Assembly (NCBI RefSeq): GCF_000002425.4
Contig: NC_037267.1
Location: 10,243,398-10,307,397, forward strand
Length of the DNA: 64,000 nucleotides
Direction: 5' to 3'
Origin: Physcomitrium patens
Taxonomy: Eukaryota > Streptophyta > Bryopsida > Funariales > Funariaceae
The position numbers and the translations under genes are program-made. This document shows positions 1 to 64,000 of the stretch, one piece after another (within the stretch, counting starts at the first letter, position 1; each line of letters begins with the position of its first letter). The notes below the pieces were generated by a model that had not been told where the DNA came from, did no database searches, and worked only from the letters and a program-made list of their open reading frames with translations.

Positions 1-480
1 ATTTGGATTTTTCTTCTTCGTAGAGTTTTGGGAAGGCTGAGGCAATCGCTGCTGAAGTCAGTATTGTAATGGTGAATCGAGATTTTTATTGAAGTGGGTT
101 TGAATACTCTTGACTGTTTTGTAAAATCGAGTTACGTCTGTGATTGAAGGATTAAAAGGGCGTCTATAGGATTGAGTATGTGGAGTGAATGAAATTTATT
201 GGGTTAATCTAACAAGACAGTCAGTGGATACAAGATCGTAAGTACAAAGCGGTATTGAAGATTAACAGTTTGGGTTGTTCGGGGTTCTCTGTAACATCTA
301 GAGACCTACCGGCTGGGGCAAAAAAGGACTTCGATAAGCAGTCGAAAAGCATCCGTATAGATTTACGGTACATTGTTGCAGTCGTTTATATTCCAGCAGT
401 CAAAAACTGATAGACTGCTTGACTATCAGCAAATCTCCATACTACCTTCTACAGCCAGACGCCCGGCGCGTTCTCGAGCA
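1..480. other. Unassigned non-repeat sequence at left edge
   Basis: This stretch has a more balanced base composition than the AT-rich DNA to its right and shows no similarity by eye to the retroelements of the window. No convincing coding region, RNA gene or splice-site pattern was found. It could be the end of a neighbouring gene or its UTR, but nothing here proves that. Composition changes sharply near position 480, where the chromovirus remnant begins. Confidence 0.4.
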
Positions 481-1440
481 GGAAAGCACGTAATATGACA
501 ACGGCATATAAAGCAAAGTTTGATGTATCTATTTCAATAAAAAATACCTTAGAAAAGTTGACGTGATACAAGATTAGTACAAAAATAAAAATTGACTTCA
601 AAGTTTGAAAAGATGCTTCAGCTTCTTTGCTCCACTTGAGTTTGTCTTTGCAAGTCAAATATGTAAGTAGGGTTGCAATTCAAGAAAAGTTTTTGATGAA
701 GATCTAATAATATTTGGCAAAGCTCAAAAAGCATTTGACATCTCTTATCATTTTTAGAATCTTCTAATCTATAATGGTTTGAACTTTCTTAAGATCCATC
801 ATAAGTGCATCATTTGAAATGATGTATCTTAAAAAGCCGACTTGAATAGTATGGAATACATACTTTTTTATCTTGGTATAGAATTGTGCATCTCTTAATT
901 TTTGTAATACATATCAAATATGAAGTTCATGTTCATCGCTATTCTTAGAATAAATCAAGATATCATCTAGATAACAGACAATAAAATCATCTAGTAACTC
1001 TCAAAAAATATCATTTACTAAATGTTGAAAAGTTGTCAGTGCATTTGTAAGTCCAAAAGGCTTGACGTTGTACTCAAAATGCTCATACGTAGTTCAAAAT
1101 GCAATCTTACATTCACCTCTTTCTTTAATATGTACTAGATTATATGCTCCTCATAGATCTATTTTTGTGTAGATCTTTGCTTGATTCAATTGATCGAGAA
1201 GTCTAGATATCAAAGATAGAGGATGCATATTCTTAATAGTGATCTTATTGAATCATTGATAATCAACACATATCCGCAATGATCCAACTTTCTTCTTCAC
1301 AAATAAGATTGGAGCTTTTGTTGGTAATTTAGAATGGCATATGAAATTCTTAGCCAGATTTTTTTCAATATATTCTTTGAGCTCAACTAATTCATTTTGT
1401 GATAAACTATAGATTGGTCCAAATGGCGATTATGCTCCTT
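481..1440 (-). pseudogene. Reverse transcriptase and partial RNase H remnant (G1)
   Basis: Minus-strand translation recalls gypsy RT and the RT/RNase H junction. An open stretch at 449-658 aligns with the tether and early RNase H region (KDKLKW, then FQTLK, then IDTSNFAL). Further right the DNA runs parallel to the RT region at 59047-59646, including the region of the YLDD active site and the FGLTNA stretch. The remnant is broken many times and is a fossil. It belongs to the same family as the RT regions at 36500-37260 and 50900-51600. Confidence 0.82.
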
Positions 1441-1476
1441 CTTGAAGGTCAATTGAGCAATCATAGGGACAATGTT

Positions 1477-2060
1477 TTAGAAGAGTATCTGCATTTTTTT
1501 TTTCAAATACATCTTAAAACTCTTGATATTAGCTTGGAATGCTACTTGAAGTCTTTGCATCATTAAAAATAGGCATGGCATAAATGATACAAGGTGATCT
1601 TTTTTTGTAGCACGGAAAAAAACTCTCACATCTACAAATACAAGTTTTATTGTGCTAGACTTATGACTTTCTACTAGATTAATCTCTTTCTTAATTATAC
1701 TTTTAGAAAAGTCAAGAATACAAGAAATCCAATCTATGCAAGGATTATACTTTTGTAACCATGATAAACCTAAAATGATTGAATTAAAGAGAGATCTAAT
1801 TGTGTTAAAGATTACGCAACTATTATGACCATTTATTGCTACATTTATAGGAAGTATTTTATGAGTAAAATCTCCAAAAGACAATGGACGACTACATATG
1901 ACTTCTATATGAATAGGTTTAATTTTTTTGTACTAATGGTATTTTATGACTTTTAATAAATTCTATGTCTAAAAAATAAGTTGAGACTCCTAAATCTATC
2001 AAGGCGGAGGCTTTATAATTATTAGGTCCTAAATGCACATCTATTATAAAATAAGAAGAT
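1477..2060 (-). pseudogene. Retroviral-type aspartic protease remnant (G1)
   Basis: Minus-strand peptide at 1477-1884 includes ILGLSWLQKYNPCIDW, the conserved segment at the end of the gypsy protease domain. The same segment appears at 59930-60060 and 50600-50700 in the related elements. The DNA at 1985-2030 is parallel to the DSGAS-containing region of the younger element. It is decayed and fossil. Confidence 0.75.
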
Positions 2061-2149
2061 GATTATGTAGAGAGGATAGGACCTTTATTAGAAATTCTAT
2101 CAGATTCTAACCACACAATCCCTATTATAGCTAGACAAAATTTTTTTTG

Positions 2150-3142
2150 ACACATTATCTTCTTTGACAAATATGCTCCTTATTCTGTAATTTTGTTGCT
2201 TCTTTGGACAATGTTGAGCAGTGTATTTAGGTTCTATATAATATAAGTACAATCCTTCTCGATGGCGATGAGTCTTTTATTTAAAATGTATCACATTAAT
2301 TTACATATCCTCTACTTCTAAATATGTATGTTGAGAAGATGTTGGTATTGCCATCAAATTATAGTAACATTGAAGCCAACTTGTGTAACTCTTACATTCA
2401 AATTCAAAAAGTTGATTATTGTGGTTTACAACAAAATCAATTGCTTGACTCAATGTTTAAAGATTAGATAAGTTGAGCATCAATTTCTTTATTACATATT
2501 ATAATCTATAAAAAAATTGATTAATAAATGAAACCTCATCCCACTTAATATCAATTGTAAGTTGTCAAAACTATGAAACATATAATATTATAGATTGATT
2601 GTCTTGTCACAAAATATAGATCTTGTTGGTTGCAACACAAGTTGCATCATGTTCTCCATACGTAGACTAAAATTTACCAAAAATGCCTCCAGAATATCCA
2701 ATATTAAATCTTATCATTCAGAAAAAGATGAAAACTACAATAGTGATGAACTTGAAAGAAGTATACCAATGAATATAACTTGTAATCCTAGAGTTGCATA
2801 GCTTTGAGGTTGAAGTTCAATTACAAGTTGTACTTGATTGATAAATCCTCAAAATTTGGATCTTGTACTATCAAACTTCTCAAGTATGGTAACTCTTAGT
2901 TTTTTAATATTTGAAGGATATTCTACTATGGATGGAGGAACATGATTTAGTGCAGATATTGAAGTAGCTCTAATCATCTTTATATCGTCACTTCCTGCCA
3001 TTTTTATTGATGCTTGTGGTTGTAAGCTAAGTTGATGCATCGCAAGCATTAATTCTCTCAAATGCTTTTGCATTTGTACCATTATAATCTTCATTTCAAC
3101 AAGCTCTGCCATAATAACACTCAAAAAAATATCTAATATCAC
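2150..3142 (-). pseudogene. gag remnant (G1)
   Basis: The minus-strand stretch at 2849-3142 begins like the gag of the related elements (MAELVEM, then a helical, methionine-rich segment) and ends with KFDSTRSKF. This matches the KFDGTRSKF segment of the plus-strand relative at 49500-49540. Further left, more diffuse gag similarity continues to the zinc-knuckle region near 2150-2200. It is fossil. Confidence 0.7.
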
Positions 3143-3325
3143 TCAATAAAAGTAAAAAAAAAGACTTGAGGACAAAGAAAATACTAGAAACAACATCAGT
3201 TTAGAAGAGGGTAATCTACAACTTCTAATATGCTTATGTCTTATCATAAGTAAGGCATAATCTACTCTTAATGAAGACAAGATAAAGTGTACTCATTGTA
3301 AGTCTACTCATTGTAAGTCTGCTCT

Positions 3326-3878
3326 TGTCAATTTGTCAAGGACATGAAGTAGAAGATGATGCATAAATCAATGAAATTCATATCAAAAAAGTGAAAAAAA
3401 AGAAATAAAGAAGTATGTATATTAAACAGAAACTAGATAGCTTATTGCCAAAAGACAAGAAAACTTGAGACCCTTGAAACTACACTAGAAGTAAGAAAGG
3501 AGTTGACAAGATTAAAGAAGGCTTCACTCTTACTTCTATATATACTATCTAACTTGTAGCTATTTAGGAATATTTTATAGGACCTCTAATATAAGTTGAC
3601 TTTGCAGGACACATGTCTTAGCTTACAAGACAAGTTTTTTATGTATGGACCATATTGTTAGCTTATTTTTTAAGCTATCAACATGTGTGGCACATGGCTA
3701 ACTTGTTGACTACATTTTTAACCTAAAAAGTCAATTAAAGACATTTATAAAGTCAAAGCAATATCTATAAAGCTTCTAAGAAGCTCTTATAGAAGATATT
3801 ATGGAATTAATCTATTTTTAATTACTATTATCTTAATCATATAAGTAATTATTGGTTTACATGTGTATGTCTATAACA
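3326..3878 (-). repeat. 5' LTR of G1 (L-family LTR)
   Basis: This stretch of about 553 bp aligns by eye with 33775-34325 and 40624-41171 in the same orientation, and with 43874-44410 in the opposite orientation. Shared landmarks are a TATATATA-like TATA motif near 3540, the phrase TATAGGACCTCTAATA, and ends corresponding to TGTCA and TGACA. It lies immediately beyond the gag start, as a 5' LTR should. Confidence 0.78.
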
Positions 3879-3884
3879 CATCCA

Positions 3885-5390
3885 AGGATTGAAGGCAACA
3901 ACCCCCTTCTATTCTAAAATTCGCCAAAAATTGTAACTAGCTATAAATTAGATGGTTCTTAGTTTGTTCAAAGGTTAGCTTAAAGATGCTCATGCTTTAA
4001 TAAATTTCATTGCAATCTAGTGACTTTTTTGTAAGAATTATTTCTTTGAATTTGAGTGATCCAAACTGCCATGGTTACTAACTCTCTTCTCTTTGAAATT
4101 TGCTAAAAATCCAAATCGTCTTCAAATCTATCGAAACTTATGCCTTTCAAAGCATAGCTTATAAAGCTCAATGCTCCCAAAATTTGAATTGAATCAAATT
4201 AAAAGGCACTGAAAAATATCTTTCCAAACTCAATTAATCCAAACTGCAAAGGCAGTCAATTCCCTTGCAGTCAAAATTTTACCAAAAATTTAATTCAATT
4301 CCAAATTATGCCTTATCTTTTTGAAAATCTAAAAATAGAATCTATAACCATAAGAAATTTTATATTGAAACAAAAAAACTTAACTGAGTGATTGGGGGAA
4401 ATCTGAGGCTTTTGAAACACTTGGAATACTTAGAAGGCCAAGGAAGCTATCTACCATAATGAAGCATGTTTTTGAATCCAATGATTATTATTTACAATTA
4501 AATATCTATGCTTACCTATTTACAAGTTCACAATGAGATTTAATAATCTAAATGAAATTAAGATTAGGATTTTTGGCCAAATTTTGATATGGCTTTGTCC
4601 TTCACCAAAAGATGAGAGAAAGAGGGCTTGGAAAACCAAGCCTCTCTTATACAATTGAGTGAAGGCTCGTAGAAGGGTGGCTGCATCTCCATCCTTGATT
4701 TTTAAGATCCCTAATCTAAATCTATGTTTATTATTCTCTCAAAAGCTAATTTTGTTACTAAGGCTGATGGCTATTGCAAATGATAAAAAAAAGAAATTTT
4801 TGATAAATCAAACTTCACCATTGTGTCCAAAATACCTTTTTATGCTAAGACTTACTATTCACCTGCTTCTATCTATATTTATTTGTATTTATTATGAAAG
4901 TTTTAACCTCTAGAGATTTTAGCAATTATTGTAAAATCCTTCAAAAATGAAAATTTCACTGCTCCACTTGTATGTTGGAGGAGAAGGTGCTAATCTTGTT
5001 TTCTTCACCCCATGAGGTGAATCCAATGCCACCATTGCATTTGAAAGCCTCCATCAATTAAAAAAAACTACTTTGCCACTTGGATTTGTTCAAGTTGAAG
5101 AAAGAAATTCAAAACAGTTATTACTAAACTTCACTAAATCTTTTAGAAATTTTTATTTCTAATTCATTCTAAATCATATGAGATGATTGTAGGTCAATTC
5201 ATAGGCTCACAATCAACCTTTATAGGAATGATTGACAATCTCTAAATTATTAAATTTAACCAAATTATTATTCTAATTTTCTAATCCTTATCATTTTGGT
5301 CTTAATTAACCTAACTCAAGGAATCAAGCTAGGATTTATACCATCAAGGATTACAATCCTTAAAATTTAATCAAACCAGATTCTACTTAT
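3885..5390. repeat. R2-A repeat, copy 1
   Basis: A moderately GC-rich block by local standards, collinear with 47285-48830. Shared phrases include GTGCTAATCTTGTTTTCTTC / GTGCTGATCTTGTTTTCTTC and GCAATCTAG. The ends of the block are also found in inverted order at 46190-46645. It probably derives from the non-coding or LTR portion of an old retroelement, because a gag remnant follows directly on the right. No intact gene was seen; a short plus-strand open frame at 4659-4913 has no recognisable similarity. Confidence 0.65.
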
Positions 5391-5459
5391 ATAAATCTTA
5401 ATCTACATGCTCAATTATCATAAAATAATAAAAAAATAAAAAAATAAAAAATTGGAGCA

Positions 5460-6010
5460 TAAATGATAGCTTACATAGCATCTTCAATAGATCTCTAATT
5501 TGTTGTCAATCCTTCATCTTCTTCCTTTTTTTTAAGAAGAACCTCTAAATTCTCTTGTAATTTTCCATCAACAGCTCAAAGAAAAAATTCAATCTTATTT
5601 GGACCTAATGTTAACTTTTCCATTTTCAATAATCAAGAAAATTATCTTTCAAATTTTCTAAATAATTCTATAGCTTATAAATTCTTGTTAGATCGTTCAA
5701 TCTATTCTAAAAATGATTTCTTAGTAACCCAATCAGTATCCTCAAAACAATACTCCTCCTTCAACGCATGTAAAAATATCTTCCACAAACTTCTTAATTG
5801 ATCCATAATAGACCTTATATTCTCCTTTATCCTTGGTATCATAGAAAGCTCAAATAATTGAATCATTTCCTTCTCAGAAATATGATTCAATTCTATTTTC
5901 CATATATAACATCTTAAGTATTTGAAAATATCCCTACCATCAAATTGGTTAACCTTGTTAACCACCGCTTGTAATGCTTTGGTTGCCAAAGCCTCTTTGT
6001 GATCATTGCC
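5460..6010 (-). pseudogene. gypsy-type gag remnant of a second lineage (G4)
   Basis: The minus-strand peptide at 5702-5989 contains VNQFDGRDIFKYLRCY, then WKIELNHISE, FELSMIP and LKEEYCFEDTDWVTK. This is the pattern of a plant gypsy gag domain (Retrotrans_gag-like), clearly different from the gag of the chromoviruses here. Similarity continues leftward to about 5460. No pol region of the same orientation follows, so this is an isolated, broken fossil inside the R2 block. Confidence 0.7.
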
Positions 6011-6279
6011 CTATTGCTATTTCATAAATAATGTAAATACTTGAAATATTTTTGTAATATTTAGATCAAAGTATATATCTTGTTTATTAATAGAGAACCT
6101 ATTTGAAGTTCTACTTAAAGATTTACTTGAAGCTCTATCCAAAGCTCCATCAAAAACTCCAAATTAATCCTTCTTGCCTTCTTAATCTATCAATTCCAAA
6201 TAACTACAAATAAAATGAAATATCTTTTACTCCAAATTTTCATATCAGACTCACCACTTATATCATATTACATGTCATC

Positions 6280-7580
6280 TTACTTGGAAATGCATCAAGC
6301 ATATGGCTATAGAAGGTGAGTTTGTGTTTTACAAGTATCTAAGAATCCTAATATGTTTTACTCTTATAAGAAGAATGCAATTTGAATTTTAATTCAAAAG
6401 TACTTAAATCCAATATAAAGTACTTAAAAATACTCTTTTTAGTGATTTAAACTATACATAAATTCCAATTGCCTTATTACTTTCATAATTACATAATTTT
6501 GAATTTTCTTTACAAATCCTAATCCTAATTAGCAAGCTTTAGCAAGTTGTAGCTTCCAATCTAACTATCTACTTAAAGAAAATTTTTGTATACAAATGCT
6601 ACTATATGTCTTCTATATACTTAAAAGAATTTAATTCAATTCTACTTACAAATCATGAAAAAATGCCTGAAAATCACATTGTTGTTACTTGGCCACCAAC
6701 TTGAAAGTTGATATAAATATTCCAGTAATGATTTCTCCTTTTCTAATAATTAACTTCAATTCAAAATTGGTATATAGCTTGATCTTTAAGTCTTCTAATA
6801 CCATGCCAAAATTCACTATAATCCAATTAGTAAAACTTTAGATATCATAGAAATCCTATCCTACCTCAAATTACCAATTTTTGATACCTTCTCATATCAA
6901 AATCTAGATAACTCTCAATTCTACTATTAGATTATCATAAAATTTTACATACACTTAGCACACCTAATTAACTAAGCATAGTTGAATTTTGAACTATAGA
7001 TGTGATACCAATTTTACAAAATAGCCAAGAATATTAGCTCTAATTGTGTTGTATAAATTCTAAGTTACTAATACAAATCCTAATTTTGAATAAAATTACA
7101 AAGTCAAACCAAATTCTACAAAAATAAGCCCTATATCTTTAAAACAAGCTCTAAGCTAGCTCTCTAATTCTTATTGTTGATCTTCAAATGCCTTCCTATT
7201 TTGCCTTAGGTAGTCGTTTTAGTAGCTAGATGTTTGATTTTGATCCTGTCTCACAAATGGTCAACCTCCAGATACCAATCTAATCTATTCTAGGAGTTTT
7301 TTAGCCCAATCCTACCTTCAACTTAATTCTAACATCAATCATACTAATTATTTATCTCTTTTAACTTAATTTTACTCATTTATAGTCTTTTTAAGGTAGT
7401 AAAAGAGTTTCTAAAGCCTAGAAGGTAAAATTACTAACCAATCTTTAACCTACTAACTATTAAGACAAAAAAATAAACTAAGAGGTTTTTATAAAAGCCA
7501 TGTTTAAATATCTTCAATTATTATTGAACCAAGATAATTAGATATTAATTAGAAATTTATTTTTTATTATATTTTTACCA
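6280..7580. repeat. R2-B repeat, copy 1
   Basis: Collinear with 44790-46130 over about 1.3 kb, with many matching phrases (for example GAACTATAGATGTGA and ACAAATGGT). On the minus strand it lies upstream of the gag remnant. A minus-strand sequence near 7280-7300 (ATTGGTATCTGG) resembles a tRNA primer-binding site, suggesting that R2-B is the leader and part of the 5' LTR of that element. No coding potential was seen. Confidence 0.65.
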
Positions 7581-7799
7581 TATAGTCATATTATAATACA
7601 ACAAAAATGTTCATAGGTGATTTTAGTACCCAATTAAATATCAAGAACCATCTAGATTAAATAAAAAGAAACTTAAAAAGGTGTAGAGAAACAAGAATTC
7701 CTTTAAATTAGGACAAATTAAACTTGACAATAAAAAAAAGAGATCTTATTGAATTATGTGGTTTCTAAAGAAGGAACCTAAAAAATAGTAATTATAATT

Positions 7800-9990
7800 A
7801 AAATACAACCTCTTAAAAATTTTAAAGTGGTAAAAAAAATCTTAAGATATCTTAGATGGTATCAAGAATTAATTCTTGATTATGCTACAAAAATGTTATT
7901 CATTACCAACATCAAAAGAAAGTTGATTAAGTTTGAGTGAAAAAAAGAGTGTCAAGCCACCTTTGATTGGATAAAAACAACATTAAGCTCCTATCTAGCT
8001 TTAAATTTTCTTATTTGAGAACTTCCCTTCTATATCTATTTTGATATTTCATCCATAGCAATAGGTAGTATATTATGCCAACCAATAAAAGATGGGCATA
8101 AATATTATCTTATTGCAATTTCTAGGAAGAAGTTAAATGTAGTAGAACAAAATTATAGTACTACAAAAAAAAATGCTTGGCCACGGTCTTTTCTACTTAG
8201 AAATTTTGACATTACATTTTATTAAATTTTTTGGTATTTTTTTATTGATCATGTGTCCATCAAATACTTAGTCAATAAAGTAAATTTAAGTAGTTATATA
8301 GTTCAATGGATATTATTACTAAAAAAAATTGATTATAAGGTGGAATACAAACCTAAAAAGTTATATAACCAAGTCAATCACCTTTCAAGATTAGAAGGAG
8401 AATTAAGCCCTATTCCTATCAATGACAACTTGGTAGATAAATCTCTTTTTAATATTTCTATTTATCCTACTTGATATAATTATATTACAAAAAAATTAAA
8501 TTTTAATCAATTTTTCATAAAATTGTCCAAACATGAACAATATAAGATTAAAATTGATATCATTTATTTTGCTATAATAGAAAAATAATTATATTATTGA
8601 AGAGTAGATAGTCTACTTATACAATGTATGGTGGTTGATGAAGTATTAGCCATATTAATGGCATGCCATGATAGTGCATGTAGAAGACACTATTCAAATA
8701 AATTGATGACTCAAAAGGCAATGAAAGTTGGGTATTATCGACCTACTATGTTTTTAGATGTGTATGATTGTGCTAAAAGATGTAATACTTGCTAATATTA
8801 TGTAAAAATGATTTGCATATGGGACTTCCTCTCCATGTATTCTTGCTTTTAGTTCTCTATGAAAAATAGAGAATTAATTACATAAAAAAAATTCATTCAA
8901 ATTCTTCAAGAAGAATGAAATATATTGTAGTAGCTATGGAATATTTAACAAAATGGACTAAAGCAAAAGTTGTCAAAACCAATGATGCTATCCATGCGGC
9001 TAATTTTATATATGAATAAATCATATTCAATTTAATTATTCTAAAATTTTGATGAGTGATCAAAGTTGATACTTCTTGAATAGTGTGGTAGAAGAAATGA
9101 CTAATAGATTTAATATAAACCATTATATAATTACTTTTTTATCATCCACAAACTAACAGCCATATGGAAAGAGTGAATCAAATCTTAGTTAATATCCTAA
9201 GAAAAATAGTATAAGAATCTATGAGTGATTGAGACACAAAATTACTAATAGCCTTGTGGATTTATTATACAACAGATAAAGTCACAACCAAGGCCATTTG
9301 ATTTTCTTTAGTATATGAAATAGAAGCTATATTATCCATAGATTTTAAATTAATTAGCTAAGAATAATAATAGATGATAGCTTAAGTATTCAAGAATCCT
9401 TGAAAAATAGATTAGAATAATTAGAGGGCCTTAATAAAATTTAAAGGACTTAGGCCCAATATATAGAAGTAATTCTACTAAAGAAAAAAAAATTGCTTTT
9501 GATAAAAAAACACAAGAAGAGAGTCTTACAATTGGAGATGCTAATATTATTATAAAATACTAAGAGAATACATTTTCTTAGCAAATTTGATATCCTTTAG
9601 TTAAGATCTTATTATATTTGGAAAGTATTTGATAATAATTCCTTACAATTAAAAACATTAAATAGTAAACTATTTCCAACAAAAACATTTGAGAATAAAC
9701 TTAAGAAGTATAAGATATGAAAAAATGCATTCCATAGCAGAAAAATATATTATATTCTCTATGAACCTAAGTAAATAAGGATCTAGCTAAACAACTTAAT
9801 CAAATTTGATTTTTATCAAGAAAATAGAGATCTAAATATTCTATTTTATTAAAAATTTCACTCTTAAAACAATATTGTTAAAACAAGATTATCCTAATAA
9901 ACTTGTCCTAAATAAATCCTATGTAGAATGTACCAAAATAGTCATTGCTAGAGAAAGAGGTCCTTTAGTAAAGTATGTAATGTTAAAGTT
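7800..9990 (+). mobile_element. Ty3/gypsy RNase H and integrase remnant (G5)
   Basis: Plus-strand translations show the RT/RNase H junction near 7840-8010 (ILRWYQ, then FDWIKTTLS) and RNase H near 8030-8420 (YFDISSIAIGSILCQP, YSTTKKNAW, DYKVEYKPKKLYNQVNHLSR). The integrase follows from about 8500 to 9360 (EYLTKWTKAK, HPQTNSHMERVNQILVNILRK, FSLVYEIEA). No chromodomain follows, and the integrase wording resembles non-chromodomain plant gypsy lineages (Tat/Athila-like). Left and right LTRs were not identified. It is broken in many places and old. Confidence 0.8.
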
Positions 9991-10399
9991 TTTTTCTATT
10001 ATTTCTCTTATTAATTATAATATATTTATAACATATTTATAACATGTTTATAATACTAATTGTGGTGTCTTCCTTGTTGCAACTGTAGTCTTATTTGTAC
10101 TTGTAGTTTGAGCTATTTGTGGCTTTGTGACTTGCACTTTGTTGATTTTTAAGCAAGCATTGATTTTTGGGCAATAATCATCTCTATGTAAAACACATAA
10201 TTGAATAACTTAATATAATTTTTGTTTTCTTATGATTAAACTTTAGAAGTAGTTCCTTAAACAAAATTAACTAATTTTTTGCATATTTTTTGTAACAACA
10301 ATACAAGTTCAACTAGTATCTATATAATATTGGATTTATACCTAAGAATATGAATGAATTATACTTACTTTAAACATCATATTTTATAGAAAAAAATTA

Positions 10400-10438
<39 letters not shown>

Positions 10439-11777
10439 TTGTCATGTACTTTATCAAGGTTCAAATTTATGTATAATTTTAATGTATTTTAACTTATATG
10501 TACTTTATTTATCATCTTTTGAAACAACTAATAGATTGAAACTGTAATTGTTAATGCCATGCTTACCTAAACTTCAGTTTTACATACACAAGATTGGTAA
10601 TTTAACATATGGCATGGTAAGATAAAACTATCTAGGTCTGAAGTTATGTGTGTATGTTGTAATACGCATTTTCATAATTTATAATATGTTAATATTAATT
10701 TTACTTCTTCTATGTGATTTTCTTCTTGATCTAATTAATTGGATCTTAAAGACACACACTAGCATAAAATTAAAAATTTGTCTATTTAAAATAAGCCTAA
10801 ATCAATAAACTCCTAAGAACACATTCCGCACTTCTGGTTTACATCTGAAGTACTCATAAATATTCAAGTCATACACATCTAATATTTCAGAATAATTTTC
10901 TTCACAAAATTTCAAGCTTATTTATTTATTTATCCTTTTCTATCTGTAATTTGGAAAATTAATAATGAAACAACTTTAATGACTTTGACAATTGAGATTT
11001 TTTCATGTACAATTTTGGAGGACAATAGTCTTTTAAATTTTATTGCTCAAAATTAAACATGCAATATCAATTGTGACATAGAATCAATAATTTAAGTTTT
11101 AAGTAAATACATCTGCATTAAATAGATTGATATTTTCTTGAGTACAATGTCAATTGTTTTGTACACATTGGATTACCTACATAATTTTTTTCAATAATAT
11201 TTCAAAATTGACAGATTCCAGTGATTTACTTGAAATAAGACTATCAATTTAATACAATGTGATTATAGTCTTCATTGTTTATGGTATTGAATCTATTGAA
11301 TGTTAGAAAAACGAAATTATGCAATCAATGTAAAATTTTCCATTTTTTGTAGTTTTAATTCGAAAATAAACACTATTGACTGTTACAATATACAAAAAAT
11401 TGCTTCATGTTTTGACTGTTACAATATTCAAAAAGACACTGTTGTGCTTTGCAGGAGAATTAAATTGACATCTGACAAATCACTTTAGTAATAGAATATT
11501 TTATGGGTGTTTTCATAATTCTTGAAGTTGGAGTAGTTGTTTTAGACACACCTCGAAGACATGTCACCTAAAGACTTTCTGTATGCTTGATTATACATAG
11601 ACTAAAATAATTTAGTGGATGCTGAATTGATTATGAGCTATACACATACACATCATTGACCAATTGTGACTTAAGCCAATCTACATAGATAAACAACTAA
11701 ATAACACGTGACAGAAAGAATCATTGCTTAATTTATCTATTTTATTCAAAAAACCTCATGTTTAAAATTCATAAAAA

Positions 11778-11780
<3 letters not shown>
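9991..11780. other. AT-rich spacer without recognised genes
   Basis: No coding region, RNA gene or clear element was recognised. It holds a TA microsatellite at 10402-10436 and otherwise AT-rich DNA that seems less repetitive than the flanks. The imperfect TGTTACAATAT phrase near 11382 and 11421 is repeated about 40 bases apart. Confidence 0.5.
10402..10436. repeat. (TA)n microsatellite
   Basis: An uninterrupted run of alternating T and A of about 35 bases. Confidence 0.95.

Positions 11781-11781
<1 letters not shown>

Positions 11782-11809
<28 letters not shown>
11782..11809. repeat. Poly(T) tract
   Basis: A run of about 28 T residues preceding the promoter region of the deubiquitinase gene. 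Read on the minus strand it is a poly(A) run, but no retrogene or SINE body adjoins it. Confidence 0.95.
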
Positions 11810-11813
<4 letters not shown>

Positions 11814-11879
11814 AATTTTGTTTCATCTATTTTTGAGTAATATGTGAGACAAACAAGGAATGAAGTTGCTTGTGCAGAA

Positions 11880-12792
11880 AGTGATTGGGTGTGGACGAGG
11901 GGGAGGAGGAAGAGGGGAAGAGAAAGAGGGTGGTGGGTCAATGATGGTGTAGAATATTTTATTCAATTTTTGTCTCCCACTTGTGTTACTTTAATTTTTT
12001 ATATCTCATCATAATAACAAAAATAAGGAAATCATCATATGGAGAGCTTCTTTAAAGGCACGGGCTAGGGTTGAAGTCCGGAGGTTAATATCCGGAGCAA
12101 TCCGGTCACATACACGGGTATAGGGACAAGGAAGCAATTATGATGCAGGGTCACAAGACACGGGCACAGGGGGGTGCTCACCAGCTGGACGTCGCTCACC
12201 AGCGCCACTGCAGCTGCAGGCAGGGCAGGGCAGGCAGGCATCCCCTCTTCCGCTCTGAGGGAGTGGTGGTATAGTGAGTGCACTTCCCCTACGGTCCCGT
12301 CGTCTCAACTCGTCTGGTCTGGTCTTGTCTTGTCTCGTCTTGTCTCGCATCGCCCGATGCACGCCCCCATCCACAATTCCATCTGCCGTGCCAATCCTTA
12401 TTTCTATACAGTAGAGCAGCGTTTCATGCCTTTCAATCACATTCTCGCGGATAAGTCAGTGGAAACCTGTTCGCATTATCGCCTCGAACCCTGCGAATTA
12501 CAGAAAGATGACCAGGCAACTTAGGGTTGACATGCTTAGAGGCTTTTGAACGCACCAGGTAGATTGTCACAGAGAGGACGATTGACCTAGGGTTACGCCG
12601 GATTCGTGTTGTGGTGGAGCCGATTGGAACGGATTGTTCGTGGGGTAGGAGGAGGGAGGATTAGGGGAGGATTGGGATTTGTTGAGGATTGTGATCGTGT
12701 TGGTTGGATTGTAGCGGATTGGGAAATCTTGAGGTTGGAGGGAGGATTGTAAGGACGAGATACAGGAAATTGGCGGAGTTAGGAGGGCGATA
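11880..12792 (+). promoter_or_regulatory. Probable promoter and 5' leader of the UBP12/13 gene
   Basis: Composition rises sharply from the AT-rich spacer into a purine-rich segment (about 11894-11940), then a GC-rich segment. A pyrimidine-rich, short-period repeat of TCTGG/TCTTG/TCTCG units follows at about 12300-12350, resembling plant Y-patch core-promoter sequence. No convincing TATA box at a fixed distance was found and the transcription start is unknown. In the frame of the chosen start codon there is a stop at 12730-12732 and no intervening ATG, which supports the start at 12793. Several overlapping open frames here on both strands look like products of base composition. Confidence 0.55.
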
Positions 12793-12908
12793 ATGGCGCC
12801 GCCTCTCGATGTGCGTTTGTCTTCTCTACATCTGTTCGTTATGGTCTTGTTATTGTCTTGTTCTGTCGAATTCGTGTCAGATTATTTGAGAATTCTATAT
12901 ACCTATTG

Positions 12909-12943
<35 letters not shown>

Positions 12944-13341
12944 GTACTAATTTTACATATAATCTGATGTTGATTATCAAATAATTATGACGGTATTGCT
13001 CAATTCGGTGGAAGCAGGCCCTCTCCAGATTTGGTTATGCGTTGCTGTCGATGATGCTTCTAACATGTGGCGAGATTGAGAGCGTGTTGGTTCATGATTA
13101 TTAGCAAAGCAAGTGCGCACATCCTTTCATACGCCGTTTAATTGCGTTTTTAATGGCTGTGGCGGCAGGAAGATGAAAATATGGTCGTCCCTCCTCAAGA
13201 TCTAAATGACGGCATAGAACCAATGGAAGGTTTGTTTCAAAATGCTAGATGATTAGTGTTTCACGATAGTGGATGCGCCCTGCAGCGAAGCATTTGCAAT
13301 TTTTATTGTACAGAAATCGTATATCACGTTAAGTTTGATTT

Positions 13342-13377
<36 letters not shown>

Positions 13378-16300
13378 CCTGAATCAGCTATGGGAAAACA
13401 TTGGTTCATTGATGGTCGATTTACTGGGGCAACACGCTCTGCTACATGTAACACTGTTTATGACGACCCAATCTGTGTAGGTCACGGTGAGAGCGTTGCG
13501 ACAGTGGAGAACCAGCCCGTTGACGATCACATAGGAAAATTTACATGGACTTTAACAAATTTTGGGAAACTATCCGTGAGGAAGCACTATTCGGACCCGT
13601 TTGTTGTTGGAGGCTACAAATGGTATGTGCGCAGGGTAGCAAATCTTCATTTAAGTAGTACATGCGACGAATTGCTGAATGTCAGTTGAATGCTTGTGAG
13701 TAATCAGGAGTTGCTGGTGCCCGTGTGCAGGCGAGTTTTGTTATTTCCAAGAGGGAATAACGTGGATCAACTTTCTATATATTTAGATGTTGCTGACTCG
13801 AACCAACTGCCGAGTGGCTGGACCAGATTTGCACATTTTAACTTGGCTGTTCTTAATCAATATGAACCCAAGATGTCTGTTCGGAAAGGTTTGGCGTTAC
13901 TTGCCTGCTTATTGTTTTACTTGTTTGTTTCGATGATTTTCAGGTGTCTACAGTGCTGCGATAAATTTAGGTTTCGCTGCGCGTCGTTCATATGAGCTTA
14001 CGAGAATTGAGAGGATTCTTAATTGTATTTATTGTGACAAACGATTTGGTTTGTGGTGAGGTTGGGGGATTCCACGGTCTTATATTTCCCATGGCGACCT
14101 ATTTGCAGATACTCAACATCAGTTCAATGCTCGAGAAAGTGATTGGGGTTTCACCTCATTCATGCCACTACATGAGTTATATGATCTATCGAAAGGTTTT
14201 CTGGTGAATGATACTCTTGTTATAGAAGCTGATGTTAATGCTCCAAAGATGGTGGATTATTGGTCGCATGATTCAAAGAAGGAGACAGGTTTCGTAGGCT
14301 TGAAGAACCAGGGTGCTACGTGCTACATGAATTCGCTTCTTCAAACTTTGTATCATATCCCTTACTTCCGCAAGGTTCCAGTTCCTTCCTCTTTCACTCA
14401 TGTGCAGCCATATAATTCATTTAGCTATAAAGTGCTCACAGTATGTAGTACAAAGTCCTGTTTGTAGTGTATTCTTGTTGCCACCCACGAAAAATGCGGT
14501 GGTCATGATCATATATACTGGTTTCAAATTTGGACAGGCCGTATACCACATGCCTACAACTGAGAATGACGCACCATCTAGCAGCATTCCCCTGGCACTT
14601 CAGAGCTTGTTTTACAAAATGCAGTACAGTGATACCTGCGTTGCCACCAAAGATTTGACGAAGTCTTTCGGATGGGACACTTATGAATCCTTTATGCAAC
14701 ACGATGTTCAGGAACTCAATCGAGTTCTGTGTGAGAAGCTAGAGAATAAAATGAAGGTTTGCCTCTCCTTTTCATATGTACTTTTTCCACGCTCGGAAAC
14801 CCAGAGCTGGTCGTGACAGTTTAGACCTGATATGGCCCACTGACTGAGGTGATATTGTGTTCGTTGATATGTTGTAGAAAAGGCTACATGAGGTTATCCG
14901 AAGTAAAAAAAGCTGTGAACTGTTTATGTAGCGTTCTCGGCGTTGTGGCGGTTGTTGTGCGCGTGAATTCAGTTATTGTGCTTGGGTCAATTTGTGAGAA
15001 GTCTAAAATTTCGATTTCCGACTTACGTAGGGCACGGCAGTGGAGGGGACGATACAAAATCTTTTTGAAGGCCATCATATGAATTATATCGAATGCATCA
15101 ATGTCGATTTTAAGTCCACTCGGAAGGAGTCCTATTATGGTACACTTCTTCTGACTTGATTGACTCTAATGTTGTCCCGAGACAACACTGGGCATGTGGC
15201 TTATCATGGTCGGGCTTTGTTGATCTTCCGTACGCTGCTAGATTTCACTTTAATAATATGTGAAGTAAACGTTGGCAGACTTGCAGCTGGACGTAAAGGG
15301 TTGCAAAAATATTTATGATTCATTTGATAAGTATGTGGAAATCGAGAAGATGGAGGGGGAAAACAAGTATCAAGCAGACCAGTTCGGGTTGCAGGATGCC
15401 AAGAAAGGGGTTCTTTTCATTGATTTCCCTCCAGTCCTTCAGTTGCAGTTGAAACGTTTTGAGTACGACTACATGCGAGACAGTATGGTCAAGGTAGGCC
15501 TGGTTTATACTGCGCTGTATCGGCATGCTTGAACAGCTATACGTTAAGAAGTCAAAAACTACCTTCTTTCAAATGATTGCCACCTATAGCACTTAAGGTT
15601 ATTTTTGTCGGTTTATATTGAATCTATTTAGAATACGGTCAGAACATCGTGATTTTGTGCTCCAGCTAGATAGGATTGAGAATTTTGAACAAAGTATGCG
15701 AAGTTGATTGTCTTATTCCGACAGCTGTCCTTCCTGATAAACGCGGTCTGTTCATTGTGCTCTCTTGGTCCTAATAGTCGTACATATAAGTTACCCTTTT
15801 TCTGATCTTCCAGGTCAATGACCGGTACGAATTTCCATTGCAACTTGATCTGGATAAATACGATGGCAAGTATCTGTCTCCTGATGCTGATCGAAGCGTT
15901 CGAAACTTGTACAGCTTGCACAGGTACGCACATGTGTGAAGCTTGCTTCTTCCTTTCGAATAAAAGTTCATGTAATTATTTATTTGTAATGTAGGTGACT
16001 TCCACAATATTATTGAGTTACGGGGCTACTATTTGTGAGGAAATTAGACCTATCACGGCGTTTTATTTGAGCTTGTGTCTGGTTGAGTTATAGAAAATTC
16101 TTTTACTTATCACCGGTGTACTGGCGCGTATGAAATTGATAAATGTGTGTGTTGTTTCAGTGTGCTGGTACATAGTGGTGGAGTACAGGGAGGACATTAT
16201 TATGCTTTCATCAGACCAACTCTGACAAACCAATGGTGAGTTTTGATGCTACTCCAAGAATAATTTTGATTGGGATTGAAGTATTCAAGAATACTTTGGC

Positions 16301-19300
16301 ATCTAATGTATACGTGTGGAAAACCTGACTGTGCATTTACATAAGCACTAATTTTAGAGCATGTACCTCAATGATTTACTCTCTGCATGATGCAGGGTTT
16401 TGTGTTCTGTGCTTGGTCTCTAAAAAAGATGGAGTCGCTTCTTGTGTATCATCTTAGTCTCTAGTTTGTTCAACAGTTAGTTCAATAGTTTTTCATGCCA
16501 TCGAATGAGATTGCCTCGCTTGGGATACTAGGGGAGCCTCGATTGAGAAAAATGACATTGAAATAATTATATTTGATTCAGGTGACATGTTGTTGACTTA
16601 GATTTTGTTTAGGGAATTTAAATCCGATGTGAATTTTAGCTCAGCTGATGGAAGAAGTGTGTCATGACCCCTGTTAGGTACAAGTTTGATGATGAGCATG
16701 TCACTAAAGAGGAAACCAAGAGAGCTCTCGAAGATCAATATGGTGGGGAAGAGGAGGTAACATTCTTCCTCCGGGAATCGGACACAAACTTATTCATCTG
16801 AATATTAATTTTTGCGTTTTGGGTGTGGTATTATTTTAACATGTCTTCGTATAGTCAGCTGCTTCTTTAGGTGCAATCGTTGGTGTACTTGACGCTTGGA
16901 ATCTATTTCATTGGTCACTAAGTTCATTCTTTTTCTTTTCTTTATGTTCGTGGATATATTGCAATCTCTTTGCAGTTGCCGGCACAAAACCCAGCATATA
17001 ACCAGCCAGCATTCAAGTTCACAAAATACTCAAATGCGTACATGCTGGTGTACATCAGAGATTCTGACAAGGACAAAGTTATATGCAACGTGGATGAGAA
17101 AGACATTGCAGAGCATCTGCAGGTAAATCCTTTACTGGAGTTGGAAGTCGGACGTATTGCTCGTTTTCAGGGCTTAGTCATAAAATTTTTACTTCAAATT
17201 TTGTGTTCAAGGCCAGATCTGCTGCAAATTGACGGTCACGTGGTTGAATTCCATTTGGTGACATTGCAGATACGGCTCAAGAAAGAGCAGGGGGAGAAGG
17301 AGAGGAAAAGAAAGGATAAAGCTGAAGCTCATCTCTACACAGTCCTCAAGGTAGTTTTTTTATGTTTTTGTTTTTGTTTTTTTTCTTTTCCCTTTTCCCT
17401 TTTTCCTTTTTCCTTTGATGCGTGAAGGTTGATGCATCCATGATCGCTTGGGACTATCATCCGATGCCAGCATCTATGTTGTTTAGTCCTTGTACATCAC
17501 TGAGTGATTGATTCCACATATTTTGATGTATGGAACTGGTTGCCAACTGCATGACTGACACCTTCTTGGTACAGATTGCCAGGGATGAAGACCTTTCTAA
17601 TCAAATTGGCAAACAACAGTTTTTTGACCTTGTGGACCATGACTCCGTGAAGAGTTATCGTATTAATCAGGAGGTTCCTTTCAAACAATTCAAGGTAATT
17701 CTGTTTTACACTTAAATTTGTCCATTTTCTTATTTGCTTGGAGAGATTGGATGTTAGTGTATGTAGCCATGGTCTTTAACCACCAGTGACTGTTCTTTCT
17801 GTAAGATGATGGTGCTTAGTGCTTGTAGACAGACAATTAATTATGGATTTCTTCTTGTGGACAGGAAGATGTCGCCAAAGAGATTGGTATTCCTGCGAGT
17901 TGCCAGAGGTACTGGCTGTGGGCTCGGCGGCAGAACCATACTTACCGTCCCAATAAGCCATTGACTGAACAAGAGGAAATGGAAACGGTATGAGCATGCG
18001 GAGATCAAATGCATCTTACTCATAATTGGTTCTGCTATCATTGATTTCTCTGCGAGGATTTCTCTTGCAGCGCTTTCTTAGTAGTTTCGGATGTGATTTT
18101 ATATTTAGAATTTATACATGATACCTGTTACCTACCTCTGGGCTTTATTTATCATTTTCTCTGCGTTTGTAGGTGGGTAAACTGAAAGATGCATCAAACA
18201 AAACACACAACGCTGAGTTGAGGCTTTGGTTGGAGGTGAATTATCAGGTAATTATTTTTCTACTTTTGGTAGCTCTGGAATAAGGTTGGAGATTTGTTTT
18301 AGGAACCAATGGTTCTGGTATATCTTATGTTCCCAGTCTATGCTGCTGTTGCGTAGTCTCAAGTTTATCCACACATGGATTACTTTCAGGAGGGTATTCC
18401 AGCACCTGTTCCAGAAAGAACGAAGGAGGATGTTTTGTTGTTCTTCAAGCTCTATAGTCCAGAAAGAGAAGAACTACGGTACGTTATTATTTCTGGCGTA
18501 TATGTGCTTGCAGCGATTATAGCATGCTATGATCCCATCAGTTGTTTTCAAGTACAATCACCCATCTAAGATTGTTTGTGCATCTCTAATATATTGGAAT
18601 GAGGTAGGAATTACAAATGGATTAGTCGTTGATCTTGTATGAGATTCTAGATTCTAGCAGTTTACATTCTTTCTCAGGTTGAACTGAACTGAAATAGCGT
18701 CTTTATATTTCTCAGGTTTGTTGGGAGGCTGTTCGTTAAAGCTAATGGAAGGCCAGTTGATATCCTCGAAAAGTTGAATCAGATGGCTGGTTTTGCAGCA
18801 AATGAAGAGATCAGGCTGTATGAGGTATTCACAAAATATGCTAAATGAATTGGATAAAGCAAGCCTTCGAGTTTCAATCAATTCAGTCACTCTGTTTTGT
18901 ACCGAAATAGTCTGATATTTTTATAGTTTCCAGTTTTAGCTGTGTTAAAATCATTGGCTGGTGGTTCATGATTGCAGGAAATAAAATTTGACCCAACTGT
19001 TATGTGTGAGCATATTGATAAGAAATCGACCTTCAGAGGCAGCCAGGTAGTCAGGCGCACCAATAATATTTTTGGTTTAGTCATTTCGCATCAATTTGTA
19101 AACACTAATGAGGCTTGTCTTACTTTTGTATGTTCAGATTTTTTGTATACAATCAGATGATGACGCAATCTTGACTGAGTTCAATTTTGTGCTTCAATTT
19201 GAAGCGTACCTTGCCTTGAGTAGTAATATCAATTGGTTGATGGACACATGCAGTTGGAAAATGGTGATATCATATGTTACCAGAAAGCTCGCACAAAGGA

Positions 19301-22300
19301 AGAGGAGGCGAAATTTAATTATCCAGATGTGCCATCATTTTTGGAATATGTTTGTAACCGACAGGTACTCAGTTTCTGACGTAAAGTCATCCTTGCTATC
19401 TAATTCTAAATTCTTGGTTAAATGCATGTTGCGCTAGCTAACTTCGTACGGGTTTAAACCTGAGTTCACTTTTGTTCAAAAGGAATTGTAACCTGCAACT
19501 ATTGCTCTTGTCAGGGCACTTTTGCTTTCAAAGAAATATTCTGGATTGCAGTTACTTTATGCTGATGTGGTAGATTTTTCATCTTTGATATTTGTGTGAC
19601 GGGTAATGTGACGAGGTAACTGATGTCCGTGTGTTTGGTGAAGATTGTGCATTTTCGACGCTTGGAGAAGCCCAAAGAGGACGAATTCTGCTTAGAGCTG
19701 TAAGTATCAGAGCAACTCTACTCAGGTGTAAATCCCATCGCATATGTATCAGTGTTTGTTTCATATCCTTGCCGAATTTAAATAGATTTTGGAGAGTATT
19801 GTTTTTCAAGATCATGTTGCAATGCAGATCAAAGCAACACACGTATGATGATGTAGTAGAAAAAGTTGCTAAGAAGCTCGGACTCGAGGATCCTTCAAAA
19901 CTTAGGCTCACGTCACATAACTGTTACTCGCAACAGCCAAAGCCTCAGCCAATAAAATATCGAGGTGTGGAACGGCTCAGTGACATGCTTGGTCATTACA
20001 ACCAGGTAGTATATCATCTTAATTACACACAGCTCATAGCTTTGACCTTGAAGTGGAGCTCTTGTGACTTTTGTCAGCGTGCCGAAGATACTACTCATTA
20101 TTTGACATAATTTTACTTTATATTTACGCCCATGGTTTCTTGTTAGCTTTTCATGATCCTAGATATTTTGTTCACCTTTGGTTCTAACGTTCATTTAAAA
20201 CAATGTTATCATAGCTGTGTACTTGTTTGACCTTATGTTCTGTGGAATACAGATATCAGATATACTTTATTTTGAGACGTTGGATTTGCCGCTTCCCGAG
20301 TTGCAAGGATTGAAGACGTTAAAGATTACCTTCCATAATTCTAAAACTGAGGAGGTACTCAATGGTTTGCATTGGAATGTAAGATGCATCGTTCGGTTCC
20401 TTGGTGCTTCCAGTTCTAAAGTGTATTGTGTTCTTTTCTAAAGAATGTTTTTGCTTGTTTCAGGTATCAACTCACAATGTCAGGTTACCAAAGCAAAGCA
20501 CTGTAGGCGATGTTATCAACGAATTGAAAACTAAGGTAAATAATTTCCATTTTTCATTAACTGAGATTACGTGCAAGTTTCTTCATACTTAATGATGATT
20601 GCTCGAGCACTGAAGTAGTGAGTAGCTTCTACTCTGCCTTTCGGATTATGCTAACTAATGTATTGCAGAACGCTTCCGAATCGCGTCACTTAGTAGTCCA
20701 AGTGAAGTCGGTTTTAAGTAACATTATTTGATTGACAATTTTATTTTGTGAGGGATATTTAACTTGGTTATCATCATGGGTGTTGTTGGTTTTGGTTAAG
20801 GTGGAGCTGTCCAGCCCCAAAGCCGAGTTGAGAATTCTCGAGGTCTTCTACCACAAGATATACAAAGTGAGTGGTGTTTTCACCTAAAACCAAGAGTATG
20901 TCAAGTGTATTTTTACTCGTCATAGTTGGTGCAAGAGTGGTCGGTAAGAAGAATTTTTAGTCAACGTAGTAACAGTCCGGGATTGGTGCAATTGGTCAGA
21001 CAATCATATGATTTGTGTACTTTGGGTTAAGTTGCTATGAAGTTTACTGAGGATCTCGGTTTTTATAGGTTTTCCCTCTAAATGAGAAAATCGAGAATAT
21101 CAATGACCAATACTGGAAATTGCGAGCTGAAGAGGTTTGTCGTTCTGTCTCCTTTTACAGCAAAATCCCATATATTCTAGCCTGTGCAACTGAATTATAG
21201 TTCACTTTGTTTTTATGAGATATGTTCATCATTGGTTGAACTTCATTGGCTGGATTATCATAATGATTAATTTAAGGAGGTGTAGATTCCTGACGAGGAG
21301 AAAGAATTGGGACCTCAAGAACGTGTGATTCATGTTTATCATTTCCTCCGTGATGCCGCTCAAAATCAGATGGTACATAGAATTTAAGCCTTTTCGCTTT
21401 TCAGAATCTTTATCATAATAATTACTATACTAGTTAGTGGCAGATGCTTGCTCTTCATGTATATTGATTGCTGTAGTTATCACACCTTCGCTTTTTGACT
21501 GCGGAAGTACTTGTGCCAATCTGATTACAATTACCTAGATTTTATTTTTGGACTTCTCAATTTGACGTATTTTAGGTGTATGGACTTGGTTGAGCTAGTA
21601 CTCTTTTTAGCTGGCTGCTTTGTAGTCTTCTTGACTGTGATTGTTTGTTACAGCAAGTTGAAAATTTCGGTGAACCCTTCTTTCTGAAAGTGAAGGAGAG
21701 TGAGACCCTAGCATCGATTAAAGCGCGAATTCAAAACAAATTACAAATTCCTGATGATGAATTTTCCAAGGTCTAATTCATTCTGCTTCTAGCATGAAAA
21801 TGACCGTGATATTCCACTACAATGCAATCAGACATTCATGCTTTTTGTAATCTGCATTGTGAGTGTTAGCTAATTGTACGAAGGAACAATTGATGTAATT
21901 CAGTATTAACATATAGCTTTAAAATGATGAATGTATCAAAAATTTCCATTTGTTGTCCTTGTTTTCTCAGTATGTTCTTATGCTCCAGTTTGTTAGCTTG
22001 AGATTTTGAAGCAGGATCTTGAGACATGCGGGACTGAAAACTCTTTCTTTGTGCAGTATAAATTTGCATTTTTGTCGCTTGGCCGACCGGACTACTTGCG
22101 AGACGACGATGTTGTTGCAAGCCGTTTTCAGGTGTGCATATTCATGCGAAACACGCTCGGATTGGTTTTGAACATAGAGATTGTTTAGTTTTTACTATTT
22201 CCCAGGTCATTTTACTACTTAACGATGTTAGATCTGAATTGATTTTTCTTCGTTAATTTTCAGAAAAAAGATTCATACGGTGCTTGGGAATACTATCTGG

Positions 22301-22630
22301 GTTTGGAGCACATTGATTCAGCTCCTAAGCGAGCCCATCAAACTAACCAGGTATCTTCCCCATCTTTGGCTGTAAATTTTATTTATTTGAATTGCCGGAA
22401 GTTATTGCTTTTTCATATCTTGGTATGGCACAGCGAGTCAAGGGTGTATGTCAGATTAGAGGCCTGGGTGGCTTGTTGCTCAATTGAGATGTTTAACATC
22501 AGGTGAGGTCAGGGGAATATAATGACTTTCTTCTTTTTATCTTCGAAATATTGTTTTAATTAAATTGTTTATTTTTATCTTGATGCAGGGTCGTCACAGC
22601 TTTGAGAAGCCTGTGAAAATATATAATTGA
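12793..22630 (+). CDS. UBP12: Ubiquitin carboxyl-terminal hydrolase 12/13 (plant USP7 orthologue)
   Basis: A spliced gene predicted to encode 1107 residues, close to the 1116 of Arabidopsis UBP12. The protein is a cysteine protease that removes ubiquitin from substrates. In plants, UBP12/13 act in the nucleus and cytoplasm on chromatin, circadian, hormone and growth regulators (family knowledge). Visible domains are MATH (about residues 47-172), the USP catalytic core (about 187-511) and tandem ubiquitin-like folds (about 520-1107). The Cys box GLKNQGATCYMNSLLQ contains Cys198. The His box SGGVQGGHYYAF contains His445, and Asp462 lies in KFDDE; the His-Asp spacing of 17 equals that of human USP7. 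The C terminus KPVKIYN matches the plant family. The start MAPPLD followed by EDEN matches the family N terminus, and an upstream in-frame stop is present. Reading frame is kept across all 31 exons, so the gene looks functional. UBP12 and UBP13 are Arabidopsis duplicates, so the symbol stands for the pair. Confidence 0.95.
12912..12942 (+). repeat. Poly(T) tract in intron 1 of UBP12/13
   Basis: A run of about 31 T residues roughly 100 bases into intron 1. It is far longer than an ordinary plant polypyrimidine tract and is more than 200 bases from the acceptor at 13169. Confidence 0.95.
13345..13377 (+). repeat. Poly(T) tract in intron 2 of UBP12/13
   Basis: A run of about 33 T residues in intron 2, about 100 bases upstream of the inferred acceptor at 13481. 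It is similar in length to the run in intron 1, but the surrounding sequences differ. Confidence 0.95.
13540..14235 (+). other. MATH (TRAF-like) domain segment of UBP12/13
   Basis: Exons 3 to 5 encode KFTWTLTNF, VRKHYSDPFVVGGYKW, LLFPRGNNVDQLSIYLDVAD, GWTRFAHF and ARESDWGFTSFMPLHEL. This is the complete MATH fold, residues about 47-172. In USP7 the domain binds substrates through short peptide motifs. Three introns split or border it. Confidence 0.93.
14288..17056 (+). other. USP catalytic domain segment of UBP12/13
   Basis: Exons 5 to 12 encode the C19 peptidase core. The catalytic cysteine codon is at 14321-14323 (residue 198). The histidine lies in exon 10 (residue 445) and the aspartate in exon 11 (residue 462). 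Other hallmarks seen are SFMQHDVQELNRVL, DFPPVLQLQLKRFEYD and YMLVYIR near the end of the fold. All catalytic residues are present. Confidence 0.95.
17057..22630 (+). other. C-terminal ubiquitin-like domain region of UBP12/13
   Basis: Exons 12 to 31 encode the USP7-type C-terminal region (ICP0-binding and USP7_C2 families, ubiquitin-like folds 1-5). Recognisable stretches are RYWLWARRQNHTYRP, VLLFFKLYSPE, RRLEKPKEDEF, LGLEDPSKLRLTSHNCYSQQ, LPLPELQGLKTLK, QSTVGDVINELKTK and WEYYLGLEHID. In animal USP7 the last ubiquitin-like folds and the tail activate the catalytic core. The conserved IYN ending suggests a similar constraint here, which is an inference. Confidence 0.92.
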
Positions 22631-23640
22631 GAAGTATATAATTAATCCGTGAACGTTAGGAAGATGTGGGTGGAGAGCACGAAACCTCTTTCAGGAGTCC
22701 GCCCCTGCCACTTTAGGATTTTCCGTACGAGGTGGATCTGGTATTGTTGTGTACGTAGTGGGAGTGGATCTAGGCTGGCGAAGGATTTGAATCACACTGC
22801 GGTATGTTATCATCGCCCATCCTATCTTCTATTTAACTGGATGCAGGTATTTTGAGGCCAGGCACTACCTTTACCTCCACCTTGAGGTCTTTAGTGCATG
22901 GCTGTGTAGAGAGAGATGCACCTGTATTTACAAATGGTGACAAACTTTCATTTGTGAACTTCGTCCCGCTTTTTACGCTTAGAAATAAGTTGGGTGTTTT
23001 TGGTCCTTCTTCCCCTATCTCTCCCTCGTCTTCTCTTTGTGCATGGGCTGAGTTTCAGTGGTCAGTTTGCATGTATATGCTCTATTTGCTCTTGTACAAA
23101 AGTTCATGCCAGGCACTTAGTGTTCGTGCCATGTTTTGTACTTAAAGTATTTTTACAAGCTAAAGTTTTACCTTTTCACGTTGAGTCAACATCTTTCAAT
23201 GTTTTTTGTGATGGTATTCTCTTTTACAATAACATTGGTAAGAGAAAGGAGGTTCTTTTAGAAGCAAATTACTGTAAGGAATCTGATTACTGAGTTGATT
23301 CCGATGTGGTTGAACACATTTCGCGTTTTTCGATAACGAGTTCCATGCTCAATTTTTTTACTCACCATCGCTAAACCTCCAAGTATATCCGATCGTGTTT
23401 CGATCTAAAAGTGAAGTGGTATTTGGTCATTCCAAAAGGGACTCCGACTCTGGAACTTTTGATGATGGCTGACCTGGATTTGATCCCTAGTGTGACATTC
23501 CTGAGTACATCGATCCTGGGTTCGGCGACCCTGAAGTTAAAATCGTTGACGTCAAATTCAGCTTCGAATACACCCAATACAGGGGAGCAGATATTGTTGG
23601 CCTAGTATCCATTCGAGATTGCATCCAACCGGCCGGACTG
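22631..23640 (+). other. Probable 3' UTR and downstream flank of UBP12/13
   Basis: This stretch keeps the gene-like base composition for about 1 kb past the stop codon, before the DNA becomes AT-rich. No polyadenylation site can be fixed, because plant signals are weak. A GTATGT...CAG pair at about 22802-22846 could be a very short 3' UTR intron, but it is speculative. Open frames of 60-100 residues on both strands have no recognised similarity. Confidence 0.5.
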
Positions 23641-24489
23641 GGTATCTCGAGTTGAAATAAGTTTAGTATTATTAGCCCACGTGAACGAAGTCTATTGAGT
23701 ACAGTAGGGTAGTAACTGAGTCCAAAACTGGATACAATACACAGCTTTGCTTTGAATTAGAATGACGCCTTGCGAAACTTGAATCTAATAAAGTAAGAAC
23801 CAGATAAATCACGCTAAAAATGATTCAATTTTTAGTATTACTTCTGGTCCAAGTGAGATAGTGTGCAAGCTGACATTGCAAGACTATATTTAAAAAATGG
23901 GATATTTTTTTGTGATTGATTATGAGTTGTTTGGCTAGTTTTTGTACTAAAGCTCTGAGAATGTTTATTAAGGTTTGATCTTATTTTTGTTGGTTTGTGA
24001 AAAGGATATGATGAGAACATGGTATGTGTTACACAAATTAACAGGGATTAATGGCATGTTCTGTTTGAATGATTGTTTCACTTTATAACATATTCCTAAA
24101 AATACAATAAAACAGGAGAATTATTGTCATTATTATTATTATTATTATTAATTATAAAATATGATTAAATTGTTGACGAAACTGTGTATGTTTTACTGTT
24201 CTAACTTTTTAAAATACTCTAGGATGGAGCATGTTCTTGGGATTTTTATTCTTCAAATTTTGATTTTTGGTCTTGTAGGTTTCTTAGTATATTTAAGGCT
24301 AAAAGGAACTTCTATTCCAATATGTTCTATTAAATTTTTATACTTGTAGCTTTGGTGGTTGCCTTCTAAAGATATTGTCTGGATTCCAAGTTATTTTATT
24401 TAATTATATTTATTTTAATGACTTTGAAATAAAAAATTGTTATGTTTTTGTACAAGTTATAAGTTATATAGAATTTTAGTACTAACAAC
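23641..24489. other. AT-rich spacer
   Basis: Transition from gene-like to desert composition. A short (ATT)n run lies near 24130-24150. No gene or element was recognised. Confidence 0.5.
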
Positions 24490-24940
24490 AACAAAAAACA
24501 TCAAAGACATCTTAAAATGGTATTAAAGCAATTGATAATGGATAGACTTAGGTTGCATCCAAATAAGTATAGTTTCTTTTATTCACATGAAGAATACTTA
24601 AAGCATATGATTTATTTATTTGGATTTAGTGTGCTAAAATTTAGGGCAAAGGCTTTGACAAGTATTCCAAAATCCAATGATGTGAGTTGATCATAGAATT
24701 TTTTTTATATTATCCAATTATTATAAAAAGCTTATTATAAATATTAGCCACATAGTTAAATCTTTAATTATGCTTGTAAGAAATAATCAACAATAGATAT
24801 GTAATAACGAAGAAGAAGCAATATTTATAGTGCATAAAGCTAGGTTGGTTAGTACAACAATTATAAAGAAACTACATCAATTTCATACAAATTAGAATAC
24901 TTCACACATTCAAGCTATTTTTACTCAAATAAATGATGAA
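24490..24940 (+). pseudogene. Small Ty3/gypsy reverse transcriptase remnant (G6)
   Basis: The plus-strand translation near 24500-24690 reads HLKMVLKQLMMDRLRLHPNK, then YSFFYSHEEYLKHMIYLFGF and IPKSNDVS. This is the segment following the YLDD site in gypsy RT (the family usually reads YLGHMI and IPKP). The wording differs from the chromoviruses in this window, so it is a separate lineage. Only this small piece can be identified. It is decayed and has no LTRs in view. Confidence 0.72.
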
Positions 24941-26949
24941 AGTAAGAAATTTTTGGTGTTTATTTAAGATCTAACTAGAATTTATTAGAGTTTTTTTGTA
25001 TTTCTTAAGGTTTTTTTTAAAATATCTTTAGGAATTATTTAGAATTTTTTGTTAGAATAATTTAAATTTTATTTGAAGTTTATTATAGTATAATAATTTT
25101 TATTTTTATTTTTTTAAGATTATAAAAGTGTTTCCAAACACCTTATGCATTCTATTTTTTTGGTTTTAATCTAACTTCAAGGTAAGATAAAATCTTCTTT
25201 TAATTAGATGCCTAATGCATTTCTAAGCTAATTTTCATACAACATAACTATTGATTGAAAGAAAAAATATGGCTTATATTATAAAAGAGCTCAATTAAAG
25301 ATTATAATAGAAAATCATTTTAAAAAAACATAAATAAAAGATAAGAAGGCAATAAAACTATTTTGTGTTAATACTATTTTTTTTTAATAAAAAGTGCTTC
25401 TTTTTATTTTATAAGATTATAAATAAGTCAAAATAAAGTGGATTAACAAAAATAATATTATAAACATCTTTATATAGAAGTATTGAGTAGCTTCTAAAAA
25501 TATATATTTGAAAAAACTAGGCATTGATATTAGGAGAGGACCAATTGTAAATCAAGGTTGAAATTTAATTTTGAGGCACAAAATTGTACGCTTACAGCAA
25601 TTTTAATTTTTCTTTTGTTGATTAAAACGAAAGATTAAAAGAACAAATTTTATAGATTTTGTTTGATTATTAGTTTTAAGTAATATGAATAGATACTGAC
25701 TTTGTGAGAGCTTTGCAAAGTCAAGATTGTTTTAGGTGATTGGAGGTTTAATGAAATACTAAAGAGTTTGCATTTAAAAAAAATGTTGTGAGTATTACAG
25801 TAAATTGACAAATAAAAATTTATGGAATTTTTTATTCACTTTTTCTAAATATTATTTATCAATGAAATATAAATTAAATAGTCATCTCAAAGATTATCAA
25901 AATTTAATTGGATTAGGATCTTAAATTTTGGAGTTTAAAGGATAGTAAGGATTTCTATGATCTTAAGCAATTTTTTGAATTGGATTAAAAAAAATTTGTA
26001 TGAGGAAATAATAAACTTAATTTGAAATATTTTTTCAAATTTTAAAGACAAAAAAATGATGCAATAAGGGGCTATTTTTGCTAGTAGATTGACATTAAGG
26101 TTGGAGAAGGAAGACCATTGGCAATAGAGCAGATTAAGAGCTTTTTATCCTAATTTGTAACCTTTTTTATTTTTTTTTATTTTTTAGATCTTTTTTACTT
26201 TTTTTTAATAAGTAGGTTGAAATGTATGAAAATATTGAAGAATGATTAATAATTCTACTAATAATTATTAAGGTTTTAAAATTACTATAGGATTTGATTT
26301 GGTTTGATTAAAATTTAACAAAAATTACTATACCAGAGAGAAATAAGGATATTTAATTGAAGAGTTATCAACATTGATCTTGTTAACATAGTTTAATTGT
26401 TTTTCTAATTACTAATATTAATAGCCTCATTCAATGAGAAGAATAAATGTTAATTGGATGATATAGTGTCTTGTTACAACTCAATTTTTTTTAAAAGATG
26501 GCGAACTTAAAATATTGCCATGCAACAATACAATCTTACCACTAACTTTATCTTTTGCAATACTACCTACTTTTATTATCTCTTTTTGGGTCATTTAATA
26601 TAATATCAATTTAGATACCTATTTTATATTTTATTTTACAAGGTAATTTATTTTAGTGGTTTCCGTATTTAATTTACTTAGAACCATTCATCTATTTATA
26701 AAAACAAATCTTGAAAGCTAAATACACAAAGATACATACATATAACAAAAAGAAGTTTGTTTGTTTTAGAACTATTCAAATTTTTTGGATTGATAATATC
26801 TCCTCAATTAGGATGTTTGTCCTATTGGATTCCTACTTTATTTATATAATTTTTTATTATAATTAATAACTTAACTTTAACAACCTATTTGATATTCCAT
26901 GATAGTCCAACAACCTATAATAAAATTTCTAAGAGCTAATTATCCAACT
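24941..26949. other. AT-rich desert
   Basis: No gene, RNA or clear mobile element was recognised. The segment at about 24960-25095 is built of degenerate, short motifs (variants of TTTAGAATTTATT) resembling those at 30225-30720. Confidence 0.5.
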
Positions 26950-27680
26950 TGAAAATAGAAATTATCATTTTTTTTAATCTATTAGTTGAATTTTACATTG
27001 TTACAAAGATATACTATATAATTTCTTAATCTTATTAGAAAAAAGATTAAGGATCTTGGTATTGAAAAGAATAATTGGGCCATCTATGTAGATGAATGAA
27101 GATAGATAATAGAAGTTTCCATTTTTATTAGCCAAAAGTCATATCTAATAGCCTTCAAAGAGGTTGTCTAAGACCTTAGGGAGGATGAAGATTACTATTT
27201 GGAATCTTTTAAATATCAAAGACTTGTGTAAAATAATTTAGGATTTTGGATAAAGTTTTGGTGCAAAAATTGAGTGATTTAGAGATTTTGCAAAGAAGAC
27301 ATGAGAGCTCAAAATCAAATTTGGAAAAAAAAAAATTCATGCATATAAATAAGGTTTTAAAGATGCTTTGTTATAATTTGATCATTTCATACAAATTAAG
27401 AGATTTTTGGAAGCAAAGACCTCATAGAAGTATAAAAAATGAATACATAAAGCTATAATAAAATTTTGATATGAAGATAAGTTTTTGAAAGAAGATTATG
27501 GATTTTCTATGAAGTTATTGAGATTTTATTTGATAACATTTGCTTAGTTATGTATTGGCATAGAAAAGGCTATTTAGAGATTTATAGATGCTTTAGAAAG
27601 AATTATATACACATCTATTTAAATATAAAGAATTCTTGTTTTTATAATATCTTTCAATATTATCATGCTTATTTTTTCTT
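26950..27680 (+). repeat. R1 repeat, partial copy e
   Basis: Similar by eye to the 62220-62560 and 54650-55750 stretches of the R1 family. Shared phrases include the run from AATCTTATTAGAAAAAA through GATGAATGAAGATAG, then TTTTGGTGCAAAAATTGAGT, and the late R1 phrase ATTATGGATTTTCTATGAAG. It is strongly decayed. A 70-codon open frame at 27246-27458 falls inside it and is considered accidental. Confidence 0.65.
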
Positions 27681-27931
27681 TACATGAAGAAAAAATAATT
27701 TTTTAGAATTTGGCTAATAAATTTAAGGTAAACAGTCTACAACTTAGTACTTAGAATATTTTCAAATTGAAAATCATGGTACTTAATAATATTCATTGTT
27801 GTCAATTTAAAAAAATTTGTAGATCAAAATTAACTTTGAATATTAAGATTTTGGAAGCTTTATAAGATGCAAGTGGCTTTTATTAAGATATTTTAATAAT
27901 TTTATAATAAGATTGAATAATCTAAAATAAG

Positions 27932-27933
<2 letters not shown>

Positions 27934-27971
<38 letters not shown>
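27934..27971. repeat. (TA)n microsatellite
   Basis: Alternating TA run of about 38 bases. Confidence 0.95.
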
Positions 27972-27974
<3 letters not shown>

Positions 27975-30224
27975 CATACATATTTTGAAATAATTAATAA
28001 AAGCCACCATAAATTTATATCCATATTGTACTAAAGCATCTTCAAAAATCTTTATATCTAAATTTATTCACATCACTAATAGCTTCGAACTTTAAAACCA
28101 TCTTTTTGATATTACAAATAAATTTATTATAATTAATTATTAATAGTCTATTATAACACGTTAAATAATAAAAAAAACTTCTTATGTTTTGTAACAATAT
28201 AACATACTTGTGGTCATTCTTAAATATAAAATGTGCAATGTTTACTATCTCTTTTGTCATCAAGCTTCCAAGCTAATGGAAAATAAATACAATAAGACAA
28301 AAAAATTAACATATATGCATATATTCAACCATTTCTTTTACAAGAATGTTTGCTGCTATATATTCATCAAAAATTACTCTATCACTTCTCTTCTAGGTTG
28401 TAAATTCATAAGATAGAGACTATATCTAAAATTTATAAAAGTCTTGTGTCACTCATTCTATTTGCCAATACAATTCTTTGCAATCTTTTCTATCTATCTA
28501 AGCTTTTCAACTTTTATTACTATAATCAAAATTAATAATCTATTGATGAATAAAATCTCTATTGCAACTAGTGCAATGGACTTATTTAGTTTGTACACTC
28601 TACTACTAATTTGCACTAATAAAAAACTTAATTTTTTTTTGAAGTTACAACCTTAATTTGATCACTATAGTTAAGAATAATCTAAGTTATTTATAATTAT
28701 ACAACTCCACAAGTGCTACTTTACATATCCATCAAATTATTAATTATAATTTCATAATATATGGAAGATATATAAATATAATAATAATATACATATTTAA
28801 TGTCATCTACCTTTATTCTAATATTATAAGGATTGATTGCTTTTATACTCTACTACAATCCAAATCAAGATTTACATGCCATTCTTTGGTATACTTAGCA
28901 AGAAAATAAAATTTAAACTCATAATATTTTGGATACATGAAAAATTTCCATTTACAAAATGTAGAATTTGATAAATTTTAGAATATAGATAATTTAGAAT
29001 TTGATAAATATTCTTTGCATTTGTTTAAAACCACATCAAACCATTAATCTTAAGTCTATAAATATGAACTTAATGAAAAAAACATCAAGAAATTCAAGTA
29101 GACTTTTGTGACTTAACTTACTAAATCTAAATCTTAATTTGCAAACAAGGCAAGATCAACCATACTAACTAATGTATACTCTTGAGTGCAATTTTTTTAA
29201 ATGTGAAAACCTAAGTATTGGCTGCTGTATGAAGCAATCAATTAAAAATTGCTTTATATAATACACATGTTTTGGTAGCCTTGGTTTGTATCTTGAATGA
29301 ATTAAGGATTTTTAGCTTTTATCTTTAAATCTCTATTAATCATTTGGGATATATTAGAACATGGTAAAAGAGATAGGAGAATATTAATAGATCCAAAGAC
29401 ACAATCATCTTCATTCACAATACTACCTATTTAACCATAAAGAATGCACAAAATTTCCATTACATATATAATATCAAAGTTCAAGATTCTATAACAAGTT
29501 CAAACTTAATTAAGCTTTAACAAATATTCTACCAATCATCGATAATATTACAAGAAAAAATCAAAATAATACCTCATCTCATTGCCAAAAAAATCTTGCA
29601 TTTTGAAGCACACTTATGGTTTCTATGCACACACCATGCATCTTTTGTGATTTGCTACTAATCTGACAACATGCAGCCAAATTCAACTTAGGAAATGCAC
29701 AAAAGACACATACTAGTAGCAAAAGTAAACGTGACTCCAAAAAAGTAGATCGTGGCTTAAAAATTTAGAAATGACGAGTTCCAAAGGTATACAATAGGAT
29801 GGAGAATCAACAAAAATCCTCAAACACAACAAACAAAAGCAATTTATTTGAGAGCAAGAAGGCCCATGCAACAACAATGCAGCTTAGTGAAGGCAAGAAC
29901 ATTGCATTATTGAATTGTAAACTTAAAATAATAATAAGAATAATTAGAGTATTTTAAGTAGTATCTTAAATGTTGTTTTGCATTGAAGAGATAGAAAATC
30001 TTACCGTGTTTCATCCCATTTTTGGTGGATATAAATGACTTTGATAAGTCTGTGGATCTGGATTTCACAATGTGCTGCATTTAAGCCTCTCCATTAGTAC
30101 CCACCATGTACTTTGTGCTGGATGACAGAAAATCCAAATCGCAGTCTGAATTTCATATACTTTCTTAAAAAAAGATAAAAGAAAAGAAAAGAAAAAACAA
30201 GAACAAATTGTATGTATACTTTAT
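27972..30224. other. AT-rich desert
   Basis: No gene was recognised. A somewhat less AT-rich patch at about 29590-30140 could be unique sequence, but no open frame or RNA fold was convincing. Minus-strand translations near 28042-28420 were considered as Copia pol remnants and not accepted. Confidence 0.45.
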
Positions 30225-30720
30225 ATTAAAATTTTAGTATCTGTCTTTGAAATTTTATTTGTCTTTGATTAGGATTAATTATAATTTTATTAGAATTTGA
30301 TAAGATTTTATATAGATTCTTTTAGAATTTATCATAAATTATTTAAATTTTCTATAGAAATTTATTAAAATATTTTAAAAAATTATATATAATTTCTTTA
30401 TGATTTTATTATAATTTTTCAAAAATATATTAAAAAAATTATAATTTGATTAGAATATTTCAAGGTCATGTTTAAAGTTGAATTAGAATTTATTGATATT
30501 TCTTTAAAAAATTATGTGAATTTTTCTAAAATATTTCATAATTTATTTCTAATTTTATTAATATTTTTTATGATTTTTTAAAATACTTTAGGATTTATTG
30601 GGATTTATTTACGATTATTTTTAGAATTCATTTAGGATTTCATAAGATTTAGAACTTAGGGTTAATAGAATCTAGAATTGCTTAGATTTTGAATCCCTAA
30701 AGGAATTGTAGCTGTCAAAT
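30225..30720. repeat. Degenerate short-period repeat tract
   Basis: Roughly 500 bases made of irregularly repeated variants of AGAATTTATTA / AGGATTTATT, separated by AT-rich spacers. The period is not regular, so this is either a very old satellite-like array or low-complexity expansion. Confidence 0.45.
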
Positions 30721-31878
30721 AAGGATATGTCTAAAATCCTCATTTTTTTAAGATTATAAGAAATTTGTAATCTTTGGATAATTTTCTTCAATATCTAAAT
30801 ACTTAGTATATTTCTAAGTTGTATTTTACATAATATATTAGCACTTGATAGCATTAAAGAATTTATGTTTCATGATCTACTTGACTTTGCTCTATTGCTT
30901 TCTATAGATATTTTGCAAATAAAAATCTTGTTCCTAGCACCTTCTATATTTAATTATTCTGTATTTCATTAAGTTAAAACCTTAAGCTTTAAGTGATTGC
31001 AACATATACCAAATTATATAACATTTTTTAAATTCTTTAATAAGATATTAATATTTTTGTTAAATTTATATGTATTTCTAAATTTGTTACTTTAAAAAAA
31101 TGTTGTCCATCTTTAATGTCAAAAAAATTACTTGAAAAGCCTCTTTAAGGATTACCAGGAATCTTTACTTAAATTGTTTTTCAAAACAAATTTTTTTGAA
31201 GAATATAAAATATAGAACTAATCACAATTATAATTTAATAATTTTCCTAAACAAGAAAACTTGCAATTCTATTCCAACATTGAACCTTTTCAATACATAT
31301 ACAAAAGTCAAGCTACAATAGATCTAAACCTTCATTACTCTCATACCAAACATAATTTAATTCGTCCTTGTTCCAATAATAAAAACACTATTTAAATATG
31401 CCTTAATGAAGAATTTCTTTTTATTGCTGATTAAGAAAAATATCTTTCATAATTTAAAATTTTTTCCACACTATTAGTAGTGTTAAAAGACTCAATCTTA
31501 GGTTTATAGTCTTTATTACTAGAGTCTTTATGGTTTTGTCTCATGTTATCTTGCATCTATTGTCCATCAATTTATAAGTCAAGCTTTTATGTACACTAAA
31601 GAAAATAACTAGTCATAAAAATAAACAAAATAAAATAAAAAATTAATTATAGCAAATATTAGTCATGTGGTGAAAGACTATGTTTCAATGAATTTCAAGA
31701 ATATTATTTTTAAAATATTAAAAAATTAGAGGATGGATTCAAATGTAACAATATACTTAATATCTAATTAAAATATTTAAAAAATTATGATTCTAAATTA
31801 ATAAAGAATAAATAGTAGAAATATATAATCAAAAAAATAATATCTTAAATTTTTAGAAAAAAATCTATTATGTTTAAT

Positions 31879-31926
<48 letters not shown>

Positions 31927-33774
31927 AGAATTTGAGATTTTAAAATTATAAAATAATATTTTTTTGGTGAATACAATTATTTAGAACAGATTGAGTATAT
32001 AATTTAGAGCAATTGAATACTTTGTAATGACAAAAAATATATAAATGAAAATAAAAAAATATTATAAAGAAAAATCCTATGTATTATATTACAAGAAAAT
32101 AATAATAAATAGACTAGTAAATGTGTTAAATTTAAATAGAAATAAATTAGTGTTATAGGATCAATACTTGAAAGAGTCAAACATATAATGTGTTTTCTAT
32201 GTTGATAAGTGGATTAAACCTTAATTTTTTTTGTTAATCTTCTTTTTTCTAATAAGTTTAATAAAAGAAAATATAAATGCATATTTTTTAAAAAATTGTA
32301 GAAATTATACTACAAAGATATTAAAACTAATTTATTATAATGTATGTAGTCAAATAAAGATAATTTTATTAGATGGAATATAATAAATCTTTAAATATAT
32401 CAATCATTTATCAAAGAAGATATATTTATAGCCATCCAAAGCTAAGAAATAGAACTTTAGAAGATTTAAGAAATTAAAAAAAATTCTTAAAAAAAATAGT
32501 ATAATCTTAAGATGTTTTATTCAAACATATGTCAATGAAAGTAGAATGTATTTAAAAATATAATTTATTGTTCATAATTTTATTTTTCATATATAACATA
32601 ATAAAATAAATACTATATAAGCCAATTATACTATTATAAGAATAGCAAGAAGCATGTTAAAATATTTGGACAAGGTACTATTGTAGAAAATTAGATCTAA
32701 AATATATAATAATATTTTTTAATTCTAATTGTAAAAGAAACAAACCATATTGTAGCTTCAATCTTTGTTATTATGTTACTTTTTATAAGATTTTGAAATT
32801 AGTAAATAAAAAAACGGATTTATCTATAAATATTAATAAAATAAAAAATACAATAAAAAATAAATAAAGATAAATATACTAAATAAGATAGTAAAAAATG
32901 AAAATTTCTTAAAAAAATCAGAATATCATTTATAGAAATCATATTAACATGGTTAAAATAATATTTAATTTTTTTATTTATTAAATTTTAATTTTAAAGT
33001 TATATTATTTTTCTACATACAAAAAAGGATTAGATTAGATTAGATAATTGTTATGCGTTTAAATCACCTTATATATCGTAATTTTTTTATGTAAAATCAT
33101 GAAAAAATTGATTACAATTTGTGATGTGAATTCCACAACAACATCAAAAATTATAGAATTGTGAAAAATATTTTTTTATATTATTTAATTTTTCTTGTTT
33201 TAAGTTTAAAGAGTTTATTGATTATTTAAGTATTTAATAGATTTTATTAGTATTTATAAGTTACACGTATCTTATTAGAAATTTTTTTATAAAAATAAAA
33301 TTTCAAAAAGGTCTTAAAGGTCTTATCTTAGTTGGTCCAATAATTTTGCTACTATTGAATATTAAAGTTTAATTATTGAGACTAATATCTATAATAATCT
33401 TATATGGACATATAGGTTTAGGCTACAAATACATTTAAAATTGCTATACATATACCCTTGATGTCTATATATACATCTAAAGATTTTAATTAGCTACTTT
33501 AGATCCCCTCTTTATTGTCTTGGTGCAGGTCTTAGATCTCCTTCTTATTTCTATATCTTGGTGACAAGACAAGGAAGAAAAAAAGAAGGGTCTAGGATCC
33601 CTTTTTTTAAGATCTTAAAGAACAAGAATTTCAAAATCCTTGCTAGGATAAGAAAGACGGAATTTAGAATAGCCAATCAAAGACCTTGAATGTATATATA
33701 AATATAATAGATATGAATATAGGAATTTGAGATGTGCTTTTAGATTGAGTCCTTTATATGTTATTTATTAAAAA
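30721..33774. other. AT-rich desert
   Basis: No gene or element was recognised. Composition is extremely AT-rich, with a TA microsatellite at 31884-31922. A slightly richer patch at 33480-33700 just before the G2 LTR is unassigned. Confidence 0.5.
31884..31922. repeat. (TA)n microsatellite
   Basis: Alternating AT run of about 39 bases. Confidence 0.95.
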
Positions 33775-34325
33775 CATAAAAATATATTAAGGACATGAAA
33801 CTCAAATAGATAGAAAATACATTCTAATATCATTTAAAAAGAATAGATATTTACTCAAAATTAATATAAGATTGAAACTAGAATAGATATTAATAAAAAT
33901 AAGAAGACTAAAAAGTCTTGAAACAAGACAAAGAATTAGAAGGACATTGACAAAAGCAAATAAGGCTTCACTTTTGTTTCTATATATACTATTTAACTAG
34001 AAGTTACATGACAACGTTTTATAGGACCTCTAATACATTTTTTATTTGCAAGACACAAGTCTTAACTTGCAAGATAAGTTTCTTATATGTATGTTATAAG
34101 ATTAGCTTATGCTCTAAGCTATCAATATGTACAATATGTAGCTAATTTGTTTGTAAAGTTTCTAAACTATCAATCAATTTCAAACACGTATAAAATCAAA
34201 GCCACATTTATGGAGCTTTTAGGAAGCATATCTATAAGATATTATCAAATTCATCTATTTTAATCTATTTATATCTATTTATATTATCTAAATAATTATT
34301 GAAATAAATATGTATGTTTGTGACA
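33775..34325 (-). repeat. 3' LTR of G2 (L family)
   Basis: Matches 40624-41171 and 3326-3878 in order and orientation. The right edge reads GTGACA, the complement of the TGTCAC start seen at 43874. The left edge is eroded and placed to within about 10 bases. Confidence 0.78.
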
Positions 34326-34659
34326 TTACTTCCACTTCTAGGAACAAGTTTTACAAAGAACAGTGATTATATGTTGATGAAATTCAAAATGTGACAAATT
34401 ATATTTGTTACATACTTTGATCTTTGTTACCTTCAAATGTAGTTGATAGGTCCTCTGAGCCATCAATAATATCCTATTCCAATGTAAAAAATAATACCCT
34501 AATATTTTATTGTTGTTAATGAATTTGTAACTTCTTTCAAATAAAATATTTATAATACCATCAAGAATCATTTCTACCTTTAGTAAAATGATCAAAAATC
34601 AAGATTCTTTTCTAAAATTTTTAAACTAAATGTATTATATTTTTCTATTTATTAAAAAT

Positions 34660-34841
34660 ATATATATATATATATATATATTATTGAGGATCTATGACAT
34701 TAACTTCAAAGATATAGTAATCATAATATTTTGTTTGATAAATTAAAAAAAAATATATTTGAATTAAATTTTTTTATTATTAGATATTTATCTCTTTAAT
34801 GCTATAAATATAAAAAATAAAAAATAAAAATAGAATATAGA

Positions 34842-34887
<46 letters not shown>
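34660..34887. repeat. Two (TA)n microsatellites
   Basis: Alternating TA runs at about 34660-34682 and 34847-34887, inside the 3' non-coding part of G2. Confidence 0.9.
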
Positions 34888-34989
34888 TTGATAAAAATTT
34901 GATATCCTTCATCTTAGTTTTGATAGATTTTATTAATGAAAATATCAGCCTTTTTTATTATATTTGTAAGATTCTTAGTTGGCTTCTAT

Positions 34990-36180
34990 AAGCATTCACT
35001 AATATCATATTTAAGCCAATGAACAAGATATTCTAATCTATTTTGATGCTACCTTAAGTCTAAGACTTCTTTGATCTCAAAATCTTTATTATTATCTACT
35101 TTTATAAGAAGATGTGGTAATTATTTTTATTTTTATTTTTATATCTATTATCTTATATGGCTCAAGTAGAGATATACAAAATATGAAATGGATATTTATA
35201 GACTTTAATAGATATAAATAGTAAGAAAATAGATTGATTTTTTCAAAAATAAGAAAGTAGTTTAAATCTATTGTAATCCAACTTACCACAAGAGCAAATA
35301 GTCTTGATATTATGAGAAAGTAACCATATCTTATTGCTAATATAGAATAGAGGTTATTCCTTGTAATAGGCATCTATATTGATTATTTGTTGTTCTTGAG
35401 TTTTCTTTAGTTGTGCCTTCATTGTTACATGTAGCTCTGATAAATAAATTTTTAAACTTTTTATAATAGGATTATTAATTTTTAAGAAGTAAAAAATATG
35501 AAGTTATGGATGATAACTATAATTAATCAAAAAAATATTTTTTGATAAAGAAATATATTATGTAATTATTAAAAAAAATTGCTAATAGTAAAAGAATTAT
35601 TTAATCATGTTGTTAGTAGTTGATGGAAAAACCTCAAATATTACTTTAAAATTTGATTCATCTGCTTCATTTATTAATCAATTTGAGGATAAAAAGTCAA
35701 AGATAGTTTTATGTCCACCTTCAAAATCTTCAAAAAAATTCTTCAAAATATTTATATAAATTGAATCTTTCTATCTAGTATAATATCTTTTGTCAATCCA
35801 TGATAGCAATAAATATTGTTTAAGAAAAAATAGGTTTTTTTTTTTTTTTTTTTTTTTTTTTACCTATGATAGATTTTGTACAAAGTGAAAAATATACCAT
35901 TTTAATAAAATGATCTACTATCATGAATAGAGAATTATAAAAACTTGAGATTATAAGATCTATGATAAAATCCATAAAAACAAAAGACAACAATTGTTCT
36001 AAAACAAGTAATGCTTAAAAAAGTCCATATGGTTGATAACAAGGAATTTTTAATCTTGAACAAATGTTGCATGATTGCACAAAGTCTTTAATTGCCTTCT
36101 ATATTTGAAGCCAATAAAAATCTCTAAATATCAACTCTAACATCTTATTATATCTAAAATGTGATCGGTGTATATAATAA
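34990..36180 (-). pseudogene. Integrase and chromodomain remnant (G2)
   Basis: The DNA at 35010-35080 is parallel to the chromodomain segment at 56940-57020 (the phrase AATGAACAAGATATTCTAA versus AATGAATAAGATATTCTAA). The stretches at 35680-35730 and 35860-36120 parallel the integrase core and zinc-binding region at 57600-58020. It is fossil and heavily broken. Confidence 0.7.
35835..35861. repeat. Poly(T) tract
   Basis: About 27 T residues within the integrase remnant of G2, absent at the same place in related elements. Confidence 0.92.
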
Positions 36181-36199
36181 CTAATCTAAAAACACCTTG

Positions 36200-37260
36200 A
36201 AGATGATGATGCCATTATTAAAATAAATCCACCATTACAAGAAGTTCTTTCTTGTAGATCTCATTATTAATCTTTGCTGTTGAAAATTTCTTAGAATACA
36301 AAGCTATTATATGGAATTTGTCATCTGCTCCTAATAGTGACAATACCACACTCAAGGCAAAGTTCAATGCATCTTTTAATAAAAAATACCTTAAAAAAGT
36401 CAATGCGATACAAAGTTAGTGGAAAAATTAATGTTGTTTTGAAATCTTCAAATAATACTTTAATTTCTTTATTCCACTAAAATTTGTCTTTATAAGTCAA
36501 AAATATAAATGAAAGTACCACTTAAAAAAATTCTTCATGAAGATGTAATAATAATTGATAATTTTTTAAAAAAATTACATATCTTTAATTATTTTTAGAA
36601 TATTTTATAATGATTTGAATCTTCTTAAGATGCATCATAAGGTCTTTATTTGAAATGATGTATCCTAAAAAGTCAATAAGTAGTATAAAATATACACTTT
36701 TTCATCTTGACATATAATCATATAATTTTAAGTTTTTGTAATACACAACAAATATAAAATTTATGTTTTTTTGTATTTTTAGAATAAATTAAAATATCAT
36801 CTAAATAAAAAATAATAAAATCATCAAGAAATTCAAAAAAGATATTATTTAATAATTATTGAAAAATAGATAATATATTTTTGAGTCCAAAAAGTATGAC
36901 ATAATATTTAAAATGGCTTTACCTAATTTAAAATTTAGTCTTTTATTCATCTCCTTTTTTGATGCATATTAGGTTGTATATTCCTGAAAGATATATTTTT
37001 GTATAGATCTTTGGTTGATTAAGTTGATCAAAAAATTTTAATATTAAAACTAAAGGATACTTATTTTTGTTAGTGATCTTATTGAATCCTTGATAGTCCA
37101 CACACATCTGTAGAGATCTAACTTTTTTCTTTACAAATAAGATAGAAACTTCTAGTGGAAATTTAAAATAGCCTATAAAGTTCTTAGCCAAATTCTTATC
37201 ATTGTATTCTTGGAATGTAGCCAATTCATTTTGTAATAAGCTATAGATTGGTCCAAATGA
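36200..37260 (-). pseudogene. RT and RNase H remnant (G2)
   Basis: The minus-strand peptide at 36218-36403 includes YSKKFSTAKINNEIYKKELL, the RNase H segment also seen at 58204-59040. The one at 36943-37224 includes FVKKKVRSLQMCVDYQGFNK, the RT segment [20 protein letters not shown] of the younger element. It is fossil and broken. Confidence 0.82.
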
Positions 37261-37299
37261 TACTTAAATTCTTTCTAAAAGATCAATAATATAGTTAAA

Positions 37300-37660
37300 A
37301 GATGATGCACTGGAAGAATATTTTTATTTTTTTTACATAAATATCTTAATAATATTTATACTAGCTTAGAACGTCACGTAAAGTCTTTCCACCATCAAAA
37401 ATAGATGTCGCATATATAGTAAAAGATGACCTTTTTTTTACAATATGCATGAAAGTTCATGCATGTATCAATAAAGATTTTATTGTATTTGATTTTTTGG
37501 TTTCTATTTAATTAATAAAATTTTAGATAAAAATATGGAAAAAATTATGGTTGTAAGAAATCTAATATATTTGAAGGTTATAATTTTTTTGACACAATAA
37601 TCTTAAAATAATTGGATTAAAAAAATCTAATAATATTAAATATTATTAATTTATTATTAT
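37300..37660 (-). pseudogene. Protease remnant of G2, left part
   Basis: Collinear with 1440-1790 of G1. Similarity stops near 37660 and resumes near 38935, after the inserted R1 repeat. It is decayed. Confidence 0.6.
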
Positions 37661-37689
37661 ATTTAGTTACTAATTTTTTAAAAAAAATC

Positions 37690-38930
37690 ATATGTTGTTA
37701 TATTATAATTATTTATAATATATAAAAATTAATTAAAATAGATAATATATTTATAAATATTGATGTAATTTAAAAGTTGTTAGTAGATTCATTTAAAGAG
37801 AGTTGATATAAGAAAATTTATTTTGATATGTTGATTATAATATCTAAATTATATAAGATTTAGATATTTAGTATAAAACTTAAGGAGAAGATTGAGACAA
37901 AGATGAAGATCCAAATGTCTAAAAAAATTATTTAGAGGGATGAAAGAAACTTATGGATGGATGAAGGCAAAAAATAAAGATCTTCATCCCTATTGGTCAA
38001 AGGCCATTCCCAATAGGCATTCAGCATGTTATTTGCAATCATAATGAGGATTTCAGTGACTTCAAAAGAGGCATTTGAGAATCAAAAGCAAGAATTATAA
38101 GATCTTGGATTTCGGCTTTAATTTGTATACAAATTTTAGAGGATTTGGAATTAGAATGATGAAATTATAGCCGTTTGAAGTTAAGGTGTCTTTTTAAGTC
38201 ATATTATTGCTCTTTTGAAGATACAAGGAGTTTTATGATAGATTTTGGAAATCAAGAGGTACAACCACAAGGCTGATATTAAGATCTATATCTTTTGTAA
38301 AATAATTTTTGCATTTGAAATTTTTATAAAAACAATTATAGAGCATTGAAGATAGTACATGTATTTCAAAGGCACTACATGAGTTGTTTTATTGATAGTA
38401 ATGGTTGGAGCCATATCTTAAGTTTTCAGATGAATTTTTGATTCAAAAATTCTAGAAGTATGTATTATTAAGTTAAAAAGCTATATATAAAATTTTTATG
38501 GTATTTGAGTACTTAATTTGTGAAATATAGAGAAAATTACACATGGGTGTATGTAAAAAAAGGTTTGAAGTTATTGTTAGGAATTTAGTAATATCTCAAG
38601 ATCTATAATGAATTTAGAATTAAAATTTTTTATATTAGTTTTTAAAAGTAGATCAATACTTCATGTAAAATTTTGGTTTGTTTGGATGGTTTGATTGTGA
38701 GATATGAATTGTTGAAATTTGGAAAAAATTCATCTTAAGGATATATAAGGTTTTATAATATTTTTATCACATTTTTAGTGACCTTTGGTACTTAGGACTT
38801 ATATATTGATGTAATTGCATCTATAAGGACAATTTTATATATAAACTTGATATTTTTTTATCTAGATGCTTGTTTGAGTATTTGATGATAGCAAGAAGTC
38901 CAACGCTTTCTTAAGGCAAATTCTCTCTAC
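37690..38930 (-). repeat. R1 repeat, copy d, nested in G2
   Basis: About 1.2 kb that interrupts the protease region of G2. The left edge begins TGTTGTTATATTATAA, as the other R1 copies begin TGTTGT. Internal phrases parallel 54650-55500, including the run GATGAAGGC...CTTCATCCCTATTGGTCAAA. R1 landmarks read left to right in the same direction as the copies at 54121 and 63381, so the strand given here is that of the host element only. Edges are accurate to a few tens of bases. Confidence 0.62.
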
Positions 38931-38934
38931 CACA

Positions 38935-39069
38935 ATAATGTAAGATCTCCAAAGGACAACAAACGACCATCTATGACATTTACATGTATGAATTTAGTTT
39001 TTTTAATTAAGAATATTTCTTATTTTTTGATAAATCTTTATCTATTAATAAGCTCGCTGATGGTTGCGG
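38935..39069 (-). pseudogene. Protease remnant of G2, right part before the gap
   Basis: Parallel to 1870-1990 of G1 (AGATCTCCAAAGGACAA versus AAATCTCCAAAAGACAA). The assembly gap follows directly. Confidence 0.6.
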
Positions 39070-39487
39070 NNNNNNNNNNNNNNNNNNNNNNNNNNNNNNN
39101 NNNNNNNNNNNNNNNNNNNNNNNNNNNNNNNNNNNNNNNNNNNNNNNNNNNNNNNNNNNNNNNNNNNNNNNNNNNNNNNNNNNNNNNNNNNNNNNNNNNN
39201 NNNNNNNNNNNNNNNNNNNNNNNNNNNNNNNNNNNNNNNNNNNNNNNNNNNNNNNNNNNNNNNNNNNNNNNNNNNNNNNNNNNNNNNNNNNNNNNNNNNN
39301 NNNNNNNNNNNNNNNNNNNNNNNNNNNNNNNNNNNNNNNNNNNNNNNNNNNNNNNNNNNNNNNNNNNNNNNNNNNNNNNNNNNNNNNNNNNNNNNNNNNN
39401 NNNNNNNNNNNNNNNNNNNNNNNNNNNNNNNNNNNNNNNNNNNNNNNNNNNNNNNNNNNNNNNNNNNNNNNNNNNNNNNNNNNNNNN
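39070..39487. other. Assembly gap (418 N)
   Basis: A run of unknown bases inside the protease/gag boundary of G2. Open frames spanning it have no meaning. Confidence 1.
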
Positions 39488-40450
39488 AACCTTATTGAGA
39501 ATGTAACTTTTTTCTTATTAAGTAAAAGTTTTAAAATATACCATGTCAATTGGTACAAGTTTTAATCTTGATAAATAAGCTTTCAAAAACTCAAAAGCTC
39601 TCTCCATGACTTTACTTATATCTCTCCAAAAAAAACTTTTTTCTTAGCTTCTTTGAAAGAGTCAATTATTATATATAATAGCTTAAGCAATAAATTGCTT
39701 TAATGAATTTTTTCTTGAAATCATGAATACTAAATCTTTGATATTATCTTTTAATCCATATCAAAATTGATTGATAAAGGCTTTATTATTTCAATGTACA
39801 TTGCAAGCAAGGTTTTTAAATTTATTAGCATATATGATGGATGAATATACTCTTTGTTGTAAAGATGTTAGTTTGCTCTTTTTTATCTTTTTTTTATCAC
39901 TTTTTTAAAATATGGCCATAAATACTTCTAAGAATAAATTTAGATCATGGAAGAGACACATATCTTTTTCCATCAAAGGTGCAAATAAAATAAAAGCATT
40001 TTTAGTTATAAATGCATCTATAAATCTAACTTGAATAAATCCATTAAGATATCAAAGAAGATGCAACTTTAGATAGAGCTTTAATTTTTGTAAAATTTCT
40101 CAAAACTTTAATCTTGTTCCATCAAACTTCTTTGGCATGTTTATTCTTTTCAGATTTAATTGTCAACTTGATCTACTTATTTCTTTCAATTGCATAATTT
40201 TTATGTACAGATTTTGAACTTCATTATTGACTTCTCACATAAGCATAGAAATTTTACTTCCATCATTGATATTAGAAATATTTGAAATTTCCACCTTAAA
40301 TTTTTTGAAAAGCTCATGCAAATCTAAAAAAAATTATGAATTTATTCTCACTCACATTAAAAGTAGCATCTTTAAATTTTTGTTTTATAGACAATTCAAA
40401 AAATCTACAAATTAAATTAGAAGAGGATTATCTGCAAATTCTAATACTAA
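39488..40450 (-). pseudogene. gag remnant of G2
   Basis: Collinear with 2400-3140 of G1. The plus-strand phrase CTTTAATCTTGTTCCATCAAACTTCTTTGGCATG near 40108-40140 is the complement of the KFDGTR region found in G3 and G1. It is decayed. Confidence 0.65.
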
Positions 40451-40623
40451 ATGAAAATTTCTACAAAGAAAAATATTCAATTTTATTTGAAGAAAAAAAT
40501 TAATAGTAAAAAATTAAATATTAATTTAAAAGTTAGCAATCTGAAATCTTCAAAATATAACAAAAGAAGTAGAATAATTTACTTAGTTTTAGGACAAAAT
40601 AAGAATAATAATTTAACATTCTT

Positions 40624-41171
40624 ATCAAATTGTCTAAAGCATGAAACTCAAACAAATGAAAATTTAATACACTCTTGTATCACTCTTACAAAGTAGATAT
40701 TAACTCAAAATTATAATATTGAATTTGGAATGACTATTGTTTAAGACAAAAAGATTAGAGAATCTTAAAATAAGACTTAGGATTAAAAAAATATTCACAA
40801 GAGTGAAAAAAACTTCACTCTTGTTTCCATATATATTATCAAAGTAGGAGCTATATATCAATGTCCTATAGGACCTTTGATACTTGTTCAATTTACAAAT
40901 TACATGTCTTAATTTGTAAGATAAGATTTTATATATGCCCCTCATGATTAACTTGTACCACAAGCTACTAACATGTGTAATAGGTGGCTAACTTATTAGC
41001 AAAGTTTCTGACCTATCAATCAACTAGAAACAGGTGTAAATTCTAAGTCACATCTATGAAGCTTCTAGAAAGTATATCTACAATATATTATCAAAATAAT
41101 TTACTTTAATCTACTTCTACCTATTCATATTATTTAGATAATTATTTGAGTAAATATGTGTGATTGTGAAA
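40624..41171 (-). repeat. 5' LTR of G2 (L family)
   Basis: An LTR of about 548 bp. It contains a TATA-like CATATATATT near 40830. At about 41056-41070, on the U3 side of the TATA, it has a perfect three-unit heat-shock element GAAGCTTCTAGAA. The gag remnant begins just inside it. Confidence 0.78.
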
Positions 41172-43659
41172 AAATATAAGTTAGTAGTTAAAAGAAGCAA
41201 AAAAAATGAATCTTATATCCTTTTTATTATTAAAAAATATATAATAAATAAAAATTTATTTCATTATTATAAAAAATTACTAAGATTAAAAAATATAGCT
41301 TTAAATTGATATTGATATTTTAAAAATATTATTAAAATTTATAAATTTTATCTAGAAATATTTAGAAATATTTAGAGTAATTTTCAAGACTTTAGTAAAA
41401 ATAAGTTTTATCACCTTAAGGACCATTATGAAGAAATAGAGTAAGATTTGAAGATCCTATAAGATTACTAGGCTAATAGGATATTTTTAAATATTTTGAT
41501 TAAGTCAAAAATATAATTTGTTTAACTTTACAAATACAAAGTAGGACGTCCAACAACTAATCTAATCTTTGTAGAAAGAGAGATATATAAGTTCCATATG
41601 CATTGTAGTACCTTGAATGTAGATAGTAAAATAAGACTAAAGCCTTGTGGCTTTAATACAACTCTTTTTTGTATTACAAGTGAGACTTATTGAAGCTCAA
41701 ATTCTTGTTATTTTTAAAGAAAATTTATTTTTTAGAATTATTTTTAAAATAAAAATTATTCACATAATTTTTTTATTATTTACATTCTATCTTCAAATTA
41801 TTATAACTAATTTATAATAACTTAGATTTATATTTTTTTTTAGTTTTGTAGTTTGTAATTTTTTAGTTTTTAATTACTTGATTGTACTTATTTCACTTTT
41901 TTTGTATTATTATTCTTTTATTCTTTTTTATTGCTTCTTTCACTTCACACTTCCAAGTATAAGTAATTCTTAAATGCAACTATAACCATGGTTGCATTTA
42001 AGAATTACTTATGTAAGTTATTAAAATTATGATAAAATTTACTTGTATAAGTTATTAAAATTTACTTATGTAAGTTAGGATGAAAAGTAAATTTTATCTT
42101 TATAGATGCCTTAAATAATCCATCTCTATTAAAATATATTCTTATTAATATATTTTTTCTATAAAAAAATTATTTGTTAAATCAAGACCTTTAAAATATT
42201 ATTAATTTGATTAAAAGTTATAATTTTAAAAATATAATAAATTGATATAGTATATTTTAAGCTATAAAATATATATATTAATTTTTATTATATTATAAAA
42301 ATAATTTTTTAAAGTAAAAATCAAATAATTAGCATAAATAATTTTTTTAATATAATTTTTTTGAATTAGATGAGAGTATAATAAAATTTTCTACTCATAT
42401 ATTATCTATTTGATATAATAAATATTTCTTAAATTTATCTATTCAAAAAATAATTAAAAAAATTATTCTATTTAAAATTTTTTTTAGAATTATGATCATA
42501 AATTATATCATAATATATGGATAATTCTATTAATATAATAAAAAAACAAAAGATCCAATTTATATGATTTAATAAATATAAGATATTGTTTTAGTCTTAT
42601 TTTATGATTTAAAATAAATTATTTAAAATCTACTACTTATTATTAATATAAAAATAATTTAACTTTTATAGATGGATAATTTTGGATGGACTTGGATCTC
42701 TTCTAATAAATTTAAAAGTTTCTATGTATTTTTTTATATTTTTATTATATTCTTTAGATGAAAATAAAGTTTTAATTAAAAAAAATTAAGTATGATTAAA
42801 CTATTATTATTCTATAAAATGAAATAGCTTTCTATAATAGATGTGAGTATAAAAAATAGATCTATTATCTTGCCAAATTAAAGCATCAACTTTGATATGC
42901 AATATTAGAGACATATATCCAAATTAGAAGTTGAAATTTAAAATATAGAAGATAAAAATTTAAGTCTTTTTTGTAATAAGACTACTTGAGCTTATTTTAA
43001 AACTTATGAGCAACCGTGGTATGTAATGGTGAATATAGGTGGATCAATAGATTTAGAAGTGCCAAATTTCTTAGATTCTAATTTGGATGAAATCATAAAT
43101 TTGTTAGTCAATTACTTTAGATTCTAACTTAGATAATATCACAAATTACTTTGGATGAATCTTAGATAAAAGATTAAGAAGGATATAAATGATAATTTTA
43201 ATGAATGACTAAATCAATCAATGAAATATTTAAACCGATGTAATATTTGGATAAAATTATCAATTTGGATATGATGAATTATATAGATAAAAATTTGAAA
43301 TAACATCCATTACATAAATTGGATGAATGTATAAAACTTGAATATTTTATAAATTAATAATTTAAATTAAATTATATACATAATTATTAATTTAAGTTAA
43401 TTATTATTTTTTATTTATATCTAATTTTTTTATAACATTTAATTGGATGCCTTTAATTCTACTCATTATAAAATTTAAAATTTTATATTGTTAATAATTC
43501 TATTAAATTTGATTCCAATAAATTAATATTATTGAATAAATATAAAAAAATATATAAATTATCTTATGACATATATTTCTAGAATGTCTTTATCTTATGT
43601 ATTATTTTCAAGAACATGTATTACAAAGAATTAATGAATTAGTATATTCTTGTATTATT
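41172..43659. other. AT-rich desert with hairpin and small tandem repeats
   Basis: No gene was recognised. It contains a perfect hairpin at 41959-42012, short tandem repeats at about 42005-42080 (variants of ACTTATGTAAGTTATTAAAA), and loosely repeated TTAGATTCTAAyTTrGAT phrases at about 43070-43165. Confidence 0.5.
41959..42012. repeat. Perfect 22-bp inverted repeat, 10-base loop
   Basis: Arms 41959-41980 and 41991-42012 are exact reverse complements; the left arm starts ATAAGTAATTC and ends TGCAAC. The loop is TATAACCATG. The surrounding DNA is decayed, so a perfect pairing stands out. It could be a small foldback element, a repair-made palindrome or a small-RNA hairpin; none is proven. Confidence 0.9.
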
Positions 43660-43870
43660 AAAAAAGAATAGGTAATTATTCAAAGATGGCTTAATATTCA
43701 ATTATAATAGCTATAGTTAGAGATAAGAAAACTAGAGACTCTTGAAACTAGATTAAAGATAAGAAAGACATTGATAATAGTAAAAAATACTTCACTCTTG
43801 TATCCATATATATTATCTAAGTAGAAGTTATATAGCAATATTTTGTAAAACTTTTAACATGTATTTAACT
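43660..43870 (-). repeat. Truncated L-family LTR fragment
   Basis: Parallel to 40680-40890 (including the ACTTCACTCTTGT...CCATATATATTATC phrase), in minus orientation. It ends exactly where the plus-oriented LTR of G3 begins, which suggests that G3 inserted into an older LTR. Confidence 0.65.
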
Positions 43871-43873
43871 TGC

Positions 43874-44410
43874 TGTCACAGATACATATATTTATTCTAA
43901 TATTCTTCTTTATGATTAAATAGAAGTAGATAAAAGTAGATTTATTTCATAATATTTTCTACAAAAGCTTCTTACAAGCTTCATAGAAGTTGTTTTGACT
44001 TTATATGTGTATGTAATTGATTAGTAGGTTAGAAATTTGGTTAACAAATTAATTACATATTGGTAGCTTGTAAAATAAGCTAATTATGTGGTGCTCATAT
44101 AGAAAACTTGTCTTTCAAGTTAAGATACATGTCTTCCAAAGTCAACATGTTTTGGAGGTCCTATAGGATACCGCCACATAACTCCTAATTAAGAGTATAT
44201 ATGGAGGCAAGAATAAAGCCTTCTTTATTCTTGTCAATGCCTTTCTAGTCTTTAGTCTTGTTTTAAGACTTTCTAATCTTCTTGTCTTTGCCAATAGTCA
44301 TTCTAATTTAATATTATACCATCATTGAGTGATTTTTTAGTCTTTTAAAGTGACATAAGAATGTATTGAAATTTTCTTTCTTTGAGATTCTTGTCCTTGA
44401 CAATTTGACA
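43874..44410 (+). repeat. 5' LTR of G3 (L family)
   Basis: Starts TGTCACAGATAC and ends TTTGACA, about 537 bp, with the TATA-like GTATATATGG near 44193. On its U3 side, at about 43967-43995, lie imperfect heat-shock-like TTC/GAA units. It is the reverse-complement relative of the minus-oriented LTRs at 3326, 33775 and 40624. Confidence 0.8.
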
Positions 44411-44479
44411 AAAGTGGTAACTCATTTTTCTTATCTTTTTTTAGAAGTGAATGAAATATCTTAATTTTATTTTTTTATT

Positions 44480-44790
44480 TTGAAGATTGCAGATTATCCA
44501 CTTTAAAAAAAAAAAAAAATTAATACTAATATCTTCCTTAAAAAAAAAAAAAAATATCCTTCTTTGTAGAAATTTTCATTTAATATTAGGAATTGTAGAT
44601 TGTCCTCTTCTAATTTGACTTGTATATTAGTTAAGTTGATTGAAAAGAAAGGAAATATCATGGATGCTATACTTGGTAAAAATAAGAATAGATTTGTAAC
44701 TATTATAAATTTCAAAGAACTTGTCAATATTCTTAAGATAGAAATTTCATGCATCACAAGCACTTTTGTAATACAACATGTCTTGTTTGA
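44480..44790 (+). pseudogene. gag start of G3
   Basis: The region after the LTR and leader is parallel (as complement) to the gag start of G1 and G2; the phrase CTTCTAATTTGACTTGTATA parallels the leader/gag boundary. Similarity ends near 44790, where R2-B begins. It is decayed. Confidence 0.55.
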
Positions 44791-46130
44791 AAATACACCA
44801 AGCACCTAGATGTAGAAGGTGAAGTAGCATTTTACAAATATCTAAAAAATCTTAATAGGTTTTTTTCATATAAGAAAAATATAATTTGAATTTTAATTCA
44901 AAAGTACTTAATACTAGTGTAAAGTGCTCAAAAACACTCTTCTTAGAAACCTCAATGATATATAAAATCCAATTGCCTTATTAATTTTATAATTAGGTAA
45001 TTTTGATTTCTCTTTGCAAGTCCTAACCCAAGTCAATGAGCTTTGGTGAGCTATAACTCTTAATTTGACTATTTACTTCATAAATTTTTTTGCATACAAA
45101 TCCCACCATAAGTCTTCTAAATTTTTGGAAAAATTCAGCACAATCCAACTTAAAGATTGACAAAAAAAACCCAAAAATTGCACTGATGTCACTTAGCCAT
45201 CAACTTGAAAGTTGATAGAGATGTTCCAATATCAATTTTTTCTTCTATAATTGTTAGTTTTAACTCAAAATTAGTATATATCTTAATTTTTAAATCTTCT
45301 ACTAACATGCCAATTTTACCTTGATCCAATTGGTAGATCTTTAGATATCATAGAAATCTTACTCAATCCCAAACTCCCAATTTTTAATACCCTCTTGTAT
45401 GAAAATCCAAATATCTTCCAATTGCATCTTTTGATTAATACAAAATGTTACATATATTTAGCACATCCAATCAACTAAACATTGTCAAATTTTGAACTAT
45501 AGATGTGACATGAATTGTATGACTTAGCCAAGAGTTCTAATCCCAATTAAATTGCATAAATCTCAAATCATCAATACAAACCTTAATTTTGTACAATAAT
45601 TACAAGGTTATTTCAAGCCCTTTGAAAATAAGTCTTATATATTTGAAATTAGCTTAAAATTAATTTCTAAGCACTAATTGCCAATCTTCAAATGCTTCTA
45701 TATTTTGTCCTAAGCAATCATTTTAGTGACTAGAGGTTTGATTTCAATCTTGTCCTACAAATGGTTAATTCCCAAGTATCAATCTTATGTGTCTTAGAGA
45801 TTTTTTAGTCCAATCCTATTTTTAACTTAATTCTAGTATCAACCATGCTAATTAATTACTTCTTCTAACTTAATTTTATTAATTTATAATCTTTTTAAGA
45901 TAATAAAAGAGCTTCTATAACGTAGAAGGTAAAATTACTAACCAACCTTTAATCTACTAGCTATTAAAACAAGAAAATAAACTAAGAGGCTTTTATAAAA
46001 GGTATTTTTAAATAACTTAAATTATTATTGAATCAAGATGATTGCATATTAATTAAAAATTTATTTTTTATTTTATTTTTGTTATATAATTGTATTACAA
46101 TAAGACATTGTTAACCATAGAAATACTGAT
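44790..46130. repeat. R2-B repeat, copy 2
   Basis: Collinear with 6280-7580 over its length, with many matching phrases (GTACTTAATACTAGTGTAAAGT, TGAACTATAGATGTGACATG in parallel positions). It lies inside the gag region of G3. No coding potential was seen. Confidence 0.68.
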
Positions 46131-46189
46131 GCTATGCCTATGGAAGAAGTTGAGAGTTGTAAGTCTTCAATTATGCTCTAAAATTTAAA

Positions 46190-46645
46190 TTTTTATTATT
46201 TCCTATTTTTTGATGATTGAAAATGTTAGATTAGTATTTATATAATTATACTTTAGTTTTTTAGAATTTTAAGTATTGCAACCTTTGATGGTATAAATTA
46301 TAGCCTAATTTCTTGAAATAGATTAATTAAGACCAAATTAATAAGAGTTAGAAAACTAGAATAGCAACTTAGTTAGTTTTAATAATTTAGAAATTATTAG
46401 TCACTACTATGAAGGTCTTAGTCACTCAACTTTGAAGAAGCATTTTTTGCAGCTTAAGTACTAGATTGAATTTAAATTTATTGTAGCAAGAGCACCTTTA
46501 AGTTAAATTTTCAAAAAACTAAAAATTATTCAATTTGGAGTTAATTAAAAATTTTGGAAAATTTTGGTATAGAAAGGGGTTGCTGCCCTCAATTTTTGGA
46601 CGTTATCAAGGTACTTTTTCTTTTATCTCTCTTTAGCCGACTGGG
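46190..46645. repeat. R2-A ends in inverted orientation
   Basis: The reverse complement of this stretch matches both ends of R2-A copy 1. The phrase AGATTAATTAAGACCAAATTAA near 46321 pairs with 5300-5330, and GAAAGGGGTTGCTGCCCTC near 46574 pairs with 3890-3915. The middle of R2-A is missing. Together with the direct copy at 47285 it forms a large inverted repeat. Confidence 0.6.
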
Positions 46646-47284
46646 AGCTAAAATAAACCTCCACTAATTGGAAGTTTATTCTAACTCACAATAAGTGAAT
46701 TAGCCCATTGTGAATTCAAAATAAAGCTATTATTTAAATTCTAATCCACTTATTACTTTTTCTTCTTAAAACACCAAGTTATTAATCAAATCCTCTAACA
46801 TTGCTCAAATTCATAATGATAATTCACTCCTTAACTTCATGCAAAATAATTCCTTCTTCTACTTCTAATTAAATAATTTGGTTTGATTTTTTATTTAGTT
46901 TAATTTTAAATTTATTTTTATTGTTATTATTTTAAATCGTTTTTATTAATATTTATTATTTTATTATTTTATTATTTTTTAAAAATATAAATTTTTACTT
47001 CTTAATTAAATTATGGTAAAATTAATTAATTAAATTATTATCTTTAATCCATAGTTACTATAGATTTTTTAAAATTTGGGTTAAAAATTAAAAGTTAAAA
47101 GTTAAAAATAAAAATAAAATAATAAAATAAAATAAAGTAAAGGTAAAAAATAAAAAATAAAAGTAAAAAGGAGAAGATTAAAAGTTAAAAATTAAAGCCA
47201 AAAGTAATTGTAGAAGTTACAAGTTACCATAAAAAATAAAATAAAATAAAATAAATAAGAGAGATACAAGTAGAAGTACCTTAA
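46646..47284. other. AT-rich spacer between inverted R2-A copies
   Basis: Low-complexity A/T sequence. The part at about 47000-47210 (AAAAGTTAAAAATAAAA-like) is an imperfect reverse complement of 48850-49020, so the two flank the direct R2-A copy as inverted arms. Confidence 0.5.
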
Positions 47285-48830
47285 CTATGCCTAAGGATTG
47301 AGAGAAGCACCCCCCTTTTACTCCAAAATTCACAAAAAATCCAAATTAGCTTCAAATCTCGTTATTTTTATTTTTTTTGGAAATTCAACTTCAAGACGCT
47401 CTTGCTCCAAAATTTTCGTGGCAATCTAGCACCTGAGCTGCGAGCAATGCTTCTTCAAAGTTGGATCATTGGGCCAGCCACTGCAGCCGACCCCTTCTTC
47501 ACTTAAAAATTTGTTAAAGATTAACAGTTGCGTCAAATTTAATGAAATTTGTGCTAGTGGAAGCTTAGCTTGGAGATGCTTGTACTTTCAAAATTTCAAA
47601 ATGATCCCATCAAGTAGCACTGAGAAACGCCTTTTCAAATTGGATTATTGAAACTGCCGAGGTAGCCACCCCCTTTGCACTCAAAAATTTACCAAAACTT
47701 CGGTTCAATTCCAATTTGAGCAAGCCTTAGCTCGTTGGAAAGCTAATAACAAGGACTATGTGATGAAAAAAAATTTAATTTTCAAATCATATAAAACCAT
47801 AGACTGATTGAGGAAAATCTGAGGCCCCTCAAACCCTTTTGACTATAGAAATGGTTAGTCACCACTAATTGCAAAGGGGTACCTTTTAAACCACAACAAG
47901 CACCACCCATGATACAAAACCAATTCTCATATGTTCCTAAAGTTCACAATGAGATCTAAAATCAAGAAAGAAGCAAAAAATAAGCTTAGGATTAAAGTTG
48001 AGACCACAGTTTGGCATGGCTTTGCCTTCATCAAAAGAAAGAGAGAGAGAGGCTTGGAAAAACAAACCACTCTTATACAATTGAGTGGTGGCTTGCGGAT
48101 GGGCGGCCACATCTCCACCCTTGACCTCTAAGATCCCTAATGTAGATCTACGACCTTCCTTCATCCAAAAGCTAATTTCGTGACCAAGGCTCATGGCTCT
48201 TGTAAGTGGGAAAAAAAATACTTTTTGATAAATCTAACTTAACCATTGTGTTTAAAACACCTTTTTATGCTAAGATTGACTAATCATATCCATCAATCTA
48301 TGCTCCTTTGCAACTTTTATGAAGGTTTTTTATTTACAAGGATTTAGGCAATATTTATAAAATTCTTCAAAAAATGAGAATTTCATTTCTCTACTTGTAC
48401 TTTGAAGGAAAGGGTGCTGATCTTGTTTTCTTCACTCCACATGGTGCATTTAATGCCTCTATTGCATTTGAAGGCTTCCATAAATTTGAAGAATCACTTT
48501 GTCGCTTGGATTTGTTGAATTTGGAAAAAATCTTCAAATCCATCATAATTAAATCTCACTAGATTTTTTTTTCTTTTCATTTTATTTTTTGATACCAAGT
48601 CTACTTTCTTGTAATTTTTCTACTACTAACTAACTAGAAAAATATAGTCTTTATAGTTTCTTCTTACTAAACTCTATCTTAGATTGCATATCTGCTAGTA
48701 GCAATCTATTTTCTATTTTTTCCTAAAATTCTAATATTAATTCATAAAATTTATATTTTAAGTATAATAAGTATATTTTTTATACTAAATATCAAAGTAA
48801 GTCAATTCAATGGCTCACATCCACTTTTAT
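47285..48830. repeat. R2-A repeat, copy 2
   Basis: Collinear with 3885-5390. It is better preserved and less AT-rich than its surroundings. Short open frames exist on both strands (for example 47469-47651 and 48374-48562) without recognised similarity. It is flanked by the inverted AT-rich arms at about 47000-47280 and 48850-49020. Confidence 0.65.
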
Positions 48831-49339
48831 TTTTATTTTTACAATAATTTGTAACTTTTATATTTCAACTTTTAAATTTTAAATTTAACTTTTAATATTT
48901 AATATTCTTTTTTCTTTTACTTTTACCTTTTATTTTTAATTCAATATTTAAGATTTTTTTACTTTTACTATGGATTAATGATAATAATTTTATCAAGTAC
49001 TTATACCATCAATTATTTAAAGAATAATAATTTATAATTTCTAAAAAAATATTTTTTATTTACTCTAATTAATTATACTTTTTTAATGACATAAAAATTA
49101 ATAATTAAAGATTATATAAATGATCTTAAACAACCTATTGAGATTTAAGTGGAGATTATAAAAATAGCCATGAAGACCATAGTAATTTCATTAAATCTTT
49201 TTTTTATATTTATATTAGTAACCATTGCTTTGAATGCTTAAATTTAATTGAATTATTAATACTAAGATTATATCAACTTAACAATTATACAATTGAGAGT
49301 TCTTTTGTTCTACCTCTTGAACTTATTGTAAGGCATCAG
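48831..49339. other. AT-rich right flank of the R2 complex
   Basis: Contains the right inverted arm (about 48850-49020). The rest is unassigned AT-rich DNA up to the resumption of the G3 gag region. Confidence 0.45.
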
Positions 49340-49359
49340 TTTTATCGAATGGTAAAATT

Positions 49360-49418
49360 TGGACTCACAAGAGTCTATATCAAGAAGTTATTCAAAGATA
49401 TAGACTCTTGTGAGTCCA
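49360..49418. repeat. Perfect 22-bp inverted repeat, 15-base loop
   Basis: Arms 49361-49381 and 49397-49417 are exact reverse complements, and one further T-A pair flanks them. The left arm starts GGACTCACAAG and ends CTATATC. The loop is AAGAAGTTATTCAAA. It lies at the edge where the G3 gag similarity resumes after the R2 complex. Confidence 0.92.
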
Positions 49419-49419
49419 T

Positions 49420-50280
49420 ATTGAAAGAAGAAAGTAAATCAACCTCACAACTAAATCCAAGAAGTTTTGTTTCTACAAATTTGACAAGGACAAGGATTAA
49501 TATGTCCAAGAAGTTTGATGGAACAAGATCAAAATTTTGAAGATTTTTGCAAGAAGTCAAGCTCTATCTAAGATTGCATCACTTCCAATACCATGATGGA
49601 TTTACTTAAGTTAGATCCATAGGTACACTTTTATTTGGAAGTGCTTTCTTTTGATTTGTATTTTTAATAGAAAAAAGATTTACAATTTTTTTATAGTTTG
49701 AATTTATTTTTAGAAGTATTTACGGCCATATTTAGAAAAATTGATTGAAAAAGAGTAGAAAAGATCAAGCTCTTATCTTTGTAATAAGGATCATGATGAG
49801 CCATCTTATATGTTGTTAAATTCCAAAATATCACTTGTGACATGGATTGGAATGAAAAAGCCTTTATTAATCAATTTTGATATGGATTGAAGAATAATAT
49901 CAAAGATTTGTTACTAATATCAAAATTGGAATCTTTAAAAAAACTTATTATTTAAGCCATTATATGTGATAATCAATTATTTGAATGGCATCAAGAATAA
50001 AGACTTGATAAGAGAAAAACAAGCCAAGTAATGATAGAAACTCTCAAGTTTTTAAAAACTTATTTAGCAAAGCAAAAACCAATGTAAATTGATATAATAT
50101 GTTTTAAATTTTTTATCAAGAAAGAAAAGACTTGATGTTGTTAAAAGAGTTTGTACTTATATTGTGGAGAAGCTAAACATACTACTCAACATTGTCTAAA
50201 GAAGCAAAAAAATCACAAAATAAAGAAGATAATTGCTAAAGAAGATATTGTATTGAAAAACAAGTTTCTACAGCTATAAT
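49420..50280 (+). pseudogene. gag remnant of G3, main part
   Basis: Plus-strand peptides include KKFDGTRSKF (49510-49540), then a region parallel to the gag of the younger element. A zinc-knuckle-like region (LYCGEAKHTTQHCLKK) lies near 50160-50205. It is fossil. Confidence 0.75.
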
Positions 50281-50890
50281 TGGAACTATGTGACTAGAAT
50301 CATATATAATACCTAGTAAAGGTCCTATTTTCTCTTTAGATCCCTCATCTTATTTTATAATAGATGTATATTTAGGATCTAAAAATCACAAAGTCTTTAC
50401 ATTATTAGATTTAAGAGCCTCATCTTGTTTTATAGTGAAAGACTTTATCAAGAAACAAGAAATATCTTTAATCAAGAAAACTAAATCCATTCATGTAGAA
50501 GTCACAGATGGTCATTTGTTATCTTTTAGAGACATTATTTATGAGTCTATTCCATTAGATGTAGCAATTAAATGTCATAATAGTATAATAAAATTTAATG
50601 TAATAAGATCTTCTTCTAATCTAATTATTTTAGGATTATTATGGCTCAAAAAATATAATCCTCAAATAGATTGGATTTCTTGTAATCTTAAATTTTCTTC
50701 TAATTTAATCCAAAGTAGAAATAAATAAGCCTCGTACATCTAAACCTTTATTAGTAGTTATAAGAACATTTATGCATGTAATAAAAGAAAGCTAACTTTT
50801 GCTATATATGCCACATCTATTTTTAATAGTGGAAAGATATGAAGTCATATTTCTAGTTAGTATTAAGATTTTAGGATGTTTTAAAAAAAA
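50280..50890 (+). pseudogene. Protease remnant of G3
   Basis: The peptide at 50435-50728 contains VEVTDGHLLSFRD and LIILGLLWLKKYNPQIDW, the distal protease segment. The upstream stretch near 50370-50420 aligns with the active-site region of the family. It is fossil. Confidence 0.78.
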
Positions 50891-50899
50891 AAATGTAGA

Positions 50900-52140
50900 T
50901 ATTCTTTTAGATCATCGGTCCTATGATTATTCAACTGATCTTCAAGAAAGAGCTCAACTACTATTTAGACCAATGTATAGCTTATTGCAAAATAAGTTGG
51001 TTGCACTAAAAGAATACATTGACAAGAGCTTGGCTAAGAACTTCATATACCATTCAAAATCTCTAGCAAGAACTCCTATCTTATTTGTGAAGAAAAAAGA
51101 TAGATTCCTATAGATGTGCATAGACTATTGAGGATTTAATAAGATCACGATTAAGAATAGGTTTTTTCTACTTTTGATTTCAAGTCTTTTTGACCAATTC
51201 AATCAAACAAACATCTACACAAAAATAGATCTACAATGAGTATATAACTTGGTTTACATTAAAAAAAGAGATTAGTAGAAGACTACTTTTTGAATTAGGT
51301 ATGGATATTTTGAATATAATGTCATATCTTGTAGATTAAGAAATGAATCAGTTGCTTTTTAATATCTCATAAATGATATTTTTTGTGAATTTCTTAATGA
51401 TTTTATTGTCTCTTATTTAGATGATATTTTAATCTATTCTAAAAACATAAAGAAATATGAATTTCATGTTTTTCATGTATTAAAAAAACTTATAGATATA
51501 AGATTATATGCAAAGATAGAAAAGTCTATATTCTATAATACTTAGATTGGTTTTCTAGGTTACGTCATTTTCAACAAAGAAATAATGATGGATCCTAATT
51601 TTATACTAACATGAATTGAAAGGTTCCAAAAATAATCAAAGATGTGTAATATTTTTTGACATTTATAAACTTTAATTGAATCTTTAATAAGAATTTTTTT
51701 CAAGTTACAATTCTTCTTATATGTTTGATATGTAAAGAGAGATTGGAGTGGATGAAATATGGATGCTATTTTATCATATATTAGAGCAGGTGATAAGCTC
51801 TACCTAATTGCTTTTTATTCAATAATATTTTTAGCACTTGAGATTAACTATAAGATCTACAACAAATAACTTCTTTGAATTATAGGTTCATTTCAAGAAT
51901 GATATCATTACCTAGAAGGCATTTTTAATCTAATTATTATATATATAAATCACAAGAATCTCAAATATTTCATGTTGGAATGTGCTTTAAATTATCGCTG
52001 AGCTCATTGGAGTATGTCTTTATGAAATTTTGATTTAAAGATCACCTATAGATTCAAAAAATAATAAGATTTATCAAATGCCCTTGTTAGACATTTTTAT
52101 CTTGCATCAAAAGAAAGAAATGAATCTCTTGATTAATAAA
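50900..52140 (+). pseudogene. RT and RNase H remnant of G3
   Basis: The peptide at 50799-51113 ends with [19 protein letters not shown], the start of the RT region. The DNA at 51400-51440 encodes the YLDDIL segment. RNase H similarity (DHKNL-like) lies around 51700-52060. It is broken many times. Confidence 0.8.
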
Positions 52141-52439
52141 GAATGATTCTCTTGAAGTCAAAGTATTTTCATCTTCAAGCAATAATATTAAGATTGATTA
52201 TTGATTCATCTTTGTTAAAAAAATTCAATCAATTATGTCTTCTGATTTTCTTGTTTATGATATCAAAAAAAATTCTTCTAAGTCTCATGATACTTTTAAG
52301 TTTGAATTCAAAAATAATCTATTCTATTTTTAGAGACGATTATATATTTCAAAAAGAAAAGTACAATTATGTGTTCTTTAGGTTTGTCATGACTTTCTAA
52401 TAGTCAAATATTTTGGATACTATAAAATTTTTAAGCTAA

Positions 52440-53660
52440 TATCTAGAGAATTTTTATGGCATCAAATGTAAAAAGTAATCAAAGACTTTTTATAATCATA
52501 TGATATTTTTTAAAGATCCAAAATTCCTCGTCATCAAACCTATGGACTTCTTCAACCATTACCTATTTCAAAACAACTATAATCTTTTATTTCTATGGAT
52601 TTTATCACAGATCTTTCAATCTCAAGTTTATATGATTCTATATTTGTGATATTAGATCATTTTATTAAGATGGCATATTTTTTACTATGTATAAAATCTA
52701 TCACAAGTAAAGAAACCACTAAGCTTTTTCTTGACAACATCTATCGCTATCATGGATTGTTTAAGGATATTATATCAGATAGGAAGACTTAATTTATGTC
52801 AAGATTTTTGGAGAATCCATTTCAAGATATTAAAGGTGGATATAAATCTCTCTTTGGCTTTTCATTTTTAAATTGATGGATAAATAAAATACATGAATTA
52901 AGTTCGGAAGCAATATTTGAGGTATTTTATCAATTATCATCAAGATGATTGGACAACTCTTTTTCTATTGATAATGTTTGTGGATAATAATTTAATATAT
53001 TCTTCTACTCAACAAATATCTTTCTTTACTAATTATGATTATTATCCATGATTTGATACTTTTGACTTTTCAAAAATTGATAATCCTATAGTAGAGGATT
53101 TGGCAAATTATTTGTCAAAACTACATGCAACAATGAAGGCATAATTAAAGAAAATTCATGAATGACTAAAAATAAATGTAGATACCTATCACAAGAAATA
53201 ATCATAATTCAACATGAGTGATAAAGTGTAGCTATTTTTTTTCAATATCAAGACTATCCATCCTTATGAAAAGTTGGACTATTATAGGCTTGGAATTTTT
53301 TTATTAATAAATAAGTCAATATTATTGCTTATTAATTATATCTATTAGAATCTATAAAGATCCATTCTATATTCCATGTGTTTTTACTTGAGCCACATAA
53401 AACAATAAATATCTCAAAAAAAAGACAAATATATATATATATATATATATATATTTTTTATAGAAATGGATAATAATCAAGAATTTAAGATCAAAGAAGT
53501 CTTAGATTAAAGATAGCACCAAAATAGGTTAGAATATCTTATTCATTGGCACGGATATGATATTAGTGAACACACATGAAAGATAGTAAAGAATCTTGCA
53601 AATGCAATAAAGAAGGTTGAGATTTTTCAATGATGATATCTATCAAAATTAAGATAAAGA
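52440..53660 (+). pseudogene. Integrase and chromodomain remnant of G3
   Basis: The peptide at 52595-52792 reads MDFITDLSISSLYDSIFVIL, then IYRYHGLFKDIISDR, the integrase core. Near 53500-53640 LEYLIHWHGYDIS marks the chromodomain. A chromodomain at the integrase C terminus defines the chromovirus clade. It is fossil. Confidence 0.82.
53430..53454. repeat. (TA)n microsatellite
   Basis: Alternating AT run of about 25 bases between integrase and chromodomain of G3. Confidence 0.92.
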
Positions 53661-53908
53661 ATAAAAAAACTTTGTTATAAAAGAAAAAAGTTTTAGAAAA
53701 GATAGCATTTTACCTTTTGTTCTAGTTTGGTAATTTTGTACATTTGTGACTCTAAGAAGATAAAAAATCAACAATTAGTAGATTCAACTGAAGAACTATC
53801 ACTTATTGAATTATTAAACAAAATATTATAATTTTCATAATCTTGAAGATAATATAATCAAGATAAAGATCTTCAAGAATAATACATCCTTCTTCAAATA
53901 GATATTAT

Positions 53909-53992
53909 GATATTATGACATAGATGGTGAGATACAACGTGTTTGATATTATGACATAGATGGTGAGATACAACATGTTTGATATTATGACC
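53909..53992. repeat. 36-bp tandem duplication
   Basis: Two nearly identical 36-base units (start GATATTATGACATAG, end TGTTT) and the first 11 bases of a third. They sit at the right edge of G3 and differ by a G/A change. Confidence 0.9.
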
Positions 53993-54120
53993 TTGGCAGA
54001 CACTCTTAATATTTGGTGATTTTATTAGAGGTTAAAATGACTCTTAATGGTATTTTAAGTATTTTATTTGAAAAGAAATAAAAAGGCTTCAAAAATAATT
54101 AAATAATAAGGTGGTCTTTC

Positions 54121-55824
54121 TGTTGTTGAATTAAAATTTGGCTACCATGTAAAAATAATGTATTTATTTATTTAATATACAATATACTAGATAATATGGT
54201 AAGAGCCATGTTAGTGGATTTTTTTTGGTTATAGGATGTAGATATATTACTATCCCAAAAAGAGATTGTTTAAAAGGGCTTCTATTAGAATTTATATAAC
54301 TTTATTTTTTTTTGATAGTGACTTTTGAAGCTGATTTTATTGGTAGTAACTTTTATACATTTTCATGTTGTAGTTTGGCTACCATGTGAAAATAATGTAT
54401 TTATATATTTAACATATAATTTATTTAACAATATGGTGAGAGCTATGTTGGTTGTAGAATGTAGTTAAATTATTACTTTAAAAGGAGTTTGTTTAAAAAG
54501 ATTACTATTAGAATTTATATAACTTTATTTTTTTTTGATAGTGACTTTTGAAATTAGTTTTATTGGTAGTAACTTTATGCATTTAGAATCACCTTTGTTA
54601 CACATTGGTGATTCTTAAATTTTTATTTTTGTTCTTTAATTTGGTGTATAAGGCATATAATATATAAATCGTATATGAAAAGGGATTGAAGAAGAATTTT
54701 GGTAGCAAAAAAAATAGTTAGGATATCTATATGAATGAATGGAGATGGATGATATAAATCTTCATTCCTATTGGTCAAAAATCATGACCAATGGACTTCA
54801 AGGAGGTTGCTTGAGGCCATATTAGGGATTGGGATTAGTCTTTTAGAAGGATTCAAACATTAAAGGCTGAAGTAGCAAATATATGATTTTCGCTATAGTT
54901 TTGGTGTAAATTTTGAGTCATTTAGAATTTTTATAAAAGAAATATAGGCGCTCAAAGTCAAGATGTTAGTTTTGTATCTACTATTAGTCTTTTGGATATA
55001 AGGCATGCATACAAAAATCAATAGAAGATCAGTGACTAAAATTAAAAAGAATATTTTTTTAGCTATACTTTAAGTATACTATTTGATAAATTTTAAATTG
55101 AAATAAAAGAGATATTGGAAGTTGAAGTCAATGCTTAAAATCTAAAGAGTAGTAAGTAATCTAAATTACTAGTGGTTGTATTTTGAGCTATATCTTGTAC
55201 AATTTGATAAGGTTTTGGCTAATTTTTTAAAAAAATGTGTATTTTCATGTAACTAATTTTTATATATAAGTTTTGTGGCATTTAGATTTTGAATTTGTGA
55301 GATATGAAGAAAATAGAACTTGGGTGCTTATGAATTAGGGTTTTAGAATACATTCTAGAATTTCTCAGATCCTAGACGATCGATATTAAATTTACATTTG
55401 AAAATTTTCAAAGTAATGCTTAAGGATAAATGCTATATTATTTTTAAATTTTATAAAAATTAAAAAATTGAATAAAGAAATATGAATTTTTGAAGTTTAG
55501 AAAGAAGAAATCATTTTCAAGGAAAATATGTTTTGAAAGGGTTTTATTATAATTTAAGCATTTTATATAAAGTAAAGGAGTTTTTGGAAGTCAAGAATTT
55601 ATGTAAATTTTGAAGATGGATATATGGAGCTATGATTAAATTTTAATATAAAGATGAGCTTTTAAGAGGAGATTATAGATTTTCTTTGAAATTATTGAAA
55701 ATCTAGCTTACTAGCAAATAATTAGTTATGATTTGGTATAGCCAAGAATGTTAGGAAATTTCTTGATATTTTAGAAAGCTTTGCCAATATGTTATAATTA
55801 ATCTCTCTGCAGCTAGGTACCTTG
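54121..55824 (+). repeat. R1 repeat, copy a (continues after the nested element)
   Basis: R1 copies begin TGTTGT and this copy ends TAATACAACA at 62151, beyond the inserted chromovirus. Its first part is duplicated in tandem, with a shift of 237 bases (GGCTACCATG at 54140 and 54377). The repeat has no recognisable coding region. Short terminal inverted repeats with TG...CA ends and a length of about 1.45 kb suggest an LTR of an unidentified retroelement, which is an inference. Confidence 0.7.
55820..55824. repeat. Target-site duplication CCTTG (left)
   Basis: CCTTG directly precedes the left LTR and is repeated at 62113-62117 directly after the right LTR. Five bases is the usual duplication size for Ty3/gypsy integration. 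Confidence 0.9.
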
Positions 55825-56319
55825 TGTCACAGACACAAAATACAAACTTGAAATCTAACAAGAAGTTCAAGAAGAAGTGGCAGAACTAGATTAAACAGAT
55901 GAGTACAAGAACAACACCAAAAAGGTGAGCTAGAACTCCAAGAGATGTGTTGTCGAGACTGAAGAACTCTTCAGCCTCGATCCCTATATATACTCCTACT
56001 TAGGAAGCTTCTCGAGCTACTTCTATTAACTAGGAAGCTTCTAAAAGGTTCTAAAGGCTTCCTTTCGAGAGGGTTCTAGAAACTTCTCGAGCTACTTCTA
56101 TTAACTAGGAAGCTTCTAGAAAGTTCCAGGGGATTCTTTTCTAAAAGCTTCTAGAAATTTCTCTTCTAGAAGGTTCCAGAGACTTCCTTTCTAGAAGCTT
56201 CTAGAAACTTCTCTCTAAAAGGTTCCAGAGGCTTCTCTTCTAGAAGGTTCCAAAGGCTTGTTTTCTAGAAGGTTCTAGAAACTTCTCTCTAGAAAGTTCT
56301 AAGGAATATGTCCCTAACA
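55825..56319 (-). repeat. 3' LTR with heat-shock-element array
   Basis: On the minus strand this LTR starts TGTTAGGGAC and ends GTGACA. U3 (about 56000-56319) is filled with alternating TTC/GAA pentamers, including TTCTAGAAGCTTCTAGAA arrangements. A TATA box (complement of TATATATA) lies near 55985, after the array in transcriptional order. The layout is that of a heat-inducible promoter by established HSE rules; activity is not shown. Confidence 0.93.
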
Positions 56320-56366
56320 TCACCCCCTTCTTTAGCTTGGAGGTCTCTGAGAAGCAATGTTGTTGA

Positions 56367-56720
56367 TCAGTACCAACGTAAGAAAATGAAGATCTGTCGC
56401 ATAACTTCTGCTATGAACTCCAACTGTTGTTCACGAGGCAAGTGGTTCATCGAACCTTGAAGCCAACGGTAGTGGCCCACGCCTTCGACTTCTGACCAAG
56501 CCTGAACTTCCGTGTCCTCATTGTGAAATTGTCCTGCAAACACGCCTTCTGGTTGACCATCGTAAGCAGGCTCGATTTCAAATACGATCACCAGTAATCG
56601 GTTACTCGATATCCTCCGTCGTCGTCGTGGTACATGTAGTTCTTCATCTCGGGGTCGCCTTCGTGAGCTACTCGGTTGCGATACTCTGACTGGCATAGTA
56701 TCTATCTCTTGGCTATCCAT
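56367..56720 (-). CDS. Unassigned 117-residue open frame in the young chromovirus
   Basis: A minus-strand open frame between the chromodomain region and the 3' LTR. It begins MDSQEID and carries an arginine-rich stretch (SRRRPRDEELHVPRRRRR, residues about 19-36), then an acidic to neutral part (FEIEPAYDGQPEGVF, QAWSEVEGVGHYRWL) and a hydrophobic end (IFIFLRWY). No family was recognised. It is not part of the standard gag-pol layout. The basic stretch could be a nuclear-localisation or nucleic-acid-binding segment, but that is inference. It has no counterpart that could be read in G1-G3. Confidence 0.5.
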   Translation of the reverse strand: MDSQEIDTMPVRVSQPSSSRRRPRDEELHVPRRRRRISSNRLLVIVFEIEPAYDGQPEGVFAGQFHNEDTEVQAWSEVEGVGHYRWLQGSMNHLPREQQLEFIAEVMRQIFIFLRWY

Positions 56721-56836
56721 ATCAAAAGACCAAACTACGATCTATCTTGGAGAAAATAACTACATCAACTATGAATTTTGCTGGTGCTCTCCTCTTTTCT
56801 TATATTGTTGGAAGAACAAGCTTCAAAAAGAAGCTA

Positions 56837-57427
56837 TCATCGAATTGATTTAGGTTTATCGGGATGTCTTTGATGAAACTCCTGTACCTTTTGTGGCGCA
56901 TTCGCAAGATTTTCAGCTGGCTCCCACGTTCGCTCATTAATGTCATAGCCGCACCAATGAATAAGATATTCTAACTTTCCCCACCTTCGCCGTGAATCCA
57001 ATACCTTTTCAACCTCGTATTCTTCGTGGTTCTCGATTTCAATACTAGGTGGCGGACATTGCACTCTTCCAGGAAAAGATGACTCTCGATAAGGTTTCAA
57101 CAGAGAAACATGAAAGACTTGATGTACCTTCATAGAAGCCGGTAACTCCAGCCGGTATGCCACTAGATTAACTTGCTTCTGGATGATAAATGGTCCCAAT
57201 CTTCGATAGTCCAACTTATCACATGGTCGCTTGGTCTTGATATTTCTTCGAAGAAGCCAGGCTTTGTCTCCAACTTTGAAAGTAGGTGCTGGATTCCGAA
57301 ATCTATCTACAGACGTCTTATAGGATTCTTGAGCGGATTGTAATTGAAGCTTCAACATAGTTTGAAGCTCTGATAGTTGCTTCGCAAATCCTTCAGCTGC
57401 TGGATTGTTATTTGTTGACGGACTCAA
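56837..57427 (-). pseudogene. Integrase C-terminal region and chromodomain (young element)
   Basis: The minus-strand frame contains the integrase tail signature ([48 protein letters not shown]) and a chromodomain ([30 protein letters not shown]). Chromodomains of this group bind histone marks and steer integration toward heterochromatin. It is part of an element whose pol is broken. Confidence 0.93.
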
Positions 57428-58203
57428 TAAATCAAGCTTCGGATGATACCCATAGTTGGAAAAGAATGGTGTTTGTTGAGTCGACGCATGGAGGGTGTTG
57501 TTATATGCAAACTCGGCTAGCGGTAGATATGCAGTCCAATCGTCTTGCTGATAGTTGATGCTGCATTGTAAGTACTACTCCAAGACTTCTTTCATCCGTT
57601 CCGTTTGGCCATCAGTTTGAGGATGGAAAGCTGAAGAAAGCTTGATATCCACCTTCAATATCCCAAAGAGAGATCTTCAAAACTTTGACACGAACTGGGT
57701 ACCTCGATCTGATATGTATCATCTGGTAGTCCATGATATCGATACACATTATCGAGAAAGAGTCTTGCTGTGACTTCACTGGACGATGTCTTCTTACAAG
57801 GAACAAAGTGTGCCATCTTCGTAAGCCGATCTACCACAACAAAGATGTTGTCAAATGAGTTTGATGATGGCAAGTCCGTGATGAAGTCCATAGAAATTGA
57901 AGACCATGGTCGATGTGGAATTAGCAATGGCTGTAGAAGTTCATAAGGGCGATGCCGAGGATTCTTAGATCTTGAACAGATGTCACAAGAGAGGACAAAA
58001 TCTTTCACATCCTTCTACATTTGGGACCACCAAAAATCTCGAGAAATAAGCTCCAAGGTCTTGTTGAATCCAAAATGTCCCGCAGCTGGAAAATCATGGC
58101 GAGATTGAAGAACTCGGAGTCGTGGTAGTCCTTTTGGAATGTACAATCGCTCTTCAAAGTATAAAAGATCTCCCTCTACCTTGAACTTGTCGTCATTAGT
58201 ACG
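57428..58203 (-). pseudogene. Integrase core region (young element)
   Basis: Peptides on the minus strand include CDICSRSKNPRHRPYELLQP (zinc-binding end), SMDFITDLPSSNSFDNIF and VVDRLTKMAHFVPC (catalytic core). The order matches Ty3/gypsy integrases. It is fossil. Confidence 0.9.
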
Positions 58204-59040
58204 TTACTTGATATCAATGGCTACTGAATCTTTAATGGTCATAGCACGTACCTGGTTTAGGAAGTCAACATCAAATAATACAATAGTAGCACAAAGTTGA
58301 AATCTCTCTGGCTTCAATAACGTTGTACATTGTTGATCAAATGCTGCTTCTCCAGCCTTTGGTACAAGATACGATCTCCTTGATAAAGCATCGGATAGTC
58401 CTTGCTGCCTTCCAGGTCGATAAGTGATAACAAAATCGAATCTAGATAGCGACATATTCCACCGAGCTTGACGCCGATTTAAAACTCGAGCCGTCATAAA
58501 ATACTCCAAATTCTTGTGATCCGTATATACGATTACTGGATGTGTAGCTCCTTCAAGAAAGTGACGCCATTCTTCGAAAGAATCCACTATAGTAAGAAGT
58601 TCCTTATCGTGGATCTCATAATTGATTTCAGCAGTAGAGAACTTCCGAGAATAGAATGCAACTAGATGGAGCTTCTTATCTTCACTCATTTGTGAAAGCA
58701 CAGCTCCCAAAGCAAAATCTGAAGCATCAGTTTCTAAATAGAAGGCCTTTGTAAAGTCTAGATGTACCAAAATTGGAGCTGTAGTAAATGCTGTCTTCAA
58801 ATCTTGAAACGCCTTCTCCGCCAAAGGTCCCCATTCCAACTTATCCTTGCATGTTAATCGAGTGAGAGGAGCAGCAACTTGAGAATAATTCTTGATGAAG
58901 ATCCGATAGAAGTTAGCAAAACCAAGAAAGTATTGTACGTCTCTAACCATCTTCGGAACCTCCCAAGACATGATTGCTTCTACTTTCTTGGGGTCCATCT
59001 TCAAACCTTCTGTAGTCACAATGAACCCCAAAAATTCCAT
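58204..59040 (-). pseudogene. RT end and RNase H (young element)
   Basis: This 278-residue frame begins MEFLGFIVTTEGLKMDPKKV, the end of RT. It continues through the tether (FLGFANFYRIFIKNYSQVAA) to RNase H (YLETDASDFALGAVLSQ, YTDHKNLEYF, ARWNMSLSRFDF). Well preserved in itself. Confidence 0.93.
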
Positions 59041-59046
59041 CTCCGT

Positions 59047-59646
59047 CTAGTGAAATAAATACTTTTCTAATTTGGCATATAGTCCTCGCTTGCGTAGTTT
59101 CTCCAAGACCAAATGAACATGCTCGTCATGCTCTTCCTCGTTTATAGAGAATATTAGAATATCGTCCAAGTAGATGACAACAAAATCGTCGAGGTGTTCT
59201 CGAAAGATGTCATTCATCATATGTTGGAAAATCGCTGGAGCATTGGTAAGACCAAAAGGCATGACATTATATTCGAAATGACCATACCTTGTACGGAATA
59301 CTGTCTTCCACTCATCTCCTTCCTTGATTCGTACGAGATTATAAGCTCCCCTTAGATCAATTTTTGTAAAGATCTTCGAACGTCCAAGTTGTTCTAAGAG
59401 ACTAGAAATCAAAAGTAATGGGTAACAATTTTTCTTTGTTACCTTGTTGAGGCCTCGATAGTCCACACACATCCATAATGATCCATCTTTCTTCTTCACA
59501 AATAAGATGGGTGCTCTAGCTGATGATTTTGAATGACGAATGAAGTTCTTGGCTAGATTTTCGTCGATGTATTTTCGTAACTCTGCCAATTCCGTTTGCG
59601 ATAGATTGTAAATTGGGCCAAAAAGTGGTTGTGCTCCTTCTTGCAA
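59047..59646 (-). pseudogene. Reverse transcriptase core (young element)
   Basis: A 199-residue frame with [49 protein letters not shown] and the active-site [12 protein letters not shown]. It is the best reference in the window for the RT remnants in G1, G2 and G3. Confidence 0.95.
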
Positions 59647-59667
59647 GTCTATGGCACAATCATATGG

Positions 59668-60330
59668 TCAGTATTCCGGTAGTATGTTGGCGTTCTTCTT
59701 TTGAAACACGTCTTCAAAATCTTTATATTGCTCCGATATAGTTGCTGTTGAGATCTTCTCCTCGGTAGTTGGAGCCGTATAAATGACAAATGGAGTGCCT
59801 TCTTTAGATGATCTTATAAACGCTCTTGCTCCAATGAATAAGGATTTCTTTTTTCGAGGTTTTTTACTAGGTTTTTTCTTGGGTGGTTTTGTGGGAAAAG
59901 TCATCTTCTGCAACCTCCAATCTATCAATGGATTATGTTTTTCTAACCAAGAAAGACCAAGAATAATAGGATTTGATGGGGTTCTAATAATATTAAAAAT
60001 AATATGACTACTATGGTCTTTAAACGTTACTTCAATAGGTTTTGATTCATGGATGATACTACCAGATAATAAAGGTCGCCCATCTATGACCTCAACATGA
60101 ACAGGTTTTGATTTTTGTACTAAAGGGATCTTATGACGCTTTGCAAATTCTTCGTCTTAAAAACAAGCAGATGCTCCTGAGTCTAGTAGTACTAAGGTTC
60201 TCAGTTTTTGAGGGCCAATAAACAGAGGGATTGTAAAACAAAGTGCAGGTTGGGCAGAAAGAAAGGAACCTGATTGTTGTTGGGATATTTCATTGTCCAG
60301 CCGCACGGTTCCTACTGTGGCTGGGCATCC
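59668..60330 (-). pseudogene. Aspartic protease region (young element)
   Basis: The minus strand at 60172-60183 encodes the DSGA active-site motif. Downstream HVEVIDGRP and the ILGLSWLEKHNPLIDW segment complete the domain, followed by a lysine-rich linker (KPPKKKPSKKPRKKK) at about 59830-59890. It is fossil. Confidence 0.85.
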
Positions 60331-60338
60331 TCGTTTTC

Positions 60339-61337
60339 CTAAACAAATACTCTCCTAGTCTTGACTATGCCTCGATTTTGCTTTTTGAGGCAGTTTCCGA
60401 CTTTGTGGCCTTCTCCACCCCAATACAAGCATAAATTTTCCTCCATACGTCGCTTTTTTTCTTCTATAATAAGAGATTTGATACGTACTGCATCAATTTG
60501 CATGTCTTCCACCTCTGAATGCGAATTCACACCGCTTGCCGACATAGTTGGAGCGTGGCGAATTGTATGTTGTCTTGAGCGTTGGTCTTGGCGACGTTGG
60601 AATAGGCGATTATCGCACTTCATAGCTTGGCTAATGGCTTCATTGAGCGTTCGTGGATCAGGAAGAGTTAATAGCAAATCCTTCACATCATCTCTTAAAC
60701 CCCAATAAAATTGACTCATCAACGCTTCTTCATCCCAATTGATGTCGCATACTAATTGCCTGAAATCCGAAGCATAGACTGATGTAGAATGCATCCGTTG
60801 TCGTAGCGACCGGATCTTTGTTGTAGCCCATCGAACCTTATCGTGTTCACCAAATGCTTCTGCAAATGCTTCCAAAAAGGTTTCGAAGTTGTTTAATATG
60901 GATGATCGTTTCTCAAACAAAGGAACAAACCATGATAGAGCTTGTCCCGTAAGTAAGGTTCCAACAAGCCCAACACGTGACTCCTCCGTTGGATATCATT
61001 CGGGCTGTAAAACTGTTATCAACCTGATTTGATTGACGAATCCTCGAAACTTGGAACGTGTTCCATCAAACTTATCTGGAAGGCTAATTCGAGGCTCTTT
61101 ATGTTATAGAACTAGTGGTTCTTGTCGAACCTGAGGTAAAGTTGTTTCTCCAAGTGCCGAAATTTGAGGCTGGTGTAGTTTAGATTGTGCTATCCCAGAT
61201 ACTCCATCATTATGAAGCCTTGCCACCACTCCTTCAATCTCTGCAGTTCTTTGTGATAACGTAGCGAAGGCATTCATAATAGCATCTAACTTAGACTCCG
61301 AACTTTCTGTCATACTAATGTCTTGACCTCCGGCCAT
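60339..61337 (-). pseudogene. gag region (young element)
   Basis: The start of gag at 61104-61337 is MAGGQDISMTESSESKLDA. The main Retrotrans_gag segment at 60339-60920 contains LNNFETFLEAFAEAFGEHDK, FRQLVCDINWDEEALMSQFY and GLRDDVKDLLLTLPDP. A zinc-knuckle-like stretch ends it (GGEGHKVGNCLKK). It is fossil. Confidence 0.9.
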
Positions 61338-61618
61338 TCTAAAAGAAGGACAAAAATGATCCTATAAGAGGCAATATTGGTTTATAGGAGGGTAATCCAC
61401 AACCTATAAAACGCCTTAAGAATTTCAAAAAGAGGGGTAATCCACTCTCTCCAAGAAGAATAAGACTCCAATATTGTAACATAAGAAGTATCAGTTTAGA
61501 GGAGGGTAATCCGCAACCTCTAAAAAATGCTAGTATACCTTCAAGTGGAAGGGTAATCCACACTCTGTTAAGAAAGAACTAGCTCTGATATCTCAAGTTA
61601 GTGTAGTCTCGACAAACT

Positions 61619-62112
61619 GTCACGGACACAAAATACAGACTTGAAATCTAACAAGAAGTTCAAGAAGAACTGGCAGAACTAGATTAAACAGATGAGTACA
61701 AGAACAACACCAGAAAGGTGAGCTAGAACTCCAAGAGATGTATTGTCAAGACTGAAGAACTCTTCAGCCTCGATCCCTATATATACTCCTACTTAAGAAG
61801 CTTCTCGAGCTACTTCTATTAATTAGGAAGCTTCTAGAAGGTTCCAGAGGCTTCCTTTCTAGAAGGTTCTAGAAACTTCTCGAGCTACTTCTATTAACTA
61901 GGAAGCTTCTAGAAAGTTCCAGGGGATTCTTTTCTAGAAGCTTCTAGAAACTTCTCTTCTAGAAGGTTCCAGAGACTTCCTTTCTAGAAGCTTTTAGAAA
62001 CTTCTCTCTAAAAGGTTCCAGAGGCTTCTCTTCTAGAAGGTTCCAGAGGCTTGTTTTCTAGAAGGTTCTAGAAACTTCTCTCTAGAAAGTTCTAAAGAAT
62101 ATGTCCCTATCA
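61619..62112 (-). repeat. 5' LTR with heat-shock-element array
   Basis: A pair to 55825-56319. About eleven TTCTAGAA palindromes were counted in roughly 290 bases (about 61800-62095), many extended to four or five perfect alternating pentamers. A TATA-like motif lies near 61780, 3' of the array in the transcriptional sense. The primer-binding-like site follows at 61583-61592. Confidence 0.94.
61800..62095 (-). promoter_or_regulatory. Heat-shock-element array in U3
   Basis: Heat-shock transcription factors bind inverted GAA/TTC pentamers (nGAAn). Here runs such as TTCTAGAAGGTTCTAGAA and TTCTAGAAGCTTCTAGAA repeat with a period of about 10 or multiples of it. The matching array in the other LTR lies at about 56005-56300. 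Motif presence is seen directly; heat response is inferred. Confidence 0.9.
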
Positions 62113-62117
62113 CCTTG
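62113..62117. repeat. Target-site duplication CCTTG (right)
   Basis: The partner of 55820-55824. The sequence resumes the R1 copy a directly. Confidence 0.9.
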
Positions 62118-62151
62118 TGTATTTTCAAATAAAAAACCACGTAATACAACA
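62118..62151 (+). repeat. R1 copy a, end after the nested element
   Basis: Joining the flanks over the insertion is consistent with R1 copy b in the AGCTAGGTACC...ATTTTC area near 63210. The copy ends with TAATACAACA, complementary to the TGTTGTATTA start of copy c. Confidence 0.65.
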
Positions 62152-63368
62152 ATTTTTAGAATCACCTTTCTTAGATATTTGTGATCCTTAAAGTCTTATT
62201 TTATTTCTTTTAATTGATATTTAGGACATATATTAAATAGAACTTATAAAAAAAAGGATTGGAGAGGGATTTTGGTAGCAAAAAAGAAAAGTTATGGCAT
62301 CCATATGGATGAATGGAGATGGGTGATCAAATATCCATTTCTATTGGCTAAAAATCATGTCCAATGGGCTTCAAGGAGGCTGTCTGAGGCCTTATTAGAG
62401 ATTAGGATTGCTCTTTTGAGGCCATTCAAACTTTGGAGACTAGGATCACCAATTTTAGGTTTTTGACTATGATTTTGGTGCAAATTTTGTGTGATTTGGA
62501 GTTTATATAAAAGAGATATAGCTGCTTAAAGTTAAGGTATTGATTTTGTATCTACTTTTTAACATAATGAGCATGTACATAAAGCAATAAAGGATCAGCG
62601 ACTAGATTGGAAAGATTATTTTTTTGGCTATATTTTTGGCACTCTTTGATGGATTTCAAGTTGGAATGAAGGAGATATTGGAAGTTAAAGTCAATGCTTT
62701 AAATCTAAAGATAATAAGTAATCCAATTTACTAATGGTTGTATTTTGAGCTATATCTTGAGAAATTTGATAAAATTTTGGCTCAAATTTTTTTAAATTGT
62801 GTTTAATCATGTAAACAAATTTTATGATTTTTTTTTTTTTTTTTTTTTTTTAATTTAAATTTTGGATTTTTGAGATATGAAGAAAATAGTTTTTTGGTGC
62901 TAGTAGAATAGGATTTAGAGCACCTTTTTGGGGTTTCTAAGATACCAAAAGATTGATAATAGATTTATAGTTTTTTTTTTTTTTTTGTAATAAAGCTGAA
63001 AGATAGAATTTATATTATATAAAGTTTTTTAAAGAAACTAAATAATTTGAACAAAAGATATGAATTTCTAAAATTCAAGGAAAAAATATCCTTTACAGGA
63101 AGAAAATATTTTGAAGGATTTTGTTATAATTTGAGCTTTTGTACAAAAAGAAGGGATTTTTAGAAGCTAAGACATCATATATAAGCCAAAGCTAAAATCT
63201 CTATAGCTAAATACCTAATATATTCTCAGATTACAAATTATGCCATATGACACTGTTGTAGTATGAGACACTATCAATAGCTAAGAAAACCTGTAAACCA
63301 TCTTCAAAGCAAATAAAATTCAAAGTATGTAGCAACTACAAATCATTGTAACTTAGATTTTTTCAACA
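62152..63368 (+). repeat. R1 repeat, copy b
   Basis: Lacks the first about 220 bases of R1. It starts with the phrase GAATCACCTTTCTTAGATAT and runs collinear with copy a to an ending TTTTTTCAACA. It contains poly(T) at 62828-62851. A 64-codon open frame at 62272-62466 is accidental and is not kept in the other copies. Confidence 0.7.
62828..62851. repeat. Poly(T) tract
   Basis: About 24 T residues inside R1 copy b. The same position in copy a lacks a long run. Confidence 0.9.
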
Positions 63369-63380
63369 TATAATAATTAG

Positions 63381-64000
63381 TGTTGTATTATAATTTGGCT
63401 ACCATGCAAAAATATTGTGTTTATATATTTGATATATAATTTATTAAGTAACATAGTAAGAGCCATGTTATTAGATTTTAATTAGTTATAGAATATAATT
63501 AGATTACTACTTTAAAAGAAGGTTGTTTAAATGAACTACTGTTAGAATTTATATAAATTTATATTTTTTTGATAGTAGCTTTTAAGATTAATTTTGATTG
63601 ATAGTAACTTTTACATATTTAAAGTCATCTTTGTTAGATATTAGTGATCCTTGAAGTCTTATTTTGTTTCTTTTATTTGATTTTTAGAGCATATATTATA
63701 TAAATCTTATTAGAAAAAATATTGGAGAGGGATCTTAGTAGCAAAAAGAGAAGTTAGGGTATCTATAGAGATGAATGGAGATGGATGATGAAGTTCTCTA
63801 TTCCTATTACTCAAAAATCATGACCATTGGACTTCAAGGAGGCTACTTGAAGCCATATTAGGAATTAGGGTTAGTCTTATGGAAGGATTTGAACATCGAA
63901 AGTTAAGACCAACAAGTTCAAATTTTTGGCTATGATTTTTGTGCAAATTTTGAGTCATTTAAATTTTTATGAAGGAGATATAGGCGCTCAAAGTCAAGAT
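63381..64000 (+). repeat. R1 repeat, copy c (cut by window end)
   Basis: Starts TGTTGTATTATAATTTGGCTACCATG, 12 bases after the end of copy b, and is collinear with copy a from 54366. Phrases GAGATGAATGGAGATGGATGATG and GGACTTCAAGGAGGC match copies a and b. It runs to the window edge. Confidence 0.72.

Follow-up and report, generated by a model that had tools for sequence, protein, structure and literature searches.

Both long terminal repeats (LTRs) of a Ty3/gypsy chromovirus in the 64,000-nucleotide stretch of Physcomitrium patens DNA analyzed here (the window) were found to contain a dense array of heat shock elements (HSEs), arranged in an exact 5-bp alternating register and located upstream of the TATA box. 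The array is present in the copies of the family that were read and in a sister type, and is nearly absent from the dominant related family. The best explanation, to which we assign a probability of about 0.64, is that the U3 region is a promoter for heat shock factors (HSFs), and that the element is a heat-driven, self-primed Tcn1-type chromovirus which would spread in bursts tied to heat or stress.

The Element and Its Age

The chromovirus copy spans window positions 55825 to 62112 on the minus strand, as do all of its features given below. The 5′ LTR (61618 to 62112) and the 3′ LTR (55825 to 56319) are each 495 bp in length and of the form TG...CA, and the element is bordered by two perfect copies of a duplicated 5-bp target site, CAAGG, the upstream one at 62113 to 62117 and the downstream one at 55820 to 55824. 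The preliminary description of this DNA had placed the 3′ LTR at the same coordinates, and its start of the 5′ LTR, 61619, is corrected here to 61618, making this LTR one base longer.

Pfam matches were obtained in the order gag, reverse transcriptase, RNase H and integrase C terminus with chromodomain: a gag piece at 60339 to 60920 (Retrotrans_gag), and pol pieces at 59047 to 59646 (reverse transcriptase, RVT_1), 58204 to 59040 (RNase H, RT_RNaseH) and 56837 to 57427 (integrase C-terminal SH3 domain and chromodomain, SH3_Tf2-1 and chromodomain matches). These matches identify a Ty3/gypsy chromovirus, in agreement with the preliminary description, and membership in ONSEN/COPIA78 is ruled out by the Ty3/gypsy domains and the chromodomain. 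A Pfam search of positions 57655 to 58008, between the RNase H and SH3 pieces, gave no match, leaving the integrase core itself unmatched. The purine-rich stretch adjoining the 3′ LTR (56320 to 56330), read from the letters, is likely to be the polypurine tract. Among the best 120 of 5046 pol similarity hits listed, those with a named organism came from Adiantum (67%) and Rhizopus (51 to 54%). The best reading of the element is that it is probably a Tcn1-type chromovirus. A 117-amino acid open reading frame (ORF) that separates the chromodomain piece from the 3′ LTR (56367 to 56720) had no Pfam match.

The pol sequence of the window copy is split over several ORFs, and so the copy is decayed. 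Of the 495 sites of its LTRs, 19 differ between the two (K2P distance 0.040), which corresponds to about 2.2 My at 9e-9, the rate used in earlier work on this moss (PMC7466625). Four other LTR pairs of the family with matching 5-bp duplications gave K2P ages of 0.23, 0.57, 0.68 and 0.68 My, and a fifth pair was dropped from the dating because its shared upstream flank marks a duplicated segment. The array family has recent insertions and the window copy is older, such that "young," the term applied previously to the element, is appropriate for the family (0.2 to 0.7 My in the four other copies) and not for the window copy itself. On C11, the places L053 and L054, about 11 kb apart, have identical 5′ LTRs and the same upstream flank, and represent a duplicated segment and not two insertions. 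At L052 on C6, the LTR adjoins element interior on neither side and has flanks that nearly match, and it is probably a solo LTR.

The HSE Array in the Window LTRs

The array of the 5′ LTR lies at 61797 to 62092 (LTR positions 21 to 316, about 296 bp) and contains 11 copies of TTCTAGAA, 15 perfect triplets and five runs of four to five units, and that of the 3′ LTR (56004 to 56299) contains 9 copies of TTCTAGAA, 12 perfect triplets and three such runs. The successive alternating GAA/TTC runs are 5, 3, 3, 5, 4, 5 and 4 units long in the 5′ LTR, and 5, 3, 5, 3, 3, 4 and 3 units long in the 3′ LTR, which gives 8 and 5 4-mers and 3 and 2 5-mers, respectively. In dinucleotide-preserving shuffles of the LTRs, the mean number of TTCTAGAA was 0.16 to 0.18 and that of triplets was about 0.02, compared to the 15 and 12 triplets observed, and none of 5000 shuffles reached the observed counts for either LTR. 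A chance origin of the array is thereby ruled out, and the earlier claim of a dense array in both LTRs holds up in the motif scan against a shuffled background that had been suggested as a check.

The spacing of the units was evaluated by counting pairs of GAA/TTC cores on opposite strands of the 5′ LTR. It was found that 26 pairs are at exactly 5 bp and 6 at 10 bp, with 0 to 1 pairs at each other offset within 3 to 12. This strict 5-bp offset is the HSE rule and not generic purine richness, and so a purine-rich repeat lacking the HSE register was rejected as a description of the array. Within the whole window, 27 of the 29 triplets and all 13 4-mers fall inside the two LTRs. The U3 contains some CG and CHG sites, and therefore methylation could silence it.

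Family Copies and a Sister Type

A genome search with the window LTR returned at least 40 LTR places of 493 to 494 bases, which are the closest matches by construction. LTRs were read at 25 of 40 places, and together with the window 3′ LTR, these make 26 distinct LTRs, all of which keep 9 to 12 copies of TTCTAGAA and 12 to 18 triplets. Because the 26 LTRs were picked by similarity, this comparison of HSE numbers between copies, also suggested in the preliminary description, makes the array a feature of the family and says nothing on selection. The family LTRs carry 6 to 10 sites of the close form GAAG[CT]TTCTAGA, counted on both strands. Each of 14 LTR rows of the family and the sister type was enriched in HSEs, with the observed level reached in 0 of 1000 shuffles per row.

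The sister type is represented by the places L017 and L018. Alignment of the L018 LTR with the window LTR begins at position 278 (92% identity from there), and the remainder gives only short matches. The L018 U3 contains 10 GAAnnTTC and 3 TTCnnGAA sites, the upstream part being composed largely of other units (GAATATTC, AGATTC and TTAGAAGGTTC), with 13 core pairs at offset 5 and no more than 5 at each of the remaining offsets between 3 and 12. The L017 LTR is 80% identical to that of L018 and 73% identical to the window LTR over its length. Therefore, L017 and L018 represent one case of U3 turnover and not two.

It could be argued that the array is a by-product of the tandem duplication of a short palindromic unit and has no regulatory role. 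Repeat units of 25, 50 and 75 bp in tandem are evident within the array, a single distinct sister type was seen, and among the near-identical LTRs (29 rows, three of which repeat an LTR already in the set) the cores of the HSEs are variable at 13 of 114 sites compared to 36 of 208 elsewhere in U3, a slight difference in raw counts. However, the sister type is built largely of other units and nevertheless keeps the 5-bp register, and the window type, L018 and L029 all have a GAAGCTTC adjoining the TATA box. We consider a duplication by-product to be rather improbable. If U3 is instead an HSF promoter, selection may be the cause of the retention of the array.

Contrast with the RLG1-Like Family

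The relatives of the array family were evaluated in a genome sample of 20 systematic 10-kb places on C1 and C2 (200 kb, 33.5% GC). In the same assembly, a predicted allene oxide cyclase exon matches PDB 4h6b, a P. patens protein, at all of 132 residues, which fits the host. Counting hits over 250 bp, 14 of the 20 places contained relatives with 64 to 71% identity to the interior of the window element, and 2 of the 20 contained matches of 80% or more. Because RLG1 is the most abundant gypsy family of P. patens, these frequencies speak against the array family itself being RLG1, within the limits of a small sample. The dominant related family, with LTRs near 557 bp, is probably RLG1, judging by its abundance. 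The RLG1, RLG2 and RLG3 families share host and superfamily with the array family, and the probable RLG1 also shares the core promoter and the self-priming layout. In contrast to the array family, none of the seven less diverged LTR rows of the RLG1-like family contains a perfect triplet. A full-length, strand-independent count gave 0 perfect triplets for the LTR pairs in L020, L023 and L036, which are 86 to 92% identical within pairs and hence are not young.

The five LTRs of the family or sister type in the sample, at L017, L018 and L029, contain 4 to 19 triplets each. These five LTRs (2301 of the 200,000 bases) hold 37 of the 41 triplets and all 18 4-mers of the sample, although they come from three places and the sample is small, which makes the genome-wide share of triplets uncertain. 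Human satellite III repeats recruit HSF1, and on this model the share found in the sample raises the idea that most strong HSF sites in the moss genome belong to the array family, which on heat shock would transcribe itself and, through its heterochromatic LTRs, would also act as a genome-wide sink for HSFs. We regard this idea as improbable; if true, such a sink would influence how large the heat response of the moss becomes and how it decays.

The core promoters of the array family and the RLG1-like family can be aligned (79% identity over 56 nt), and so the two families differ mainly in the upstream region. A single HSE triplet was observed at one homologous place in three more diverged RLG1-like LTRs, at L025 (3676), at L026 (4661) and around position 41058 of the window. 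These LTRs are 67 to 79% identical to that of L023, and the triplet reads TTTCTAGAAGCTTC on the sense strand. The L025 and L026 triplets are two of the four in the sample that lie outside the family LTRs, and the triplet around 41058 is one of the two outside them in the window. At the same place, the seven less diverged LTRs have related, broken forms only: six begin with GAAGCTTC, which is followed out of register by TAGAAGCTTC, intact in one LTR and decayed in the others, and the seventh has TTCTAGAA with a broken partner. This shared place suggests that the ancestral stock of both families probably carried one weak HSE, a proto-HSE, which was multiplied in one lineage. Such a history would parallel that of ONSEN, in which the 4P HRE arose by duplication of a proto-HRE (PMC3907296, PMC5059998).

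The palindromes might alternatively act as RNA structure at the 3′ end of the transcript, in packaging, stability or double-stranded RNA, and not as DNA sites. The U3 RNA of the window 5′ LTR does fold more stably than 60 shuffles (z of -5.5), and z values of -3.7 to -7.5 were obtained for five other LTRs of the family and sister type. However, two RLG1-like LTRs without arrays gave z values of -3.6 and -3.9, and hairpins need no fixed 5-bp register. Because array-free LTRs also fold stably, RNA structure does not single out the array family and was ruled out as its distinguishing feature, and we regard this role for the palindromes as very improbable.

Core Promoter, Predicted Transcript Start and Probable Self-Priming

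About 10 bp separate the end of the array from the TATA box downstream of it (61780 to 61785; LTR positions 328 to 333), which agrees with the earlier placement of the array upstream of this box in the element's own sense. The GAAGCTTC nearest to the TATA box lies at 61797 to 61804 (LTR 309 to 316) and is found at the same place in L018 and in both L029 LTRs; in the L017 LTR, the nearest GAAGCTTC is further upstream of the TATA box than in the window type.

Downstream of the TATA box, the predicted transcript start coincides with a candidate self-primer stretch at 61743 to 61753 (LTR 360 to 370). This stretch is of the AGTCTCGACAA type, from which the window 5′ LTR differs by one substitution, and its complement, TTGTCGAGACT, is at 61605 to 61615 and begins 3 nt past the LTR end. 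In five of seven family 5′ LTRs (L003, L005, L006, L017 and L029), a complement of 11 to 12 nt located 3 nt past the LTR end pairs with the stretch beginning at LTR position 359 to 360 or its counterpart. In the window copy and in L004, the remaining two of the seven, the self-primer complement carries substitutions. The RLG1-like places L020 and L023 have a different sequence pair that is equally paired in the same layout. Shuffled controls (100 shuffles per case) gave complements of 9 to 12 nt at most, and so length is not decisive, and the case for a self-primer is carried by its fixed place, its recurrence and the covariation between families.

These features indicate that self-priming of the Tf1 type probably replaces the tRNA primer site in the array family. 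If the self-primer is the 5′ end of the RNA, transcription would start at LTR position 360, 32 nt after the TATA box, and the whole array would be promoter sequence; the layout thus suggests a start at this position. Most members of the Tcn1 clade are predicted to self-prime (PMC6317226). Like the array family, this clade of mosses, club mosses and fungi combines a chromodomain with non-seed-plant hosts (PMC6317226, PMC2864245). In contrast, SM-Tcn1 of Selaginella is described as having neither tRNA priming nor self-priming (PMC2864245).

Heat as the Proposed Trigger

We propose that heat would release host HSFs, the trimers of which would bind to several adjacent perfect HSEs of four to five units upstream of the TATA box. 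Transcription, driven by the bound HSFs, would begin about 32 nt past the TATA box, and transcripts would rise. The RNA would then fold onto its own 5′ end and prime reverse transcription, as in Tf1-like self-priming, and the element would spread in bursts linked to heat or a related stress. The preliminary description had called the LTR a heat-inducible promoter, for which the architecture speaks (the register, the position adjacent to the TATA box and the HSE-rich U3 of the sister type), and HSF binding and induction remain predictions. Upstream of the TATA box, the window LTRs have at least one 4P HRE (a minimum of four alternating units side by side), as in ONSEN. In Brassicaceae, 4P HREs accompany heat induction of up to a thousand-fold (PMC5059998).

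Published expression of P. patens gypsy families points both ways. In RNA-seq, RLG2 was up with heat and ABA, whereas RLG1, the most abundant gypsy family, was expressed in protonema and repressed by heat, and the recently mobile RLG3 was undetected in a data set with heat among its conditions (PMC7466625). The array family may correspond to RLG2, to RLG3 or to none of the named families. If it is RLG3, the proposal of a heat-driven promoter would be weakened, and the fall of RLG1, probably a relative, under heat also counts against it.

The array could bind HSFs and yet have another main trigger, such as ABA, dehydration or a developmental HSF, or it could serve in repression by a class B HSF. 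Several HSF classes use HSEs, which would allow such a role, and the array motif resembles the motif of the rapid, transient heat module of P. patens, which argues against it. The response of RLG2 to ABA as well as heat, and the expression of the stress-repressed RLG1 in protonema (PMC7466625), are in line with a trigger other than heat; however, heat induction in Brassicaceae is correlated with the presence of 4P HREs (PMC5059998). On balance, we consider a main trigger other than heat unlikely, and heat-released HSFs remain our preferred explanation for the array.

Comparison with Known Systems

HSE-driven LTRs are best known from copia elements of Brassicaceae. As in ONSEN/COPIA78, the LTR promoter of the moss family has alternating nGAAn HREs, which in ONSEN are bound by HSFA2 (PMC3907296, PMC5059998). 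The two differ in superfamily, ONSEN being Ty1/copia and the array family being Ty3/gypsy with a chromodomain. They also differ in the number of sites: full-length ONSEN of A. thaliana is described as having one 4P and one gap HRE, compared to five (5′) and three (3′) runs of four to five units in the window LTRs. Moreover, the heat response of ONSEN has been demonstrated, whereas that of the moss family is predicted.

The LTRs of the Cryptococcus retrotransposons TCN3 and TCN12 also contain putative HSEs, and these elements are mobile at 37 °C (PMC12810828). TCN3 is a Ty3/gypsy element of about 6.3 kb with 5-bp target-site duplications, and its insertions were recovered at 37 °C and not at 30 °C (PMC12810828). 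Unlike the moss family, the host is a fungus and mobility has been demonstrated; two putative HSEs are given for TCN3 and one for TCN12, and a dense array is not described in that account (PMC12810828). HSE-bearing LTRs are already known as a kind, including that of a Ty3/gypsy element in Cryptococcus (PMC12810828). The preliminary description had expected so dense an array in a Ty3/gypsy chromovirus to be a case distinct from ONSEN; this requires softening, given that TCN3 with two putative HSEs has been published (PMC12810828). Substantial numbers of HSEs are also reported for Caenorhabditis Helitrons, which are DNA transposons and do not have them in an LTR promoter (PMC6927752). Among the open-licence PMC matches listed, none was found that reports HSEs in moss LTR retrotransposons or HSE arrays in the Tcn1 clade.

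If the proposed heat-driven promoter is correct, the strategy known from Brassicaceae copia elements, and putatively from Cryptococcus gypsy elements, would have evolved independently in another superfamily and on the opposite side of the land-plant tree. The moss LTRs have up to five strong HSEs each, compared to at most one weak HSE in a related family whose core promoter can be aligned to theirs, and these two families in one genome provide a built-in contrast. Stress-linked transposon transcription would then be measurable in a haploid model plant, and a heat-driven family may account for which of the P. patens families become mobile under stress.

Elsewhere in the window, in a stretch of higher GC from 12 to 24 kb, we observed two ORFs on the plus strand, at 14400 to 14816 and 16970 to 17425, the first with a match to ubiquitin carboxyl-terminal hydrolase (UCH) and the second without a Pfam match. 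We take these ORFs to resemble plant UBP12/13.
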